From positions 62,001-126,000 of the forward strand of contig NZ_SHKP01000004.1 in the NCBI RefSeq assembly GCF_004217215.1: 64,000 bases of DNA, in the 5' to 3' direction. Below the pieces are notes generated by a model that was given only the letters and a program-made list of their open reading frames with translations, did not search any database and was not told the DNA's origin. The first letter of the stretch is position 1. Each line of letters starts with the position of its first letter. Positions 1 to 64,000 of the stretch are shown in pieces. Source of the stretch: Rivibacter subsaxonicus (GTDB lineage: Bacteria > Pseudomonadota > Gammaproteobacteria > Burkholderiales > Burkholderiaceae_C). The position numbers were made by a program, and so were the translations under genes.

Positions 1-1630
1 GCACGTTCTGGCCGATCGTGATGCGGGCCTCCTCGTTGTCGAGCGTCACCAGATTCGGCGTCGAGAGGATGTTGCCGTCGGCGTTGGTTTCCAGGAAGCG
101 GGCCAGTGCCGAAAGCGCGTAGGTGCCACCGAAATCGCGGATCAGCGCCAGGTTCAAGCCCGCCGACGGCAGTGTGGCGGCGAGCGCGCTGCCGGTCGCG
201 ATGGCCGCGCTGAGGTTGAGCAGGTTGTTGCCGCCGGTGCCGAAGTTGGTGCCACCGGCCAGCCCGTATTTGTCGCCCTCCTTGCCGATCAGGCCCTGCC
301 ACTGGAAGCCGATGTCGGCCGCCTTGTTGGCGTTGACCTCGACGATCATGGTCTCGACGTAGACCTGCGCGCGGCGCGAATCGAGTTGCTCGATCACCGC
401 CCGCAACTGGCGGTAGAGCGGCTCGGCGGCGGTGATGATCAGCGAGTTGGTGTTCGGGTCGGCCTGGATGAAGCCGCCGGTCTGGGCCTGGCCGGAGCCG
501 GCCAGCGGCGAGGTGGCCTGGATCGAGGTGGCGCCCCCGGTACCGGCCGCGCCGCCGGCCGGCGTCGCGCCGGCGGCGGCGCCGAGTGCGCCGGCGAGCG
601 GACTGGCGCCACCCGTCGTGCCGCCACCGGCGGCGCCGGTCGTGCCGCCGGAACCGCTGGCGAAGGCCGCGCGCAGCACCGGTGCCAGCTTGGCGGCATC
701 GGCGTTCTTCAGGTAGACGACGTGGATGTTGCTGCCGGCGGCCCCGGTCACGCCCGGCTTGTCGAGCTTCTCGACCAGGCCCCTGACGATCGCCAGCCGG
801 GCCGGGCTCGAGGCCTTGACCAGCAGCGAGTTGGTACGCGGATCGGCCAGCACCTGCAGTCCACCGGTGGCTGCGGCCGGCGCGCCACTGACCGGCGCGC
901 CGTCGGCCAGTCGCGCGATCAGCGGTGCCAGGTCGGAGGCCACGCCATGCTGGATCGCGATCACCTCGAGGTCGGTGCTGGCCGGCACGTCGAGGCCGGC
1001 GATGATCTTGGCTAGGCGCTGCAGGTTGTCGGCGTAGTCGGTGATGACCAGCGAGTTGTTGCCGGGGTTGGCGTTGATCGTGTTGTTGGGCGTGATCAGC
1101 GGCCGCAGCACCGTGACCATGTTGTTCGCGCTCTCGTGCTGGAGGCGGAAGATCTGCGTGATGATCTGGTCGCCGCTGCGCGTGACCGAGCCGACCGAGA
1201 CGGTGCCGGTCTGCAGCTTGGCCTCGGCCTCGGGCACCACCTTGAGCAGGCCGCCCGACTCGACCACCGCGAAACCCAGCCCGCGCAGCGCGGCGAGGAA
1301 GTTCAGGTAGGCCTCGCGCGGCGTCACCGCCTGCTCGCTGTAGAGCGTGATCTGGCCCTTGACCCGCGGATCGACGACGATCTGGCGCTCGAGGATGGCG
1401 CCGACCGCGCGCGCCACGCCGTCGATCTCGGCGTTGACGAAGTTCAGCGTCACCGGCTCGCGCGCCTGGGTGAGCCTGTCGCGTCCGGCCTGTGGCTGCG
1501 CCGGCACCGGTAGCGATGCCAGCGTCAGCGCTGCGGCCAGGCCGAGTGCGCTCAGGCGCTGCGATGCAGTCGCGGCGCGGGCCGAGAGGGACCGGGACGG
1601 GGCCCGTTGAGTGGGGCTTGGCATGCTCAT
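1..1630 (-). CDS. gspD: Type II secretion secretin GspD (3'-truncated by window edge)
   Basis: Outer-membrane secretin of the type II secretion system, the multimeric pore through which folded exoproteins leave the cell. Only the first about 543 codons are inside the window. A signal peptide covers roughly residues 1-46 (basic start, hydrophobic run, Ala-Gln end), followed by the N0 domain (residues about 55-130) and repeated N-domains with the family wording NPGNNSLVITDYADNLQRL and later PNTNSLIITAAEP. One of the N-domains carries a long Gly/Thr/Ala-rich insert, common in beta-proteobacterial GspD. The secretin core begins near VYVETMIVEV and is cut off. The start overlaps the gspN stop as ATGA, so the two are translationally coupled at the end of the gspG-N-D transcript. 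Confidence 0.95.
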   Translation of the reverse strand, partial: MSMPSPTQRAPSRSLSARAATASQRLSALGLAAALTLASLPVPAQPQAGRDRLTQAREPVTLNFVNAEIDGVARAVGAILERQIVVDPRVKGQITLYSEQAVTPREAYLNFLAALRGLGFAVVESGGLLKVVPEAEAKLQTGTVSVGSVTRSGDQIITQIFRLQHESANNMVTVLRPLITPNNTINANPGNNSLVITDYADNLQRLAKIIAGLDVPASTDLEVIAIQHGVASDLAPLIARLADGAPVSGAPAAATGGLQVLADPRTNSLLVKASSPARLAIVRGLVEKLDKPGVTGAAGSNIHVVYLKNADAAKLAPVLRAAFASGSGGTTGAAGGGTTGGASPLAGALGAAAGATPAGGAAGTGGATSIQATSPLAGSGQAQTGGFIQADPNTNSLIITAAEPLYRQLRAVIEQLDSRRAQVYVETMIVEVNANKAADIGFQWQGLIGKEGDKYGLAGGTNFGTGGNNLLNLSAAIATGSALAATLPSAGLNLALIRDFGGTYALSALARFLETNADGNILSTPNLVTLDNEEARITIGQNV

Positions 1631-2541
1631 CCGATCACGATGACAGAACGGGCACCGTCGCGCCGTCCGATGATGTTCAACAGGTTCTGCAACGGGGCCG
1701 GGTCGCCCTGCGCGCTGGCCTCGCCGCGAAAGCGGACTCCGCCGGCACCGATCTCGCCACTGCCCGAGAGCTGGAGTGCGCCGTCGGTGGTGCTCAACTC
1801 CAGCCGCGCGCGGCCGGCGTTGCCCGGGTCGCTGGCCAGGCTCAGGCGGTAGCTGCCGAGCCGGTCGAGGGTGCTGACGCGCGAGGATACGTCCAGCAGG
1901 TCGAGCGTGGCGCTGCCGTCGACGCGCCAGCGCCCCTTGGCGCCATGCAGCGCGATGCCGTCTGGCGATGACAGGCGCAGGGCGCCGCCCAGCTGCAGCG
2001 TGTTCCAGGGCGTGCCCAGCCCGGCCAGCCATTGGGCCGGCCACTGGCCGATCCAGCCCGGCGCGCCATGCAGCTTGACGCTGACGCGGCCGATGCCCGG
2101 TGTCACCGTCAGCAACGCGCGCTCGCTGATGCAGCAGTCCTGAGCGAGTTCGATCTTCAGCCCGTTCAGCGCGGGACGCAGCTTCCATTCGATCCGGCCG
2201 GGCAGGGCACGCGCGTCGCGGCTGCCCTCGCCGCCGGCCAGCACCGCCACCGCGCTGCCGTTCCAGATGCTGCCGCTGGCGTCGGCAAGAATCACCCGGC
2301 CGCCGGTGCCGCTGGCGACCGAGCTTGCCAGCCATGCCGCCGGCGCGAACAGCACCAGCGCCGCCAGTGCGCCGCACAGCGTGCCCCAGATCGCCCAGCG
2401 CCGCGAGGAGGTATCGGCGCGTTCCCAGCGCATCTCCTCCAGCGTCGACTCGTGCCACTCGGTGCTGCGGCCCAAGCGCGGCGCCCCGCGACTCGAGACC
2501 GTGGCCGAAGGGCGCAGCGACAGGGCAGCCAGGAGTGCCAT
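1627..2541 (-). CDS. gspN: Type II secretion protein GspN
   Basis: Inner-membrane accessory protein of the type II secretion system. One transmembrane segment (about residues 50-72, GALAALVLFAPAAWLAS) precedes a periplasmic part typical of the T2SSN family (ADASGSIWNGSA, later GRARLELSTTDGALQLSGSG). I chose the ATG at 2541 because GGAG lies about 6 nt upstream and it follows the gspM stop by 11 bp. An internal ATG at 2433 would give a 268-residue protein closer to the usual family length, but its purine run is only about 2-3 nt away. The first 36 residues are therefore uncertain. ATGA overlap with gspD downstream. Confidence 0.88.
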   Translation of the reverse strand: MALLAALSLRPSATVSSRGAPRLGRSTEWHESTLEEMRWERADTSSRRWAIWGTLCGALAALVLFAPAAWLASSVASGTGGRVILADASGSIWNGSAVAVLAGGEGSRDARALPGRIEWKLRPALNGLKIELAQDCCISERALLTVTPGIGRVSVKLHGAPGWIGQWPAQWLAGLGTPWNTLQLGGALRLSSPDGIALHGAKGRWRVDGSATLDLLDVSSRVSTLDRLGSYRLSLASDPGNAGRARLELSTTDGALQLSGSGEIGAGGVRFRGEASAQGDPAPLQNLLNIIGRRDGARSVIVIG

Positions 2542-2552
2542 CGTGGCTCCGA

Positions 2553-3053
2553 TCAGGCGCGGCCGCCGAGCGCCAGCACCACGGTGCCGCTGTAGCCGGC
2601 TGGACCGCGCACGAGCGTGACCTCGACCGGGCGCGCGCGCGCGGCGCTGCGCACCTCGGCCAGCCAAGTGCCGAGCGCCGGGCCGGGAACGCTCTTGAGC
2701 TGGACGGTGGCGCGGTCGCCCTGCAGCGTGAGCCGGTTGTCGCTGCCCAGGCGCTCGGTGCTGGCGCGCAACGCGGCCTCGGCCTGCGCCGGACTGACCA
2801 CCGGCTGCGCGCGCAGCTCGCGCGCCTCGCCGGCCAGGCGCTGCATATGCTGCAACTGGGCATCGAGGGCGTCGATCTGCGCCGGCGCAGTGCGCAGCGT
2901 GCGCCAGGCCGGCTGCACCGCGACCAGCCACAGCACGAAGGTGCCGACCACGCCGGCGGCCATCGCCACCCACAGCCGCTCGCGCGGCGCCAGCGCCCGC
3001 CAGCGCGCACGCAGCGGCGCCAGCTTTTGCCCGAGCTGTGCCTGCCAGCTCAT
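2553..3053 (-). CDS. gspM: Type II secretion protein GspM
   Basis: Small bitopic inner-membrane protein that pairs with GspL in the type II secretion assembly platform. The cytoplasmic N-terminus (about 27 residues, Arg-rich, APRERLWV) leads into a single transmembrane helix (residues about 28-46), then a predicted coiled coil (DALDAQLQHMQRLAGEARELR) and a small ferredoxin-like periplasmic domain. Length (166 aa) fits GspM. Its ATG overlaps the gspL stop by 4 bp, as expected for two proteins made in fixed ratio. Confidence 0.92.
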   Translation of the reverse strand: MSWQAQLGQKLAPLRARWRALAPRERLWVAMAAGVVGTFVLWLVAVQPAWRTLRTAPAQIDALDAQLQHMQRLAGEARELRAQPVVSPAQAEAALRASTERLGSDNRLTLQGDRATVQLKSVPGPALGTWLAEVRSAARARPVEVTLVRGPAGYSGTVVLALGGRA

Positions 3054-4351
3054 GATCGCGGCCTCGCGCCAGCGGGAGCTCCGGCCGGGGCGCGCTGCAG
3101 CGTCAGCCGGCCGCCGTCGGCCTCGACGCGCCAGCCGGCCGGGGCCAGCGCGGCACGGAAACCATTGATCTGATCTTCGCTCCAGCCCGGCGTGGCCAGG
3201 GTCAGCTTGCCGGGTTCGTAGCTGAACTGGCCGACCGGCTGCGGTTGCGGCCAGGCGCTGGCAGCGGCCTGCAGCATCGGTTCGAGATCGCTGTCACCGG
3301 CGCGCCCCGCGCTGGCGCGCAAGGCATCGGTCTCGCGCTGCATCTGGACCGGCGCGTCGAGCACCGCGCGCACCTGCGGGTGCGCCGCCTGCAGCAGCGC
3401 GACCATCTGGGTCTGCTTGGCGGCCAGCGTCTTGCGCTGCTGCCACGCGGCGAGGTTGAGGCCGACGATCTGCACCACGACCAGCGTCGCCAGCCCCCAG
3501 CGCAGCGGTCGCCAGGCGCGGTCGCGGCTTACACGACGCCAGCCGTCGCGCAGGCGGGCCAGGCCGCGGTGCGCGGCGACCAGCGAGAACTGGCGGAGGT
3601 TCCACAGCGAACGCGTGGCCTGCAGCGCCTGCTCGGTGGCGCTCTGGATCTGGACCGGCGAGTCGGGACCGAACCATTGCCCGGCCGCGCTGGCCGCGGC
3701 CGGTGTGGCGCTGCAGCGCCAGTCGGGCGGCAGTGGCTGCGGCAGCAGTGCGCGCAAGCCACCCGAGCCCGCGCTCGCGCCGAGCGCACCCGGTGTCGGG
3801 CCGAGCGGCCAGTGGCCGACACCTTCGGGGTGGGCGTGGCTCAGCGTCAGCTGCAAGCGGCCGTCGGTTGCGAGACTCTCGTGCACGTGCAGCGTCGGCG
3901 GCGTGTCGGGCCACATCGACGGCGTCACGCGTTCGACCGCGCGTCCGCCCTGTTCGAGCCGGGCCAGGGCCTGCTGCAGCCAGTTGCGGTCGGTGGCGGC
4001 GACCCAGGTCGGCTCGCCCGGGCGGGCACCGGGCGCGAGCGCCAAGTGCAGGCCCTCGACATCGTCGATCACCATCTCCTCGAGCACGCCAGTCAACGCG
4101 GCGGCCATGCGCGCTGGCGAGGCCCTGGGGCAGTCGATGCGGTGCCAGCTGACGTCGGTCGGGGCCAGCACCGCGATCAGGCTTTCGGCGCGCGGCAGGG
4201 CGCTGGCGGCCCCACGGCCCTCTCGGGCAATGCTCAGTCGATCGTCCGACAGCACCCAGACGAACTCATCCGGCGCCGGCGCCGGGGTGGCGGCAGCGCT
4301 GCCCGCCGCCAGCCGGGGCCGCGGCGGGATCAGGACGACCAGGACGCTCAT
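3050..4351 (-). CDS. gspL: Type II secretion protein GspL
   Basis: Links the cytoplasmic ATPase GspE to the inner-membrane platform of type II secretion. The first about 270 residues form the actin-like cytoplasmic domain (FVWVLSDDRLSIAREG near the start, later LRALLPQPLPPDW). A transmembrane helix lies at about residues 283-302 (LATLVVVQIVGLNLAAW), followed by a periplasmic ferredoxin-like domain (QPVGQFSYEPGKLTLATPG). The 120-bp gap to gspK is the only real spacer in the cluster. It contains a -10-like TACAAT at 4375-4380 read on the minus strand but no convincing -35, so an internal promoter is possible but weak. Confidence 0.93.
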   Translation of the reverse strand: MSVLVVLIPPRPRLAAGSAAATPAPAPDEFVWVLSDDRLSIAREGRGAASALPRAESLIAVLAPTDVSWHRIDCPRASPARMAAALTGVLEEMVIDDVEGLHLALAPGARPGEPTWVAATDRNWLQQALARLEQGGRAVERVTPSMWPDTPPTLHVHESLATDGRLQLTLSHAHPEGVGHWPLGPTPGALGASAGSGGLRALLPQPLPPDWRCSATPAAASAAGQWFGPDSPVQIQSATEQALQATRSLWNLRQFSLVAAHRGLARLRDGWRRVSRDRAWRPLRWGLATLVVVQIVGLNLAAWQQRKTLAAKQTQMVALLQAAHPQVRAVLDAPVQMQRETDALRASAGRAGDSDLEPMLQAAASAWPQPQPVGQFSYEPGKLTLATPGWSEDQINGFRAALAPAGWRVEADGGRLTLQRAPAGAPAGARPRS

Positions 4352-4471
4352 GAAGGGTGCGGAAAGTTCAGATGATTGTAGGTGGGGGACTTTTCGGTTC
4401 TTGTCGAATCAAGCACTTACAACCGCTTCTTGATGTGTCTTGGCAGCAACAGCTGGCCCCGGGCCGGTGCC

Positions 4472-5491
4472 TCAGCGACCCGCGGCAGCCTCCACCGCCG
4501 CGCGTCTCTCGACAGCAAAGGTCGATACGTCCATGTTGCGCCGCTGCACCCAGGCATGCTCCTCGACGACGCGGTCATCCAGGCGCAGCCGGCCACTGAT
4601 CTCGAAGTGGCTCGAGGCGACGCCGACCCTCCGCTTGGTCAGCTCGGTGCCTTGTGGCAGCAGCCGGGCCGCGTCGTCGAGGCTCTTGAAGGGATCGCTC
4701 TGGCGGGCCGAGACCAGCCGGTCGGCACTGCCGAGGTCGAGGCCGTCGATGACGGCGGCGATCACTTCGCGCGGCGCGGTGTTCAGGTTGACCGGCGTCG
4801 GGATCGGCAACCAGGTCACGTAGGGGCCGAGCTTGTTCAGCGTGGCGGCATCCAGACCCAGCCAGCGCATCTGGTCGAGCCGGTCCGGCGGCAGCGGTGC
4901 GCCGGCTTCGCTGGTACCCATGTCGGTGACCTGGGCGCCCGTGGCGTCGCTGGCGCTTGGCGCCGGCGGCAGCGCGCGGCGCAGGTTGGCCGAGACCACG
5001 GCCGCCAGCTCGGTGTTGGCGCCGACGCTCTCGAGCAGCCGCGCCAGCACCTTGGCCTCGGCGGCGGCGGCCTCCTTGTCGGCCAGCACCATGTTGCGCA
5101 GGTTGTAGCGGGACTGGGCATCACTGATGCCGCCGGACAGGAAGGCCTCGACGCCGGCATCGGCGTCGGTGGCGGTGTTGTTGCGGTCGGCTGCCAGGAA
5201 GCTCGACAGCTTGGCCTCCGCCAGCGGCACCGCCCACGGCTCGCCCAGGTGGTCGACCGTGCTGCTGCTGCGCGCATCCTCGCGCAGGATCAGGCGCGCC
5301 CAGTCCATCGCCCCGACCAGGATCCAGTGGGCTTGCACCCGCGCGCGCTCAGCCGCCTCGACCTGCACTGCGCGCCATTGCTGCCAGACCATCGCGGCCG
5401 ACAGCGTGGCGATCAGTGCCACGATCACCATCGCCGTCAGCAGCGCGGCACCGCGCTGCTGGCGATCGCGGATGAGCCCCGACTGACTCAT
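4472..5491 (-). CDS. gspK: Type II secretion minor pseudopilin GspK
   Basis: Large minor pseudopilin that caps the pseudopilus tip with GspI and GspJ. The prepilin cleavage motif is QRG|AALLTAMVIVALIATLS; as usual in GspK, the glutamate at position +5 of the mature protein is absent. The globular domain contains the SAM-like helix-hairpin region (VNLNTAPREVIAAVIDGLDLGSADRLVSAR, broken here only for description) typical of T2SSK. Length 339 aa is normal. Its start overlaps the gspJ stop by 4 bp. Confidence 0.94.
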   Translation of the reverse strand: MSQSGLIRDRQQRGAALLTAMVIVALIATLSAAMVWQQWRAVQVEAAERARVQAHWILVGAMDWARLILREDARSSSTVDHLGEPWAVPLAEAKLSSFLAADRNNTATDADAGVEAFLSGGISDAQSRYNLRNMVLADKEAAAAEAKVLARLLESVGANTELAAVVSANLRRALPPAPSASDATGAQVTDMGTSEAGAPLPPDRLDQMRWLGLDAATLNKLGPYVTWLPIPTPVNLNTAPREVIAAVIDGLDLGSADRLVSARQSDPFKSLDDAARLLPQGTELTKRRVGVASSHFEISGRLRLDDRVVEEHAWVQRRNMDVSTFAVERRAAVEAAAGR

Positions 5492-6219
5492 GCCGGCCCC
5501 TGCGCCGTGCTCGGCTGCGGCGCCAACTGCACATCGCGGATGAGGGTGCCGGCAAAGCCGCTGCCTTCGCCCAGGCCGAGTTGCAGGCGCACACCGCCCG
5601 GCAACTGCTCGCGCGCGACGGCGGCACCGTCTTCGGCAACGTCACCGCTCGATTGCGCATTTGTCCAGCCGTTCTTGCGCCAGTAGTACAGCTGCCAGCC
5701 TTCGATACCCTGCAGCGCCTTCAGGTTGCCGGGCTCGTTGCCCAGTAGCTGCTGCGAGCTGAGCCAGGATTCCTGCAGATCCTGCACCGTGGTCGCCGCC
5801 GGGCCGCTCCAGCGCGTCCACGCGCCATCGCGCAGCGTCCAGACGACGACCTGTACGCCACCTGCGACGCGGCGGGTCAGGCGCAGCGACGCGCCGTCGA
5901 AGCGAAGCGGCACCACGCTGCCGGTGTCCTGGAGCTCTGCGAGGTCGGTCTCCCACTGGCCGATCACGGACTGCAGCCGCAGCTGCCGCTCGAGCCGTTC
6001 CTGGCTGGCGTCACGGGTGCGCACGATGCCGTCGACGCCGCGCCAGCTCAGCCCGGCCAGCAGCGCAAGTATGAACAGGGCGACCAGCAATTCGACCAGG
6101 GTGAAGCCACTCGACGCGGCCAGCCGCGCAAGTTGGCGTGGCGGGCCGGCGCCGAAGCTCCCTGCGCCGGCCGCGGCCCCCGGGGGGCGCCGCGAACAGG
6201 GCGAGCCCGGTGCCTTCAT
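5488..6219 (-). CDS. gspJ: Type II secretion minor pseudopilin GspJ
   Basis: Minor pseudopilin of the pseudopilus tip. The type III signal sequence ends at SSG|FTLVELLVALFILALLAG, with the Glu at +5 that GspJ proteins keep. The start at 6219 overlaps the gspI stop by one base (TGATG), giving a 38-residue leader, far longer than the usual 5-15. The leader is encoded by very GC-rich sequence with a palindromic core (about 6178-6192), reminiscent of the spacer repeats elsewhere in the window. A later start cannot be excluded, but no ATG or GTG with a ribosome-binding site is seen closer to the cleavage site. Confidence 0.92.
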   Translation of the reverse strand: MKAPGSPCSRRPPGAAAGAGSFGAGPPRQLARLAASSGFTLVELLVALFILALLAGLSWRGVDGIVRTRDASQERLERQLRLQSVIGQWETDLAELQDTGSVVPLRFDGASLRLTRRVAGGVQVVVWTLRDGAWTRWSGPAATTVQDLQESWLSSQQLLGNEPGNLKALQGIEGWQLYYWRKNGWTNAQSSGDVAEDGAAVAREQLPGGVRLQLGLGEGSGFAGTLIRDVQLAPQPSTAQGPA

Positions 6220-6590
6220 CAGTAGCGCCCGATGACCGTCGACACGCTCAGCACCGGATCGCCGTCGGCGGTCTCGATGCGGGCATCGACACGGCGGAAG
6301 TTCGGGTTGGGCGTGGCGTTGACGATCATGCGTCCGCGGTAGGGAGTGCCGAGCTGCTCGCAGGCGAACTCGCTCTCGCCGGTGCCCGGATACTGCCTGG
6401 CCAGCCGCAAGCCGACGAGCTGGTTGTCGGCGCACCATTGCGCCGCGCCGACGTCGACCAGGCGCGCGGCGTTGCCGCTCAGCGCCCCGGCCGCCTTGAT
6501 GCCGGTGGCCAGCGTGATGGCGACCACGGCGAGCGCGACCAGCACCTCGATCAGCGTCAGGCCGCGCGGTCGGGCAGGCGGCTGCTTCAT
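6219..6590 (-). CDS. gspI: Type II secretion minor pseudopilin GspI
   Basis: Minor pseudopilin that forms the tip complex with GspJ and GspK. Short basic leader (MKQPPARPRG) followed by the cleavage motif G|LTLIEVLVALAVVAITLA; residue +1 is Leu rather than the more usual Phe, and Glu +5 is present. Length 123 aa is standard. It overlaps gspH by 4 bp and gspJ by 1 bp, all in one minus-strand transcript. Confidence 0.93.
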   Translation of the reverse strand: MKQPPARPRGLTLIEVLVALAVVAITLATGIKAAGALSGNAARLVDVGAAQWCADNQLVGLRLARQYPGTGESEFACEQLGTPYRGRMIVNATPNPNFRRVDARIETADGDPVLSVSTVIGRY

Positions 6591-7090
6591 GGCGAGCCGG
6601 CAGCGTCGGCGCTGATCGAAAACGGCCCCAGTCCGTCGGTGCTGAGCACCAGTTGACGGTCGCCGAGCCGCAGCACGATGCGCTGGGCGCCGATCACCGG
6701 TTCGGGACCCAGGACCAGCGCCCGCGTCGACGCATAGCCGGCCGGCGTGTCGGCGTAGGCCTGCACCGCAAGCGGCTCGGCTTCGAGCCAGCCCGCGGGG
6801 CGCTTTTCGGGATCGGGCAGACCGACGAAGCGAAAGCCGAGCGCGGCGCCGGACCCGGCGTCGACCATTGGCACCCAGTGCACCGGCACGCCAAGTGCGC
6901 GCGACTCGGCGCGGGCCGACTCGAGCAGCGCCGCCAGCCGCGAGGCCTCGCGGTCGAGGCGTGCCGCGGCCGGGTCGCGCAGTGCGAGCACGGCGATGGT
7001 CGAGGCGATCGCGATCAGCGCGACCACCACCATCAGTTCGATGAGCGTGAAGCCGCGCGAGTCAGCTTGGGGCTTGCGGCGACGACTCAT
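6587..7090 (-). CDS. gspH: Type II secretion minor pseudopilin GspH
   Basis: Minor pseudopilin H of the type II secretion pseudopilus. Basic leader MSRRRKPQADSRG then G|FTLIELMVVVALIAIAST, a perfect prepilin peptidase site with Glu +5. The C-terminal beta-rich part (IVLRLGDRQLVLSTDGLGP) matches the GspH domain. Length 167 aa. It starts 24 bp after gspG and overlaps gspI by 4 bp. Confidence 0.93.
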   Translation of the reverse strand: MSRRRKPQADSRGFTLIELMVVVALIAIASTIAVLALRDPAAARLDREASRLAALLESARAESRALGVPVHWVPMVDAGSGAALGFRFVGLPDPEKRPAGWLEAEPLAVQAYADTPAGYASTRALVLGPEPVIGAQRIVLRLGDRQLVLSTDGLGPFSISADAAGSP

Positions 7091-7114
7091 GCAGGGCGCG
7101 GGCCGGCCTCCGAC

Positions 7115-7549
7115 TCACTGCCAGGAACCGACGTCGGCATCCTTGCCCTCGCCGCCGGCTTGGCCGTCGGCGCCGTAGCTGAAGACATCGACCTCGCCCT
7201 TGACGCCCGGATTCACATACATGTACGGCCGGCCCCAGGGATCGTTCGGCAGCTTTTCCAGGTAGGTCTTCCAGTTGCCCGGAATCGGTCCGCCGGTCGG
7301 CTTGGCGACCAGCGCCTGCAGGCCCTGCTCGCCGGTCGGGTAGCGCTGGTTGTCGAGCCGGTACAGCTTGAGCGCCTGCATCAGGTTGTTGACGTCGGTG
7401 CGGGCCGCGGTGACCCGGGCGTCGTCGGCGCGATCGAGCACGTTGGGCACGATCAGCGCAGCGAGCACGCCAATGATCACCAGCACGACCATCAGCTCGA
7501 TCAGGGTGAAGCCGCGGCTGCGGCGGTCGGGGTGCGAGTTTTGGTTCAT
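7115..7549 (-). CDS. gspG: Type II secretion major pseudopilin GspG
   Basis: Main pseudopilus subunit. The prepilin motif is RRSRG|FTLIELMVVLVIIGVLAA, followed by the GspG core: DNQRYPTGEQGLQALV, LPNDPWGRPYMYVNPG and a C-terminal VDVFSYGADGQAGGEG, which holds the calcium-binding loop region of the family. Two starts are possible. ATG 7549 gives a 13-residue leader, and a near-perfect -10 (TATGAT) ends 7 nt before it. ATG 7561 gives four extra residues and has GAGGG upstream. I prefer 7549. This is the first gene of the minus-strand gsp operon, back to back with gspC. Confidence 0.95.
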   Translation of the reverse strand: MNQNSHPDRRSRGFTLIELMVVLVIIGVLAALIVPNVLDRADDARVTAARTDVNNLMQALKLYRLDNQRYPTGEQGLQALVAKPTGGPIPGNWKTYLEKLPNDPWGRPYMYVNPGVKGEVDVFSYGADGQAGGEGKDADVGSWQ

Positions 7550-7556
7550 GGGCCGG

Positions 7557-7564
7557 ATCATAAT
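7557..7564. promoter_or_regulatory. Overlapping divergent -10 elements for gspG and gspC
   Basis: The eight bases atcataat read as TATGAT on the minus strand (7562-7557) and as CATAAT on the plus strand (7559-7564). Each is followed by 7-8 nt and then the gspG ATG (7549) or the gspC ATG (7573). With the usual 6-7 nt from -10 to +1, both transcripts would begin at or within a base or two of the start codon. No good -35 is visible on either side, so dependence on an activator is possible. Inference from spacing only. Confidence 0.5.
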
Positions 7565-7572
7565 CAGCCCTC

Positions 7573-8250
7573 ATGTTTGGTCATCGTCTCGCGCGCAGCG
7601 CTGCCTTTGTCGCTTGGGCCCTGGCCGCCGCCTGCGCGGTCTACTGGGGCCTGCGCGTGGGCGTCGGTCGCCCGGGCTTGCCGCCCGATGCGCAGCCGGT
7701 TTCCGCCAGCGGCGGGCTGCATGGCGATATCTCGCGCCTGCTCGGTGCCAGCCAGGTGGCACAGGCCGACGTGCCGGCGCCCCCCGGCCTCGCCAGCCGC
7801 TTCAAGCTGATCGGCGTGATGGCGCCGAAGACGAAAGCAACGACGCCGGCGGATCCCGCGCCGGGAATCGCGCTGATCTCGCTCGACGGCAAGCCGCCGC
7901 GAGCCTATAGGGTGGGCTCCCGCATCGACGGTGAGTTGCTGCTGCGCTCGGTGGCGCAACGCAGTGCGCAGGTTGGTGCGGCCGATGGCAGCGTGGCATT
8001 GACGCTCGAGTTGGCCCCGTTGCCGGCGCCCGCCACGGGCAGCCTGCCGAGCGCGGCCGCCGGGCTGGTGTCGGCCGCTGCCGGGCGCGAGCCGCCGCCG
8101 ATCCAGCCTGCGCCGCCGGGTCTTGCGATGGCAGGTGTTCCGCCCGGCCAGATGGCGCCGGTACCGCCGCCGCCGACCTCCGAGACCGGCGTGCCCCCGG
8201 AGCAGGGCGGTCCGGCCAATCCGGGCGGCGATCCGAGTCTCAGGCGCTGA
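7573..8250 (+). CDS. gspC: Type II secretion protein GspC
   Basis: Inner-membrane protein that connects the assembly platform to the GspD secretin. An N-terminal transmembrane helix (residues about 9-27, AAFVAWALAAACAVYWGL) is followed by a linker and the homology-region (HR) domain: FKLIGVMAP, GIALISLDGKPPRAYRVGSRIDGELLLRSV (quoted in two parts here), SVALTLELAP. The C-terminal 90 residues are Pro/Gly/Ala-rich without a PDZ domain, a short form of GspC. It lies alone on the plus strand, divergent from gspG. No Shine-Dalgarno sequence is seen upstream. Confidence 0.88.
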   Translation: MFGHRLARSAAFVAWALAAACAVYWGLRVGVGRPGLPPDAQPVSASGGLHGDISRLLGASQVAQADVPAPPGLASRFKLIGVMAPKTKATTPADPAPGIALISLDGKPPRAYRVGSRIDGELLLRSVAQRSAQVGAADGSVALTLELAPLPAPATGSLPSAAAGLVSAAAGREPPPIQPAPPGLAMAGVPPGQMAPVPPPPTSETGVPPEQGGPANPGGDPSLRR

Positions 8251-8260
8251 GTGTTGCCTG

Positions 8261-8285
8261 GTCCGGGTCGTGTGCCCGGACGGGT
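8261..8285 (+). terminator. Possible terminator hairpin after gspC
   Basis: GTCCGGG (8261-8267) pairs with CCCGGAC (8275-8281) across a 7-base loop, followed by a poor T tract (GGGTTTC). It sits between the convergent gspC and cobT-like genes. The weak T run keeps confidence low. Confidence 0.4.
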
Positions 8286-8286
8286 T

Positions 8287-9345
8287 TCATCGGGTCGAAG
8301 GACCGCTGTCGACCAGCGTCGATGCCGGCAGCGTCGGTCCCGGATCCTCGCCCTCGGCAACCTCGGTCAGCAGCGCCGCGCTGGCGTGCACCAGCGGCCA
8401 GGCCAGCGTAGCGCCGGTGCCGTCCATGCTTTCCAGTCCCAGTTCGAGCAGCGCGCTGGCGCCAAAGACGCCCATCGCGTTGTCGAGCCCCGCGTGGCCG
8501 TGGCTGCGGCAGAACACGCAGTAGTCGGTGACCGGTGCGGCGATGCGCGAAGCCACCAGCAGCGCTGCACAGGCGCCCATGCCGTCGACCATGATCAGGT
8601 GGCGCTTGCTCGCCGCCACCAGCATCGCACCCACCAGCATGCCGATCTCGTAGCCACCGAACGCCGCCAGCACCTCGACCGGGTCGCTCAGATCCTTGTG
8701 GCGGCCCTGCGCGCCCTGCAGCACGACCATGACCTGCGCCAGTTGGTCGGGGCTGAGTCCGCTGGTGCTGACCACCAGTTCGCGCAGCGGCACCTCGGTG
8801 AGGCGCGAGATCACCAGTGCCGCGCTTTCGTGCGAACCGACGCCGATGGCGGCGCAGGCCAGCACGTTGCCATGCAACCCGTCGGCGATCTCCATGCCGG
8901 CGCGGATCGCGGCATGCGCGTGCTCGGCGGTCATCGCCGGTGCCACGCGCGCGTTGCGGCTGCCGAATCCGATCTTGCGTTGCAGCAGGCTCGGGTTGGA
9001 CGGCATGGTCTCCGACAGTCCGGCGTCGGCCACCGTCAGGCCCATGCCCTGGATGAACGAGAACACCGCCATCGGCAACCGGCCGCCCAGCAGGTGCGCG
9101 ACCTGCTCGACGCTCGAGGGTCCGCGCAACGGCAGATCGACCGCGAGGCCGTGGTCGCCGGCGGTGACCAGCAACTGCGGTGACTTCAGCTTGGGCTTGA
9201 GGCTGTTCTGGATCAGGCCGAGCCGCACCGCCAGTGGCTCGAGTTCGCCCAGGCTGCCGGTCGTCTCGCTGCGGCGTTGCAGTTTCAGGCGCAACGCCTC
9301 CTCGAGTTTCGGATGGGCCGTGGGGGCGATCAGTGAGCGTTGCAC
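8287..9345 (-). CDS. CobT-like nicotinate-nucleotide phosphoribosyltransferase, divergent
   Basis: Related to CobT, which moves phosphoribose from nicotinate mononucleotide onto dimethylbenzimidazole for the lower ligand of B12. Family landmarks are present in order: AGDHGLAVD, GFGSRNARVAPAMT, IGVGSHESAA, DPVEVLAAFGGYEIGMLVGA, DGMGACAALLVA and SMDGTGATLAWPL. In well-studied CobT proteins the last motif reads GEGTGAALA, whose Glu is the catalytic base; here an Asp stands at that place. The GEMGIGN motif is also altered. No other cobalamin gene or cobalamin riboswitch is near, so the substrate may differ. Start chosen at GTG 9345 (352 aa, normal length, AGGA 11 nt upstream); a GTG at 9414 would add 23 residues. 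Confidence 0.75.
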   Translation of the reverse strand: MQRSLIAPTAHPKLEEALRLKLQRRSETTGSLGELEPLAVRLGLIQNSLKPKLKSPQLLVTAGDHGLAVDLPLRGPSSVEQVAHLLGGRLPMAVFSFIQGMGLTVADAGLSETMPSNPSLLQRKIGFGSRNARVAPAMTAEHAHAAIRAGMEIADGLHGNVLACAAIGVGSHESAALVISRLTEVPLRELVVSTSGLSPDQLAQVMVVLQGAQGRHKDLSDPVEVLAAFGGYEIGMLVGAMLVAASKRHLIMVDGMGACAALLVASRIAAPVTDYCVFCRSHGHAGLDNAMGVFGASALLELGLESMDGTGATLAWPLVHASAALLTEVAEGEDPGPTLPASTLVDSGPSTR

Positions 9346-9421
9346 GGGCGGTCGGGTCCTTTGAGACGCGGCATTGTGGGGCAGGGTGGGGCGCCGCGCT
9401 ACCGGGCCGAGCACTGCATTT

Positions 9422-10990
9422 TCAGCGCAGGAACAGCCGGTACACGGGGTTCGTCGTTTCCTCGACGAAGGGGTAGTCGAGCTGCTCGAGAAAGGTCTTG
9501 AGCGCCTTGGCCTCGCCGCGCGGAACCTGCAGGCCGACCAGGATGCGGCCGTAGTCGGCGCCCTGGTTGCGGTAGTGGAACAGGCTGATGTTCCAGTCGG
9601 GGTGCATGCTGGAGAGGAACCTCATCAGCGCGCCCGGCCGCTCCGGAAAGATGAAGCGGTACAGGCGCTCATCCCTGGCCAGCTCCGATCGACCGCCCAC
9701 CATGTGGCGGACATGGCTCTTGGCGAGTTCGTCGTGGGTGAGATCGACGGTGGCGAAGCCCTGCTTCTGGAAGCGAGCCGCGATCTGCGCCGACTCACCG
9801 GGCTTGCTGGTCGACAGGCCGACAAAGATCTGTGCGATCTTCGTATCGCTGATGCGGTAGTTGAACTCGGTGACCTGGCGGTTACCGGGGCCGATCAGTT
9901 CGCAGAAGCGCTTGAAGGAGCCGCGCTCCTCCGGGATCGTCACCGCGAACAGCGCCTCGCGCTCCTCGCCGACCTCGGCCCGCTCGGCGACGAAGCGCAG
10001 GCGGTCGAAGTTCATGTTGGCACCGCAGGTGATCGCGACGAAGGTCTGGCCGCTGCAAGCGTGGCGCGCCGCGTACTGCTTGATCGCCGCCACGCCCAGG
10101 GCGCCGGCCGGCTCGAGGATCGAGCGGGTGTCCTGGAACACGTCCTTGATCGCGGCGCAGACGGCGTCGGTGTCGACCACCTCGAAGTCGTCGACCAGCG
10201 CGCGCGTCAGCCTGAAGGTCTCCTCGCCCACCGTCTTGACCGCGGTGCCATCGGAGAACAGACCGACGTCGTGCAGCGTGACTCGGCGACCGGCCCTGAC
10301 CGAGCGCACCATCGCGTCGGAGTCCACGGTCTGCACGCCGATCACCTTGATCTCGGGTCGCACCGCCTTGATGAAGGCCGCCACGCCCGAGATGAGGCCG
10401 CCGCCGCCGATGGCAACGAACACCGCATCGATCGGCCCCTGGTGCTGGCGCAGGATCTCCAGCGCCACCGTGCCCTGGCCCGCGATCACGTACGGATCGT
10501 CGAAGGGATGGACGAAGGTCAGGCCGCGCTCGCGTTCGAGTTCGAGTGCGTGAGCGTAGGCATCGGAGTAGCTGTCGCCGTGCAGCACGACCTCGCCGCC
10601 GAAGCTCTTGACCGCGTCGATCTTGAGCTTCGGCGTGGTGACCGGCATCACGATCACCGCCTGCGTGCCCAGGCGCTTGGCACTGAGTGCCACGCCTTGC
10701 GCGTGATTGCCGGCCGAGGCGCAGATCACGCCGCGCTTGAGCTGCTCCGGCGTGAGGTGCGCCATCTTGTTGTAGGCACCGCGCAGCTTGAAGCTGAAGA
10801 CCTCCTGCTGGTCCTCGCGCTTGAGCAGCACCCGGTTGCCGATGCGACGCGAGAGCTGCGTTGCCGGCTCCAGCGGCGACTCGATCGCGACGTCGTAGAC
10901 CTTGGCGGTCAGGATGCGCTGCAGGTAGCTCATCGCGAGCGCGTCGCGCTGGCCATTGCCACTCGTGCTGCGGCTCTTGCTGCGGGGCAT
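9422..10990 (-). CDS. ilvA: Threonine ammonia-lyase, biosynthetic (IlvA)
   Basis: PLP-dependent enzyme that deaminates threonine to 2-oxobutanoate, the first committed step of isoleucine synthesis. The catalytic domain occupies about residues 22-330, with the PLP lysine in EVFSFKLRGAYNK, the CASAGNHAQGVA phosphate-side motif and the glycine loop AIGGGGLISG. Two ACT-like regulatory domains follow (LFAVTIPEERGSFKRFCELIG and YRFIFPERPGALMRFLS), the long form inhibited by isoleucine. Start at ATG 10990 is fixed by AGGAGGAGA about 6 nt upstream; 522 aa. The upstream region carries an RNA element ending in a strong terminator (see 11085-11178), so ilvA is either expressed by read-through or from its own promoter. 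Confidence 0.96.
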   Translation of the reverse strand: MPRSKSRSTSGNGQRDALAMSYLQRILTAKVYDVAIESPLEPATQLSRRIGNRVLLKREDQQEVFSFKLRGAYNKMAHLTPEQLKRGVICASAGNHAQGVALSAKRLGTQAVIVMPVTTPKLKIDAVKSFGGEVVLHGDSYSDAYAHALELERERGLTFVHPFDDPYVIAGQGTVALEILRQHQGPIDAVFVAIGGGGLISGVAAFIKAVRPEIKVIGVQTVDSDAMVRSVRAGRRVTLHDVGLFSDGTAVKTVGEETFRLTRALVDDFEVVDTDAVCAAIKDVFQDTRSILEPAGALGVAAIKQYAARHACSGQTFVAITCGANMNFDRLRFVAERAEVGEEREALFAVTIPEERGSFKRFCELIGPGNRQVTEFNYRISDTKIAQIFVGLSTSKPGESAQIAARFQKQGFATVDLTHDELAKSHVRHMVGGRSELARDERLYRFIFPERPGALMRFLSSMHPDWNISLFHYRNQGADYGRILVGLQVPRGEAKALKTFLEQLDYPFVEETTNPVYRLFLR

Positions 10991-11084
10991 CCAGTCTCCT
11001 CCTATGGTTGCTTGGCATGATAAACGGCGCCCCAGCCGCCCTCGCTGCGCCGCAGCACGCGAACCGGCATCTCGCGCGAAGCCC

Positions 11085-11120
11085 AAAGAAAAAGGGCCCG
11101 ATGCCGTGAGGCATCGGGCC
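11085..11120 (-). terminator. Strong intrinsic terminator upstream of ilvA
   Basis: On the minus strand a perfect 11-bp stem (GGCCCGATGCC, 11120-11110, with GGCATCGGGCC, 11105-11095) closes a 4-base loop and runs straight into CTTTTTCTTT. The T tract exists only in the minus direction. It lies about 95 bases before the ilvA start and ends the candidate small RNA described at 11085-11178. Confidence 0.9.
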
Positions 11121-11178
11121 GAATCCACCAATGGAGGAGGTGGAGGAGACAAGCGGTGCGGATCACTTCCATCCGCGT
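11085..11178 (-). ncRNA. Candidate small RNA with tandem anti-Shine-Dalgarno motifs
   Basis: About 94 nt, from a predicted +1 near 11178 to the intrinsic terminator. Hairpin 1 is a perfect 6-bp stem GCGGAT/ATCCGC (11176-11171 with 11163-11158, loop of 7). The middle is pyrimidine-rich and contains TCTCCTCC then CCTCCTCC (11149-11133), both complementary to Shine-Dalgarno sequences; TCTCCTCC is the exact complement of GGAGGAGA in the ilvA ribosome-binding site. The 3' part is the 11-bp terminator. This two-hairpin layout with an exposed CUCCUCC loop is the look of trans-acting small RNAs that block translation starts. A role as cis leader for ilvA is the alternative. No database comparison was possible. 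Confidence 0.65.
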
Positions 11179-11184
11179 GGGCAA

Positions 11185-11213
11185 AGTGTAGAACGTAGAT
11201 TGGTGCAACGCAA
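11185..11213 (-). promoter_or_regulatory. Sigma-70-type promoter for the small RNA / ilvA leader
   Basis: On the minus strand, -35 TTGCGT (11213-11208) and -10 TACACT (11190-11185) are separated by exactly 17 bp. Predicted transcription start is about 11178. It drives the small-RNA candidate and possibly ilvA beyond the terminator. Confidence 0.65.
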
Positions 11214-11291
11214 CAAGTTCGCTCGACAGCACGTCGAAACCGATTCGCCCCGGTGGGCACAATGCGCACCCATCGACCGTGGGAGTGATGA

Positions 11292-11717
11292 ATGGAATGC
11301 ACCGTGCGCTGGCAGCCCGAAGCCGGCATGGCCTTCAACGCCGAGACCGGCAGCGGCCACCTGCTCGCGATGGATGGCGCGCCCGATGGCGGCGGCCGAA
11401 ACCTGGCGCCGCGGCCTATGGAGACCGTGCTGGCCGGCACCGGAGCCTGCGCCGCGTACGACGTGGTGCTGATCCTCAAGCGCGGCCGCCACGACGTGCG
11501 CGGCTGCGAGGTCAAGCTCAGCGCCGATCGGGCCGAAACCGATCCCAAGGTGTTCACCCGCATCCACATGCAGTTCGTCGTGCGCGGCAAAGGGCTGGCG
11601 CTGGCGGCCGTCGAGCGCGCGGTCCAGCTATCGCACGAGAAGTACTGTTCGGCCAGCGCGATGCTGGCCATGACCGCGGAGATGACGACCAGCGTCGAAC
11701 TGGTCGAGGTCGGCTGA
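11292..11717 (+). CDS. OsmC family protein
   Basis: Small alpha/beta protein of the OsmC/Ohr superfamily (141 aa), whose members reduce organic hydroperoxides with two redox cysteines. Both cysteines are in the expected places: GTGACAAYDVVLILKRGR (central helix) and KYCSASAML near the C-terminus. Sequence style is nearest the YhfA branch, whose physiological substrate is not established, so a specific peroxidase role is not claimed. The gene stands alone on the plus strand between the ilvA leader and coq7, with a CACAAT -10-like hexamer about 25 bases upstream. Confidence 0.85.
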   Translation: MECTVRWQPEAGMAFNAETGSGHLLAMDGAPDGGGRNLAPRPMETVLAGTGACAAYDVVLILKRGRHDVRGCEVKLSADRAETDPKVFTRIHMQFVVRGKGLALAAVERAVQLSHEKYCSASAMLAMTAEMTTSVELVEVG

Positions 11718-11725
11718 CGCCCGGA

Positions 11726-12376
11726 TCAGAGGTAGTGCGCGGTGGTGGTCATCACCTTGGCCGCGCCACGCATGACCCAGCGTGCCGGCGCCGGCAACGG
11801 TATCGCGCCGGCCCTCTCGGCATCGAGCGCGTGGCGCGCCTCGTCGTCGCGCATCGCGGTCACCACCGCGCGTGAGGCCCGATCGTCGCTCGGCAGGCGG
11901 TCCAGGTGCTCGTTCAGGTGCTGCTCGACCTGACGCTCGGTCTCGACCACGAAGCCCAGGCTCAGGCCGTCGCCGGCACGCCCGGCGAGCAGGCCGATGC
12001 CAAAGGCTCCGGCATACCAGAGCGGATTGAGCCAGCTGGTGCGGCCGCCGAGTTCGGCGATGCGCTTTTCGGTCCAGGCCAGATGATCGGTCTCGTCGCG
12101 CGAGGCGGCGTCGTAGTGGGCCTTGAGCGCCGGGTTGCGCGTCGCCAGGGCCTGCGCCTGGTAGAGCGCCTGGGCGCAGACCTCGCCGACATGGTTGACG
12201 CGCATCAGCGCCGCGGCCTGCGCGCGTTCGTGCGCAGGCAGTGCTCCATCGCCGTCGTCCTTGGCCGGCACCGGGTACGGACGTGCTGCCGAATGACTGC
12301 CGAACAGGGTGCGCAGCGCGTTGTCGGCCGCGGCGATCAAGTGATCGCTGGCGGAACGGGTCGAATGGGAACTCAT
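11726..12376 (-). CDS. coq7: 2-polyprenyl-3-methyl-6-methoxy-1,4-benzoquinone hydroxylase (Coq7)
   Basis: Di-iron carboxylate monooxygenase that adds the C6 hydroxyl in ubiquinone synthesis at the inner membrane face. The ferritin-like four-helix bundle shows the iron ligands in two halves: [15 protein letters not shown] followed by [14 protein letters not shown], and [16 protein letters not shown] followed by [13 protein letters not shown]. Length 216 aa is normal for the bacterial family. ATG 12376 was chosen as the first ATG in the conserved frame; no strong ribosome-binding site is seen. Convergent with the OsmC gene, divergent from the porin. Confidence 0.93.
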
Positions 12377-12503
12377 GATTCTTGGGAGTGACAGATTTTT
12401 GACAGAGGGCGGCAGCCGCGGGCCAGTTGTGGACGGGCAACGAATGGGCCGATCTGTCGTGCGGATTCTCGTCCCCGACACAGTCAGGCGCTGCAATTAG
12501 GGT

Positions 12504-12522
12504 AACTTCCCGGATGGAAGTT
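12504..12522. repeat. Short inverted repeat upstream of the porin gene
   Basis: AACTTCC (12504-12510) and GGAAGTT (12516-12522) form a perfect 7-bp inverted repeat with a 5-base spacer. It is about 65 bases before the porin start. It could be an operator or a 5' untranslated hairpin; nothing in the sequence decides between these. Confidence 0.4.
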
Positions 12523-12587
12523 GCGCCTTGCGTTGCGGATCCGCTCCGCTTCCCGTGTGCTCCGCTGTAACTCAGGAGATGAATTTC

Positions 12588-13655
12588 ATGAAGAAGACCC
12601 TCATTGCGCTTGCCGCACTCGCCAGCGTCAGCGCTGTGTCGGCGCAGTCGTCCGTGACCCTCTACGGTCGCGTCGAAGCCAACGGCACCTACCAGAAGCC
12701 CGGCAGCAACGCCTCGGTTGCCGGTGGAGCGAACGGCGAAGCCGTCTACAAGCTCAACGACGGCTCCGTCAACGGCATCGGCGGCTCGCGCTGGGGCCTG
12801 CGCGGTACCGAGGACCTCGGCAGTGGCCTCAAGGCCTACTTCGTGCTGGAGTCGGGCTTCAACGTCGACAGCGGTAGTGCCGGCGACGCTGCGCGCACCT
12901 TCAACCGCCAAGCCTACGTGGCCCTCGGTTCGTCGTCGCTCGGCGACTTGCGCCTGGGTCGCCAGGACACCCTGACCCGCACCATCGACGTGAACTTCAT
13001 CGATGACACCGGCGAAGGTGAACTGTCGGTCGCCGAAAGCGTGGCGACCATTGCCGGCGGCACCCGCGCCAACCGGCCGCTGTTCCAGAACTTCGGCTCG
13101 CGTGTCGACAATGCCGTGACCTACACGTCGCCGAGCTTCGGTGGCTTCTACGTCACCGGCCTGGTTGCTGCCGGCGAGGGCACGACCGCTCGCCAGCAAG
13201 GCGGCCTGATCGGCTGGAAGTCCGGTCCGTTCAGCGTCGCTGCGACCTACGAGGAGTACACGGGCCTCGGCTTCGGCGCGTACAACAAGACCTTCACGGT
13301 CGGCGGCAACTGGAACTTCGGCCTTGCCGCGATCTACGCCGGCTACCAGGACACGAGCGATCTGGGTACCAACGTGGGTCCGTCGCTCGTCGGCGGCCAG
13401 CGCTACGACCACGAAGGCTACAGCGTCGGCCTGCTGGTCCCGGTTGGCGCCTGGCAGTTCCGCGGGCAGTACACGGCGTCGACGGTCTCGCCCGTCAGTG
13501 GCGATCTCGACCAGAGCAAGTGGGGCCTGTCGGCCCGCTACGCGCTGTCCAAGCGCACGACCATGTACGGCGTGTTCACGCAGCGCGATGGTGATCGCGA
13601 CGACCTCTTCGTTCGTCAACAGGAAGCCGCCATCGGCATCGCGCACGTCTTCTGA
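12588..13655 (+). CDS. Gram-negative general porin
   Basis: Trimeric 16-strand outer-membrane porin of the beta-proteobacterial type. Signal peptide MKKTLIALAALASVSAVSA, then the mature start QSSVTLYGRVEANG, the family's usual first strand. Typical landmarks follow: GSRWGLRGTEDLGSGLKAYF, AYVALGSSSLGDLRLGRQ, and a C-terminal strand ending in Phe (IGIAHVF), the signal for the Bam machinery. ATG 12588 was chosen because AGGAG ends 9 nt upstream; an ATG at 12579 abuts the AGGAG directly and is unlikely. 355 aa. A terminator follows. Confidence 0.93.
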   Translation: MKKTLIALAALASVSAVSAQSSVTLYGRVEANGTYQKPGSNASVAGGANGEAVYKLNDGSVNGIGGSRWGLRGTEDLGSGLKAYFVLESGFNVDSGSAGDAARTFNRQAYVALGSSSLGDLRLGRQDTLTRTIDVNFIDDTGEGELSVAESVATIAGGTRANRPLFQNFGSRVDNAVTYTSPSFGGFYVTGLVAAGEGTTARQQGGLIGWKSGPFSVAATYEEYTGLGFGAYNKTFTVGGNWNFGLAAIYAGYQDTSDLGTNVGPSLVGGQRYDHEGYSVGLLVPVGAWQFRGQYTASTVSPVSGDLDQSKWGLSARYALSKRTTMYGVFTQRDGDRDDLFVRQQEAAIGIAHVF

Positions 13656-13681
13656 TCGACCCAGACGAGCGCTGTCGCAAA

Positions 13682-13709
13682 GAACGCCCCCTCGGGGGCG
13701 TTTTTCTTT
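13682..13709 (+). terminator. Intrinsic terminator of the porin gene
   Basis: An AACGCCCCC arm pairs with GGGGGCGTT, followed immediately by TTTCTTTG. GC-rich stem plus T run just 26 bases after the porin stop; clear rho-independent terminator on the plus strand. Confidence 0.85.
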
Positions 13710-13791
13710 GCCCGCACGAAACCAGCGGCCAGCGCCCGCGGCATGCCCACGCATGCCCGACGTCGGGCCGGTGCCTCGTGCCGAGCGCGGC

Positions 13792-15195
13792 CTACCTGGC
13801 CTTGGGCTGCTTGACCGGTCGCTGCCAGCCCGGCAGCGTCACCTGCTTCGCGCGTGCCACGGTGAGCTGCCCGGCCGGCGCATCCTTGCCGATCGTGCTG
13901 CCGCCGCCGATGGTGGCGCCGTCGCCGAGGGTGACCGGCGCCACCAGCACGCAGTTGCTGCCCACGTGCACGTCGTCGCCGATCACGGTGCGGTGCTTGT
14001 TGGCGCCGTCGTAGTTGGCGGTGATGCTGCCGGCACCAATATTCACGCGGGCGCCGACGCTGGCGTCGCCCAGATAGGCCAGGTGGTTGGCCTTGGCGTC
14101 AACGCCGAGCGTGCTGTTCTTGACCTCGACGAAGTTGCCGATGTGCACGCCGGCGCCGAGCTGCGCGCCGGGCCGCAGCCGCGCGTAGGGGCCGACCAGC
14201 GCGCCGGCGCCAACCACCACGCCGAGTTGCTCGCCGTCGATATGGGTGAAGGGGTGGATCACCGCATCGGCCTCGATCTTGGCGTTGCGGATGCAGCAGT
14301 GGGCGCCGATGCGCACGTTGTCGCCGAGCGAGACATCGCCCTCGAACAGGCAGCCGATGTCGATCTCGACGTCGCTGCCCGTCTGCAGCGTGCCGCGCAG
14401 ATCGAAGCGAGCCGGGTCTGCAAGTCGCACGCCGGCCTCCATCAGCGTCTCGGCCTGGGTCCGCTGGAAGCGACGCTCGAGCTCGGCCAGCTGAAGCGGG
14501 CTGTTGACGCCGAGCACCTCGGTTTCGGTGGCCGGTTGTGCGGCGACCACTGGCATGCCGTCGGCTACCGCGAAGCCGACCACGTCGGTCAGGTAGTACT
14601 CGCGCTGGGCGTTGTCGTTCTTCAGTCGCGCCAGCGCCTGCCGCAGCCAGGCGGTCGGCGCGGCCATGACACCGGTGTAGACCTCGTCGATCGCGCGCTG
14701 TTCCTCGCTGGCATCCTTGTGCTCGACGATGCGCAGCACGCGCGTGGCATCCATCGGATCGCGCACGATGCGGCCGTAGCCGCCGGCGTCGAGCAGCTCG
14801 ATCGTCAGCAGCGCGAGTCGGGTGCCGCCGCAGGCCTCGACCAGCGCGCGCGCGGTGGCGGCCTCGATCAGCGGCACGTCGCCGTTGAGGATCAGCGTGG
14901 TGCCGGTCTCGCCCAGTTCCGGCAGCGCCTGCTGCACCGCGTGACCGGTGCCGAGCTGCGGCTCCTGGCGCACGAAGGCCAGCGCGGCGTCGGCGCCGAA
15001 GGCAGCGCGCATCGATTGCTCGACGGCGTCGGCGCCATGACCGGTGATCGTGATCAGCTTGCGAGCCCCGAGCGAAGCGGCGGTTGCCAGCACGTGCTGC
15101 AATAGGGGTCGGCCGGCCAGCGTGTGCAGCACCTTGGGCCGGGAAGACTTCATGCGGGTGCCCTTGCCGGCGGCCATGATCACGATGTCGAGCAT
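13792..15195 (-). CDS. glmU: Bifunctional GlmU: N-acetyltransferase / UDP-GlcNAc pyrophosphorylase
   Basis: Makes UDP-N-acetylglucosamine for peptidoglycan and lipopolysaccharide: it acetylates glucosamine-1-phosphate, then couples it to UTP. The N-terminal nucleotidyltransferase domain starts with [20 protein letters not shown] and includes [14 protein letters not shown] and ILNGDVPLI. The C-terminal left-handed beta-helix of hexapeptide repeats includes [41 protein letters not shown] and the acetyltransferase histidine region. 467 aa, normal. It stands alone on the minus strand, convergent with the porin and divergent from the lipoprotein gene. Confidence 0.96.
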
Positions 15196-16192
15196 TGCGG
15201 AACTGTCCTCTCAAGTAAGCGAAGGGCCGCTCCCGAGCGTCTTGCCCCCCTCGGGGGGCGGGCTCGGCGCAGCCGAGTCCTGGGGGCGCCATCAAGCTGG
15301 CGCGTCGGCGTCCGTCCCCCGGACCCGCTCGCGCTGGGCCGCGATTATCGGCGTCGCCCTGTTGCTGTCGCTGCTGACCGGCTGCAGCGCGCTGCGGCTG
15401 GGCTACTCGCAGGGGCCGACGATCGCCTACTGGTGGCTCGACTCGTACCTCGACTTCGACTCCACGCAGAAGCAGCCGGTGCGCGACGCGCTCGGCCAGT
15501 GGTTTGCCTGGCACCGCAAGACCGAGCTGCCGCAGCTGGCGGCGATCCTCGACCGGGCCGCGGTCGACGTGATGTCCGATGCCACCACGGCGCAGGCCTG
15601 CCGCTGGTCCGACGAGATCCGGCTGCGCCTGGACGCGGCGGTGGAGCACGCGCTGCCGGGCGCGGCCGAGGTGGCGCTGCTGCTGCGCCCGGAGCAACTC
15701 GACGCGCTGCGCAAGCGCCAGGCGCGCGCCAACGAGGAGTTCCGCGAGGAGTACATGCAGCCGCGGCCCGAGGCACGCGCCAAGGCCGACCTCGAGCGCG
15801 CCGTTGAACGCAGCGAGATGCTCTACGGCCGGCTCGACGCGGCGCAGCGCGAGCGCTTCGCGCAGATCATCGCCGCCTCGCCCTTCGACCCCGAGCGCTG
15901 GCTGGCCGAGCGCCAGCGCCGCCAGCGCGACCTGCTCCAGGCCTTGCAGCAGATCCAGTCGGCGGGTCTGGGTCGCGCCGAGGCCCTGGCCGCGCTGCGC
16001 GGCTACTGGCAGCGCGCGCGGCGTTCGCCCGACGAGATCTACGGCCGCTACGCGCAGCAGCTCAACGCCTACAACTGCGCCGCCGCGGCCCAGCTGCACA
16101 ACCTGACGACGCCGGCCCAGCGCGAGCACGCCCGCGCCAGGTTGCGTGGCTGGGAGGCCGACCTGCGCGCGCTGGCCTCCTCGACGTCCTGA
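15185..16192 (+). CDS. DUF6279-type lipoprotein (start uncertain)
   Basis: Predicted lipoprotein with the signal [16 protein letters not shown] just before [19 protein letters not shown], a wording I associate with the DUF6279 family; the rest is helical and rich in Arg/Glu/Ala. The function is unknown. The start is a problem: no ATG, GTG or TTG with a ribosome-binding site lies close before the signal peptide. In-frame candidates are ATG 15185 (overlaps the glmU start antisense by 11 bp) and TTG 15242; both put 50-70 residues before the lipobox, much of it encoded by a GC-rich palindromic spacer repeat. The stop abuts the convergent gene at 16193. Confidence 0.75.
15230..15290. repeat. GC-rich palindromic spacer repeat (variant)
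   Basis: Contains CCCCCCTCGGGGGG (about 15245-15258) and a second palindrome CTCGGCGCAGCCGAG (15262-15276). It lies between the divergent glmU and the lipoprotein signal peptide. It resembles, but is not identical to, the copies at 20536, 25964 and 60370. Confidence 0.5.
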
Positions 16193-16834
16193 TCAGGGCG
16201 TTGGCGCTCCCGGCGCGAGCATCACCGTCACCGTGCGCGGGCTCAGCGCGGGCCCCGGGAAGTCGCGCAGCGAGGCGTCGAACATCGGCGCGAAGAAGCT
16301 GCTGTTGCCGCTGCGGCTGGTGAGGCGACCGCGGCTTTCGTAGATCGGCACCATGCCTTTGGGTTCGCGGATCAGCACGCCGGTCTCGATGATGTAGTCG
16401 GGCCAGTCGTTCGGCCCCCCGGCCCAGCCGACGCCCCAGGCCGGACCCCACATCGGTCCCCAGCCGGGGCCCCAGTAGGGCCCGCCGCGCCAGCCGCCGC
16501 CATACCAGGCCGCGCTGGCGCCCCAGTTGGGGTTGCTGCGCCAGGCCTGGACGATGCGGGTGCCGACCTGCACCAGCACGTCGGCCTCGGCCGCCGGCGC
16601 CGGCCTGAAGCCGAGCCGCTCGATCGCCGGCCGCGCCGCCGCCTCGGCCAGTTCCTGCGTGCTGAGATCGGCCTGCTGGGACGGCAGGCGCTCGAAGGCA
16701 TAGGTCGCCGGCTTGCGCTCGGCCGGCCACTGACCCTGGCTCGAGACCATCACGTCGAGCGAGGAGACGCTGCTGCAGCCCGCCAGCACGGCGGCCGCGG
16801 CCGCGCACGTAATCAGCATCCAACGACGGTTCAT
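16193..16834 (-). CDS. DUF4136-type lipoprotein
   Basis: Lipoprotein of 213 aa. Signal peptide with lipobox AAAAAVLAGC (Cys about residue 20), then SSVSSLDVMVSSQGQWPA, TYAFERLPSQQ and a C-terminal beta-rich part that fits the DUF4136 family. The middle (about residues 108-140) is a Gly/Trp/Pro-rich low-complexity stretch with repeated GPxWGP-like units. Function unknown; the family is envelope-located. The start at 16834 is fixed by AGGAGGT 6 nt upstream. Its stop is immediately next to the stop of the plus-strand lipoprotein gene. Confidence 0.8.
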   Translation of the reverse strand: MNRRWMLITCAAAAAVLAGCSSVSSLDVMVSSQGQWPAERKPATYAFERLPSQQADLSTQELAEAAARPAIERLGFRPAPAAEADVLVQVGTRIVQAWRSNPNWGASAAWYGGGWRGGPYWGPGWGPMWGPAWGVGWAGGPNDWPDYIIETGVLIREPKGMVPIYESRGRLTSRSGNSSFFAPMFDASLRDFPGPALSPRTVTVMLAPGAPTP

Positions 16835-16907
16835 GGCACACCTCCTGTCGATCTGCGGGTCTGTTGTCCAACGCCCGATCGCCAGTTTGCGCCGACCGCG
16901 CGCGGCG

Positions 16908-17858
16908 TCAATCGGCGCTGTCGGCAGCCTGTTGCCAGCGCGTCGGCATCGCGACGGTGGCGGGCGCTGCGGGCGTGGCGCAGCCTTGGTCGTCCTCGTC
17001 GAAGGCGCGATCGCCGCCGGCATCGACCACGCCGGTCGGGCGCAATGTCTCGAAGGGGTAGAGCGCCCGGTCCTGCAGGTGCGATGGCACCACGTTGCCC
17101 ATCGCGCGCGCCATGTTGTCGAGCCGGCCGGGGTATTTGCGCTCCCACTCGCGCAGCATCTGGCCGATCTGGACCCGCTGCAGGTTCTGCTGGCTGCCGC
17201 AGAGGTTGCAGGGAATGATCGGAAAGCCGCGATGCTCGGCCCAGGCCTCGAGATCGGACTCCGGCACGTAGGCCAGCGGGCGGATCACCACATGGCGGCC
17301 GTCGTCGCTGACCAGCTTGGGCGGCATGCCCTTCAGCTTGCCGCCGAAGAACATGTTGAGGAACAGCGTCTGCAGCATGTCGTCGCGATGGTGGCCGAGC
17401 GCGATGCGGGTCGCACCCAACTCGTCGGCGACGCGGTAGAGGATGCCGCGCCGCAGCCGCGAGCACAGGCCGCAGGTGGTCTTGCCCTCGGGCACCAGGC
17501 GCTTGACGATGCTGTAGGTGTCCTGGTTCTCGATGTGGAAGGGCACGCCGCGCGCGCTCAGGTACTCGGGCAGCACATGCTCGGGAAAGCCGGGCTGCTT
17601 CTGGTCGAGGTTGACCGCGACCAGGTCGAAGGCGACCGGCGCCCGCTGCTGCAGGTTGAGCAGCACGTCGAGCATCGCGTAGCTGTCCTTGCCGCCGGAC
17701 AGGCAGACCATGACCTTGTCGCCGGCCTCGATCATGTTGAAGTCGACGATCGCCTGGCCGACCAGGCGGTGCAGGCGCTTGCTGAGCTTGTTGGCCTCGA
17801 AGGCGAGCTTGTCGGCCTTCTTGCCTTCGACGGCGGGAATGGTGAGAACGGCGCTCAT
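16908..17858 (-). CDS. ttcA: tRNA 2-thiocytidine biosynthesis protein TtcA
   Basis: Inserts sulfur at cytidine 32 of tRNA. ATP-pyrophosphatase PP-loop [15 protein letters not shown] (about residues 53-67), then the TtcA cysteine pair [16 protein letters not shown] that binds the iron-sulfur cluster, [19 protein letters not shown], and a C-terminal [12 protein letters not shown]. 316 aa, normal. ATGA overlap with folB upstream shows an operon folM-folB-ttcA on the minus strand. The last about 45 residues are a variable acidic tail. Confidence 0.95.
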
Positions 17859-18262
17859 CCGGCTGCTCTTTCGCTCTTGATGTGGAAGACCTCGACGCCG
17901 ACGGCCTCGCTGTCGGGGTAGACGTCGGGCTTGGCGGTGGCCACGCGCACCGCGCGCACCTGTGGGTGGCTCAGCAGCTCGGCGGCGATCTCGTCGCACA
18001 GCGTTTCCTGCAGCGACACATGACCGCGCGCCACGCGGGCCTGGATGACGCTGCGGATGAAATCGTAGTCGACCACCTCGTCGATGCGGTCGGCGCGCGG
18101 CGTGCTGTGCGCCAGCGGCACGAACAGGTCGACGTCGAAGCGCAGCCGCTGCGGCGCGTCGAGCTCGAAGTCGTGGATGCCGATGCGCACCGAGGGCGTG
18201 TAGCCGGCGAGGAACAGGCGCCGGCAGTCGGCCAGGCGCGGGTCGAGAGTCCAGACGCTCAT
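17855..18262 (-). CDS. folB: Dihydroneopterin aldolase
   Basis: Cleaves dihydroneopterin to 6-hydroxymethyl-dihydropterin in folate synthesis. The 135-aa chain shows the family's T-fold landmarks: [21 protein letters not shown] near the start (quoted to 20 or fewer residues elsewhere), [11 protein letters not shown], the catalytic region [14 protein letters not shown], and the terminal strand [12 protein letters not shown]. It sits between the FolM-like reductase and ttcA, so two pterin enzymes are neighbours. Confidence 0.92.
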
Positions 18263-18266
18263 TGGT

Positions 18267-18331
18267 GCACCCTTGGCGCTGCGCGCCGTCCCTCCGAGAG
18301 GGAATTCGCCCCTTCGGGCGGCCGTGCGGGG
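18267..18331. repeat. GC-rich palindromic spacer repeat inside the folM-folB operon
   Basis: Two palindromes in tandem: CCCTCCGAGAGGG (about 18290-18302) and CGCCCCTTCGGGCGG (18307-18321). It fills the 70-bp gap between two genes read in the same direction, so it is unlikely to be a full terminator. Confidence 0.5.
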
Positions 18332-18332
18332 C

Positions 18333-19151
18333 TCATGGCTGCTTGCTGCGCACGATGTGCAGCACATCGCGTGGCTGCTTCAGCAGGTGCTGGCCACCGT
18401 CGACCAGCAGCGTCGTGCCGGTGATCGCCGGCGACTCGATCAGGAAGCGCACCGCGCGCGCCACGTCGGCCGGGGTCGACGAGCGCTCGAGCGGCGTCAG
18501 CCGATGGGCGAGCTCGAACTCGGCGGCATCCATCGGCCCCGAGGGCATCGTCACCCCGGGCGCGACGCCGCAGACCCGCACCAGCGGCGCCAGCGCCTGC
18601 GCGAGCAGGGTCTGCGCGGCCTCGAGCGCGGCCTTGGACAGCGTGTAGCTGATGTGGTCCGGGTTCGGGTTCCACAGTTTCTGGTCGAGCAGGTTGACGA
18701 CGCAGCCCTGGGCCGCGCCAGCGCCGCGCGCCAGCAGGTGCGCGTGCAGCTCGCGCGCGAGGATCAGCGCCGGCGCCGTGTTGGCGCGCCAGTGCGCCTC
18801 CATCTCGGCAAAGCCGAAGTCGAAGACCGAGTCGTCCTCGAAGCGGGCCGCGTTGTTGACCACCGCGTCGAGCCGCCCGAAGCGTGCCACCGCGGCAGGG
18901 ACCAGCGCGCTGCACTGCGCCTCGTCGGCCAACTCGGCCTGCAGCGGCTCGGCGCGCACGCCGACGCGGCGGATTGCCTCCAGCGTGTGCTGCAGGTCTG
19001 GCTCGGTGGCCGGGCCGCGATGGTGCAGAGCGATGTCGTGTCCATGCGCGGCCAGCTCGAGCGCGATCGAGCGACCGATGCGCCGCGCGCCGCCAGTGAC
19101 CAGGGCCACCGGACGCGCCGACGATGCGTTCGAAGCAGGAAGTGGGGGCAC
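18333..19151 (-). CDS. folM: FolM/pteridine-reductase-like short-chain dehydrogenase
   Basis: Short-chain dehydrogenase/reductase, 272 aa. The nucleotide motif is TGGARRIG, the TGxxxRxG form that marks pteridine reductases (PTR1, FolM) within the SDR family, instead of the common TGxxxGxG. VVNNAARFEDDSVF and the catalytic YTLSKAALEAA follow, then a Pro-Gly VAPGVTMPSG. Known members reduce dihydrobiopterin, dihydromonapterin or dihydrofolate with NADPH. Location directly before folB supports a pterin/folate role. The exact substrate is inference. Confidence 0.82.
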   Translation of the reverse strand: MPPLPASNASSARPVALVTGGARRIGRSIALELAAHGHDIALHHRGPATEPDLQHTLEAIRRVGVRAEPLQAELADEAQCSALVPAAVARFGRLDAVVNNAARFEDDSVFDFGFAEMEAHWRANTAPALILARELHAHLLARGAGAAQGCVVNLLDQKLWNPNPDHISYTLSKAALEAAQTLLAQALAPLVRVCGVAPGVTMPSGPMDAAEFELAHRLTPLERSSTPADVARAVRFLIESPAITGTTLLVDGGQHLLKQPRDVLHIVRSKQP

Positions 19152-19161
19152 GCGCGCTACC

Positions 19162-19167
19162 TAGAAT
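19162..19167 (+). promoter_or_regulatory. -10 hexamer TAGAAT seven nt before the midA start
   Basis: TAGAAT ends 7 nt before ATG 19175, so transcription should begin at or one base before the start codon (leaderless mRNA). No clear -35 is present. Inference from spacing. Confidence 0.4.
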
Positions 19168-19174
19168 CGGGTCG

Positions 19175-20314
19175 ATGGATCGGGAGCAGACGAGTGTAGC
19201 CAGCGCCCCTGGGGGACGCACCCTTGGGGCCTCGGCGCTGGCGCGGCGGATCGCGGCCGAGATCACGGCCGGCGGCGGCTGGCTCGGCTTCGAGCGCTTC
19301 ATGGAACTGGCGCTGTACGCACCGGGCCTCGGCTACTACGCGCGCGGCGATCGCCAGTTCGGCCAGCTGCCCGCCAGTGGCAGCGACTTCGTCACCGCGC
19401 CCGAACTCAGCCCCTTGTTCGGCCGCGCGCTGGCGCGCCAGGTCGCGCAGGCGATGGACGCCACCGGCACCGACGAGGTCTGGGAGTTCGGCGCCGGCTC
19501 CGGCGCGCTGGCCGCGCAGCTGCTTGGCGCGCTCGGCGAGCGCGTGCGGCGCTACGTGATCGTCGATCTCTCGGGCACGCTGCGCGAGCGCCAGCGGCAG
19601 ACGCTGCGTTCCGCGCTGCCGCAACTGGCCGAACGCGTGGCGTGGGTCGATCGGCTCCCGGACGACGGCCTGCGCGCGGTGGTGGTCGGCAACGAGGTGC
19701 TCGACGCGATGCCGGTGGCGCTGCTGCACTGGGACGGCGCGCACTGGTTCGAACGCGGCGTGGCGCTCGGCGTGGCCGACCGATTTGTGTTCGCCGACCG
19801 GCCGACGCTACTGCGGCCGCCGGTCGAGGCGGGTTTCGTGCCGGGTACGACGATCGAACTCGGTCGCCAGGCGGCAGCCTTCGTCGCGACGCTGGCCGTC
19901 ACGCTGCGGCGCGGCGCCGCCTTCTTCATCGACTACGGCTTTCCGCAGGCCGAGTTCTTCCACCCGCAGCGCACCGGCGGCACGCTGATGTGCCACCGCG
20001 CGCACCAGGCCGATGCCGAGCCGCTGCTCGAGGTCGGCGAGAAGGACATCACGGCGCATGTCGACTTCACGGCCATCGCGCTGGCCGGCCAGGATGCCGG
20101 CCTCGAGGTGCTGGGCTACACCAGCCAGGCGCACTTCCTCATCAATTGCGGGCTGGTCGGCGAGTTGCAGGATGCCTCGCTGCGCGAGCGTGCCAACGCC
20201 CAGAAGCTGATCAACGAACACGAGATGGGCGAGTTGTTCAAGGTGCTCGGCTTCGCGACCACGCCCTTCGATGCGATCGGCTTTGCCGCCGGCGACCGCA
20301 GCCACACGCTCTGA
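19175..20314 (+). CDS. MidA/NDUFAF7-type SAM-dependent methyltransferase
   Basis: 379-aa class I methyltransferase of the family that in mitochondria (NDUFAF7/MidA) methylates an arginine of a complex I subunit; the bacterial substrate is not established. Landmarks: FMELALYAPGLGYYARG, DFVTAPELSPLFGRALA, the SAM loop VWEFGAGSGALAAQLL, VVVGNEVLDAMPVALL, and FFIDYGFPQAEFFHPQR. ATG 19175 sits 7 nt after a TAGAAT -10 box and has no Shine-Dalgarno. It is divergent from folM (23 bp between starts) and followed by a small DUF2905 gene. Confidence 0.9.
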   Translation: MDREQTSVASAPGGRTLGASALARRIAAEITAGGGWLGFERFMELALYAPGLGYYARGDRQFGQLPASGSDFVTAPELSPLFGRALARQVAQAMDATGTDEVWEFGAGSGALAAQLLGALGERVRRYVIVDLSGTLRERQRQTLRSALPQLAERVAWVDRLPDDGLRAVVVGNEVLDAMPVALLHWDGAHWFERGVALGVADRFVFADRPTLLRPPVEAGFVPGTTIELGRQAAAFVATLAVTLRRGAAFFIDYGFPQAEFFHPQRTGGTLMCHRAHQADAEPLLEVGEKDITAHVDFTAIALAGQDAGLEVLGYTSQAHFLINCGLVGELQDASLRERANAQKLINEHEMGELFKVLGFATTPFDAIGFAAGDRSHTL

Positions 20315-20326
20315 GCAAGGAAGCAC

Positions 20327-20524
20327 ATGCTGCGCTGGCTGCTGATCATCGTGCTGACGCTGCTGGTCTTCAGCGGACTGCTGCGCCCGTGGCTCGCCAG
20401 GCTGGGGCTGGGCCGGCTGCCGGGCGACTTCGAGTTCCGCATCGGCGAGCGCAGGATCTGGCTGCCGCTGGCGACCACCGTGCTGCTGAGCTTTGTCGCG
20501 ATGCTGATCGGCAAGCTGGTCTGA
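20327..20524 (+). CDS. DUF2905 small membrane protein
   Basis: 65-aa protein with two transmembrane helices (about residues 2-18 and 45-63) joined by the conserved DUF2905 loop LGRLPGDFEFRIGERRIWLP. Function unknown. It follows the MidA-like gene by 12 bp with AAGGAAG as ribosome-binding site, so it is probably co-transcribed. Confidence 0.85.
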   Translation: MLRWLLIIVLTLLVFSGLLRPWLARLGLGRLPGDFEFRIGERRIWLPLATTVLLSFVAMLIGKLV

Positions 20525-20535
20525 AAAGCTGACAG

Positions 20536-20601
20536 CCCCCACGCTCCCTGCATTCGCTGCCCCCCCCGAGGGGGCGCAGGCCGGCTTGGGGCGGGCCGGC
20601 G
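20536..20601 (+). repeat. GC-rich palindromic spacer repeat
   Basis: Begins CCCCCACGCT, has the palindromic core GCCCCCCCCGAGGGGGC, and ends GGCTTGGGGCGGGCCGGCG. The same order of blocks recurs at 60370-60442 (plus) and 25964-26026 (minus). Here it sits between convergent genes. Confidence 0.7.
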
Positions 20602-20607
20602 CTCGGC

Positions 20608-21009
20608 CTAGCCCTCGATCGGCCAGCGATGGGTGCACTTGCGGCAACGCACGTTCAGGACGCCGGCGTTGCGCGGGTTCTGTTCGGCGGCCACGTCGAA
20701 GCGCGCATAGGTCTTGCACACCGGGCAGACCGCCTGGTTGGCGGTGGCTTCGGCATGGGTCAGCAGGTACAGGTAGCGCCGCAGGGCCCAGATGCCGATC
20801 ACGGCGCACAGCAGCACCGCTGCCACGTTGCTGAGCTGGTCGAACGCCGGCGACTGGCGGTCGAAGACCTCGAAGGCCGCGAACAGGCCGATCGTGCAGA
20901 AGAAGGTGAGCACCAGGTGCGCGTGGCTGGCGATCAGCTCGCGCTCGTACCACTTGCGAAAGCCGTGCTTGCGGATGCCATCGGCCAGATCGCTATGCCA
21001 CACACCCAT
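20608..21009 (-). CDS. Membrane protein with C-terminal zinc ribbon, unknown function
   Basis: 133 aa. Two transmembrane helices (about residues 28-46 and 60-78) are followed by a cytoplasmic tail with two Cys-x-x-Cys pairs, CPVCKTYARF and CRKCTHRW, spaced like a zinc ribbon. I do not recognise a named family. Start at 21009 is fixed by AGGAG 7 nt upstream. It is read away from the tRNA gene. Confidence 0.72.
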   Translation of the reverse strand: MGVWHSDLADGIRKHGFRKWYERELIASHAHLVLTFFCTIGLFAAFEVFDRQSPAFDQLSNVAAVLLCAVIGIWALRRYLYLLTHAEATANQAVCPVCKTYARFDVAAEQNPRNAGVLNVRCRKCTHRWPIEG

Positions 21010-21043
21010 TGCAGGCTCCTGAGGCCGGCCCCGGCGGACCATC

Positions 21044-21072
21044 TTTCCGGGTCGCCGCGACCGCGTTATAAT
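21044..21072 (+). promoter_or_regulatory. Promoter of the tRNA-Met gene
   Basis: A perfect -10 TATAAT (21067-21072) lies 10 bases before the tRNA. The hexamer 17 bp upstream, TTTCCG (21044-21049), is a weak -35. Predicted start about 21079. Confidence 0.75.
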
Positions 21073-21082
21073 CTGCGGCTCA

Positions 21083-21159
21083 GGCGCTTTAGCTCAGTTG
21101 GTTAGAGCGATGGAATCATAATCCACAGGTCCGGGGTTCGAGTCCCTGAAGCGCCACCA
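21083..21159 (+). tRNA. tRNA-Met (anticodon CAT), CCA encoded
   Basis: 77 nt with a 7-bp acceptor stem (GGCGCTT/AAGCGCC), D-arm GCTC...GAGC, anticodon loop ATCATAA with anticodon CAT, a T-arm with GGTTCGAGTCC, and encoded CCA end. The outermost anticodon-stem pair is A-C, leaving four good pairs. The acceptor begins G-G and lacks the C1-A72 mismatch of initiator tRNA, so it is an elongator. A CAT anticodon could also be the lysidine-modified Ile tRNA; the overall sequence looks more like Met. Confidence 0.92.
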
Positions 21160-21165
21160 AATCCG

Positions 21166-21197
21166 ACGGCTCCGCATTTGCGGGGCCGTTTTCGTTT
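21166..21197 (+). terminator. Intrinsic terminator after tRNA-Met
   Basis: ACGGCTCCGC pairs with GCGGGGCCGT (one G-T-type wobble) around ATTT and runs into TTTCGTTT. Clear plus-strand terminator 6 bases after the tRNA. Confidence 0.85.
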
Positions 21198-21254
21198 GGG
21201 CGCCGCGCCGGCTGCCGGCCCACAATCGGCCGACCTTCCCGCACGGCCGCGTCC

Positions 21255-22194
21255 ATGTACAAGAAGCTCACCAAGGAACAGAGCGGCTCGGCTCGAGCAG
21301 CGCACGCTCACCGTCTCGCTCTACGTGATGCTGTTCCTGGCGGTCGCCAGCCTCGGCGTCGGGCTCTGGTTGCGCTCGGACGTCATCATCCTCGACGGCG
21401 TCTTCTCGCTGGTCAGCCTGCTCGGATCGGGCCTGTACCTGCTGGCCGCCAAGCTGGTCGCGCGGCCCGCGGACCGCCAGTTTCAGTATGGCTACGCCCA
21501 CATCGAGCCGCTGGTCAACAGCGTGAACGCGCTGATGCTGCTGGTGATCTGCGTCTACGGCTTCTTCAACGGCATCGAGGGCATCCGCACCGGCGGCAAC
21601 GCGGTCGATCCGCGCAACATCATTCTGTACAACATCGCCAACTCGGCCGTGGCCGGCTGCGCCTGGGCCTACGAGGCGACGATGGCGCGTCGGGTCGACT
21701 CGCAGCTGCTGCGCAACGATGCGCGCGAGTGGATGATCAGCTTGGCGTTCAGCGCCGCGACGACGCTTGGCTTTGCGCTGGTCTACGTGCTGCCCGAACC
21801 CTGGCGCGGCGTCTGGCTGCAGTACGCCGACAGCGCGATGGTGGCGGTGATGTCGCTGCTGTTCCTGCCGGTGCCGGTGCCGGTCAAGATCCTCAATCAC
21901 AACCTGCGCGAGGTGCTGATGATGACCAGCACCGACGAGGTGCTGGTCGGCCGCGTCGAGGACGAGATGCGCAGGATCAAGGCCGAGCACGACATCGTCA
22001 GCCACAGCAGCCACATCGTGAAGATCGGCCGCATCCACTTCATCGAACTCAACCTGCTGGTCGGCCCTGCCTTCCAGCTCCAGCGCATCGAGCAGCAGGA
22101 TCAGTTGCGCGCCCGCATCTGGGCCGCCGCCGACCGGCCGATCGACGAGGCCTGGCTCTCGATCTGCCTGACCGCCGATCCGCGCTGGACCTGA
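21255..22194 (+). CDS. Cation diffusion facilitator transporter with apparent +1 frameshift near the N-terminus
   Basis: Cation efflux (CDF) family protein; metal not predictable. The body, in the frame of the 22194 stop, reads LEQRTLTVSLYVMLFLAVAS, SDVIILDGVFSLVSLLGS, QYGYAHIEPLVNSVNAL and a cytoplasmic C-terminal domain. There are about six transmembrane helices. That frame has no credible start before the first conserved helix. A good N-terminus, MYKKLTKEQSGS, begins at ATG 21255 in another frame. Dropping one G of the GG at 21290-21291 joins them as ...EQSGS-LEQRT..., so a one-base insertion (real, or a sequencing error) is likely. If real, translation might restart at ATG 21328. The chain after the shift is intact. 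Confidence 0.8.
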
Positions 22195-22208
22195 ACCCGG
22201 AGCCCGGC

Positions 22209-22670
22209 GTGCCTTATCTCTACACACTGCCGCCGCCGCCAGCGTCCACTCCGGCGCCCCGGTCCGGCCCGCAGAAGTTCGCGGTCGAGGTGCGCACCAG
22301 CCGCATCGACGGCCAGGGCGCCTTTGCCGCCGAGCCGATCCCGGCGCGACGCAAGATCGGCGAGATCCGCGGCGAGGCGATCTCGGTGCAGGAGGCGCGC
22401 CGGCGCGTGCGCGGTCTGGTGCGGATCATGGTCGTCGAGGTGTCCGGCAAGCGCGCGATCGACGCCTCGGCCAGCGACAGCCCGCTGCGCTTCATCAACC
22501 ACAGCTGCCGTCCGAACGCCGTGCTGCGCCTCCAGCAGGGCCGGGTCGAGTTCTATGCGCTGCGCGACATCGAGGCCGACGAGGAGCTGACGGCGCACTA
22601 CGGTGAGTCGCACCACGCCGGCCGGCTGGCCTGCCGCTGTGGTGTGCCGGGCTGCAGAGGCAAGCTGTAG
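22209..22670 (+). CDS. SET-domain protein with post-SET cysteine motif
   Basis: 153 aa. SET-domain motifs in order: a start like RTSRIDGQGAFAAEPIPA, the catalytic-site strand RFINHSCRPNA (NHS motif), and ELTAHYGES, followed by a post-SET CRCGVPGCRGK that binds zinc next to the active site in protein lysine methyltransferases. The target in this bacterium is unknown. GTG start at 22209 is supported by GGAG 6 nt upstream. It follows the CDF gene by 14 bp. Confidence 0.85.
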   Translation: MPYLYTLPPPPASTPAPRSGPQKFAVEVRTSRIDGQGAFAAEPIPARRKIGEIRGEAISVQEARRRVRGLVRIMVVEVSGKRAIDASASDSPLRFINHSCRPNAVLRLQQGRVEFYALRDIEADEELTAHYGESHHAGRLACRCGVPGCRGKL

Positions 22671-22732
22671 AGCCCGCGCACCACGACCGCGGTCGATAAT
22701 GGCGGCTGTTCAACAGCCTCTGGATCTACACC

Positions 22733-23149
22733 ATGAACCGCTGTGATCGCCTCGGGCGTCGCTCCGTTCTTCTGCAACTGTCGGCCGCGATGGCCGCCCT
22801 GACGCTGGCCGCCGGCGCCGGCGCCCAGCCCCAGGTCAGCCGCAGCTTCCCGTACAACGCGCTGCGTGGCGAGATCGTCGTCCAGAGCACCAACGACCTG
22901 CTGGTCAACGGCGAGCCGGCACGCATGGCGCCCGGTGTGCGCATCCGTGGCCAGGACAACCTGCTGCTGGTGACCGGCGCGATCGAGGGCCTGAAGTTCA
23001 TCGGCCACTACACCGTCGACACCTACGGCCTCGTCAGCCAGCTCTGGGTGCTGCGCGACGACGAGATCGTCAAGCCATGGCCGAAGACGGCACAGGAAGC
23101 GGCCAAGCTTAGCTTTGATCCGGTGGCGCAGACCTGGAGCAAGCCATGA
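22733..23149 (+). CDS. Exported protein of unknown function, coupled to miaB
   Basis: 138 aa with an N-terminal signal: Arg-rich start, then a hydrophobic run ending AAGAGA about residue 31. The mature part ([52 protein letters not shown]) is beta-rich and seems conserved in beta-proteobacteria next to miaB, but I know no function. Its stop overlaps the miaB start as ATGA, so the two are translated together. Confidence 0.75.
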
Positions 23150-24567
23150 ACGAGCAGATGAGGTTGTCGGGCAAGCGGGCCGCCATCGGCGCGGCCGAGC
23201 CGACACTGTCGGCGGGCTCCGGCAAGAAGGTCTTCATCAAGACCTTCGGTTGCCAGATGAACGAGTACGACTCCGACAAGATGGTCGACGTGCTGCGCGC
23301 CGCCGAGGGCTACGAGCCGACCAGCGACGTCGAGCAGGCCGACCTGATCCTGTTCAACACCTGCTCGGTGCGCGAGAAGGCGCAGGAGAAGGTGTTCTCC
23401 GACCTCGGTCGCGTCAAGCACCTCAAGGCCAAGGGCGTCAGGATCGGCGTCGGCGGCTGCGTCGCGAGCCAGGAGGGTGCGGCGATCATCGAGCGCGCGC
23501 CCTACGTCGATGTGGTGTTCGGCCCGCAGACCCTGCACCGTCTGCCGCAACTGCTGAGCCAGCGCAGCGCACAGGACCGGCCGCAGGTCGACATCAGCTT
23601 TCCGGAGATCGAGAAGTTCGACCACCTGCCGCCCGCCAAGGTCGACGGCGCCTCGGCCTTCGTCTCGATCATGGAGGGCTGCTCCAAGTACTGCAGCTAC
23701 TGCGTGGTGCCCTACACCCGCGGCGAGGAGGTGAGCCGCCCCTTCGACGACGTGCTGGTCGAGGTGGCGGGCCTGGCCGAGCAGGGCGTCAAGGAAGTGA
23801 CGCTGCTGGGCCAGAACGTCAACGCCTACCGCGGCGCGATGGGATCCACCGCGGACATCGCCGACTTTGCGCTGCTGCTCGAGGTGGTGGCCGAGATCCC
23901 CGGCATCGAGCGCATCCGCTACACCACCAGCCACCCGAAGGAGTTCACGCAGCGCCTGATCGACGTCTACGCGCGCACGCCCAAGCTGGTGAATCACCTG
24001 CACCTGCCGGTGCAACACGGCAGCGACCGCATCCTCAGCGCGATGAAGCGCGGCTACACCGTGCTCGAGTTCAAGAGCATCGTCCGCAAGCTGCGCGCGG
24101 TGCGGCCCGACATCCGCATCGGCAGCGACTTCATCGTCGGCTTCCCGGGCGAGACCGACGAGGACTTCGGCAAGCTGATGAAGCTGGTCGAGGACATCGG
24201 CTTCGACAGCAGCTTCAGCTTCGTGTTCAGCGCCCGTCCCGGCACGCCGGCCGCGGCGCTGCACGACGACACGCCGTCGGAGCTCAAGCTCAAGCGGCTG
24301 CAGCACTTGCAGGCGGTGATCGAGGCCAACGCGCAGCGCATCTCGCAAGCCATGGTCGGCAGCGTGCAGCGCATCCTGGTCGAAGGCCCGAGCCGCAAGG
24401 ACGCCAGCGAGCTGATGGGCCGCACCGAGTGCAACCGCATCGTCAACTTCCCCGGCGGTCCCAACGCGGCCCGGCTGCGCGGCCAGATGATCGACGTGCT
24501 TCTCACGCAGGCGATGCCGCACTCGATGCGGGCCGAGATCGTCACCGACGAGACCGTCGCCGCCTGA
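23146..24567 (+). CDS. miaB: tRNA-i6A37 methylthiotransferase MiaB
   Basis: Radical-SAM enzyme that adds the methylthio group to isopentenyl-adenosine 37 of tRNA. The N-terminal MTTase domain starts [19 protein letters not shown] and holds three cluster cysteines (in [26 protein letters not shown]). The radical-SAM cysteines are in [26 protein letters not shown]-binding domain ends the protein. 473 aa; the first about 25 residues are a variable extension. ATGA overlap with the gene upstream; convergent with hslU. Confidence 0.97.
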
Positions 24568-24583
24568 GCGGCGACGGCGACCG

Positions 24584-25954
24584 CTAGAGGATGAAGCGCG
24601 ACAGGTCCTCGTCGCGCGCCAGCGCCGCCAGCTTGCCGTCGACGTAGGCGGCATCGATCGCCACCGTGCGCCCCTCAAGCCTGGGCGCGTCGAAGCTCAC
24701 TTCGTCGAGCAGACGCTCGAGCACCGTCGACAAGCGGCGTGCGCCGATGTTCTCGGTGCGCTCGTTGACGTCGAAGGCGATCTGTGCCAGTCGCCGGATC
24801 GCGGCGGGCTGGAAGTCGAGCGTCACGCCCTCGGTCGCCAGCAGCGCCTGGTACTGCTTGACGAGGCTGGCGTGCGTGCTGGTGAGGATCGCCTCGAAAT
24901 CGTCGACGCTGAGCGAGCTCAACTCGACGCGGATCGGAAAGCGCCCCTGCAGTTCCGGGATCAGGTCGCTCGGCTTGGCCAGGTGGAAGGCGCCCGAGGC
25001 GATGAAGAGGATATGGTCGGTCTTGACCGCTCCGTACTTGGTGCTGACCGTGGTGCCTTCGACCAGCGGCAGCAGGTCGCGCTGCACGCCCTGGCGGCTG
25101 ACCTCGGCGCCGCCATGCTCCTGGCGCGAAGCCACCTTGTCGATCTCGTCGATGAAGACGATGCCGTTCTGCTCAGTGTTGTGCAGCGCGGCGCTGCGGA
25201 TCTCGTCCTCGTTGACCAGCTTGGCGGCCTCTTCGTCGACCAGCAGCTTCAGCGCCTCGGCGATCTTCAGCTTGCGGGTCTTGCGCCGCTGCATGCCGGC
25301 ATTGGCGAACAGGCCCTTCAACTGCTCGGCCATCTCCTCCATGCCGGGCGGGCTGACGATGTCGAGCGCGGCCTTGGGTTCTGCGAGCTCGATCTCGATG
25401 TCCTTGTCGTCGAGCGTGCCCTCGCGCAGGCGCTTGCGCATCACCTGGCGCGCGGTGTTCTCGGGAGCGGCTGGCGCGGCGGCAGGCAACGCGGCGGCAT
25501 GAAAGCCGAACTCGCTGCCGCCCGCCGCGCTGCCGCGTGGCGGCGGTACCAGCACGTCGAGCAGGCGCTCCTCGGCGGCGTCCTCGGCGCGCGCGCGCTG
25601 GGCCCGCACGGCGGCCTCGCGGGTCTGCTTGACAGCGGCGTCGACCAGGTCGCGGATGATGGTGTCTACATCCTTGCCGACATAGCCGACCTCGGTGAAC
25701 TTGGTCGCCTCGACCTTGATGAAGGGCGCGTCGGCCAGCTTGGCCAGGCGGCGCGCGATCTCGGTCTTGCCGACCCCGGTCGGGCCGATCATCAGGATGT
25801 TCTTCGGCGTGATCTCGCCTCGCAACTTCTCGTCCACCTGCTGGCGGCGCCAGCGGTTGCGCATCGCGATGGCAACCGCGCGCTTGGCATCGTTCTGGCC
25901 GACGATGTGGCGGTCGAGTTCGGAGACGATCTCCTGGGGGGTCATGCTGCTCAT
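24584..25954 (-). CDS. hslU: ATP-dependent protease ATPase subunit HslU (ClpY)
   Basis: AAA+ unfoldase that feeds substrates to the HslV peptidase. [20 protein letters not shown] at the N-terminus, Walker [12 protein letters not shown], pore-loop region [12 protein letters not shown], Walker [12 protein letters not shown], sensor/arginine region and C-terminal [19 protein letters not shown]. The I-domain holds an Ala/Pro-rich spacer. An internal ATG at 25945 is an equally possible start (three residues shorter). Second gene of the hslV-hslU pair, separated by a 73-bp spacer holding a palindromic repeat. Confidence 0.96.
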
Positions 25955-25963
25955 GCCAGTGCC

Positions 25964-26026
25964 CGCCGGGCCGCCCCAAGGGCGTTGCGCCCCCTCGGGG
26001 GGCAGTGAACGAAGTGAGCGTGGGGG
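25964..26026 (-). repeat. GC-rich palindromic spacer repeat between hslV and hslU
   Basis: Read on the minus strand: CCCCCACGCT, then a core CCCCCCGAGGGGG, then CCCTTGGGGCGGCCCGGCGG. Same block order as at 20536 and 60370. It lies between two genes that must be co-expressed, so it cannot be a strong terminator. Confidence 0.75.
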
Positions 26027-26027
26027 T

Positions 26028-26612
26028 TCATGTCGGTTGCGGTTCGAGCACCTCGATCGTGTGGTGCTGGTTGGTGTAGATGCAGAGGTCGCCGGCAATC
26101 TCGAGCGAGCGCTTGACGATCTCCGGTGCGGCGAGCGGCGTGTGCTCGAGCAGCGCGCGCGCCGCCGCCTGCGCGTAGGCGCCGCCCGAGCCGATCGCGA
26201 CGATGCCGTACTCGGGTTCGAGCACGTCGCCGTTGCCGGTGATGATCAGGCTGGCCGTGCGGTCGGCCACCGCCAGCATCGCCTCGAGCCGGCGCAGCAC
26301 GCGGTCGGTGCGCCAGTCCTTGGTGAGTTCGACCGCGGCGCGCACCAGGTGCCCCTGGTGCTTCTCGAGCTTGGCCTCGAAGCGCTCGAAGAGCGTGAAG
26401 GCATCGGCGGTGGCGCCGGCAAAGCCGGCCAGCACCTGGTCGTGATGCAGCTTGCGCACCTTGCGCGCGCTGGCCTTGACGACGATGTTGCCGAGCGTGA
26501 CCTGGCCATCGCCGCCGATGGCGACCTGCCAGCCCTGCGGCGTCTGCCGCCGCACGCTGACGATCGTGGTGCCGTGGAACGAGGGCGGGGACGAAGAGGA
26601 GGATGCATCCAT
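26028..26612 (-). CDS. hslV: ATP-dependent protease peptidase subunit HslV (ClpQ)
   Basis: Threonine peptidase of the HslUV protease. The nucleophile is expected to be the first Thr of TTIVSVRR after an HG cleavage point, leaving a 14-residue Ser/Pro-rich propeptide, whereas most HslV begin MTTIV. The fold's other marks are present: [48 protein letters not shown]. 194 aa. Starts 52 bp after the STAS-domain gene; hslU follows. Confidence 0.95.
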
Positions 26613-26664
26613 CCTCCGAAGATAAGGCCGGCGGCGGCCAGATCAACCGCCGTCGCGAACCGGT

Positions 26665-28518
26665 CTAGATATTCCTGACCTTCACCCGCGCGTGCTCGTT
26701 GATGCCCATCGCGTTGAAGAACAGCGCGAGCAGCCGGTGCGCGTCCTCGAAGTGGACCAGCCGCTCCTCGGTGCGGCGCGCGAGCACCCAGTTCAGCAGG
26801 TCGCCGGCGGCGATGAAGTCCATGCGGATCAGGCGCTGGCAGTTGATGCTGATCACCGTCGCGTCGCCGACCGTCGACTCGAGGCGCTTGAGCACCGCGC
26901 CGATGTCGCCGGTCAACTGGCCCGAGAGCTCGACCGCGGCGGTCTTCTCGCCGGTGGTCGCCTCCTCGAAGATCTGCGACTCGACGAAGCCGGTCGAGAC
27001 ATCGGCGACCGCCGACTTCGGCGCGATCGTCACGCCCGAATGGTCGGCCAGCTTGACGGTGCACTTGCTCGGCTCCCACGACGGTGGCGAGACCTCGTAG
27101 GTCACGCAGTAGTCGATCGCGACCTCGTCGAACTGGTCGGGCCGGTTGATGTGGCGCAGCACCTCCATGCGCAGCATCCAGTAGGCCGGATCGGCATCCT
27201 TTTCGCCGGTCGGCGCGATCTCGGCCAGCAGCGCCAGCAGCCGCTCGGCGCCGATCCAGCGCATCGACAGCGGTTGCGTGCTCCAGTGGCGCAGCAGTTC
27301 GGTCAGGTGGGCGCAGGCTTCGGCCTCGACGGCCTCCAGCGGTGCCCAGTCGAAGACCCACGGCATCGGCATCTGCAGCGCCTGCGCGCGCAGGCGGCCG
27401 ACGGCCTCGGTTTCGAGCATCTCCGGGGCAACCCAGCCGACGTGACCCTCGATGCGCGCCGCAGACGGCTGCTGGCGACTCGCCGCCACCGCCGCATCGG
27501 CCGCCACCAGCGCCGGGATCGAGAACCACTGCGGCGCCGACCAGCCGAAAGCCTGCGCGTAGTCGAGCGCCAGGCTCTCGAAGGGCAGTTGCTGGCCGGT
27601 GGCGCGGTAGAGGTCGAACAGCACCAGCCAGGTCTCGGCATGCTGCGCGCGTGCGCCGCCGGCGCCGATCAGGCCGGTGATCGAATGCTCGCAGTTCTCG
27701 AAGTCGGCGTTGGCGAAAGAGATCACCGCCTCGTCGAGCTCGGGGTCGTAGGCCAGCTCGTGGACTTCGACGGCAAACGGATTGGTGAAGGCCGTGCCGG
27801 CTCCCGTCGCGCCCGGCCGTGGTGCCGGCTGCGGTGGCGCCGCGGCAGGGGGCTGCGCCTGCTGCACGAAGCGGCCGAGTTCGCTGGTCACGGCCTCGGT
27901 CGGCGACAGCGGGGTCGGCGCGGTCGGAGGCGTCCAGTCGATCGAGCCGCGCGCGGTCGGCACCGCATCGGCGGCTTCCGGCGCGTTGGCGGCGGCGGGA
28001 CCATTGGCGTCGGCATCGGCTGCCGAGCCGGCCGCGAAGGGCAGGTTCATCGCCGGCGCCTCGTCGAGCGAGGACGAGACGGTCGGCACCGTGTAGAAGC
28101 TCGCTGGCTGGGCCGGCGGGGCGCGTCGCGCGGCGGCGTTCTCGCCCTCGATCTGGGCCTCGATCTCGTCGATCTTGGCCTTCACCGCGGCGTCGGCGCG
28201 CGCGGTCTCGGCCTGGCGCGGCGGGTCGGAGTCGTCGAGGTTGGAACTGCCGGCCAGGCCCGACAGGCCGTCGACCGGCAGGCCTTCGCGGCGGATCTTG
28301 CGCAGCATGTCGAACTCGCGCTTGCGCACGAAGTCGTTGCGCCGCTTGCGCTCGATCATCGCCTTGAGCTCGCTCTTGGCGTAGCCGCTCTGCGCCGGGT
28401 CATCCTCGGCGATGCGGGTGTTGAGCTCGGCCCAGTCCGTCGTCGGGTTGGCGACGAATCGCGCGACCTTGCGCAGGAAGCTGTCGTCCTTCGGATCGGG
28501 CTTGATCGAATCGGTCAT
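26665..28518 (-). CDS. STAS-domain protein of unknown function upstream of hslVU
   Basis: 617 aa. The N-terminal third is charged and rich in Ala/Pro (DSFLRKVARFVANPTTDWAE, later low-complexity AAANAPEAADAV). The middle has alpha-helical tetratricopeptide-like stretches. The C-terminal about 95 residues look like a STAS/MlaB-type domain (AAVELSGQLTGDIGAVLKRL, ISINCQRLIRMDFIAAGDLL). No signal peptide or membrane helix, so it should be cytoplasmic. The position between dksA and hslV suggests a shared transcript; a function is not known to me. Start at ATG 28518 lacks a clear ribosome-binding site; TTG 28533 is in frame. Confidence 0.8.
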   Translation of the reverse strand: MTDSIKPDPKDDSFLRKVARFVANPTTDWAELNTRIAEDDPAQSGYAKSELKAMIERKRRNDFVRKREFDMLRKIRREGLPVDGLSGLAGSSNLDDSDPPRQAETARADAAVKAKIDEIEAQIEGENAAARRAPPAQPASFYTVPTVSSSLDEAPAMNLPFAAGSAADADANGPAAANAPEAADAVPTARGSIDWTPPTAPTPLSPTEAVTSELGRFVQQAQPPAAAPPQPAPRPGATGAGTAFTNPFAVEVHELAYDPELDEAVISFANADFENCEHSITGLIGAGGARAQHAETWLVLFDLYRATGQQLPFESLALDYAQAFGWSAPQWFSIPALVAADAAVAASRQQPSAARIEGHVGWVAPEMLETEAVGRLRAQALQMPMPWVFDWAPLEAVEAEACAHLTELLRHWSTQPLSMRWIGAERLLALLAEIAPTGEKDADPAYWMLRMEVLRHINRPDQFDEVAIDYCVTYEVSPPSWEPSKCTVKLADHSGVTIAPKSAVADVSTGFVESQIFEEATTGEKTAAVELSGQLTGDIGAVLKRLESTVGDATVISINCQRLIRMDFIAAGDLLNWVLARRTEERLVHFEDAHRLLALFFNAMGINEHARVKVRNI

Positions 28519-28539
28519 CGCAAGAGGCCGCAAAAAGTC

Positions 28540-28620
28540 AGCCGACCCGGCCAGCAGCCGTCGCGGATCCGGCTTCGCCGGTCCGCGAGCGGCAGGCGCC
28601 GAAGGCGCTTCGGGGGTGGG
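28540..28620. repeat. Palindromic spacer sequence between dksA and the STAS gene
   Basis: Contains CCGGCTTCGCCGG (about 28569-28581) and GCGCCGAAGGCGC (about 28597-28609), two perfect hairpins in the gap between same-strand genes, plus TTCGGGGGTGGGCC. Related in style to the other spacer repeats but a different sequence. Confidence 0.45.
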
Positions 28621-28623
28621 CCA

Positions 28624-29595
28624 TCAATCGCCGAACATCTTCTGCTTCATCTCGCGGCGCTGCTGCGCCTCGAGCGACAGCGTCGCGGTCGGCCGCGCCA
28701 GCAGGCGGCCCAGGCCGATCGGCTCGCCGGTCTCGTCGCAGTAGCCATAGTCGCCGGCGTCGATGCGGCCGATCGACTGCGAGATCTTCTTGAGCAGCTT
28801 GCGCTCGCGGTCGCGGGTGCGCAGCTCGAGAGCGTGCTCTTCCTCGATCGTGGCGCGGTCGGCCGGGTCGGGAACGATCGAGGTGTCCTCGCGCAGGTGC
28901 TCGGTGGTCTCGCCGGCGTTGTTGAGCAGGTCGTCGCGCTGCTGCATCAACATCGCGCGGAAGAACTCCAGCTGCTTGTCGTTCATGTACTCGGCGTCGG
29001 GCATCGCGAACAACTCGTCTTCGCTGAGTTCGCGTCCGGCCTTGGTCTTCCACGCGTTGGCGTGCTTCGGGTCCACCTTGCGGCGGCTCTTGGTGTCTTC
29101 GATAACGGTCATCTGTCGGCTCGGGGCTGCCGGGGGTAGGTCACGCACCAGCAAACTGATGGGCGCGGGCGCCGGAGCGGCGGCATGCTTCTTCGACGCG
29201 CTTTTCTTCATGGGAGGCGGTGCTGCCACGGCGGTGGCAACGGCAGCCACGGCTGCCGTCCGCACCGCCGGCGCGGGAGCGACGGCAACCGGTTTCCTGG
29301 GTGCCGGCGGCGGTGCGACCACCGTCTTGGCGGCTGGTTTGACTACGGGTTTTGTCGGAGTCTTGGGTGCGGGCTTCTTGGTGGCTGCCGGCTTTGCCGC
29401 GACCACCGTCTTCTTTGCGGTCACGGCGGGCTTCTTTGCTGATACTGGTTTGGCGTGGGACACGGATTTGGCCGGTGCCGCCTTGGTGGCCGGCTTGTTT
29501 GCGACGCTGGCGGCGGGCTTGGCCCTGGACGGGCTGCCTACCTTGGCGCTGTGTGCCTTGGCGCTTGTGGCGCTTGGGGCCGGGTGCTTGCTCAC
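28624..29595 (-). CDS. dksA: DksA-family transcription factor with long Lys/Ala/Pro N-terminal extension
   Basis: RNA-polymerase secondary-channel protein that with ppGpp controls rRNA and stress promoters. The core begins at about residue 162 (MTVIEDTKSRRKVDPKHANA), carries the coiled-coil tip DPADRA (the Asp/Ala motif needed for activity) and ends in the zinc-finger region YGYCDETGEPIGLGRLLARP. Only the first of four zinc cysteines remains, the others being Thr, Ser and Ala, as in zinc-independent DksA2-like proteins. The first 161 residues are Lys/Ala/Pro/Val-rich like histone H1 tails. The GTG start at 29595 is supported by AGGAG 9 nt upstream, so the extension appears to be translated. 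An internal ATG at 29112 would give a classic-length DksA. Confidence 0.92.
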   Translation of the reverse strand: MSKHPAPSATSAKAHSAKVGSPSRAKPAASVANKPATKAAPAKSVSHAKPVSAKKPAVTAKKTVVAAKPAATKKPAPKTPTKPVVKPAAKTVVAPPPAPRKPVAVAPAPAVRTAAVAAVATAVAAPPPMKKSASKKHAAAPAPAPISLLVRDLPPAAPSRQMTVIEDTKSRRKVDPKHANAWKTKAGRELSEDELFAMPDAEYMNDKQLEFFRAMLMQQRDDLLNNAGETTEHLREDTSIVPDPADRATIEEEHALELRTRDRERKLLKKISQSIGRIDAGDYGYCDETGEPIGLGRLLARPTATLSLEAQQRREMKQKMFGD

Positions 29596-29752
29596 TGCTG
29601 AAGTCTCCTCGCGTGGCGCTTGCTTTATACCCGCTGGCCTGCCTAGGCGAAACGAGTCTGCCGGGCCCTTTCGCCATGGGGGTCCCTCTGTGGCGCGCGG
29701 ATTGTAGCCACGTCACCGGGCCCTTTCGTACCCGGTATGCGCCCGATGATGT

Positions 29753-30808
29753 TCAGACCAGACACTGCTCCAGCCCCTGCAGGAAGATGTCCCGCGGCAG
29801 CTCGATGCCGATGAAGACCATCTTGCTGGTCCGCGCCTCGCCCTCGGCCCACTTGGGGCCGACGTCGCTGCCCATGAGCTGGTGCACGCCCTGGAAGATC
29901 ACCTTGCGGTCGAAACCCGTGACCTGCAGCACGCCCTTGTAGCGCAGCATGCGCGGGCCATAGATATTGACCATCGCGCCGAGGAAGTCCTCCAGCTTGG
30001 CCGGGTTGAACGCCCGATCGCTGCGGAACACGAAGCTCTTGACGTCGTCGTCATGGGCATGGTGGTGCGGGTGGTCGCAGTGCTCGTCATGCTCGTGATC
30101 GTGATCGTGGTCATGGCCGTGGTGATGATCGTGATCGTGCTCGTCGGCCGACAGGAACTCGGGGTCGATCTCCAGCTTGGCATTGAGATTGAAGCCCTTG
30201 AGGTCGAGCACGTCCTTGATCGCGACCTCGCCGAAGTGCGCCTTCTCGATCGGCGCGCGCGGATTCATGTGCTTGAGGCGGTGGATCAGCGCGTCGACCT
30301 CGGCCGCCGGGGTCAGGTCCGTCTTGGACAGGAACATGCGATCGGCGAAACCGACCTGGCGCCGCGCCTCCTGGCGCTCGTCGAGCTGGGTGTCGGCATG
30401 CTTGGCGTCGACCAGGGTCAGGATCGAGTCGAGCAGGTAGCTCTCGGCGATCTCGTCGTCCATGAAGAAGGTCTGCGCCACCGGGCCGGGGTCGGCCAGG
30501 CCGGTGGTCTCGATGACGATGCGGTCGAAGTCCAGCTCGCCCTTGCGCTTCTTCGCGGCCAGGTCACTCAGCGTGGCGCGCAGGTCCTCGCGGATCGTGC
30601 AGCAGATGCAGCCATTGCTCATCTGCACGATCTGCTCCTTGCTCTCCTCGACCAGGATGTCGTTGTCGATGTTCTCCTCGCCGAACTCGTTCTCGATGAC
30701 GGCGATCTTCTGGCCATGCGCCTCGTGCAGGATGCGCTTGAGCAGGGTGGTCTTGCCCGAGCCCAGGAAGCCGGTGAGGATGGTCGCGGGAATGAGGGTC
30801 TGGGACAT
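29753..30808 (-). CDS. CobW/COG0523-family GTPase (putative metal chaperone)
   Basis: G3E-family GTPase, 351 aa. Walker A TGFLGSGKTTLL, the metal motif CICC in NGCICCTIREDL, VIETTGLADPGPVAQTF, the base-specificity motif SKTDL, and a C-terminal CobW_C domain (FVFRSDRAFNPAKLEDFL). Between the domains lies a His/Asp-rich loop (about residues 212-245) with repeated HDHDH units, typical of members that bind zinc or nickel. Which metal is unknown; no Zur-like palindrome or B12 gene is seen nearby. Single gene upstream of dksA on the minus strand. Confidence 0.88.
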   Translation of the reverse strand: MSQTLIPATILTGFLGSGKTTLLKRILHEAHGQKIAVIENEFGEENIDNDILVEESKEQIVQMSNGCICCTIREDLRATLSDLAAKKRKGELDFDRIVIETTGLADPGPVAQTFFMDDEIAESYLLDSILTLVDAKHADTQLDERQEARRQVGFADRMFLSKTDLTPAAEVDALIHRLKHMNPRAPIEKAHFGEVAIKDVLDLKGFNLNAKLEIDPEFLSADEHDHDHHHGHDHDHDHEHDEHCDHPHHHAHDDDVKSFVFRSDRAFNPAKLEDFLGAMVNIYGPRMLRYKGVLQVTGFDRKVIFQGVHQLMGSDVGPKWAEGEARTSKMVFIGIELPRDIFLQGLEQCLV

Positions 30809-31010
30809 GGGAACTCGCTGGAATGGCACCAAGGACAAGCGCCTGAATATGAGGGCGCGGGACTGTCCTTCAAGGGCCGGCGACTGTCAAGCAAGCATCA
30901 GGCCGGCAGGGTGAATAGAGGGCCGTTCCGGGCGGGCGCCTTGCGGGGCCACGAGCGCCGCCGGCGGGGCCTGCGGTATTCTCGGCTCCCCCCGACTCCC
31001 GGCACCGCTC

Positions 31011-31922
31011 GTGTCCGAACCCGCTTCTGCCCGCTCGTCCCGCCAAGGCGAACGGCCGGCTCCCCATGAGGACCGCCGCACGCTGTTCGAGCGCATCGTC
31101 GAGTTCCTGTCGCCAGGGCCTGACTCCAAGGCAGAGTTGATCGAGTCGCTGGCCGAGGCCGAGCAGCGCGAGCTGATCGAGCCCGAGTCGCGCCAGATGC
31201 TCGAGCGCGTGATCCGCATGGCCGACATGACGGCGGGCGATGTGATGGTCGCCGCGCCGCGCATGGACCTGCTCGACATCGACGCGCCCTACGACGAGCT
31301 GCTGGCGCTGGTGATCGACACCGGCCACTCGCGTTTTCCGGTCTACGCCGACGAGCGCGACAACATCATCGGCATCCTGCTCGCCAAGGACCTGCTCAAG
31401 CTGCAGCGCGCGCCAGAGCTGAACCTGCGCGCGCTGTTGCGCCCGGCGGTGTTCGTGCCCGAGACCAAGGGTCTCAACGAGCTTCTGCGCGACTTCCGCT
31501 CCAATCGCAACCACCTGGCGATCGTGATCGACGAGTTCGGCGCCACCGCCGGGCTGCTGACCATCGAGGACGTGCTCGAAGAGATCGTCGGCGAGATCGA
31601 GGACGAGTTCGACGACAAGGACCACGACTCCGGCGTCTTCACCCTGGCCGACGGCAGCCAGCGCGTGGCCGGCGACGCCGCGATCGCCGAGGTCAACGAG
31701 GTCTTCGGTACCCAACTGCCGGAAGAGGACTTCGAGACCATCGGTGGCCTGGTCGCGCACGAGATCGGCCAGGTGCCGCGCCGCGGCGAGAGCTTCGAGA
31801 TCGGCGGCCTGCGCTTCCAGGTGATGCTGGCGCGCGGTGGCGCGGTGCGCTGGTTCAAGGTCACGCGGGCGGCGGCGGGCGACGCCACGCCCACCTACGC
31901 CGGCAGCGGCGACGGCATCTGA
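31011..31922 (+). CDS. corC: CorC/HlyC-family CBS-domain protein
   Basis: 303 aa. Two CBS domains (VMVAAPRMDLLDID to RDNIIGILLAKDLL; LRPAVFVPETKGLNELL to GLLTIEDVLEEIVGEIEDE) followed by the CorC_HlyC transporter-associated domain (DETIGG-like ETIGGLVAHEIGQVPRRGES). Family members are linked to magnesium/cobalt efflux and membrane integrity; the direct role is unsettled. GTG start at 31011. It overlaps lnt by one base (TGATG), the usual corC-lnt pair. Confidence 0.92.
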   Translation: MSEPASARSSRQGERPAPHEDRRTLFERIVEFLSPGPDSKAELIESLAEAEQRELIEPESRQMLERVIRMADMTAGDVMVAAPRMDLLDIDAPYDELLALVIDTGHSRFPVYADERDNIIGILLAKDLLKLQRAPELNLRALLRPAVFVPETKGLNELLRDFRSNRNHLAIVIDEFGATAGLLTIEDVLEEIVGEIEDEFDDKDHDSGVFTLADGSQRVAGDAAIAEVNEVFGTQLPEEDFETIGGLVAHEIGQVPRRGESFEIGGLRFQVMLARGGAVRWFKVTRAAAGDATPTYAGSGDGI

Positions 31923-33511
31923 TGCCGGTCATGGAGCCGCGGCGGAGCACTGCCGCGACGCTTTTGATGCTCGCCGCCGCGCTGGCGCTGGGTGCGCTGC
32001 ATACGTTCGCCTTCGCGCCGCGCGACGCCTGGTGGCTGCAGATCGCCTGTGTCGTCGGCCTCGTGATGCTGCTCAGGCGTGCCACCGGCCGCTGGCACGG
32101 CGCCGCACTCGGCTTCGTGTTCTCGCTCGGCTGGCTCTGCGCCGGCGTCTGGTGGCTGTTCATCAGCCTGCACCGCTACGGCGGGTTGCCGGCCTGGATG
32201 GCGGTGCTGGCGGTGGTGGCGCTGTGCGCCTTCCTGTCGATCTACCTGGCCGTCGCTGGCGCGGCCTGGGTCGCGTTGCGGCGCGGCCGTTCGCCGTTCG
32301 TCGGCGCCCTGCTCTTCGCGGCGCTGTGGCTGCTGGCCGAACTGGCACGCGGCATCCTCTTCACAGGATTCCCTTGGCTCGCGGCCGGCTACGCGCATAC
32401 CGACGGGCCGCTCGCGGCGCTGGCGCCGTGGCTCGGCGTCTACGGCATCGGCGCCGTCGGGGCGCTGGCGGCGGCGCTGCTGGCTGCGTCGCTCGACGAG
32501 CGCGGGCTGGGGCTGTCCGGCCGGGCCGGCCTGGCGGCACTGTCGTTGGCGCTGCTGGCGGTGCCGCCGCTGGTGCCGGCCGAGTTCAGCCGCGCCAGCG
32601 GCCGGCTCGAGGTGGCGCTGATCCAGGGCAACGTGCCGCAGAACGAGAAGTTCGAGACCGCGCTCCAGCCCGAGACGCTGGCCTGGACCACGCGCGCGCT
32701 GCTCGACTCGAGGGCCGATCTGCGCATTGCGCCCGAGACCGCGATCCCGCTGCTGCCCGAGCAGCTGCCCGAGGGCTACTGGGAGCAGCTGCGCGACGAG
32801 CTGTCCGCGCCCGGTCGCGGCGCGTCGCTGGTCGGCGTGCCGTTGACGCGCAAGCGCGCCGACGGCAGCCTCGGCTACACCAACTCGGCGGTCGGCTTCT
32901 CAGCGGCCGCGCGCGCGCTGCCGGAAGGCTTCTTCCGCTACGACAAGCAGCACCTGGTGCCCTTCGGCGAGTTCATTCCGCTCGGTTTTCGCTGGTTCAC
33001 CGAGATGATGCACATCCCGCTCGGCGACTTCGACCGCGGCCCGCTGGTGGCGCCCAGTTTCGAGGTCCCGCGACGCGACGGCGGCAACGAGCGGGTCGGC
33101 CCCAACATTTGCTACGAAGACCTGTTCGGCGAGGAACTCGCGGCCCGCTACGGCCCGCAGGGCGACGCGCCGACGATCCTGGCCAACATCAGCAACATCG
33201 CCTGGTTCGGCGAGTCGGTGGCGGTCGACCAGCATTTGCAGATCTCGCGCCTGCGCACGCTCGAACTGCAGCGGCCGATGATCCGGGCCACCAACACCGG
33301 CGCCACGGTGGTCATCGACCATCGCGGCAAGCTTCGCCACTGGTTGCAGCCGCACACCCGCGGCGTGCTCGAGGGCACGGTCGAGGGGCGCGAGGGCATC
33401 ACGCCCTTTGCCTGGTGGGCCGGCCGCTTCGGCCTGTGGCCGCTGATCCTGCTGGCGCTGGCGCTGGTCGCCGGGCTGGCGTGGCGCCGGCCGGGCGCCG
33501 GACGGGGCTGA
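31922..33511 (+). CDS. lnt: Apolipoprotein N-acyltransferase
   Basis: Adds the third acyl chain to lipoproteins in the inner membrane. Six N-terminal hydrophobic segments (residues about 1-220) precede the nitrilase-like periplasmic domain with the catalytic triad: Glu in LRIAPETAIPLL, Lys in FFRYDKQHLVPFGEF, and Cys in GPNICYEDLFGEE. A last helix ends the chain (FGLWPLILLALALVAGLAW). 529 aa, normal. Coupled to corC. Confidence 0.96.
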   Translation: MPVMEPRRSTAATLLMLAAALALGALHTFAFAPRDAWWLQIACVVGLVMLLRRATGRWHGAALGFVFSLGWLCAGVWWLFISLHRYGGLPAWMAVLAVVALCAFLSIYLAVAGAAWVALRRGRSPFVGALLFAALWLLAELARGILFTGFPWLAAGYAHTDGPLAALAPWLGVYGIGAVGALAAALLAASLDERGLGLSGRAGLAALSLALLAVPPLVPAEFSRASGRLEVALIQGNVPQNEKFETALQPETLAWTTRALLDSRADLRIAPETAIPLLPEQLPEGYWEQLRDELSAPGRGASLVGVPLTRKRADGSLGYTNSAVGFSAAARALPEGFFRYDKQHLVPFGEFIPLGFRWFTEMMHIPLGDFDRGPLVAPSFEVPRRDGGNERVGPNICYEDLFGEELAARYGPQGDAPTILANISNIAWFGESVAVDQHLQISRLRTLELQRPMIRATNTGATVVIDHRGKLRHWLQPHTRGVLEGTVEGREGITPFAWWAGRFGLWPLILLALALVAGLAWRRPGAGRG

Positions 33512-33515
33512 TCCG

Positions 33516-34283
33516 ATGCGCCACACGAGCGCAGATCGCCTGCGGCCGCTGCTGGCGGCCGTGCTCGTGGCCACCAGCCTGGCCGCGGCGGCCGAGATGC
33601 AGCCGGAGGCCTACGTCTTCAGCCCGATCGTCGAGCAGGGCGAGCTCGAGATGGACAACAAGGCCGGCATCTCGCGCGACCGCGAGGGGCACAGCGCCTG
33701 GGGCGCCTCGGTCGGCATGAGCTACGGCCTCACGTCCTGGTGGGCCGCCGAACTCACCGCCAAGTGGCGCCGCAACGTGGGCGAGAGCGCCGGCTACGAC
33801 GCCTGGGAATGGGAGAACCGTTTCCAGTTCACGCCGACCGGGCGCTATGCCTTCGAGCTCGGCTTCCTGCTCGAGATCGAACGCCCGCGCGAGCATGCCG
33901 AGGGCTGGGAGCTGAACTTCGGGCCACTGTTCCAGACCGAGGCGACGCTGGCGGGCATGCCGCTGCAGTTCAACTTCAACGCGCTGTTCGAACGCAGCTG
34001 GCGCGCCGACGAGCCGGAGCCGACCGAACTGCAACTGCAGTGGCAACTGCGCACGCGGCGTGGCGGCGAGGCGCTCGATGTCGGACTCCAGGGCTTCGAT
34101 CATTTCGGCCCCTGGGACGATTGGTCGCCGCGCTCGAAGCAGTCGCATGTGCTGGGGCCGGCGCTGTTCGGCAAGCTCGAGGCCGCCGGAACGGAAATGC
34201 GCTGGGAGCTGGGCCTGCTGTTCGGCACCGGCGGCGCGGCGCCGCGGACCACGCTGCGGACCCAGCTCGAGATCGAGTTCTGA
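33516..34283 (+). CDS. Predicted outer-membrane beta-barrel protein, unknown function
   Basis: 255 aa with a signal peptide (RPLLAAVLVATSLAAAAE) and alternating hydrophobic strands such as YAFELGFLLEIERP and TELQLQWQLRTRR. The chain ends in Phe (RTQLEIEF), which fits an outer-membrane barrel assembled by Bam. No named family recognised. It follows lnt by 4 bp and is likely in that operon. Confidence 0.7.
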   Translation: MRHTSADRLRPLLAAVLVATSLAAAAEMQPEAYVFSPIVEQGELEMDNKAGISRDREGHSAWGASVGMSYGLTSWWAAELTAKWRRNVGESAGYDAWEWENRFQFTPTGRYAFELGFLLEIERPREHAEGWELNFGPLFQTEATLAGMPLQFNFNALFERSWRADEPEPTELQLQWQLRTRRGGEALDVGLQGFDHFGPWDDWSPRSKQSHVLGPALFGKLEAAGTEMRWELGLLFGTGGAAPRTTLRTQLEIEF

Positions 34284-34358
34284 CGGACGACTGCCGGTCC
34301 CTAGAATCTCCGGTCCGGATCACGAACCCTCGCGCCGCTCCCTGCGCGGTGCCTTGCC

Positions 34359-35279
34359 ATGCTGAGCTTCCAGCAAATCATCCTTCGCCTGCAGCAGTAC
34401 TGGGATGCCCAGGGCTGCGCGCTGCTCCAGCCCTACGACATGGAAGTCGGCGCCGGCACCAGCCATACCGCGACCTTCCTGCGCGCGCTCGGCCCCGAGC
34501 CCTGGAAGGCCGCCTACGTGCAGCCGAGCCGCCGCCCCAAGGACGGCCGCTATGGCCAGAACCCGAACCGGCTGCAGCATTACTACCAGTACCAGGTGGT
34601 GCTCAAGCCGGCGCCGGCCAACATCCTCGAGCTCTATCTCGGCAGCCTCGAGGCGCTCGGCTTCGACCTTAAGAAGAACGACATCCGCTTCGTCGAGGAC
34701 GACTGGGAGAACCCCACGCTCGGTGCCTGGGGCCTGGGCTGGGAGGTCTGGCTCAACGGCATGGAGGTGACGCAGTTCACCTACTTCCAGCAGGTCGGCG
34801 GCATCGACTGCAAGCCGATCACCGGCGAGATCACCTACGGCCTGGAGCGGCTGGCGATGTACCTGCAGGGCGTCGAGAGCGTCTACGACCTGCAGTACGC
34901 GCCTGGTGTGAGCTACGGCGACGTGTTCCACCAGAACGAGGTCGAGCAGAGCACCTACAACTTCGAGCACAGCGACGTCAAGTTCCTGTTGCTCGCCTTT
35001 GGCAAGTACGAGGCTCAGGCCAAGCACCTGATGGAGCAGCAACTCGCGCTGCCGGCCTACGAGCAGGTGCTCAAGGCGGCCCACACCTTCAACCTGCTCG
35101 ACGCGCGCGGAGCGATCAGCGTGACCGAGCGCGCGGCCTACATCGGCCGCATCCGCAACCTGGCGCGCAGCGTGGCCGCGAGCTACCTCGACAGCCGCGC
35201 GCGGCTGGGTTTCCCGATGGCGCCCAAGGCCTGGGCCGACGATGTGCTGGCGCAGCTTGCGCTCAAGAAGGCGGCCTGA
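34359..35279 (+). CDS. glyQ: Glycine--tRNA ligase alpha subunit
   Basis: Catalytic subunit of the heterotetrameric bacterial glycyl-tRNA synthetase. Class II signature regions: [40 protein letters not shown] (shown in two pieces), [40 protein letters not shown]. 306 aa, normal. A TAGAAT -10 hexamer at 34302-34307 with CTGACG 16 bp upstream is a plausible promoter about 50 bases before the start. Three bases separate it from glyS. Confidence 0.97.
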
Positions 35280-35282
35280 GCG

Positions 35283-37397
35283 ATGACGTCCGTGGACAAC
35301 AACAAGAACCTGCTCGTCGAGCTCTTCGTCGAGGAACTGCCGCCGAAGGCGTTGAAGAAGCTGGGCGAGGCATTTGCCGCCGCGCTCGCGGCGAGTCTGA
35401 AGGCGCAGGGGTTGGCGACGGCCGATGCCGCCGTCACGTCCTTCGCCTCTCCGCGCCGGCTCGCGGCGCATGTGGCCGGTGTTGCCTCGAAGGCGGCCGA
35501 CAGGTCGCTGCAGCAAAAGCTGATGCCGGTGGCGGTCGCGCTCGACGCGAGCGGCGCGCCGACGGCTGCTCTGCTGAAGAAGCTCGCCGCGCTCGGTGCC
35601 GACGCAAGCGCGGTGCCCACGCTCAAGCGGCAGATGGACGGCAAGACTGAGGCGCTGTTCCTTGACCAGGTCGCGTCCGGTGTCGATATCCGCGGTGGCC
35701 TGCAACGCGCGCTGACCGAGGCTATCGAGAAGTTGCCGATCCCGAAGGTGATGACCTACCAACTCGCCGATGGCTGGAGCGACGTGAAGTTCGTGCGTCC
35801 GGCGCATGGGCTGGTGGCGCTGCATGGAGCAGACGTGGTGCCGGTCACGGCGCTGGGGCTCTCGGTGCAGCGGAAGACGACCGGCCACCGCTTCGAGGCT
35901 GCCAAGGCCGAGATCGAATTGCGCGATGCCGACAGCTACGCCGAGCAGCTGCGCAGCGAAGGCGCGGTGATCGCGAACTTCGCCGAGCGCCGCGCCGAGA
36001 TCGTTCGCCAGCTCGCCGCCAAGGCCGCTGGCCTGCAGCCGGTCGACGACGAGGCGCTGCTCGACGAGGTGACCGCGCTGGTCGAGCGCCCCAACGTGCT
36101 GGCCTGTGCCTTCGAGCCCGAGTTCCTGGCGGTGCCGCAGGAATGCCTCATCCTCACGATGAAGGCCAACCAGAAGTACTTTCCGCTGCTCGACGCGGCG
36201 GGCAAGCTGACGAACAGGTTCCTGATCGTCAGCAACATCAGCCCGGCCGACCCGAGTGCGGTGATCCAGGGCAACGAGCGCGTGGTGCGCCCGCGGCTGG
36301 CGGATGCGAAGTTCTTCTTCGACCAGGATCGCAAGAAGACGCTCGCCTCGCGCGTGCCGCAGCTCGACAAGGTGGTCTATCACGGCCAGCTCGGCTCGCA
36401 GGGCGAGCGCGTCGAGCGGGTGCGCGCGATCGCGAAGGCGATCGTGACGCAGCTCGGCGGCAGCACCGAACTCGCGGCCAAGGTGGATGCCGCGGCGCAT
36501 TTCGCCAAGGCCGACCTGCTGACCGACATGGTCGGCGAGTTCCCGGAACTGCAAGGGATCATGGGCGGCTACTACGCGCGCCACGATGGCTTGGGCGAGG
36601 TGGTCGCCGATGCGATCGAGGATCACTACAAGCCGCGCTTCGCCGGCGACGCGCTGCCGCGCAACGAGGCCGGCGTGGTGGTCGCGCTGGCCGACAAGCT
36701 CGAGACGCTGGTCGGCCTGTTCGGCATCGGCCAGTTGCCCAGCGGCGACAAGGACCCGTTCGCACTGCGCCGCCATGCGCTCGGCGTGATTCGCATGCTG
36801 ATCGAGCACAGGCTGCCGCTGGCGCTCGATGTGCTGGTCGACGCCGCGGTGCCGGCCTTTGGCGACAGGCTCAAGAACGACCCGCGCACAGCGCTGCTCG
36901 AGTTCGTGCGCGATCGCCTCGCCGGCCAGTTGCGCGAGGAGGGCTACAGCGCGCAGGAGGTCGATGCCGTGCTCGCGCTGCAGCCGCAGACCCTGGCCGA
37001 CGTGCCGCAGCGACTGGCCGCGGTGCGCGCCTTCGCCCAACTGCCGGAGGCCGCCTCGCTGGCCGCCGCCAACAAGCGCGTCGGCAACATCCTGAAGAAG
37101 GCCGATGGCGCGGTGGAGCCGCGTGTCGATTCGGCGCTGCTCAAGGAGCCGGCCGAGGCCGCGCTCGCCGCAGCCCTCGGCAATGCGCAGCCGATCGCCG
37201 ATGCGCTCTTCGCCAACGGCGAGTACGCGGCCTCGCTGCGCGAGCTCGCCGTGCTCAAGGCTCCGGTCGACGCCTTCTTCGACGGCGTGATGGTCAACGC
37301 CGAAGACCCCGCACTGCGCGCCAACCGGCTTGGCCTGCTGGCCTCGCTGCATGCGGCGATGAACCGCGTCGCCGACCTCTCCAGGCTGGCCTCATGA
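35283..37397 (+). CDS. glyS: Glycine--tRNA ligase beta subunit
   Basis: tRNA-binding subunit of the glycyl-tRNA synthetase. Family marks: LLVELFVEELPPKALKKLGE, FASPRRLAAHV, FVRPAHGLVALHGADVVP, FLAVPQECLILTMKANQKYF, ADAKFFFDQDRKKTLASRVP, FPELQGIMGGYYARHDG and a C-terminal anticodon-binding domain ending LGLLASLHAAMNRVADLSRL. 704 aa, normal. Second gene of glyQS; the gmhB frame opens at its stop. Confidence 0.97.
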   Translation: MTSVDNNKNLLVELFVEELPPKALKKLGEAFAAALAASLKAQGLATADAAVTSFASPRRLAAHVAGVASKAADRSLQQKLMPVAVALDASGAPTAALLKKLAALGADASAVPTLKRQMDGKTEALFLDQVASGVDIRGGLQRALTEAIEKLPIPKVMTYQLADGWSDVKFVRPAHGLVALHGADVVPVTALGLSVQRKTTGHRFEAAKAEIELRDADSYAEQLRSEGAVIANFAERRAEIVRQLAAKAAGLQPVDDEALLDEVTALVERPNVLACAFEPEFLAVPQECLILTMKANQKYFPLLDAAGKLTNRFLIVSNISPADPSAVIQGNERVVRPRLADAKFFFDQDRKKTLASRVPQLDKVVYHGQLGSQGERVERVRAIAKAIVTQLGGSTELAAKVDAAAHFAKADLLTDMVGEFPELQGIMGGYYARHDGLGEVVADAIEDHYKPRFAGDALPRNEAGVVVALADKLETLVGLFGIGQLPSGDKDPFALRRHALGVIRMLIEHRLPLALDVLVDAAVPAFGDRLKNDPRTALLEFVRDRLAGQLREEGYSAQEVDAVLALQPQTLADVPQRLAAVRAFAQLPEAASLAAANKRVGNILKKADGAVEPRVDSALLKEPAEAALAAALGNAQPIADALFANGEYAASLRELAVLKAPVDAFFDGVMVNAEDPALRANRLGLLASLHAAMNRVADLSRLAS

Positions 37398-37414
37398 CGC
37401 AGCACGGAGGCTCG

Positions 37415-38041
37415 ATGAAGCTCGTCATCCTCGATCGCGACGGCACCATCAATGCCGATCGCGACGACTACGTCAAGTCGCCCGACGAGTGGGTCGCGCT
37501 GCCCGGCGCGATCGAGGCCATCGCACGCCTCAACCACGCCGGCTGGCACACGGTGGTCGCCACCAACCAGAGCGGCCTCGGGCGCGGCCTGTTCGACATG
37601 GCCACGCTCAACGCGATGCACGTCAAGCTCAACCAGGAGCTGGCGGCCGCCGGAGGCCGCATCGACGCCGTCTTCTTCTGCCCCCACGCACCAGCCGAGC
37701 ATTGCCAGTGCCGCAAGCCGTTGCCGGGCCTGTACGAGCAGATCGGCGAGCGCTTCGGCGTCGAGCTCTCCGACGTGCTCGCGGTCGGCGATTCGCTGCG
37801 CGACCTGCAGGCCGCCGCGGCCGCCGGCTGCCAGACCCATCTGGTGCGAACCGGCAAGAGCGATCCGGCGCGCCTCAACGAGGCGGCCGCGCTGCAGCTG
37901 GCGGCGCGCGTGCCGGGCACCGAGGTGCACTCGGACCTCGCCGCCTTCGCCGAGTTCGTGGTCCAGCGCGAGCGCCGTGCCAAGGCGATCGCGCGTGGCG
38001 TGGTCGAGACGCCCGACAGCGGTCCCGGAGGGCTGCACTGA
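37415..38041 (+). CDS. gmhB: D-glycero-D-manno-heptose 1,7-bisphosphate phosphatase
   Basis: HAD-family phosphatase of the ADP-heptose route to lipopolysaccharide inner core. Motif I VILDRDGTIN with the nucleophile Asp, motif II VVATNQSGLGRG, the zinc loop CPHAPAEHCQCRKP, and motif IV VGDSLRDLQAA. ATG 37415 has GGAGG 4 nt upstream and gives the usual start MKLVILDRDG (208 aa); an ATG at 37394 overlapping the glyS stop would add seven residues. Overlaps plsC by one base. Confidence 0.92.
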   Translation: MKLVILDRDGTINADRDDYVKSPDEWVALPGAIEAIARLNHAGWHTVVATNQSGLGRGLFDMATLNAMHVKLNQELAAAGGRIDAVFFCPHAPAEHCQCRKPLPGLYEQIGERFGVELSDVLAVGDSLRDLQAAAAAGCQTHLVRTGKSDPARLNEAAALQLAARVPGTEVHSDLAAFAEFVVQRERRAKAIARGVVETPDSGPGGLH

Positions 38042-38823
38042 TGCTCATCGCCCGCGTCCGCTCTGCCATCTTCGTGCTGTGGATGGCGATCACCGTGGTG
38101 CCGATCGCGCTGACGGCGCTGGTGGTGTCGATCTTCGTGCGCGGCGATCCGGTCTACTGGATCTGCATCTTCTGGCTGCGGCTGTGCATCTGGGGGGCGC
38201 GCGTCATTTGCGGCGTGAGCCACCGCGTGCATGGCATGGAGCACCTGCCGACCGAGCGCACCGCGGCCGTGATCCTGGCGCCAAAGCACCAGAGCACCTG
38301 GGAGACCTTCGCCTTCCCGACGCTGATGCCGCACCCGCTGTGCTACGTGTTCAAGCGCGAGCTGCTCTACATCCCGTTCTTCGGCTGGGCCATCGGCCGG
38401 CTCGACATGGTCCACATCGACCGCAGCAAGCGCGCCGAGGCCTGGAACAGGGTCGCCGACCAGGGCCGCAAGTACATGGCCAAGGGCAACTGGGTGATCA
38501 TGTTTCCCGAAGGCACGCGCACCCCGCGCGGCAGCCAGGGCACCTACAAATCGGGTGCCACGCGGCTGGGCATTTCCACCGGCACGCCGGTGGTGCCGAT
38601 CGCGGTGAGTTCGGCCAAGTGCTGGCCACGCAAGAGCCTGGTGTTGCGACCGGGCGTGATCGACATCTCGATCGGCCAACCGATCTCGCCGGTCGATCGC
38701 CAGCCCGAAGAGATGATGCGTGAGGTCGAGCACTGGATCGAGGCGGAGATGCGACGCCTCGATCCCGAGGCGTACGTGGGCAACGGTCCGGGGCCTGGGC
38801 CCGCTTACACTCCGGTCTCATGA
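38041..38823 (+). CDS. plsC: 1-acyl-sn-glycerol-3-phosphate acyltransferase
   Basis: Makes phosphatidic acid from lysophosphatidic acid at the inner membrane. Two N-terminal membrane segments (about residues 7-33 and 38-58) and the acyltransferase blocks: KHQSTWETF, where the usual HX4D is HX4E, GRLDMVHIDRS, FPEGTRTPRG, and VVPIAVSSAKCWPR. 260 aa. TGATG overlap with gmhB and ATGA overlap with the next gene place it in the glyQ-S-gmhB-plsC operon. Confidence 0.92.
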   Translation: MLIARVRSAIFVLWMAITVVPIALTALVVSIFVRGDPVYWICIFWLRLCIWGARVICGVSHRVHGMEHLPTERTAAVILAPKHQSTWETFAFPTLMPHPLCYVFKRELLYIPFFGWAIGRLDMVHIDRSKRAEAWNRVADQGRKYMAKGNWVIMFPEGTRTPRGSQGTYKSGATRLGISTGTPVVPIAVSSAKCWPRKSLVLRPGVIDISIGQPISPVDRQPEEMMREVEHWIEAEMRRLDPEAYVGNGPGPGPAYTPVS

Positions 38824-39824
38824 GTCGTCGGGCCGCGCCCAAGATCGTCAGTCACCCGTCCCAGCTTGCGTTGCCGCTGTTTGCCGGCGATGCGAGCGAC
38901 TCGCCCCCCGCCCCCCCTCCCGTCGCGGCCCCCGTGCCTGCCGGCCCTGCGCCGTGGCAAGCCGCCGGGCCTGCTCCCGAAGTTGTTGTCTTGCCCCTGT
39001 CCGAATCCCAGGCGACTCCCGCTTCTGCGCCGCCACACCACAACGGCGACTTCCGCCACCCGCGCGCCGAGCGCGACATCACGCTCGGCGGCGTGCGCGT
39101 CGGCTACGAGCTGGTGCGCGTGCGCCGGCGCTCGATCGGCATGGTCGTCTCGCCCGAAGGCCTGACGGTGCGCGCGCCGCGCTGGGTCGGCCATGGCGAC
39201 ATCGAAGTCGCGCTGCGCGGCAAGGAACGCTGGATCTGCAACAAGCTCGCCGAGCAGCGCGCCCGCGCGCGCCGCAACGCGGCCTCGAAGATCGACTGGC
39301 GCGAGGGCGCGACGCTGCCCTTCATGGGCGAGACCGTGATCCTGGTGCTCGACCCGCGCACTAGCGGCTGCCAGCTGCATACGGGCGCCGAGATGCCCGG
39401 TCCGCAGCAGGAGACGCTGGCCGGCGTGCCGCGCCTGACGCTTCACGTGGGCCTGCCGCAGCATGCGAGCGAGGCGCAGATCCGCGACGTGGTGCAGGCC
39501 TGGCTGATGCGCCAGGCCAAGCGGGTGTTCGAGGAACGCTGCGCGGTCTACGCGCAGCAGCTCGGCGTGCAGATGAAGCGGCTGCTGCTGTCGAGCGCGC
39601 AGACGCGCTGGGGCAGTGCCAGCGCCGACGGCTCGATCCGGCTGAACTGGCGCCTGATCCACTTCGCGCTGCCCACCATCGACTACGTGGTCGCGCACGA
39701 ACTCGCGCACCTGCGCCACATGGACCACAGCCCGCGCTTCTGGGACGTGGTGCGCTCGGTGATCCCGCACGTTGACGCGGCGCGCGAGCAGCTGCGCGAT
39801 CCGGCGCTGCCGGCGCTGGAGTAG
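38820..39824 (+). CDS. YgjP-type metallopeptidase domain protein
   Basis: 334 aa. A proline-rich N-terminus (residues about 28-70) precedes the YgjP/DUF45 domain: YELVRVRRRSIGMVVSPEGL, KRLLLSSAQTRWGSASADGS, and the zinc-peptidase motif HELAHLRHMDHSPRFWDVV (HExxH with a third His). Substrates of this family are not established. It overlaps plsC by 4 bp, the last gene of the operon. Confidence 0.88.
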   Translation: MSRRAAPKIVSHPSQLALPLFAGDASDSPPAPPPVAAPVPAGPAPWQAAGPAPEVVVLPLSESQATPASAPPHHNGDFRHPRAERDITLGGVRVGYELVRVRRRSIGMVVSPEGLTVRAPRWVGHGDIEVALRGKERWICNKLAEQRARARRNAASKIDWREGATLPFMGETVILVLDPRTSGCQLHTGAEMPGPQQETLAGVPRLTLHVGLPQHASEAQIRDVVQAWLMRQAKRVFEERCAVYAQQLGVQMKRLLLSSAQTRWGSASADGSIRLNWRLIHFALPTIDYVVAHELAHLRHMDHSPRFWDVVRSVIPHVDAAREQLRDPALPALE

Positions 39825-39834
39825 CGCGGCCGCT

Positions 39835-40251
39835 TCATGCGGCCTGAACCGCGCCGCGGCAGCGCCGCAGGCCGGTCCACTCGAGGCCGGCGAGCACGGC
39901 CACCGCGGCCGCCTGCAGCAACACGAAGCCGCTGCCGAGCGGTGTTGGCGCGATCCCGTCGCTTGCCAGCAGTGCCAGGCTTTCGATGACCCAGACGATG
40001 TTGATGGCGATCACCAGCCAGACGCCGGCGCGCGGCGGCAGCGGCCGGCTCGCCAGCCAGCCGGCGAAGGCGGCAAAGGGCAGGAAGCCGATGCCGATGG
40101 CCCGCATCGGCGCCTCCGGCAACCCGAGCGGCGCCGCCAGCAGGCCGGCGCCGGCGATGAGGCCGAGGCCCATCGCCGCCGACGAGGCGGCGTCGCACCA
40201 CAGCACGGTGCGCAGCAACGAGGCGGGAGAGGCGAAGCGGTCGAGGAACAT
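39835..40251 (-). CDS. Small integral membrane protein, unknown function
   Basis: 138 aa with four predicted transmembrane helices (about residues 8-40, 46-66, 75-98, 105-125) joined by short loops. No family recognised beyond a general resemblance to small four-helix membrane proteins. Start at 40251 is fixed by AGGAG 7 nt upstream. Divergent from the XRE regulator gene with 133 bp between, so the regulator may act on it. Confidence 0.72.
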   Translation of the reverse strand: MFLDRFASPASLLRTVLWCDAASSAAMGLGLIAGAGLLAAPLGLPEAPMRAIGIGFLPFAAFAGWLASRPLPPRAGVWLVIAINIVWVIESLALLASDGIAPTPLGSGFVLLQAAAVAVLAGLEWTGLRRCRGAVQAA

Positions 40252-40372
40252 GCTGGACTCCTGGTGAGGGTTTGGGAAGCGGCTCACTGCGGTAGCAGGT
40301 GCAGCCATGTTCGGCGCCACAGGTGCGCATGGCGATGACCTCGGAGGTCATGGCGCCGGCGTCGGCGCGATC

Positions 40373-40378
40373 CAGAAT
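40373..40378 (+). promoter_or_regulatory. -10 hexamer CAGAAT six nt before the XRE gene start
   Basis: CAGAAT ends 6 nt before ATG 40385, so +1 would be the A of the start codon (leaderless mRNA). The -35 position holds no good match. Inference from spacing. Confidence 0.35.
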
Positions 40379-40384
40379 GGCCGC

Positions 40385-41200
40385 ATGCCACACGCCCAAG
40401 CCTCGATCACCACGCGTCAACCGGTCGGCCTGCAACTGCGCGACTGGCGCCAGCGAAGGCGTCTGAGCCAGCTCGACCTGGCCGGCGCCGCCGAGGTCTC
40501 GCCGCGCCACCTGAGCTGCGTCGAGACCGGCCGCGCGCTGCCCAGCCGCGCGATGCTGCTGCGCCTGGCCGAGCGGCTCGAGGTGCCGCTGCGCGAGCGC
40601 AACGGCCTGCTGACCGCGGCCGGCTACGCGCCGATGTACGCGCAGCGCGGGCTCGACGATCCGGCGCTGCTGGCCGCGCGCGCGGCGGTCGACCTGGTGC
40701 TGGCCGGCCACGAGCCGTATCCGGCGCTGGCGGTCGACCGGCGCTGGAACCTGGTTGCGCACAACCGCGTCGTGCCGCTGCTGCTGGCCGGGTTGCCGCC
40801 GGAGCTGCTGGCGCCGCCGCTCAACGTGCTGCGGCTGAGCCTGCATCCGGCGGGCCTCGGGCCGCGCATCGTCAACATGAGCGACTGGCGCGGGCACCTG
40901 TTCGCGCGGCTGGCGCGCGACATCGAGCTCTCGGGCGATGCGGAGCTGGTCGCGCTGCGCGAGGAACTGCTGGCGCTGCCGGCCCCGGCCGCGCAGCGCG
41001 GCCCGGTCGAACTGGCCGCACCGGCCGTCGTCGTGCCGCTGCAACTGCGCATGGAGGGCGGCTTCGTGCTGTCCTTCATCAGCACGATCACGGTGTTCGG
41101 CACGCCGCTCGACGTGACCGTCTCCGAACTGGCGATCGAGTCCTTCTTCCCGGCCGACGCCGCCACCGCGGCGGCGATGCGCGAGTTCAGGCTGCCGTGA
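40385..41200 (+). CDS. XRE-family regulator with MmyB-like ligand-binding domain
   Basis: 271 aa. An N-terminal helix-turn-helix of the Cro/CI type (LRDWRQRRRLSQLDLAGAAE then VSPRHLSCVETGRALPS) is followed by the MmyB-like PAS-type domain seen in many bacterial regulators (DPALLAARAAVDLVLAGHEP, PALAVDRRWNLVAHN). Family members often regulate a divergent gene, here the small membrane protein at 39835. No Shine-Dalgarno precedes the ATG. The 3' end overlaps the convergent MBL-fold gene by 14 bp. Confidence 0.9.
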   Translation: MPHAQASITTRQPVGLQLRDWRQRRRLSQLDLAGAAEVSPRHLSCVETGRALPSRAMLLRLAERLEVPLRERNGLLTAAGYAPMYAQRGLDDPALLAARAAVDLVLAGHEPYPALAVDRRWNLVAHNRVVPLLLAGLPPELLAPPLNVLRLSLHPAGLGPRIVNMSDWRGHLFARLARDIELSGDAELVALREELLALPAPAAQRGPVELAAPAVVVPLQLRMEGGFVLSFISTITVFGTPLDVTVSELAIESFFPADAATAAAMREFRLP

Positions 41201-42254
41201 AGCGCAGCACCCCGTCCGCTCCACGCTCGCGCCGCAGGGCGCCTTCGAACCACAGCTTGTGCAGGTGGGCGACCGCCTCGCCCATCGCGAACGTGATCTG
41301 GTGCAGGTCGAGCTTGCGGCGGAACAGCACCTCGAGCAGGTCGGACGCGGTGGTCGGCCTTTCGCGGCAGGCGGCCAGCACGTCGGCCAGGCGCTCGTCG
41401 TGGTGGGCGCGCAGCTGGTCGATGCGCGTGTGCAGGCCGGTGAAGGGCCGGCCATGCGAGGGCAACACCAGCGTCGCGGCCGGCAGCGGGCGGTAGCGTT
41501 CCAGCGAGTCGAGGTACTGCTGCAGCGGGTTGGACTCGGGCTCCATGTCCCAGACGCTGACGTTGGTGGAAATGCGCGGCAGCACCATGTCGCCCGAGAT
41601 CAGCATGCCCTGCGTTTCGCTGTAGAGCGCGATGTGCTCGGGCGCATGGCCGTAGCCGGCAATGCACTGCCATTCGTGCGCGCCGATGCGCAGCCGCAGG
41701 CCGTCCTGCAGCCGGTGAAAGACGGTCGGCACCGCCGGCACCATCGAGGCGTAGTAGTTGGTGCGCGCGCGCACCTTGGCCAGCGCCTCCTCGTCGATCA
41801 GGCCGTGCGCGCCAAAGTGCGCGGCGGCGGCGGCGCCACCGTTGCCGGTGGTGCGCAGCGAGCCGAGCTGCGCCGCGTGCCAGTCGAGGCTGCTGATCCA
41901 GAAGCCGCAGCCGAAGCGCTCGACCAGCCAGTGCGCGTTGCCGATGTGGTCGGGGTGCATGTGGGTGCAGATCACGCGCGTGACCGGCAGGCCTTCGAGC
42001 TCGTTGGCGAAGACCTGCTCCCAGGCCGCACGCGTGGGCTCGTTGGCGATGCCGCAGTCGACGATGGCCCAGCCCTCGACCAGGCCGCGCGCATCTTCCA
42101 CGCGGTCGCGCAGCAGCCAGAGGTTGATGTGGTCGAGCGCGAAGGGCAGCGCCATGCGCAGCCACTTGAGGCCCGGCGCGATCTCGATGCTGGCGCCGAC
42201 GGCGGGCAGGGCGTCGCCATGCGGGTAGCTCAACTGGTGTTCTAGAGGATTCAT
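41187..42254 (-). CDS. MBL-fold metallo-hydrolase
   Basis: 355 aa. Metallo-beta-lactamase fold with the zinc motif THMHPDHIGNAHWL, later CIAGYGHAPEHIALY and GDMVLPRISTNVSVW, and a C-terminal winged-helix-like tail as in LACTB2-type hydrolases. Substrate unknown. The gene is divergent from the MerR/LiuR-type regulator, and the liu operator-like sequence lies between the two, so it may belong to the same regulon, for example as an acyl-CoA or thioester hydrolase. That role is inference. Confidence 0.85.
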   Translation of the reverse strand: MNPLEHQLSYPHGDALPAVGASIEIAPGLKWLRMALPFALDHINLWLLRDRVEDARGLVEGWAIVDCGIANEPTRAAWEQVFANELEGLPVTRVICTHMHPDHIGNAHWLVERFGCGFWISSLDWHAAQLGSLRTTGNGGAAAAAHFGAHGLIDEEALAKVRARTNYYASMVPAVPTVFHRLQDGLRLRIGAHEWQCIAGYGHAPEHIALYSETQGMLISGDMVLPRISTNVSVWDMEPESNPLQQYLDSLERYRPLPAATLVLPSHGRPFTGLHTRIDQLRAHHDERLADVLAACRERPTTASDLLEVLFRRKLDLHQITFAMGEAVAHLHKLWFEGALRRERGADGVLRFTAA

Positions 42255-42286
42255 CGCGGGCCCCGATACACTTGGGTTTTGGTTAA

Positions 42287-42306
42287 CGTTTACGTCAACG
42301 TCAACT
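42287..42306. promoter_or_regulatory. LiuR-type operator in the regulator/MBL intergenic region
   Basis: acgtttacgtcaacgtcaac, a 20-bp sequence with ACGT-spaced dyad symmetry, is identical to 57892-57911 in front of liuB. It lies between a -35-like TTAACG (42284-42289) and a -10-like TATCGT (42307-42312) for the regulator gene, the placement expected for MerR-family operators. Binding is inferred, not shown. Confidence 0.7.
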
Positions 42307-42330
42307 ATCGTTCACCCATTCTAGGCAGCC

Positions 42331-42810
42331 ATGCCCGCCACCCCAGTCACCAAAGCGACCAAGGCCTCGAACGCCCAGACCGGCTCGTACACGATCAGCG
42401 AGCTGGCGCGCGAGTTCGACCTCACCACGCGCGCGATCCGCTTCTACGAGGACTGCGGGCTGCTCACGCCCGAGCGCGGCGGCGCCGGCGGACGTCAGCG
42501 GGTCTACACCGCACGCGATCGCACCCGACTCAAGCTCACGTTGCGCGGCAAGCGGCTGGGGCTGAGCCTGTCGGAGGTCAAGCAGCTGGTCGACATGTAC
42601 GAATCGCCCGACGACGGCACGCACCAGCTGCAGGCCTTTCTCGACGTGCTCGGCGAGCACCGGGTGCAGCTGCAGCAGCAGCTCGAGGACATCGAGATCA
42701 CGCTGGCCGAGATCGCCCAGCACGAGGCGCGCTGCCGGCAGTTGCTGGCCGAGGCCGCCAAGCCGGCGGCCAAGGCCACCAAGCCGGCCGCGCGGCGCCA
42801 GGCGGCCTGA
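42331..42810 (+). CDS. liuR: MerR-family regulator of leucine/isovalerate catabolism (LiuR-like)
   Basis: 159 aa. MerR winged helix SYTISELAREFDLTTRAIRF, YEDCGLLTPERGG, RVYTARDRTRLKLTLRGKRL, then a coiled-coil dimerisation helix (HRVQLQQQLEDIEITLAEIA). The N- and C-terminal tails are Lys/Ala/Thr-rich. LiuR proteins control branched-chain amino-acid breakdown in proteobacteria. Here the gene precedes a thioesterase and isovaleryl-CoA dehydrogenase. A 20-bp operator-like sequence upstream recurs before liuB, so it probably controls itself and both liu segments. Confidence 0.88.
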   Translation: MPATPVTKATKASNAQTGSYTISELAREFDLTTRAIRFYEDCGLLTPERGGAGGRQRVYTARDRTRLKLTLRGKRLGLSLSEVKQLVDMYESPDDGTHQLQAFLDVLGEHRVQLQQQLEDIEITLAEIAQHEARCRQLLAEAAKPAAKATKPAARRQAA

Positions 42811-42815
42811 GTGGC

Positions 42816-43253
42816 ATGAGTGCGATGGACAGTCCGCTCTGGCTGCGAGTGCACGAGAGCTTCCTGCGCCAGGGGCTGATGCGGCACCTGGGCGCCGAAC
42901 TCGTCAGTGTCGAGCACGGCGCGGTGGCGATCCGGCTGCCGCACAGCGAGCGCGTCACGCAGCAGCAGGGCGGCTTCCACGGCGGCGCGATCGGTGCGCT
43001 GGCCGACATCGCCGGCGGCTACGCGGCGCTCACCGTGGCCGAGGAAGGCAGCGAGGTCACCTCGGTCGAATACAAGATCAACTTCCTCGCCGCCTTCACC
43101 GGCGGCACGCTGGAGGCGCGCGGCCGCGTGCTGCGCGCCGGCAAGCGGATCATCGTCACCATGGCCGAGGTCGTGCACCTGGACGAGCAGGGCCGCGAGA
43201 GCCCCTGCGCCGTGATGCAGCAGACCATCGCCCCGGTGCCGCGGCGCTACTGA
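42816..43253 (+). CDS. PaaI-type hotdog-fold thioesterase
   Basis: 145 aa. Hotdog-fold thioesterase marks: RLPHSERVTQQQGGFHGGAI with the GFHGG catalytic turn, ALADIAGGYAALT and VTSVEYKINFLAAF. It would release CoA from acyl-CoA intermediates; the substrate is unknown. It follows liuR by 5 bp and precedes liuA, so a housekeeping role in the leucine pathway is likely. Confidence 0.85.
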   Translation: MSAMDSPLWLRVHESFLRQGLMRHLGAELVSVEHGAVAIRLPHSERVTQQQGGFHGGAIGALADIAGGYAALTVAEEGSEVTSVEYKINFLAAFTGGTLEARGRVLRAGKRIIVTMAEVVHLDEQGRESPCAVMQQTIAPVPRRY

Positions 43254-43277
43254 AGACAAGACATAGGAGACATCAAC

Positions 43278-44456
43278 ATGAACCTGCCCGGCCTCAACTT
43301 CATGCTCGGCGAAGACATCGACGCGCTGCGCGACGCGGTGCGTGCCTTTGCCGACGCCGAGATCGCGCCGCGCGCGGCCGAGATCGACCGCAGCGACCAG
43401 TTCCCGATGGACCTGTGGCGCAAGATGGGCGAGCTCGGCGTGCTCGGCATCACGGTGCCCGAGGAGTTCGGCGGCGCCAACATGGGCTACGTCGCGCACA
43501 TGGTGGCGATGGAGGAGATCTCGCGCGCCAGCGCCTCGGTCGGGCTCTCGTACGGCGCCCACAGCAACCTGTGCGTCAACCAGATCAAGCGCAACGGCAG
43601 CGATGCCCAGCGCAAGAAGTACCTGCCCAAGCTGATCAGTGGCGAGCATGTGGGCGCGCTGGCGATGAGCGAGCCGGGCGCCGGCAGCGACGTCATCAGC
43701 ATGAAGCTCAAAGCCGAGGACAAGGGCGGTGTCTACGTGCTCAACGGCACCAAGATGTGGATCACCAACGGCCCCGACGCCGACACGATGGTGGTCTACG
43801 CCAAGACCGAACCCGAGCTCGGCGCGCGCGGCGTGACCGCCTTCATCGTCGAGAAGGGCATGAAGGGTTTTTCCACGGCGCAGAAGCTCGACAAGCTCGG
43901 CATGCGCGGCTCGCACACCGGCGAGATGGTGTTCAACAACGTGGAGGTGCCGGCCGCCAACATCCTCGGTGGCCTGAACCAGGGCGCCAAGGTGCTGATG
44001 AGCGGGCTCGACTACGAGCGCGCGGTGCTCGCCGCCGGGCCGATCGGCCTGATGCAGTCGGTGATGGACAACGTCGTGCCCTACATCCACGACCGCAAGC
44101 AGTTCGGCCAGAGCATCGGCGAGTTCCAGCTGGTGCAGGGCAAGGTGGCCGACATGTACACCGTGCTGCAGGCCGCGCGCGCCTTCTGCTACACGGTCGG
44201 CAAGAACCTGGATGCGCTCGGGCCGCAGCATGTGCGCCAGGTGCGCAAGGACTGCGCCAGCGTGATCCTGTGGTGCGCCGAGAAGGCGACCTGGATGGCC
44301 GGCGAGGGCATCCAGCTCTTCGGCGGCAACGGCTATATCAACGAGTACCCGCTCGGCCGCCTGTGGCGCGACGCAAAGTTGTACGAGATCGGCGCCGGCA
44401 CTTCCGAGATTCGCCGCATGCTGATCGGGCGGGAGTTGTTCGCGGAGACCATGTGA
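43278..44456 (+). CDS. liuA: Isovaleryl-CoA dehydrogenase
   Basis: FAD enzyme that oxidises isovaleryl-CoA to 3-methylcrotonyl-CoA, the third step of leucine breakdown. 392 aa. ACAD marks: [40 protein letters not shown], and a C-terminal [20 protein letters not shown]. The catalytic Glu is expected in the isovaleryl-specific position, [14 protein letters not shown], while the usual C-terminal Glu position reads [13 protein letters not shown]; both fit isovaleryl-CoA dehydrogenase. Third gene after liuR. Confidence 0.94.
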
Positions 44457-44995
44457 GCCTGGACGTGCCGACGTTGGTGGGGGAGCGCTGCGTGTTGCGT
44501 GCCTTGGTGCCGGCCGACGCCGAATCGCTGCGTCGCCATGCCGACGACGAAGCCGTCTGGCGCAATCTCTTCGAGGGCTTCCCGCGTCCCTACACGCTCG
44601 AGGCCGCGCAGGAGTGGTGCGGCCCGGAGCGCGACGAACTCTTTGGCTTGGTCTGGGGCATCGAAGTCGAGCACAACGTTGTCGGCTGCATCGGCCTGCG
44701 CCCAGACCACGCCGGGCTGCGCTGCAACGCCGAGATCGGCTACTGGCTCGGCCAGGCCTTCTGGCGGCGCGGCATTGCCAGCGAGGCGCTCGACCTCGTC
44801 ACGCACTGGGCCTGGGCGATGCGGCCGGAGCTGACGCGGCTCTACGCGCCGATCTTTGCCTGGAACGAGGGCTCGCAGGCGGTCGCGCGCAAGGCCGGCT
44901 ACACGCTCGAGGCGCATCTGCCGCAGAGCGCCATCAAGGCCGGGCGCGTGATCGACCGCGTGCAGTACGCGGCCTATCGCCGCAATGTGGTCTGA
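44453..44995 (+). CDS. GNAT-family N-acetyltransferase (RimJ/RimL type)
   Basis: 180 aa. GCN5-related acetyltransferase with [20 protein letters not shown] at the start, beta strands [11 protein letters not shown], the acetyl-CoA loop [20 protein letters not shown] and the tail [12 protein letters not shown]. The RimJ/RimL subgroup acetylates protein N-termini or small amines; the substrate here is unknown. GTG start overlaps the liuA stop by 4 bp (GTGA). Confidence 0.87.
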
Positions 44996-45008
44996 GGATC
45001 CGGCAGCG

Positions 45009-46556
45009 ATGCGTGCCGCCGCGAGATTGACGTTGCTGCATCGGCTGGCCGCCGGCCTGCTGGCGCTCGTGCTCGCGGCCTGCGGCGGCGGCTCCAGCGA
45101 CGGTGCCGCGCCGCCGGCGCAGGGCAACTGGTTCGATGCCACGGTCTACTCCTCGGCACCCGATGCCTCGCTCGCCGTGGCCGAGGAGCGCGCCGCGGTC
45201 ACGCGCCACACGCTGGCGCTGCCCGCAGGCACGCTCGCCTACACCGCGACCACCGGCCACCTGACGGCGCGCGACCCGGTCTCGGGCGCGGCCCTGGCCT
45301 CGTTCTTCTACGTGGCCTACACGCTCGATGGCGCCAGCGCGGCCCGCCGGCCCCTCACCTTCTTCTACAACGGCGGACCCGGCTCGGCCTCGGTCTGGCT
45401 GCACCTCGGCTCCTACGGCCCGCGGCGGCTGGCGACCGGGGTGCCGGCGACCAACCTGCCGCGGCCCTTCGCGCTGGTCGACAACACCGAGACCCTGCTC
45501 GATGCGAGCGACCTGGTCTTCGTCGACGCGGTCGGCACCGGTTTCTCGCAGGCGATCGCGCCCAACAGCAACCGCAGCTTCTGGGGCGTCGACAAGGACG
45601 CGGCGGTGTTCCGCGACTTCGTGCGCCGCTATGTCCAGCTCAACGACCGCACCGCCTCGCCCAAGCTGTTGTTCGGCGAGTCCTACGGCACCACCCGTAG
45701 CGCGGTGCTGGCGCGCTTGCTGGAGCAGGCCGGCATCGAGCTTGCCGGCGTCGTATTGCAGAGCTCGGTGCTCGACTACAACAGCAACTGCGCGGTGGTC
45801 GAGCCGATCGTCACGAGCTGCGCCGGCTACCTGCCGAGCTATGGCGCCACCGGCGCCTGGTTCAACCTGGTGCGCCCGGCGCCGGCCGCGACCGAACCCT
45901 TCATCGCCTCGATGCGCACGCTGGCCGCCGATCGCTACGACCCCGCCGTGCGGGCGCTGATGAGCAGCGGCACCGCGCCCGATGCCGGGCTCGTCGCGCA
46001 ACTGGTGGACGCGACCGGGATCGCCCAGTCGAGCTGGCAGCTGCGCTTCAACCAGCCGCCCGAGCCGGTGCGGCGCAGCCTGATCGCCGGCACGCTGCTC
46101 GGCCGCTACGACAGCCGCATCGCCGCCGCCAACGGCAGCGAGCTCGCGCGCGACGGCGATCCCTCGCTGACGCTGGTCGATGCTTCCTTCGCCACCGCGA
46201 TCACGAGCTACCTGGGCCAGCTCGGCTACACGAATCCTTCGCGCTACGTGATGTTCAGCAACGCGATCGAGTCCTGGGACTTCGGCCACGACGGCCGCCC
46301 GCTGCCCGACACCCTGCCCGACCTGGCCGCGGCGCTGACGCTGAACCCGCGCCTGCAGGTGCTGGCGATCAGCGGCCACCACGACCTGGCGACGCCCTTC
46401 TTCCAGACCGAACTCGACCTGGGCCGGCTCGGCAGCCTGCCGAACGTGGTGGCGCGGGCCTACCCCGGCGGCCACATGAGCTATCTGGACGACGCCTCGC
46501 GCGGCCGGCAGCGCGCCGACCTGGGCGCCTTCTACCGCGCGGCGCAGGGCTTGTGA
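45009..46556 (+). CDS. S10-family serine carboxypeptidase lipoprotein
   Basis: 515 aa. Lipoprotein signal LLALVLAACGGGSSDG (Cys near residue 25), then an alpha/beta-hydrolase of peptidase family S10: oxyanion region FFYNGGPGSASVWLHLGSYG, nucleophile GESYGTTRSAV, Asp in ISGHHDLATP and His in YPGGHMSYLDD. It should cleave C-terminal residues from peptides in the periplasm or at the membrane. An upstream in-frame ATG at 44985 overlaps the GNAT gene; 45009 is preferred because it gives a compact signal peptide. Confidence 0.88.
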   Translation: MRAAARLTLLHRLAAGLLALVLAACGGGSSDGAAPPAQGNWFDATVYSSAPDASLAVAEERAAVTRHTLALPAGTLAYTATTGHLTARDPVSGAALASFFYVAYTLDGASAARRPLTFFYNGGPGSASVWLHLGSYGPRRLATGVPATNLPRPFALVDNTETLLDASDLVFVDAVGTGFSQAIAPNSNRSFWGVDKDAAVFRDFVRRYVQLNDRTASPKLLFGESYGTTRSAVLARLLEQAGIELAGVVLQSSVLDYNSNCAVVEPIVTSCAGYLPSYGATGAWFNLVRPAPAATEPFIASMRTLAADRYDPAVRALMSSGTAPDAGLVAQLVDATGIAQSSWQLRFNQPPEPVRRSLIAGTLLGRYDSRIAAANGSELARDGDPSLTLVDASFATAITSYLGQLGYTNPSRYVMFSNAIESWDFGHDGRPLPDTLPDLAAALTLNPRLQVLAISGHHDLATPFFQTELDLGRLGSLPNVVARAYPGGHMSYLDDASRGRQRADLGAFYRAAQGL

Positions 46557-46558
46557 CG

Positions 46559-46987
46559 ATGCAGCAGCTTCAACGGCAACCCCTGCCACGCCGTGCCGCC
46601 GCCCGGCGCCTGCTGGCGTTCGGACTGGCGCTCGGCCTCGGCGGTCCGGTCGTGGCCGCCGAGCGGCCGGAGCTGCCGCCGGCGCTGTTCGAGAACGCAC
46701 AGCGCGGGCCTTGGGTGCCCCCGGCATCGCTGCCGCGCGGCGGCGCGCTGCCCGAACCGACCCGCGGCGCCGCGCTCCAGGCGCAGGCCGAGGCCAGGCT
46801 GCGTGCCGACTTCGAGGCCGCGGCCGCGGCGCATGGCGGCCGGCTGACGCGCGCGCAGGCCGAAGCGGCCGGCCTGGGCTACGTGGCGCGCGAGTTCGAG
46901 CGCATCGACCGTCGCGGCGCCGGCAGCGTGCGCTTCGAGGACTTGCGGCAGTTCGCCCGGCAGCGCGCGGCGGAAATGGCACGATGA
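46559..46987 (+). CDS. Exported EF-hand-like protein
   Basis: 142 aa from ATG 46559 (a GTG at 46553 overlaps the peptidase stop and adds two residues). Signal: double-Arg start (RRAAARRLLAFGLALGLGG) and an AVAA-like cleavage point. The C-terminal half resembles a pair of EF-hands, with GGRLTRAQAEAAGL and DRRGAGSVRFEDLRQF, though the acidic ligands of a calcium site are incomplete. Function unknown. Probably co-transcribed with the S10 peptidase. Confidence 0.7.
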   Translation: MQQLQRQPLPRRAAARRLLAFGLALGLGGPVVAAERPELPPALFENAQRGPWVPPASLPRGGALPEPTRGAALQAQAEARLRADFEAAAAAHGGRLTRAQAEAAGLGYVAREFERIDRRGAGSVRFEDLRQFARQRAAEMAR

Positions 46988-47018
46988 GAACCCTGCACGA
47001 GCTACGCGGCACGACTAC

Positions 47019-47687
47019 ATGACCCCCGAACTCAAAGAGCTGTTTGCCAGCAACCGCGCCTGGGCCGCCAAGACCGAGGCGCGCGAGCCGGGTTTCTTCA
47101 CCCGCCTGCTCAAGCAGCAGACCCCGCAGTACATGTGGATCGGCTGCGCCGACAGCCGGGTGCCGGCCAACGAGTTGGTCGACCTGCTGCCGGGCGAGCT
47201 GTTCGTGCATCGCAACGTCGCCAACGTGGTGGTGCACTCCGACCTCAACGCGCTGTCGACGCTCCAGTTCGCGACCGACATGCTCAAGGTCAGGCACATC
47301 ATCGTCGTCGGCCACAGCGGTTGCGGCGGCGTGGCGGCGGCGCTGCACGATCGCCGCGTCGGTCTGGCCGACAACTGGCTGCGCCATGTGCAGGACGTGC
47401 GCGATCGCCACGCTACCTGGCTGGCGACGGTGCCCGAGGCACGCCGGGTCGACGCGCTGTGCGAGCTCAACGTGATCGAGCAGGCGCGCAACATCTGCCA
47501 GACCACGATCGTGCAGGACGCCTGGGCGCGCGGCCAGGAGCTGGTCGTGCATGGCTGGTTCTACGGCCTCAGCGACGGCCTGCTGCAGGACCTGTCAATG
47601 ACTGTGCCGGGTCCGCAGAACGTGGCGCGCATCCACGATCAGGCCGTGGCCGGCGTCCACGCGCGCTACCTCGCAGCGGAAGTCTGA
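47019..47687 (+). CDS. can: Beta-class carbonic anhydrase
   Basis: Interconverts CO2 and bicarbonate. 222 aa. Zinc ligands are Cys in [14 protein letters not shown] (with the paired Asp/Arg), and His and Cys in [34 protein letters not shown] and [14 protein letters not shown] are also family wording. Bicarbonate supply fits the biotin-dependent LiuBD carboxylase and other carboxylases, but that link is inference. TGATG overlap with aceK. Confidence 0.95.
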
Positions 47688-49555
47688 TGTTTCCACGCGC
47701 GCTCGACGACACCCGCGCCTTCGACATCGCGCGCACGCTGCTCGACGGCTTCAACCTGCATTACCGGCTGTTCCGCGAGACCAGCGCCGCAGCCAAGCAG
47801 CGCTTCGAGGCCGGCGACTGGCATGGCCAGCAGAAGGCGCAGGCGCTGCGCATCGAGTTCTACGACAAGCGGGTGGACGAGGCGGCCGAGCGCCTCGAGC
47901 ACGAGTTCGGCGCCAGCCAGCTCAGCAAGGACACCTGGCAGCAGGTCAAGCTGCACTACATCGGCCTGCTGACCGACCACCACCAGCCCGAGCTGGCCGA
48001 GACCTTCTTCAACTCGGTCACGACCAAGATCCTGCACCGCAGCTATTTCCGCAACGACTTCATCTTCGTGCGGCCGGCGGTCAGCACCGAGTACATCGAG
48101 AACGACGAGCCGGCCGCGGCACCCACCTACCGCGCCTACTACCCGAGCCGGCCCGGCTCGACCGACGGCCTGCGCGAGATGCTGCTGCGCATCGTCGACA
48201 ACTACCAGCTGCAACGCGAGTTCGAGGACCTCGGGCGCGACGTCGACTACCTGATGAACGCGCTGCGCGGCCGCTTCGGCGAGATCCGGCTGCGCGCGAA
48301 CTTCCAGATCCAGGTGCTGTCGAGCCTGTTCTTCCGCAACAAGGGCGCCTACATCGTCGGCAAGGTCATCAACGGCTTCACCGAGACGCCGTTCGCGCTG
48401 CCGGTGCTGCACAACCGCCATCACCGGCTGGTCATCGACGCCGCGCTGTTCGGCGAGGACGACCTGCTGATGCTGTTCAGCTTCGCGCGCGCCTACTTCA
48501 TGGTCGAGATGGAGATTCCCTCGGCCTACGTGCAGTTCCTGCGCTCGCTGATGCCGCGCAAGCCGCGCGCCGAGCTCTACAACGCCCTTGGCCTGCAGAA
48601 ACACGGCAAGAACCTGTTCTACCGCGACTTCCTCTATCACCTGCGCCACAGCAGCGACAAGTTCCGCATCGCGCCCGGCATCAAGGGCATGGTGATGCTG
48701 GTGTTCGACCTGCCGAGCTTTCCCTTCGTCTTCAAGGTCATCAAGGACTTCTACCCGCCACAGAAGGACACCACGCGCGAGCAGATCCAGAGCAAGTACC
48801 TGCTGGTCAAGACCCACGACCGCGTCGGCCGCATGGCCGACACGCTCGAGTACAGCAACGTCGCCTTCCCGCGCCATCGCTTCGAGGACGAGCTGGTCGC
48901 CGAGCTCAAGCATTTCTGCCCGAGCCTGATCGAGGAGGACGCCAGCAACCTGGTGATCCGCCACGTCTACATCGAGCGCCGCATGATCCCGCTCAACATC
49001 TACCTGCAGGAGGCCACGCCCGAGCAGCTCGAGCATGCGGTGATCGAGTACGGCAACGCGATCAAGGACCTGGTGCGCGCCAACATCTTTCCCGGCGACA
49101 TGCTATGGAAGAACTTCGGCGTCACCCGGCACGGCAAGGTCGTGTTCTACGACTACGACGAGATCGAGTACCTCACCGACTGCAACTTCCGCAAGGTGCC
49201 GCAGGCGCGCACCGAGGAGGACGAGATGTCGGGCGAGGTCTGGTACACGGTCGGCCCGCGCGACGTGTTCCCCGAAACCTTCGGCCCCTTCCTGCTCGGC
49301 AACCCGCAGGTGCGCGAGGTCTTCATGAAGCACCACGCCGACCTGCTCGATGCCGAGTTCTGGCAGGGCCACAAGGAACGCATCGGCGCCGGCCATGTGC
49401 ACGACGTCTTTCCCTACGAGCCGCACAAGCGCTTTCGCCTGCACAGCTATTCGCCCTTTGGCAGCATCCTGGAGAGCGAGGCGCTGGCCATGCTCGACGC
49501 GGCTGCCCACAGTCCCGGCGGCGCGGCACAGGCCGCCGGTTTCAATCCCATCTAG
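47687..49555 (+). CDS. aceK: Isocitrate dehydrogenase kinase/phosphatase
   Basis: Bifunctional enzyme that inactivates or reactivates isocitrate dehydrogenase and so controls flow into the glyoxylate bypass. 622 aa. Family marks: [40 protein letters not shown], the kinase ATP loop [40 protein letters not shown] and the catalytic region [19 protein letters not shown]. Coupled to can. It fits growth on acetyl-CoA-yielding substrates such as leucine and fatty acids. Confidence 0.96.
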
Positions 49556-49582
49556 CCAGCATTTCGACAGAGGAGTTCGACC

Positions 49583-50770
49583 ATGTCCGCCACCAACGAC
49601 CCCATCGTCATCGTTTCCGCCGCCCGCACGCCGATCGGCGGCCTGCTCGGTGATTTCTCTTCACTGGCCGCCTGGGAACTCGGCGCGGTCGCGATCAAGG
49701 CCGCGGTCGAGCGCGCCGGCGTGCCCGGCGACGCGGTCGACGAGGTGCTGATGGGCAACTGCCTGATGGCGGGTCAGGGCCAGGCGCCGGCGCGCCAGGC
49801 GATGCGCAAGGCCGGCCTGCCCGACAGCGCCGGCGCCGTGACCTTGTCCAAGATGTGCGGCTCGGGCATGCGCGCGATGATGTTCGCGCACGACATGCTC
49901 GCCGCCGGCAGCGCCGAGGTGATGGTCGCCGGCGGCATGGAGAGCATGACGAATGCGCCGCACCTGACCTTTGCGCGCAAGGGCATCAAGTACGGTGCCG
50001 CCGCGCTCTACGACCACATGGCGATCGACGGGCTCGAAGACGCCTACGAGCGCGGCAAGGCGATGGGCGTGTTCGCCGAGCAGTGCGTGAGCAAGTACTC
50101 GTTCACGCGCGAGGCGATGGACGCTTTCGCGATCGCCTCCCTGGAGCGCAGCAAGAAGGCCAACGAGGACGGCAGCTTCGCCTGGGAGATCGCGCCGGTC
50201 AGCCTGCCGGGCAAGGCCGGCGACACGGTGATCGACAAGGACGAGCAACCCTTCAAGGCGCGGCCCGACAAGATCCCCGGCCTGAAGCCGGCCTTCAAGA
50301 AGGACGGCGCGATCACCGCCGCCACCTCGTCGAGCATTTCCGACGGTGCCGCCGCGCTGGTGCTGATGCGCGAATCGACCGCCAAGGCGCGCGGCCTGAA
50401 GCCGGTGGCGCGCATCCGGGCCCACGGCGTGCACGCGCAGGCGCCCGACTGGTTCACCACCGCGCCGGTCGGCGCGATCGAGAAAGTGCTCAAGAAGGCC
50501 GGCTGGAACGCGGCCGACGTGGACCTCTGGGAAGTCAACGAGGCCTTTGCCGCGGTGACGATGGCGGCGATGGCCGAGTTCAAGCTGCCGCACGACAAGG
50601 TCAACGTCAACGGCGGCGCTTGCGCGCTCGGCCATCCGATCGGCGCCAGCGGCGCGCGCATCGTCGTCACCCTGCTCGGCGCGCTGCGCGCGCGCGGGCT
50701 CAATAAGGGCGTCGCCGCGCTGTGCATCGGCGGCGGCGAGGCGACGGCGATGGCGGTGGAACTGGTCTGA
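49583..50770 (+). CDS. Acetyl-CoA C-acetyltransferase (thiolase)
   Basis: 395 aa. Thiolase II marks: nucleophile Cys in VTLSKMCGSGMRAMM, active-site His in NGGACALGHPIGASGARI, and second Cys in LCIGGGEATAMA. It condenses or cleaves acetoacetyl-CoA/acetyl-CoA. The N-terminus (DPIVIVSAARTPIGGLLGDF) is normal. In the neighbourhood of the leucine pathway it could handle acetoacetyl-CoA from LiuE-derived acetoacetate. Preceded by an AGAGGAG ribosome-binding site. Confidence 0.93.
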   Translation: MSATNDPIVIVSAARTPIGGLLGDFSSLAAWELGAVAIKAAVERAGVPGDAVDEVLMGNCLMAGQGQAPARQAMRKAGLPDSAGAVTLSKMCGSGMRAMMFAHDMLAAGSAEVMVAGGMESMTNAPHLTFARKGIKYGAAALYDHMAIDGLEDAYERGKAMGVFAEQCVSKYSFTREAMDAFAIASLERSKKANEDGSFAWEIAPVSLPGKAGDTVIDKDEQPFKARPDKIPGLKPAFKKDGAITAATSSSISDGAAALVLMRESTAKARGLKPVARIRAHGVHAQAPDWFTTAPVGAIEKVLKKAGWNAADVDLWEVNEAFAAVTMAAMAEFKLPHDKVNVNGGACALGHPIGASGARIVVTLLGALRARGLNKGVAALCIGGGEATAMAVELV

Positions 50771-50786
50771 GCGCGGAGCCCGGGCC

Positions 50787-51476
50787 ATGCGCGCTCTCGT
50801 CATCGGCGCCTCGCGCGGCATCGGCCTGGAGTTCGTGCGCCAGTACCGTGCCGACGGCGCTCAGGTCACGGCCACGGCGCGCGACGAGGCCGGGCTCGGG
50901 CGCCTGCGCGCGCTCGGTGCCAGCGCCGTCGCCCTCGACGTGACCAGCGCGGAGAGTTGCTCGCGCCTGGCCTGGCAGCTCGACGGTGGCGCCTTCGACG
51001 TGGTGATCGTCAACGCCGGCGTCTACGGTCCGCGCAGCAGTGGCATCGAGGCGCCGAGCGAGGCCGACTTCGACGCCGTGATGCACGCCAACGTGCTGGG
51101 CCCGATGCGGGTGGTTGGCCAGATCGCCGAACTGCTCGAGCCGCAGGCGCGGCTGGCGGTGATCTCCTCGCGCATGGGCGCGATCGGCCCGCGCACCTCG
51201 GCCTCGGGCTGGCTCTACCGTGCCTCGAAGGCGGCGCTGAACTCGGTGCTGAAGGACATCTCGATCACGCTCGGCGCCAACGCCGGCGACGAGGCGGCCG
51301 CGCCGCCGGTCTGCGTCGCCTTTCACCCCGGCTGGGTGCGCACCGACATGGGCGGCAGCGGCGCCGATCTCGACGTGGCCGACGCGGTCGCCGGCATGCG
51401 CCGCACGCTGGCCGCGCTCACGGCGGCCGACAACGGCCGCTTTCTCAACTACGACGGCTCCGGCATCGACTGGTGA
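50787..51476 (+). CDS. Short-chain dehydrogenase/reductase
   Basis: 229 aa. Cofactor motif GASRGIGLEFVRQY, VIVNAGVYGPRS, catalytic LYRASKAALNSVLKD and FHPGWVRTDMGG. The overall shape is that of the short C-factor-like/YciK-type SDRs. Substrate unknown. It lies between the thiolase and an NTF2-like gene, all on one strand with short gaps. Confidence 0.86.
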   Translation: MRALVIGASRGIGLEFVRQYRADGAQVTATARDEAGLGRLRALGASAVALDVTSAESCSRLAWQLDGGAFDVVIVNAGVYGPRSSGIEAPSEADFDAVMHANVLGPMRVVGQIAELLEPQARLAVISSRMGAIGPRTSASGWLYRASKAALNSVLKDISITLGANAGDEAAAPPVCVAFHPGWVRTDMGGSGADLDVADAVAGMRRTLAALTAADNGRFLNYDGSGIDW

Positions 51477-51483
51477 GGGCCGC

Positions 51484-51915
51484 GTGGACCGTCAGCAACT
51501 GATCGACTTCTTCGATCGCTACCGCGCCGCCTTCGACCGCCTCGACGGCGACGCGGTGGCCGACTGCTGGCACACCCCGAGCGCCATCGCCGACAGCCGC
51601 GACGGCCACGGCCACGGCCGGGTCACGGTCTGGACCGAGGAGGCGCCGATGCGCGCCAACATGCAGGCGCTGTGCGCCGTGTACCGCGAGGCCGGCTTCG
51701 CGCGCACCGAGTTCGAACTGCTCGAGCACCTGGCCTTCGGCCCCGACCACATGGTGGCGCACCTGCGCTGGACACTGTGGCGCCGCGACGGCTCGCTGCT
51801 GCAGCGCTTTGGCACCGCCTACCAGTTGCTGCGCGGCGCCGACGGTTGGCGCGTGTTCGGCGCCACCGCCTACCAGGAAGACATTTCGGAGATGAAGCGC
51901 CATGTTGCTCAATGA
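51484..51915 (+). CDS. NTF2-like (SnoaL/DUF4440-type) protein
   Basis: 143 aa from a GTG start at 51484. Predicted cone-shaped alpha+beta NTF2-like fold: helix DRQQLIDFFDRYRAAFDRLD, strands HMVAHLRWTLWRRDGS and LLRGADGWRVFGATAY. The family covers enzymes and ligand-binding proteins, so no function is assigned. Overlaps the next gene by 14 bp, suggesting translational coupling to the acyl-CoA dehydrogenase. Confidence 0.75.
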   Translation: MDRQQLIDFFDRYRAAFDRLDGDAVADCWHTPSAIADSRDGHGHGRVTVWTEEAPMRANMQALCAVYREAGFARTEFELLEHLAFGPDHMVAHLRWTLWRRDGSLLQRFGTAYQLLRGADGWRVFGATAYQEDISEMKRHVAQ

Positions 51916-53032
51916 AGACCACCGCGCGGTGCAGGACGCCGTCCGCAGCTACGTGCAGGACCAGATCGCGCCCAAGGCCGCGGCCTGGGACAAGAACCAC
52001 CATTTCCCGAAGGACGAACTGCGTGGCCTGGCCGAACTCGGTTGCTACGGTGTCGCGGTGCCGGCCGAACTGGGCGGGGCCGGGCTCGACTACCTGGCGC
52101 TGGCGATCATCCTCGAGGAGATCGCCGCCGGCGACGGCGCGACCAGCACCATCGTCAGCGTCAACAACTGCCCGGTCTGCTCGATCCTGATGGCCTGGGC
52201 CAGCCCGGCCCAGCAACAGCAGTGGTTGAAGCCGCTGGCGCAGGGGCGGATGCTCGGCGCCTTCTGCCTGACCGAGCCGCACGTCGGCTCCGAGGCCGGC
52301 GGGCTGCGCACCGCCGCCGTGCGCGAGGGCGATGAGTACGTGCTCAATGGCGTCAAGCAGTTCATCACCAGCGGCAAGCATGGCGATGTCGCGATCGTGA
52401 TGGCCGTGACCGACAAGGCGGCCGGCAAGAAGGGCATCAGCGCCTTCGTCGTGCCGACGAACACCCCCGGCTACATCGTCTCGCGGCTCGAGGACAAGAT
52501 GGGCCAGCATGCCAGCGACACGGCCCAGATCACCTTCGAGAACTGCCGGGTGCCGGCCGCCAACCGGCTCGGCGACGAAGGACAGGGCCTGAAGATCGCG
52601 CTCTCCGGGCTGGAGGGCGGGCGCATCGGCATTGCCGCGCAGAGCGTGGGCATGGCGCGCGCGGCCTTCGAGGCGGCGCTGGCCTACAGCAAGGAGCGGG
52701 TGGCCTTCGGCAAGCCGATCTTCGAGCATCAGGCGGTGCAGTTCCGGCTCGCCGAGATGGCCACGCAGCTCGAGGCGGCGCGCCAGCTGATCTGGCATGC
52801 GGCCGCGATGAAGGATGCCGGTGTCCCTTGCCTGAAGGAAGCGGCGATGGCCAAGCTTTTCGCCTCCGAGATGGCCGAGCGAGTCTGCTCGGCGGCCTTG
52901 CAGACACTGGGCGGCTATGGCTACGTCAGCGACTTCCCGCTCGAGCGCATCGCACGCGACGTGCGGGTGACGCAGATCTACGAGGGCACCTCCGACGTGC
53001 AGAAGATCCTCATCGGTCGGGCGCTGGGCTAG
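51902..53032 (+). CDS. Acyl-CoA dehydrogenase, short-chain type
   Basis: 376 aa FAD enzyme. ACAD marks: FCLTEPHVGSEAGGLRTAAV, YVLNGVKQFITSGKHGDVAI, RVAFGKPIFEHQAVQFRLAE and the C-terminal catalytic Glu in TQIYEGTSDVQKILIGRALG. This places the base in the short/medium-chain position, unlike LiuA. Overlapped by the NTF2-like gene. Exact chain length or branched-chain preference cannot be read from the sequence. Confidence 0.93.
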   Translation: MLLNEDHRAVQDAVRSYVQDQIAPKAAAWDKNHHFPKDELRGLAELGCYGVAVPAELGGAGLDYLALAIILEEIAAGDGATSTIVSVNNCPVCSILMAWASPAQQQQWLKPLAQGRMLGAFCLTEPHVGSEAGGLRTAAVREGDEYVLNGVKQFITSGKHGDVAIVMAVTDKAAGKKGISAFVVPTNTPGYIVSRLEDKMGQHASDTAQITFENCRVPAANRLGDEGQGLKIALSGLEGGRIGIAAQSVGMARAAFEAALAYSKERVAFGKPIFEHQAVQFRLAEMATQLEAARQLIWHAAAMKDAGVPCLKEAAMAKLFASEMAERVCSAALQTLGGYGYVSDFPLERIARDVRVTQIYEGTSDVQKILIGRALG

Positions 53033-53227
53033 CCGGCGCGGGCTCGCCCGGTTGCCGGCGGTTGCGGTTCGCGCACCGCACAACCCCGCCCACCCCGGGG
53101 TCTCCCGCCCGGGTTAACGCCAGCGCCAGCGGCGGGCGCCGTTCGTAACATCGACGAGAAGGCCAACGGCCCGCAGTGGTCGCCGGCACGGAGGGATTGT
53201 TTCAACACCGAAGCGAAGGAGACGAGC

Positions 53228-54349
53228 ATGTCCAAGAAGAGTTCGGCACCCCAGCGGCGCCGCTTCCTCAAGTCCGCATCGGCCGGCGCGGTCGGTGCCG
53301 CGGCCATGGCCGCACCGATGGTCAGCAACGCGCAGACGACCGCGCTGCGCTTCCAGAGCACTTGGCCGTCGAAGGACATCTTCCACGAGTACGCGAACGA
53401 CTTCGCGACCAAGGTCAACAACATGGCCGGCGGTCGCCTGAAGATCGAGGTGCTGCCAGCCGGTGCGGTGGTGCCGGCCTTCCAGCTGCTCGAGGCGGTC
53501 AACAAGGGCACGCTCGACGGCGGCCACGGCGTGGTGGCCTACCACTACGGCAAGAACTCCGCGCTGGCGTTGTGGGGATCGGGCCCGTCCTTCGGCATGG
53601 ACCCCAACATGCTGCTGGCCTGGCACAACTACGGCGGCGGCAAGGAGCTGCTGGCCGAGATCTACAAGAGCCTGAACATGGACGTCGTGTCCTACCTGTA
53701 CGGGCCGATGCCGACGCAGCCCTTCGGCTGGTTCAAGAAGCCGATCGCCAAGCTCGAGGACATCAAGGGCACCAAGTTTCGTACCGTCGGTCTCGCGGTC
53801 GACATGTACAACGACATGGGCGCCGCGGTGAACCCGTTGCCCGGAGGCGAGATCGTGCCGGCGCTGGACCGCGGCCTGATCGACGGCGCCGAGTTCAACA
53901 ACGCCAGCTCGGACCGCCTGCTCGGCTTCCCCGACGTGGTCAAGAATTGCATGTTGCAGAGCTTCCACCAGAGCGGCGAGCAGTTCGAGATCCTGTTCAA
54001 CAAGGGCAAGCTCGACGCGCTGCCGGCCGAGCTGAAGGCGATCGTCGACTACGGCGTCCAGGCCGCCAGCGCCGACATGAGCTGGAAGGCGGCGCATCGC
54101 AATTCGCTCGACTACGTCGAGCTGAAGAAGGCCGGTGTCAAGTTCTACAAGACGCCCGACGCGATCCTGCGCGCGCAACTCGCCGCCTGGGACAAGATCG
54201 TCGCCAAGAAGGGCGGCGAGAACCCCCTGTTCCAGAAGGTGATCGACTCGCAGAAGGCCTTCGCCGGCCGCGCCGGTCAGTGGTGGAACGACTACACCGT
54301 CGACTTCAAGATGGCCTACAACCACTACTTCGGAGCCAAGAAGGCCTGA
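53228..54349 (+). CDS. TRAP transporter substrate-binding protein (DctP family)
   Basis: Periplasmic binding protein for a tripartite ATP-independent transporter, 373 aa. The N-terminus carries a twin-arginine signal (QRRRFLKSASAGAVGAAAMA) ending near SNAQT. The mature part, FQSTWPSKDIFHEYANDFAT, KIEVLPAGAVVPAFQLLEAV, MPTQPFGWFKKPIAKLEDIK and GTKFRTVGLAVDMY, resembles TRAP receptors for 2-oxo acids or mannitol/lactate-type ligands. Which acid is taken up is unknown. A 195-bp spacer without a recognisable promoter precedes it; a terminator hairpin follows. Confidence 0.93.
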   Translation: MSKKSSAPQRRRFLKSASAGAVGAAAMAAPMVSNAQTTALRFQSTWPSKDIFHEYANDFATKVNNMAGGRLKIEVLPAGAVVPAFQLLEAVNKGTLDGGHGVVAYHYGKNSALALWGSGPSFGMDPNMLLAWHNYGGGKELLAEIYKSLNMDVVSYLYGPMPTQPFGWFKKPIAKLEDIKGTKFRTVGLAVDMYNDMGAAVNPLPGGEIVPALDRGLIDGAEFNNASSDRLLGFPDVVKNCMLQSFHQSGEQFEILFNKGKLDALPAELKAIVDYGVQAASADMSWKAAHRNSLDYVELKKAGVKFYKTPDAILRAQLAAWDKIVAKKGGENPLFQKVIDSQKAFAGRAGQWWNDYTVDFKMAYNHYFGAKKA

Positions 54350-54379
54350 ACCTTCTCGAGGCGTAGCACGCGACAATCC

Positions 54380-54414
54380 CGGGGGCGCCGTGTTGCGGCG
54401 CCCCCGCTTGTTTG
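54380..54414 (+). terminator. Terminator-like hairpin between dctP and dctQ
   Basis: Perfect 11-bp stem CGGGGGCGCCG/CGGCGCCCCCG (54380-54390 with 54396-54406, loop TGTTG) followed by CTTGTTTGT. Placed inside the dctPQM operon, it would stop most transcripts after dctP and leave more binding protein than permease. Confidence 0.75.
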
Positions 54415-54441
54415 TCTGAACGACTTTCTCTAGGAAGCTCC

Positions 54442-55059
54442 ATGCAGAACCTGCTGCTGGCGGTGGACCGCTTTTCCACCTGGATCGGCAAGTTTTTTGC
54501 CTGGTCGGTGGTCGGCCTGACCCTCTTGATCAGCTGGGAGGTGTTCTCCCGCTATGCGCTGAACCAGCCGCACGGCTGGGTGCTGGACGCCCAGATCATG
54601 CTTTACGGCACCCTCTTCATGTTTGCCGGCGCCTACACGCTGAGCAAGGCCGGCCATGTGCGCGGCGACGTGCTCTACGGCTTCTTCAAGCCGCGCACCC
54701 AGGCGACCATCGACCTGGTGCTCTACATCCTGTTCTTTCTGCCCGGCATCGTGGCGATGACCTGGGCCGGATGGGCCTACTTCAACGACTCGCTGGCCAT
54801 CCGCGAGCAGACCTTCAACGCCGACCCGCTGCCGGTCTACCCGTTCAAGTTCGTGATTCCCTTCGCCGGCGCGGTGCTGCTGCTGCAGGGTCTGGTGGAG
54901 ATCGTGCGCTGCGTGATCTGCCTGCGTGAAGGCGAGTGGCCGTCGCGCGAGCAGGACGTCGAGGAAGTCGACGTCGACAAGCTCAAGGAGCTGATGCACG
55001 TGAAGGATGCAGACATCGAGGCGCTCGACAAGCTGGTGGTCAAGGAAGGCGGCAAGTGA
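54442..55059 (+). CDS. TRAP transporter small permease (DctQ family)
   Basis: 205 aa. Four transmembrane helices (about residues 20-40, 50-68, 93-115, 135-155) with the DctQ wording WEVFSRYALNQPHGW and KAGHVRGDVLYGFF. The tail after residue 160 is acidic and charged (REQDVEEVDVDKLKELM) and longer than in most DctQ. ATG 54442 has AGGA about 8 nt upstream. TGATG overlap with dctM. Confidence 0.92.
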   Translation: MQNLLLAVDRFSTWIGKFFAWSVVGLTLLISWEVFSRYALNQPHGWVLDAQIMLYGTLFMFAGAYTLSKAGHVRGDVLYGFFKPRTQATIDLVLYILFFLPGIVAMTWAGWAYFNDSLAIREQTFNADPLPVYPFKFVIPFAGAVLLLQGLVEIVRCVICLREGEWPSREQDVEEVDVDKLKELMHVKDADIEALDKLVVKEGGK

Positions 55060-57065
55060 TGAAGCTGCGCAAGGAACTGTGGTTCGGCTTCACGCTGATG
55101 GCCATCATCGTCGCCGCGGCGATGGGCATGGTGCTGAGCGTCGACACGATGACCAACGGCCACTACGGCCTGCTGATGCTGTCGCTGGTGGTGGTGGCCA
55201 TCATGCTCGGCTTCCCGACCGCCTTCACGCTGATGGGCATGGGCATGCTGTTCGCGTTCTTCGCCTACCACTCCGGCGGGCAGACCGCCCGCGGCGCGAT
55301 GACGCAGACGCTCGACCTGATGGTGCAGCGCACGTTCTCGGTGATGAGCAACGACGTGCTGATCTCGATCCCGCTGTTCGTCTTCATGGGCTACCTGGTC
55401 GAGCGCGCCAACCTGATCGAGAAGCTGTTCAGGAGCCTGCACCTGGCGCTGGCCCGCGTGCCGGGCTCGCTGGCGGTGGCCACGCTGGTGACCTGCGCGG
55501 TGTTCGCCACCGCGACCGGCATCGTCGGTGCGGTGGTCACGCTGATGGGCCTGCTGGCGCTGCCGCAGATGCTGCGCGGCGGCTACGACGTGCGCGTGTC
55601 GGCCGGCGCCATCACCGCTGGCGGCTGCCTGGGCATCCTGATCCCGCCCTCGGTGCTGCTGATCGTCTACGGCGCGACCGCCGGCGTGTCGGTGGTCAAG
55701 CTCTACGCCGGTGCCTTCTTCCCCGGCCTGATGCTGGCCGGCCTGTACATCGTCTACGTGATCCTCCTCGCCAAGATCAAGCCGGCGCTGATGCCGCCGC
55801 TGACGGCGGAGCAGCGCTTCGTGCCGCTGCCGCCGCCGCTGCAGCAGGCCGGCGCTACCGGCGAAGGCCGGGCGCTGCCCTGGCTGCTGGGCGCGCTCAA
55901 GGGCAAGCGCAACCAGGCCGTCAGCACGAGCTTCCTGCTGAAGCAGCTGTTCGTGACGCTGCTGCCGCTGATCCTGTTCACCGTCGTGTCGCTGTGGAGC
56001 TACCAGACCGTGACTCGCGTCACCGCAGTCGAGGACTTCTCCGAACTGCAGCAGATGGGCGCGGGCAGCGCGACCGAGGCGCAAGACGCAGGCGGCCTTC
56101 AGGCTCCGCCCGGCGACGGTGGCGGGCTACAGGAGCCACCAGCCGCCGGCGGGGTGCAGGAGCCGCCCGCCGCGGGTGGCTTGGCGGAGCCGCCGTCGGC
56201 CCCCGCCGAGGCCGGCAGCGAACCGGCCGCCGCTGCCGTGGCCGAGCCGCCTGGCGCCGTGGCCACGCCACCCGCCGGCGCGACCGACGGTGCCGCGGCC
56301 ACCACGCGGCCGGCTCCGCAGGGCTACTGGATCGGCCTGGCGGTCGGTGCGGTGGCGATGGTGGCCTATTACGCGCTGCTCAGCTTCAACCGGCTCGAAG
56401 TGTTCAAGATGCTGCTGTCGAGCTTCTTCCCGCTGCTGGTGCTGATCACCGCCGTGCTGGGCTCGATCGTCTTCGGTCTGGCGACGCCGACCGAGGCCGC
56501 CGCGGTCGGCGCACTGGGTGGCTTCCTGCTGGCCGCCGCCTACCGGCAGTTGAACCTGACGGTGGTCAAGGAGAGCGTCTTCCTCACCGCGAAGACGAGT
56601 GCGATGGTCTGCTGGCTGTTTGTCGGCTCGGCGATCTTCTCGGCCGCCTTCGCGCTGCTTGGCGGGCAGGAACTGGTCGAGAACTGGGTGCTGGGCATGA
56701 ACCTCAGCAAGACCCAGTTCCTGGTGCTCAGCCAGGTGATCATCTTCGTCCTCGGCTGGCCGCTGGAGTGGACCGAGATCATCGTGATCTTCATGCCGAT
56801 CTTCATTCCGCTGCTCGACAACTTCGGCGTCGACCCGCTGTTCTTCGGCCTGCTGGTGGCGCTGAACCTGCAGACCGCTTTCCTGAGCCCGCCGGTGGCG
56901 ATGGCGGCGTTCTACCTGAAGGGCGTGTCGCCGAAACACGTGACGCTGAACCAGATCTTTGCCGGCATGCTGCCCTTCATGGGCATCCAGGTCATCGCGA
57001 TCATCCTGCTGTACCAGTTCCCGGGCATCGGCCTGTGGCTGCCGCAGGTGCTCTACGGGCAATGA
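55059..57065 (+). CDS. TRAP transporter large permease (DctM family) with proline-rich insert
   Basis: Large membrane subunit of the TRAP transporter, 668 aa against about 430 for typical DctM. Core marks: GFPTAFTLMGMGMLFAFFAY, ATATGIVGAVVTLMGLLALP, AGGCLGILIPPSVLLIVYGA, LGSIVFGLATPTEAAAVGAL, and LNLQTAFLSPPVAMAAFYLK. The extra length is in the middle (about residues 255-440): an added hydrophobic segment, then an Ala/Gly/Pro-rich stretch (about residues 343-428) with tandem GGxQEPPAA-like units, then another helix. The insert is in frame and the rest is intact, so the protein is probably functional. Confidence 0.93.
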   Translation: MKLRKELWFGFTLMAIIVAAAMGMVLSVDTMTNGHYGLLMLSLVVVAIMLGFPTAFTLMGMGMLFAFFAYHSGGQTARGAMTQTLDLMVQRTFSVMSNDVLISIPLFVFMGYLVERANLIEKLFRSLHLALARVPGSLAVATLVTCAVFATATGIVGAVVTLMGLLALPQMLRGGYDVRVSAGAITAGGCLGILIPPSVLLIVYGATAGVSVVKLYAGAFFPGLMLAGLYIVYVILLAKIKPALMPPLTAEQRFVPLPPPLQQAGATGEGRALPWLLGALKGKRNQAVSTSFLLKQLFVTLLPLILFTVVSLWSYQTVTRVTAVEDFSELQQMGAGSATEAQDAGGLQAPPGDGGGLQEPPAAGGVQEPPAAGGLAEPPSAPAEAGSEPAAAAVAEPPGAVATPPAGATDGAAATTRPAPQGYWIGLAVGAVAMVAYYALLSFNRLEVFKMLLSSFFPLLVLITAVLGSIVFGLATPTEAAAVGALGGFLLAAAYRQLNLTVVKESVFLTAKTSAMVCWLFVGSAIFSAAFALLGGQELVENWVLGMNLSKTQFLVLSQVIIFVLGWPLEWTEIIVIFMPIFIPLLDNFGVDPLFFGLLVALNLQTAFLSPPVAMAAFYLKGVSPKHVTLNQIFAGMLPFMGIQVIAIILLYQFPGIGLWLPQVLYGQ

Positions 57066-57082
57066 GCGGTAGCTGCGGGTGA

Positions 57083-57110
57083 TTGACGCGTCCATCGCCG
57101 GCCGCAGAAT
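57083..57110 (+). promoter_or_regulatory. Promoter placing +1 on the dinB start codon
   Basis: -35 TTGACG (57083-57088) and -10 CAGAAT (57105-57110), 16 bp apart. The ATG at 57117 begins 7 nt after the -10, so the mRNA should start at the A of the ATG. Both hexamers are good matches, making this the best-supported leaderless case in the window. Confidence 0.6.
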
Positions 57111-57116
57111 CCGGCG

Positions 57117-57683
57117 ATGGACCTTTCCCGGCACCTGCGCATCGAGGCGCACGCCAACCGGCTTGCCAATCACCGCCTGCACGGCGCGATGGCGGCGCTC
57201 ACGCACGCGGAGCTTCATGCCGCGCGCACCAGCTTCTTCCCGAGCCTGATCGGGACGCTGAACCACATCCTCGAGGTCGACCAGTACTACGTCGGCGCGC
57301 TGCTTGGCGAGCCCGAGCTGGCCACGCACTGGGACCGGTTCAAGGCCGACGAGGAACTGGCGCCGCTGGCCGCGCGCCAGGCCGCCTGCGACGAACGCCT
57401 GATCGCGTTCTGCGACGCGCTCGATGGCGCGGGCTGCGAACGCGTCATCGAGCTGCCGCGCAGCCAGGGCCGGGTGCAGCGCGAACGCGCGGCCCATGTG
57501 CTGGCTCATCTGTTCATGCACCAGACCCATCATCGCGGCCAGGTGCATGCCATGCTGACCGGCACGGCCGTGGAGCCACCACAGCTCGACGAGTTCCTGA
57601 TGCCGAGCGAGGCCCATCTGCGCGTACCCGACATGGCCGCCCTGCGCTGGCGCGAGGCCGAGGTCTACGGCCCGACGGCCTGA
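57117..57683 (+). CDS. DinB-family protein
   Basis: 188 aa four-helix-bundle protein of the DinB/DfsB family, metal-dependent and related to mycothiol/bacillithiol transferases. The three metal-binding His are expected in GTLNHILEVDQYYVG and in FMHQTHHRGQVHAML. Target unknown; family members are often damage- or stress-induced. No Shine-Dalgarno before the ATG (see promoter at 57083). Confidence 0.88.
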   Translation: MDLSRHLRIEAHANRLANHRLHGAMAALTHAELHAARTSFFPSLIGTLNHILEVDQYYVGALLGEPELATHWDRFKADEELAPLAARQAACDERLIAFCDALDGAGCERVIELPRSQGRVQRERAAHVLAHLFMHQTHHRGQVHAMLTGTAVEPPQLDEFLMPSEAHLRVPDMAALRWREAEVYGPTA

Positions 57684-57698
57684 GTGCGCGCCGGCCTT

Positions 57699-57885
57699 TA
57701 GTGTCGTGAGTTGAAAGTTCGTCGATGAATCCAGCCGAGAAGCGGCCGCATCCGTCGTTGCGGTGCTCGCCGGGTGTCGAACCCGGCTCCGCGCCGCGCC
57801 TAGGCTGCGGCCGTTTTCGGCGGGATTCGGAACCGTTCTGCAGTCGCTGCCAAGCTGTTCAACGAACCTCCAACTCACGACACTA
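57699..57885. mobile_element. MITE-like element with 23-bp imperfect terminal inverted repeats
   Basis: The left end (57699-57721) TAGTGTCGTGAGTTGAAAG and so on matches the reverse complement of the right end (57863-57885) at 21 of 23 positions. A second internal inverted repeat pairs 57727-57750 with 57806-57828 at about 21 positions, so most of the 187 bp can fold back. Both ends carry TA, compatible with the TA target duplication of IS630/mariner-type elements. No open reading frame inside. It sits in the dinB-liuB spacer with its right end 6 bp from the liu operator. Confidence 0.65.
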
Positions 57886-57891
57886 GAATTG

Positions 57892-57911
57892 ACGTTTACG
57901 TCAACGTCAAC
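57892..57911. promoter_or_regulatory. LiuR-type operator in front of liuB
   Basis: acgtttacgtcaacgtcaac, identical over 20 bp to the sequence before the MerR-type regulator at 42287-42306. It overlaps a -35-like TTGACG (57889-57894) and is 30 bp before the liuB start. Expected binding site of the LiuR-like protein; inferred. Confidence 0.7.
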
Positions 57912-57941
57912 CAGAACAACGAATCGCCGCGAGGAGACCCG

Positions 57942-59564
57942 ATGCCCATTCTCGAATCCAAGCTCAACCCGCGCGGCGACGACTTCAAGGCCAACGCGGC
58001 CGCGATGCGGGCGCTGGTCGACGACCTCAATACCAAGCTCGCGCAGATCGCGCAGGGCGGCGGCGAGGCGGCGCGCGCCAAGCACGCGGCGCGCGGCAAG
58101 CTGCTGCCGCGCGACCGCGTCGAGGGCCTGCTCGATCCCGGCACGCCCTTCCTCGAGATCGCGCCGCTGGCGGCCTTCGATGTCTACAAGGACCGCGACG
58201 GCAGCGATGCCGCGCCCTGCGCCGGCGTGGTCGCCGGCATCGGCCGCGTCGCCGGGGTCGATTGCGTGATCGTCTGCAACGACGCCACCGTCAAGGGCGG
58301 CACCTACTTTCCGCTGACGGTGAAGAAGCACCTGCGGGCGCAGGAGATCGCGCAGCAGAACCGGCTGCCCTGCATCTACCTGGTCGACAGCGGCGGTGCC
58401 AACCTGCCCAACCAGGACGAGGTGTTCCCGGACCGCGATCACTTCGGCCGCATCTTCTACAACCAGGCGCAGATGAGCGCGCAGGGCATTCCGCAGGTGG
58501 CGGTGGTGATGGGCTCGTGCACCGCCGGCGGCGCCTACGTGCCGGCGATGAGCGACGAGACCATCATCGTCGACAAGCAGGGCACCATTTTCCTCGGCGG
58601 CCCGCCGCTGGTGAAGGCCGCGACCGGCGAGGTCGTCAGCGCCGAGGACCTCGGCGGCGGCGACGTCCACACGCGCCTGTCGGGCGTGGCCGACCACCTG
58701 GCGCGCAACGACACCCACGCGCTGGCGATCGCGCGCCAGATCGTCGGCCACCTCAACTGGCAGAAGAACGTGCCGGTGGTGCTGCGCGAACCGGTGTCGC
58801 CGAAGCTCGCACCCGAGGAGCTCTACGGCGTGATCCCGACCGACACCCGCAAGCCCTTCGACGTGCGCGAGGTGATCAGCCGCATCGTCGACGGCTCCGA
58901 GTTCGACGAGTTCAAGGCACGCTACGGCGCCACGCTGGTGTGCGGCTTCGCCCACATCGAGGGCATGCCGGTCGGCATCGTCGCCAACAACGGCATCCTG
59001 TTCTCGGAGAGCGCCAACAAGGGCGCGCACTTCATCGAGCTGTGCTGCCAGCGCAAGGTGCCGCTGGTCTTTTTGCAGAACATCACCGGCTTCATGGTCG
59101 GTCGCAAGGTCGAGAACGAGGGCATCGCGCGCGCCGGCGCCAAGATGGTGACGGCCGTGGCCTGTGCCAACGTGCCCAAGTTCACCGTCATCATCGGCGG
59201 CAGCTTCGGCGCCGGCAACTACGGCATGTGCGGCCGCGCCTACTCGCCGCGCTTCCTCTGGATGTGGCCCAACGCGCGCATCAGCGTGATGGGCGGCGAG
59301 CAGGCCGCCAGCGTGCTGGCCACCGTCAGGCGCGACGGCATCGAGGCCAAGGGCGGCGCCTGGAGCGCCGACGAGGAAGAGGCTTTCAAGAAGCCGATCC
59401 GCGACCAGTACGAGGTGCAGGGGCATCCGTACTTCGCCAGCGCGCGGCTGTGGGACGACGGCGTGATCGACCCGGCCGACACCCGGCGCGTGCTGGCGCT
59501 CGGCCTGTCCGCCAGCCTCAACGCGCCGATCCCGGACGCGAAGTTCGGCGTGTTCCGGATGTGA
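57942..59564 (+). CDS. liuB: Methylcrotonyl-CoA carboxylase, carboxyltransferase (beta) subunit
   Basis: Transfers CO2 from carboxybiotin to 3-methylcrotonyl-CoA in leucine breakdown. 540 aa with the two crotonase-like carboxyltransferase halves: [32 protein letters not shown]-type [60 protein letters not shown] and [20 protein letters not shown]. Start is preceded by GAGGAGA. First gene of liuB-liuC-(DUF4126)-liuD, controlled by the operator just upstream. Confidence 0.95.
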
Positions 59565-59577
59565 TGAAGGAGGCCCG

Positions 59578-60360
59578 ATGACCAAGCTGATCAAGGTCGA
59601 GGTGGCGGGTCCGGTGGCCCGGGTCACGCTCGACCGGCCCGAGGTTCGCAACGCCTTCAACGATGAACTGATCATCGAGCTGACCGGTGCCTTTCGCGCG
59701 CTCGGCAACGACGCGGCGGTGCGCGTGGTGGTGCTGGCGGCCAACGGCGTGGCCTTCTGCGCCGGCGCCGACCTCAACTGGATGCGGCGCATGGCCGACT
59801 ACACGCGCGAGCAGAACCTGGCCGACGCCGCCGCGCTGGCCGAGATGCTGCGCACCATCGCCGCCTGCCCGAAGCCGGTGGTCGCTCGGGTCCAGGGCGA
59901 CTGCTACGCCGGCGGCCTGGGGCTGGTGGCGGCCTGCGACATGGCGGTCGCCGCCGAGGGCGCGAACTTCTGCCTCAGCGAGGTCAAGCTCGGCCTGGTG
60001 CCGGCGACGATCAGCCCCTACGTGGTGCGGGCGCTGGGCGCGCGCGCAGCGCAGCGCTACATGCTCACGGCCGAGCGCTTCGATGCCGCCAGCGCGCAGC
60101 GGCTCGGCTTCGTGCAGGAGGTGGTGCCGGCCGCGCAGATCGACAGCACGCTGCAGGCCTTGGTCGATGCGCTTCTGGCGGCGAGCCCGCAGGCGCTGGC
60201 GCAATGCAAGCGCCTGCTCGACGAGGTCATCGACCGTCCGCTCGACGAGGCGCTGATCGTGCGTACCGTCGAGCACATCGCCGACGCCCGCGCCTCGGAC
60301 GACGGCAAGCACGGCGTGCAGAGCTTCCTCGCCAAGAGCAAGCCGCGCTGGATCGGCTGA
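59578..60360 (+). CDS. liuC: Methylglutaconyl-CoA hydratase (enoyl-CoA hydratase family)
   Basis: Hydrates 3-methylglutaconyl-CoA to HMG-CoA. 260 aa crotonase-fold protein: VTLDRPEVRNAFNDELIIEL, AFCAGADLNWMRRM (oxyanion turn), GDCYAGGLGLVAACDMAVAA, and the AUH/LiuC wording LSEVKLGLVPATISPYVVRA with the catalytic Glu. It lies 13 bp after liuB. Confidence 0.92.
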   Translation: MTKLIKVEVAGPVARVTLDRPEVRNAFNDELIIELTGAFRALGNDAAVRVVVLAANGVAFCAGADLNWMRRMADYTREQNLADAAALAEMLRTIAACPKPVVARVQGDCYAGGLGLVAACDMAVAAEGANFCLSEVKLGLVPATISPYVVRALGARAAQRYMLTAERFDAASAQRLGFVQEVVPAAQIDSTLQALVDALLAASPQALAQCKRLLDEVIDRPLDEALIVRTVEHIADARASDDGKHGVQSFLAKSKPRWIG

Positions 60361-60369
60361 ACATGTGTG

Positions 60370-60442
60370 CCCCCACGCTTGCCGCTACGCGACTGCGCTC
60401 CCCCCCTGGGGGGCGCAGCCGGCCTTGGGGCGGCCCGGCGGC
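60370..60442 (+). repeat. GC-rich palindromic spacer repeat inside the liu operon
   Basis: CCCCCACGCT, then a palindromic core GCGCTCCCCCCCTGGGGGGC, then GGCCTTGGGGCGGCCCGGCGG. This is the clearest copy of the family seen at 20536 and 25964. It lies between liuC and the DUF4126 gene, both on the plus strand. Confidence 0.75.
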
Positions 60443-60452
60443 CGTCTGAGCC

Positions 60453-61121
60453 ATGGACTTCGATAGCGCCAAGCCGGTGCTCGATGCGCTCGCCGCGCCC
60501 GTGCAGGGGCTCGACACGGCGCAACTCGTCGCGCTCGCCGCCGCGCTCGGCTTTGCCAGCGGCATCCGGCTCTACGCGGTACTGCTCATCACCGGTCTCG
60601 CCGGCTACGCCGGCTGGGTCGATCTGCCGGCCGGCCTGCACCTGCTGCAGCACCCGGCCTTCCTCGCGGTCAGCGCGCTGCTGATGGGCGTCGAGTTCTT
60701 CGCCGACAAGATCCCGCTCGTCGACTCGGCCTGGGACGCGGTCCACACCTTCATCCGCATCCCGGCCGGCGCCGCGCTGGCGGCGGCGGTGTTCGGCGCC
60801 GACCAGGCCACCTTCGCCGCCATCGCCGCGCTGGTCGGTGGCACGCTGGCGGCCACAAGCCATGCCGCCAAGGCGACGACGCGGGCGGCGGCGAATACCT
60901 CGCCCGAGCCCTTCTCCAACGTCGCGCTGTCGCTGGCCGGTGACATGGCGGTGCCGGCGCTGCTGTGGCTGGCGGTCGAGCATCCGGTCTGGTTCTTCAT
61001 CGCGCTGGCCATCGCGCTGGTGGTGGCGATCGTGCTGATCCGCCTGTTGTGGAAGTTCCTGCGTGCGGTGGTCAACCGCATCGAGCACCTGTTCACCGGC
61101 GACCTGAGCCACGGGAGTTGA
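60453..61121 (+). CDS. DUF4126 membrane protein
   Basis: 222 aa with about five hydrophobic segments. The family wording is FASGIRLYAVLLITGLAGYA, FFADKIPLVDSAWDAVHTFI and a Gly/Ala-rich middle (ALVGGTLAATSHAAKATTRA) with a final TM pair. Function unknown. It separates liuC from liuD and overlaps the liuD frame by one base (TGATG), so it is part of the operon; a transport or membrane role for pathway intermediates is only a guess. Confidence 0.82.
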   Translation: MDFDSAKPVLDALAAPVQGLDTAQLVALAAALGFASGIRLYAVLLITGLAGYAGWVDLPAGLHLLQHPAFLAVSALLMGVEFFADKIPLVDSAWDAVHTFIRIPAGAALAAAVFGADQATFAAIAALVGGTLAATSHAAKATTRAAANTSPEPFSNVALSLAGDMAVPALLWLAVEHPVWFFIALAIALVVAIVLIRLLWKFLRAVVNRIEHLFTGDLSHGS

Positions 61122-61126
61122 TGACA

Positions 61127-63151
<2,025 letters not shown>

Positions 63152-63180
63152 TGCCGCGGCGGGAGTGCGTCGCTTCTGCT

Positions 63181-63594
63181 CTAGAAGCGCGTCTGCATCA
63201 CCATCCGCGCCGGATTGCCGGCGTGGAGTTCTTCGGCCTCGACGGCCGGAGGCAGCGAATCGGTGTCATCGTCCCAGCCCGACAGCGGCTTGCTGAAGCC
63301 GAAGCCGCTGCCCAGCGCGGCCCAGCCGCGCGAGGAGGAGGGTGCCGCGCCGGCCACCGGCGTGCTGGCGGCCAAGGTGCGCAGGCGCGCCTTGTCCTCG
63401 ATGCGGGTCTCGGCCTCGAACTGCGCGGCAAGCGTGAGCAGTTCGGAGCTCGCCAGGCCCTTGCAGGCACAGAGCACCTCGGCCGCCTCGGCGCGATGGC
63501 GCAGCATGCGCGACACGTCGACCGCGACCCCCAGCTCGCGCTGGAGCACGATGCGGATGCGGTTGGCGATGCGAAGGCGACGGGTGCTGTCCAT
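63181..63594 (-). CDS. Hypothetical protein, 137 aa
   Basis: Not recognised. Helical N-terminal half rich in Arg/Ala/Glu (RLRIANRIRIVLQRELGVAV, DVSRMLRHRAEAAEVLCACK), with two Cys spaced C-x-C in LCACKG, and a disordered Gly/Ser/Pro-rich second half. No signal peptide or membrane helix. It is on the minus strand between liuD and liuE, so it is outside the operon. Start at 63594 is supported by GAGGA about 9 nt upstream. Confidence 0.65.
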   Translation of the reverse strand: MDSTRRLRIANRIRIVLQRELGVAVDVSRMLRHRAEAAEVLCACKGLASSELLTLAAQFEAETRIEDKARLRTLAASTPVAGAAPSSSRGWAALGSGFGFSKPLSGWDDDTDSLPPAVEAEELHAGNPARMVMQTRF

Positions 63595-63631
63595 GGGCTG
63601 AATCCTCGCCGCCAGCCTACGCCGTTGCCAT

Positions 63632-63680
63632 CCCTCCGCAGAGGGTGAAAGTGCGCGTGGCCCCTTGCGCCGTGGGGTTC
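63632..63680. repeat. Palindromic spacer sequence upstream of liuE
   Basis: CCCTCCGCAGAGGG (63632-63645) and GCCCCTTGCGCCGTGGGG (about 63660-63677) resemble the block order of the 18267-18331 repeat. It fills much of the 154-bp gap before liuE. No copy of the 20-bp liu operator is present here. Confidence 0.35.
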
Positions 63681-63748
63681 CGGACGCACGCGCATCATCG
63701 CAGCGTGAAGCAGTGCACACGGCGCCAAAACGAGGCAACAGAGAAATC

Positions 63749-64000
63749 ATGAGTTCATCCCTTCCGAGTCGCGTCACGCTGGTCGACGTCGGCCCGCGCG
63801 ACGGCCTGCAGAACGAGAAGCAGGCGGTTGCCGCCGCCCACAAGATCGAACTGGTGCAGCGCCTGCAGCAGGCCGGGTTGCGCGAGATCGAGGTCACCAG
63901 CTTCGTCAGCCCGAAGTGGGTGCCGCAGATGGCGGATGGCGCCGAGGTGATGGCCGGCATCGCGCGGCCGGCCGGCGTGCGCCACAGCGTCCTGGTGCCC
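63749..64000 (+). CDS. liuE: Hydroxymethylglutaryl-CoA lyase (5' part, cut by window edge)
   Basis: First 84 codons of the enzyme that splits HMG-CoA into acetoacetate and acetyl-CoA, the last step of leucine breakdown. The TIM-barrel start carries the HMG-CoA lyase signature LVDVGPRDGLQNEK with the metal Asp and catalytic Arg, followed by LREIEVTSFVSPKWVPQMAD. ATG 63749 was chosen because it gives the usual N-terminus; only a weak purine run (GAGAAA) precedes it. It completes the liuA-B-C-D-E set in this window. Confidence 0.92.
   Translation, partial: MSSSLPSRVTLVDVGPRDGLQNEKQAVAAAHKIELVQRLQQAGLREIEVTSFVSPKWVPQMADGAEVMAGIARPAGVRHSVLVP

Follow-up and report, generated by a model that had tools for sequence, protein, structure and literature searches.

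A Standalone RF02278 Small RNA of Rivibacter subsaxonicus with a Candidate PhaR Operator over Its Promoter and a Sibling Element in the Phasin 3'UTR

Introduction

A 64,000-nucleotide stretch of the Rivibacter subsaxonicus genome (the window) carries, upstream of the threonine ammonia-lyase gene ilvA, a compact set of signals on the minus strand from 11213 to 11085, which raises the question of what RNA is made there and what controls it. A first-pass annotation, made from the sequence alone, had described a promoter, a 5' hairpin, two CU-rich anti-Shine-Dalgarno (anti-SD) motifs and an 11-bp terminator, and had read them as a trans-acting small RNA (sRNA) with ilvA as a possible target. All of these features are present. 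That account of the locus, however, overlooked a PhaR-type operator over the −35 box and a sibling RNA in the 3'UTR of a phasin gene. We consider it likely, with a probability of roughly 0.78, that the locus encodes a standalone RNA that blocks ribosome-binding sites (RBSs), carries a PhaR operator over its −35 box, is switched by PHB and works alongside the phasin 3'UTR sibling.

Results

The −35 hexamer TTGCGT (11208–11213) and the −10 hexamer TACACT (11185–11190) are separated by the 17-nt spacer that had been claimed for them; these and all further coordinates of the element are on the minus strand. A generic promoter scan, which demands at least 9 of 12 matches, reports no promoter and misses the −35 box; by our own count, the hexamers match at 7 of 12 positions. 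We accept the −10 box because of its conservation in orthologs. With distances of 10–23 nt allowed, a −10 box could be placed in 61 orthologs of the window's family, and in 59 of them TAnnnT lies 17–19 nt from the centre of the palindrome described below, TACACT being the commonest form (16/61). Transcription is predicted to start at the A at 11178, 7 nt 3' of the −10 box, which would give an RNA of about 91 nt.

The predicted transcript begins with a variable 5' segment that folds into a 6-bp hairpin (GCGGAT/ATCCGC, 11158–11176) and is probably removed by processing, by analogy with the reported conversion of S17L to S17S (PMC11722255). The double-hairpin body follows at 11088–11151. It opens with Site 1, the anti-SD motif TGTCTCCTCC (equivalently UGUCUCCUCC; 11142–11151), the leading 7 nt of which are single-stranded in the predicted fold; UGUCUCCUCCACCUCCUCC likewise begins at 11151. 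A second CU-rich motif, ACCTCCTCC, occupies 11133–11141, and the predicted loop of hairpin 1 (11124–11144), which spans 11138–11130 (UCCUCCAUU), holds Site 2. The element closes with an intrinsic terminator stem-loop of 11 pairs (11095–11120) and a T-rich tail (11085–11094). For the predicted 91-nt RNA, the folding energy is −43.8 kcal/mol (z = −5.56), and for the 64-nt form it is −34.2 kcal/mol (z = −7.51); in neither case does any of 200 shuffles reach this stability.

The structure is conserved in an alignment of 68 of the 71 family sequences (64 distinct; L168, L181 and L182 were left out). Site 1, TGTCTCCTCCA and the leading 11 nt are invariant in all 68, and standard pairs make up 95.7% of the pair cells. 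The covariation score is 0.353, as compared with 0.164 in shuffles, and none of 500 shuffles reaches it; nine pairs are changed on both sides, a number that 68 of the 500 shuffles also reach. Most of the covariation falls within the terminator stem. In hairpin 1, one pair covaries, from CG to UA in 8 of the 64 distinct rows, and the remaining pairs are invariant.

The curated Rfam family RF02278, "Betaproteobacteria toxic small RNA", covers the element end to end (positions 1–64 of 64) and scores 63.9 bits, above its gathering score of 50 (E = 1.5e-10 for the 64-kb window). The 5' CU-rich site, the hairpin with a CU-rich loop and the terminator that characterize this family are all found. Matches to NmsRb (RF02877, 36.4 bits) and anti-hemB (RF02837, 23.7 bits) fall below their cut-offs of 52 and 49.5, respectively. 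The RNA had earlier been likened to the CcsR type of Rhodobacter; RF02278 is the better label, and no CcsR- or CuckOO-named family is found among the five Rfam matches of the element. The only other Rfam match above gathering score in the window is a tRNA gene at 21083–21156.

Of 200 genomes sampled from the window's family, 170 have an RF02278 match in a covariance-model search, 141 of them over the cut-off; of 150 sampled across the order Burkholderiales, 99 have one, 59 of them over the cut-off. The window sRNA is a new member of a known family and is the standalone RF02278 RNA of this genome; the RNA itself is of an already known kind. Transcripts of the family have been published from Burkholderia cenocepacia (ncS03, ncS05, ncS27 and ncS62; PMC5688073), Bordetella pertussis (S17; PMC11722255) and Herbaspirillum seropedicae (the Hsnc RNAs; PMC7011215). 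The proposal of an sRNA that ends in a terminator, exposes anti-SD motifs and probably acts in trans is supported. In two genomes, RF02278 has greatly expanded (G206, nine matches; G254, eight), and most of the copies read there lack a PhaR-type site.

The genes around the element connect it with S17. On the plus strand, an OsmC-family protein gene (11292–11717; PF02566, 60 bits) diverges from the sRNA, and it is followed by coq7 on the minus strand (11726–12496; NF033656, 301 bits). S17 of B. pertussis is reported to sit between a glycosyltransferase gene and coq7 (PMC11722255). At a further locus (L039), the sRNA is identical to that of Achromobacter insuavis over 64 nt, and coq7 and then osmC lie upstream. 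On the basis of this arrangement and the reported place of S17 beside coq7, the window sRNA is the probable positional counterpart of S17.

The −35 box of the window sRNA is overlapped by the palindrome TTGTTGCGTTGCACCAA (11200–11216, minus strand), a putative PhaR operator. It fits at every position the Ralstonia eutropha PhaR consensus YTKNTGCRNYGCANMAR, deduced from published phaP1 and phaP3 sites (PMC12849132, 2025), and its other strand, TTGGTGCAACGCAACAA, contains the H. seropedicae PhbF motif TG[N]TGC[N]3GCAA, for which a DNase footprint has been reported (PMC3206438, 2011). The phaP1 sites BS1 and BS2 are described as adjoining the −35 and −10 boxes (PMC12849132). Across all 3.94 Mb of the genome, the R. 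eutropha consensus has six occurrences, as compared with none for the reversed pattern. Two of the six, with genes judged by eye, are the sRNA promoter and the 5' side of a phasin gene. The genome also encodes PhaR (TIGR01848, 145.6 bits), and the presence of both a phaR gene and a consensus operator at the promoter suggests that the sRNA belongs to the PhaR regulon. The other four places (L061, L065, L066 and L067), again judged by eye, concern a PQQ-dehydrogenase-like gene, the upstream side of an icmF-like mutase gene, a PhoD-like gene and the vicinity of an ABC-transporter operon.

The sequences upstream of the family orthologs are diverse except for a palindrome near TTGYTGC-N3-GCARCAA over the −35 box. 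Its core, TGCRNYGCA, is found upstream of 62 of 70 family orthologs and is absent from the other 8. The distance from the palindrome centre to the RNA varies between 51 and 117 nt and that to the −10 box is fixed, so the site tracks the promoter rather than the start of the RNA. Scores were obtained for 71 upstream sequences of the family, none longer than 180 nt, drawn from 31 loci read at length and the next 40 on the score list; L168, whose upstream is cut short by a contig end, is counted among the 71 and absent from the 70. Mismatches to the consensus number 0 in 15 upstreams, 1 in 18, 2 in 21, 3 in 12, 4 in 2, 5 in 2 and 6 in 1. At most two mismatches are thus seen in 54 of 71 and three or more in 17. 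With the reversed pattern, by comparison, only 1 of the same 71 has at most two (2 in 1, 3 in 14, 4 in 31, 5 in 24 and 6 in 1), and background windows of the same loci reach this level in 22 of 464 cases. Phasin promoters, which are known PhaR targets and served as the positive control, show 0 or 1 mismatch in 46 of 49. The extra RF02278 copies mostly lack the site, with at most two mismatches in only 6 of 34. PhaR control is therefore not a property of the RF02278 family as a whole, and a model in which PhaR governs every copy was dropped.

The presence of phaR within the window's own family proved uninformative as a test, with 195 of 200 genomes positive. Because phaR is near universal there, we tested co-occurrence across the wider order, where the comparison is partly confounded by phylogeny. 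Among 68 upstreams from the order, at most two mismatches are found in 32 of 43 from phaR-positive genomes as compared with 3 of 25 from phaR-negative ones (Fisher p = 6.7e-7, overstated, like the other order-wide p values, since related genomes are not independent). The same comparison by family means (21 vs 12 groups) gives p = 3.8e-4. The H. seropedicae motif likewise separates the two classes (p = 1.2e-5), and no difference is seen with the reversed pattern (p = 0.40). The 68 upstreams comprise 28 order-level loci and 40 from the higher-scoring part of the match list, mostly one per genome with four genomes counted twice, and phaR-negative denotes a genome with no match in the phaR search. 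Exceptions occur in both directions: 11 of the 43 phaR-positive upstreams have more than two mismatches, and three phaR-negative ones (G320, G297 and G242, all kept in the counts) have at most two. G320 and G297 are drafts that are 85% and 87% complete, and the other sampled sRNA carriers of their groups have phaR; G242 is a complete genome.

A pattern built from the published −35 and −10 hexamers of S17 and their spacing was matched at ten loci, which belong to Bordetella hinzii, two Bordetella genomospecies, two Achromobacter and five MAGs, B. pertussis itself being absent. In 10 of 10 the −35 box continues as TTGCAT(C/T)GCACAAA, of which the left half was built into the search pattern and the right half was not. 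The S17 promoter is reported to be active without BvgA in vitro, and its authors postulate an unnamed repressor that they expect to be low in the Bvg+ mode (PMC11722255). The palindrome at these promoters makes PhaR a concrete candidate for that repressor. Five of the S17-type loci (L068, L069, L072, L074 and L076) also carry a second PhaR-type palindrome, with 0 or 1 mismatch, 58 nt upstream of the start of the −35 box. Such tandem palindromes are found in spacers beside phaR as well.

The second RF02278 match of the R. subsaxonicus genome is sub-threshold (37.9 bits) and lies 117 nt after the stop of the phasin gene (L002/L213; G000:C5:167091-167164, minus strand). This anti-SD double-hairpin RNA of the phasin 3'UTR is a conserved element. 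In 40 of 50 family phasin loci, a TGTCTCCTCGG-like start, a hairpin and a terminator are found 5–170 nt after the stop; the count derives from 41 regex matches, one of them false (L234), and one of the nine loci without a match (L239) is cut by a contig end. Elsewhere in the phasin loci, TGTCTCCTC occurs 0 times in 189,626 and once in 191,830 strand-bases. In an alignment of 35 of the 40 elements (the divergent L207, L217, L223, L233 and L246 being excluded), 98.5% of the pair cells are paired and both sides have changed in 13 of 15 pairs, each value being above all 500 shuffles. A covariance model built from the 35 gives 51 matches in 49 of 60 whole family genomes, and 49 of these matches, in 48 genomes, are located on the 3' side of a same-strand phasin domain match, at distances of 92–411 nt. 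The training sequences account for 35 of the 51 matches; of the other 16, 14 are phasin-linked and 2 are not. No Rfam family scores above its gathering score at the phasin elements of the 12 sources searched (10 family phasin loci, L121 and L123).

Elements of this kind extend to other families of the order, with RF02278-like matches about 0.3–1.1 kb from a phaR domain in six genomes (L118–L123, from G221, G267, G273, G310, G315 and G325), several of them at the 3' end of a phasin gene; the spacer beside phaR carries operator-like sites. In L118, L119 and L121, the element follows an open reading frame (ORF) that passes the Pfam phasin cut-off; the ORF of L120 narrowly misses this cut-off, and no Pfam phasin match was obtained for L122, where the ORF is partial. 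In L123, the element and phaR diverge from each other, and two operator-like sites lie in the interval. A TPP riboswitch (67.6 bits) lies downstream of the phasin 3'UTR element at L121:2575-2685.

Discussion

The proximity of ilvA (9422–10990, minus strand; TIGR01124, 826 bits) invites the reading that the element acts on this gene, as a special target or as its leader. The SD sequence of ilvA, GGAGGAGA (11002–10995, minus strand), is complementary to Site 1, and the match to the RBS, GGAGGAGAC, is exact over 9 nt in the window, but this complementarity is not conserved. With start codons guessed by the best SD, an exact complement of at least 7 nt occurs at only 3 of 30 ilvA starts, one of them the window's, as compared with 3 of 31 osmC starts and none of 30 coq7 starts. 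We therefore reject ilvA as a privileged target, and these comparisons offer no support for a conserved ilvA-specific circuit. The constant neighbourhood would be explained if the RNA were instead a 5' leader or attenuator that acts in cis, with a leader peptide or the terminator governing read-through. Among 31 family loci read at length, a selected set made up of the window's own and the 30 best-scoring relatives, ilvA adjoins the sRNA in 30, so some read-through into ilvA may occur, and an open frame, MEVIRTACLLHLLHWWI, starts in the RNA. That frame, however, runs without a stop before the terminator, and a closed ORF of at least 10 amino acids is present in 7 of 61 orthologs, which led us to discard the leader peptide. 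A mere ilvA leader is made unlikely by the strong terminator and by the order-level loci: of 28, a single one, itself a member of the window's own family, has ilvA beside the RF02278 element. The relatives published as free transcripts also speak against this reading, which we rank as the least probable of those considered.

The palindrome raises two further alternatives. Since it is also upstream of the divergent osmC in the window's family, and osmC adjoins it in 31 of 31 family loci examined, it might serve osmC, with the sRNA promoter merely overlapping. The site is, however, locked to the −10 box of the sRNA, and in L039, where coq7 separates the sRNA from osmC, a site with one mismatch stays 119 nt before the sRNA; an osmC operator is accordingly very improbable. 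Somewhat less remote, though still unlikely, is the reading that the sRNA is an ordinary RF02278 member and that a regulator other than PhaR, or RNA polymerase alone, occupies the −35 palindrome. PhaR binding is here deduced from sequence, TGC-N3-GCA palindromes could serve another factor, and the site is missing from most of the extra RF02278 copies. Against this stand the near-perfect occurrence of the same motif in the family's phasin promoters, its rarity in the genome and the way it tracks the presence of phaR.

We thus favor an anti-SD RNA under PhaR control. In this model, the sRNA would be transcribed at about 91 nt and probably trimmed to a form of 64–67 nt that starts with UGUCUCC, and its CU-rich sites would pair with the RBSs of many mRNAs and lower their translation. 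Without PHB synthesis, PhaR would repress both the sRNA and the phasin promoter; nascent PHB would titrate PhaR, as has been described for phaP1 (PMC12849132), and both promoters would be released during carbon storage. The two anti-SD RNAs would then rise, block the RBSs of transport and catabolic mRNAs and damp carbon uptake and catabolism. We extend the RBS-blocking step to the standalone RNA because its published relatives act in this manner; for the phasin element, no published relative was found. More broadly, and with more reserve, we lean toward the view that across Burkholderiales PhaR couples carbon storage to translation through two anti-SD RNAs, one of the S17/ncS27 type and one from the phasin 3'UTR, and that PhaR is the repressor postulated for S17.

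RF02278 RNAs are widespread, and earlier work has treated them as "toxic" or virulence-mode regulators. With a PhaR operator they would respond to carbon storage, a signal that fits both the reported bias of targets toward transport and carbon metabolism and the higher level of ncS27 in glucose medium (PMC5688073). The phasin 3'UTR element would be a further small RNA linked to storage, derived from the granule-protein mRNA and of interest to bioplastic producers. In full-text searches of an open-access library, with subscription papers mostly outside it, we found no paper that joins PhaR to RF02278, S17 or ncS27 and none that describes a phasin 3'UTR sRNA. The PhaR operator on the sRNA and the phasin 3'UTR sibling therefore appear to be new, whereas the RNA itself is known.

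The closest known systems are the "double-hairpin RNAs" of B. cenocepacia, ncS03, ncS05, ncS27 and ncS62 (PMC5688073, PMC4603805), which share sequence and structure with the window RNA over the whole model and likewise have CU-rich sites complementary to RBSs. ncS27 is reported as a processed RNA of 92 nt, similar to the long form of about 91 nt predicted here, and its overexpression slows growth (PMC5688073). These two texts contain no mention of PhaR and no word starting with "polyhydroxy"; PMC5688073 reports a motif, left unnamed, that three copies share upstream, and regards the regulation as unknown.

S17 shares with the window RNA the RNA type, the coq7 neighbor and RBS pairing (PMC11722255). 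It depends on Hfq, is shortened from 190 to 67 nt by RNase E and represses genes through pairing with RBSs; its leader is 123 nt, as compared with the 27 nt predicted for the window RNA (PMC11722255). Its reported expression is Bvg-linked, and PhaR, PHB and phasin are absent from the text of PMC11722255. Since S17 did not impair the exponential growth of E. coli, "toxicity" varies within the family. The Neisseria RNAs NmsRa and NmsRb (RF02877) also carry two CU-rich stretches complementary to RBSs but form a tandem pair (PMC5688073), unlike the standalone window RNA. Finally, control of an sRNA by PhaR has a precedent in MmgR of Sinorhizobium meliloti, a PhaR/AniA-repressed small RNA tied to PHB (PMC12542648, PMC9049629). 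MmgR differs from the window RNA in that it is alphaproteobacterial, is another RNA and is reported to act on phasin expression (PMC12542648, PMC9049629).
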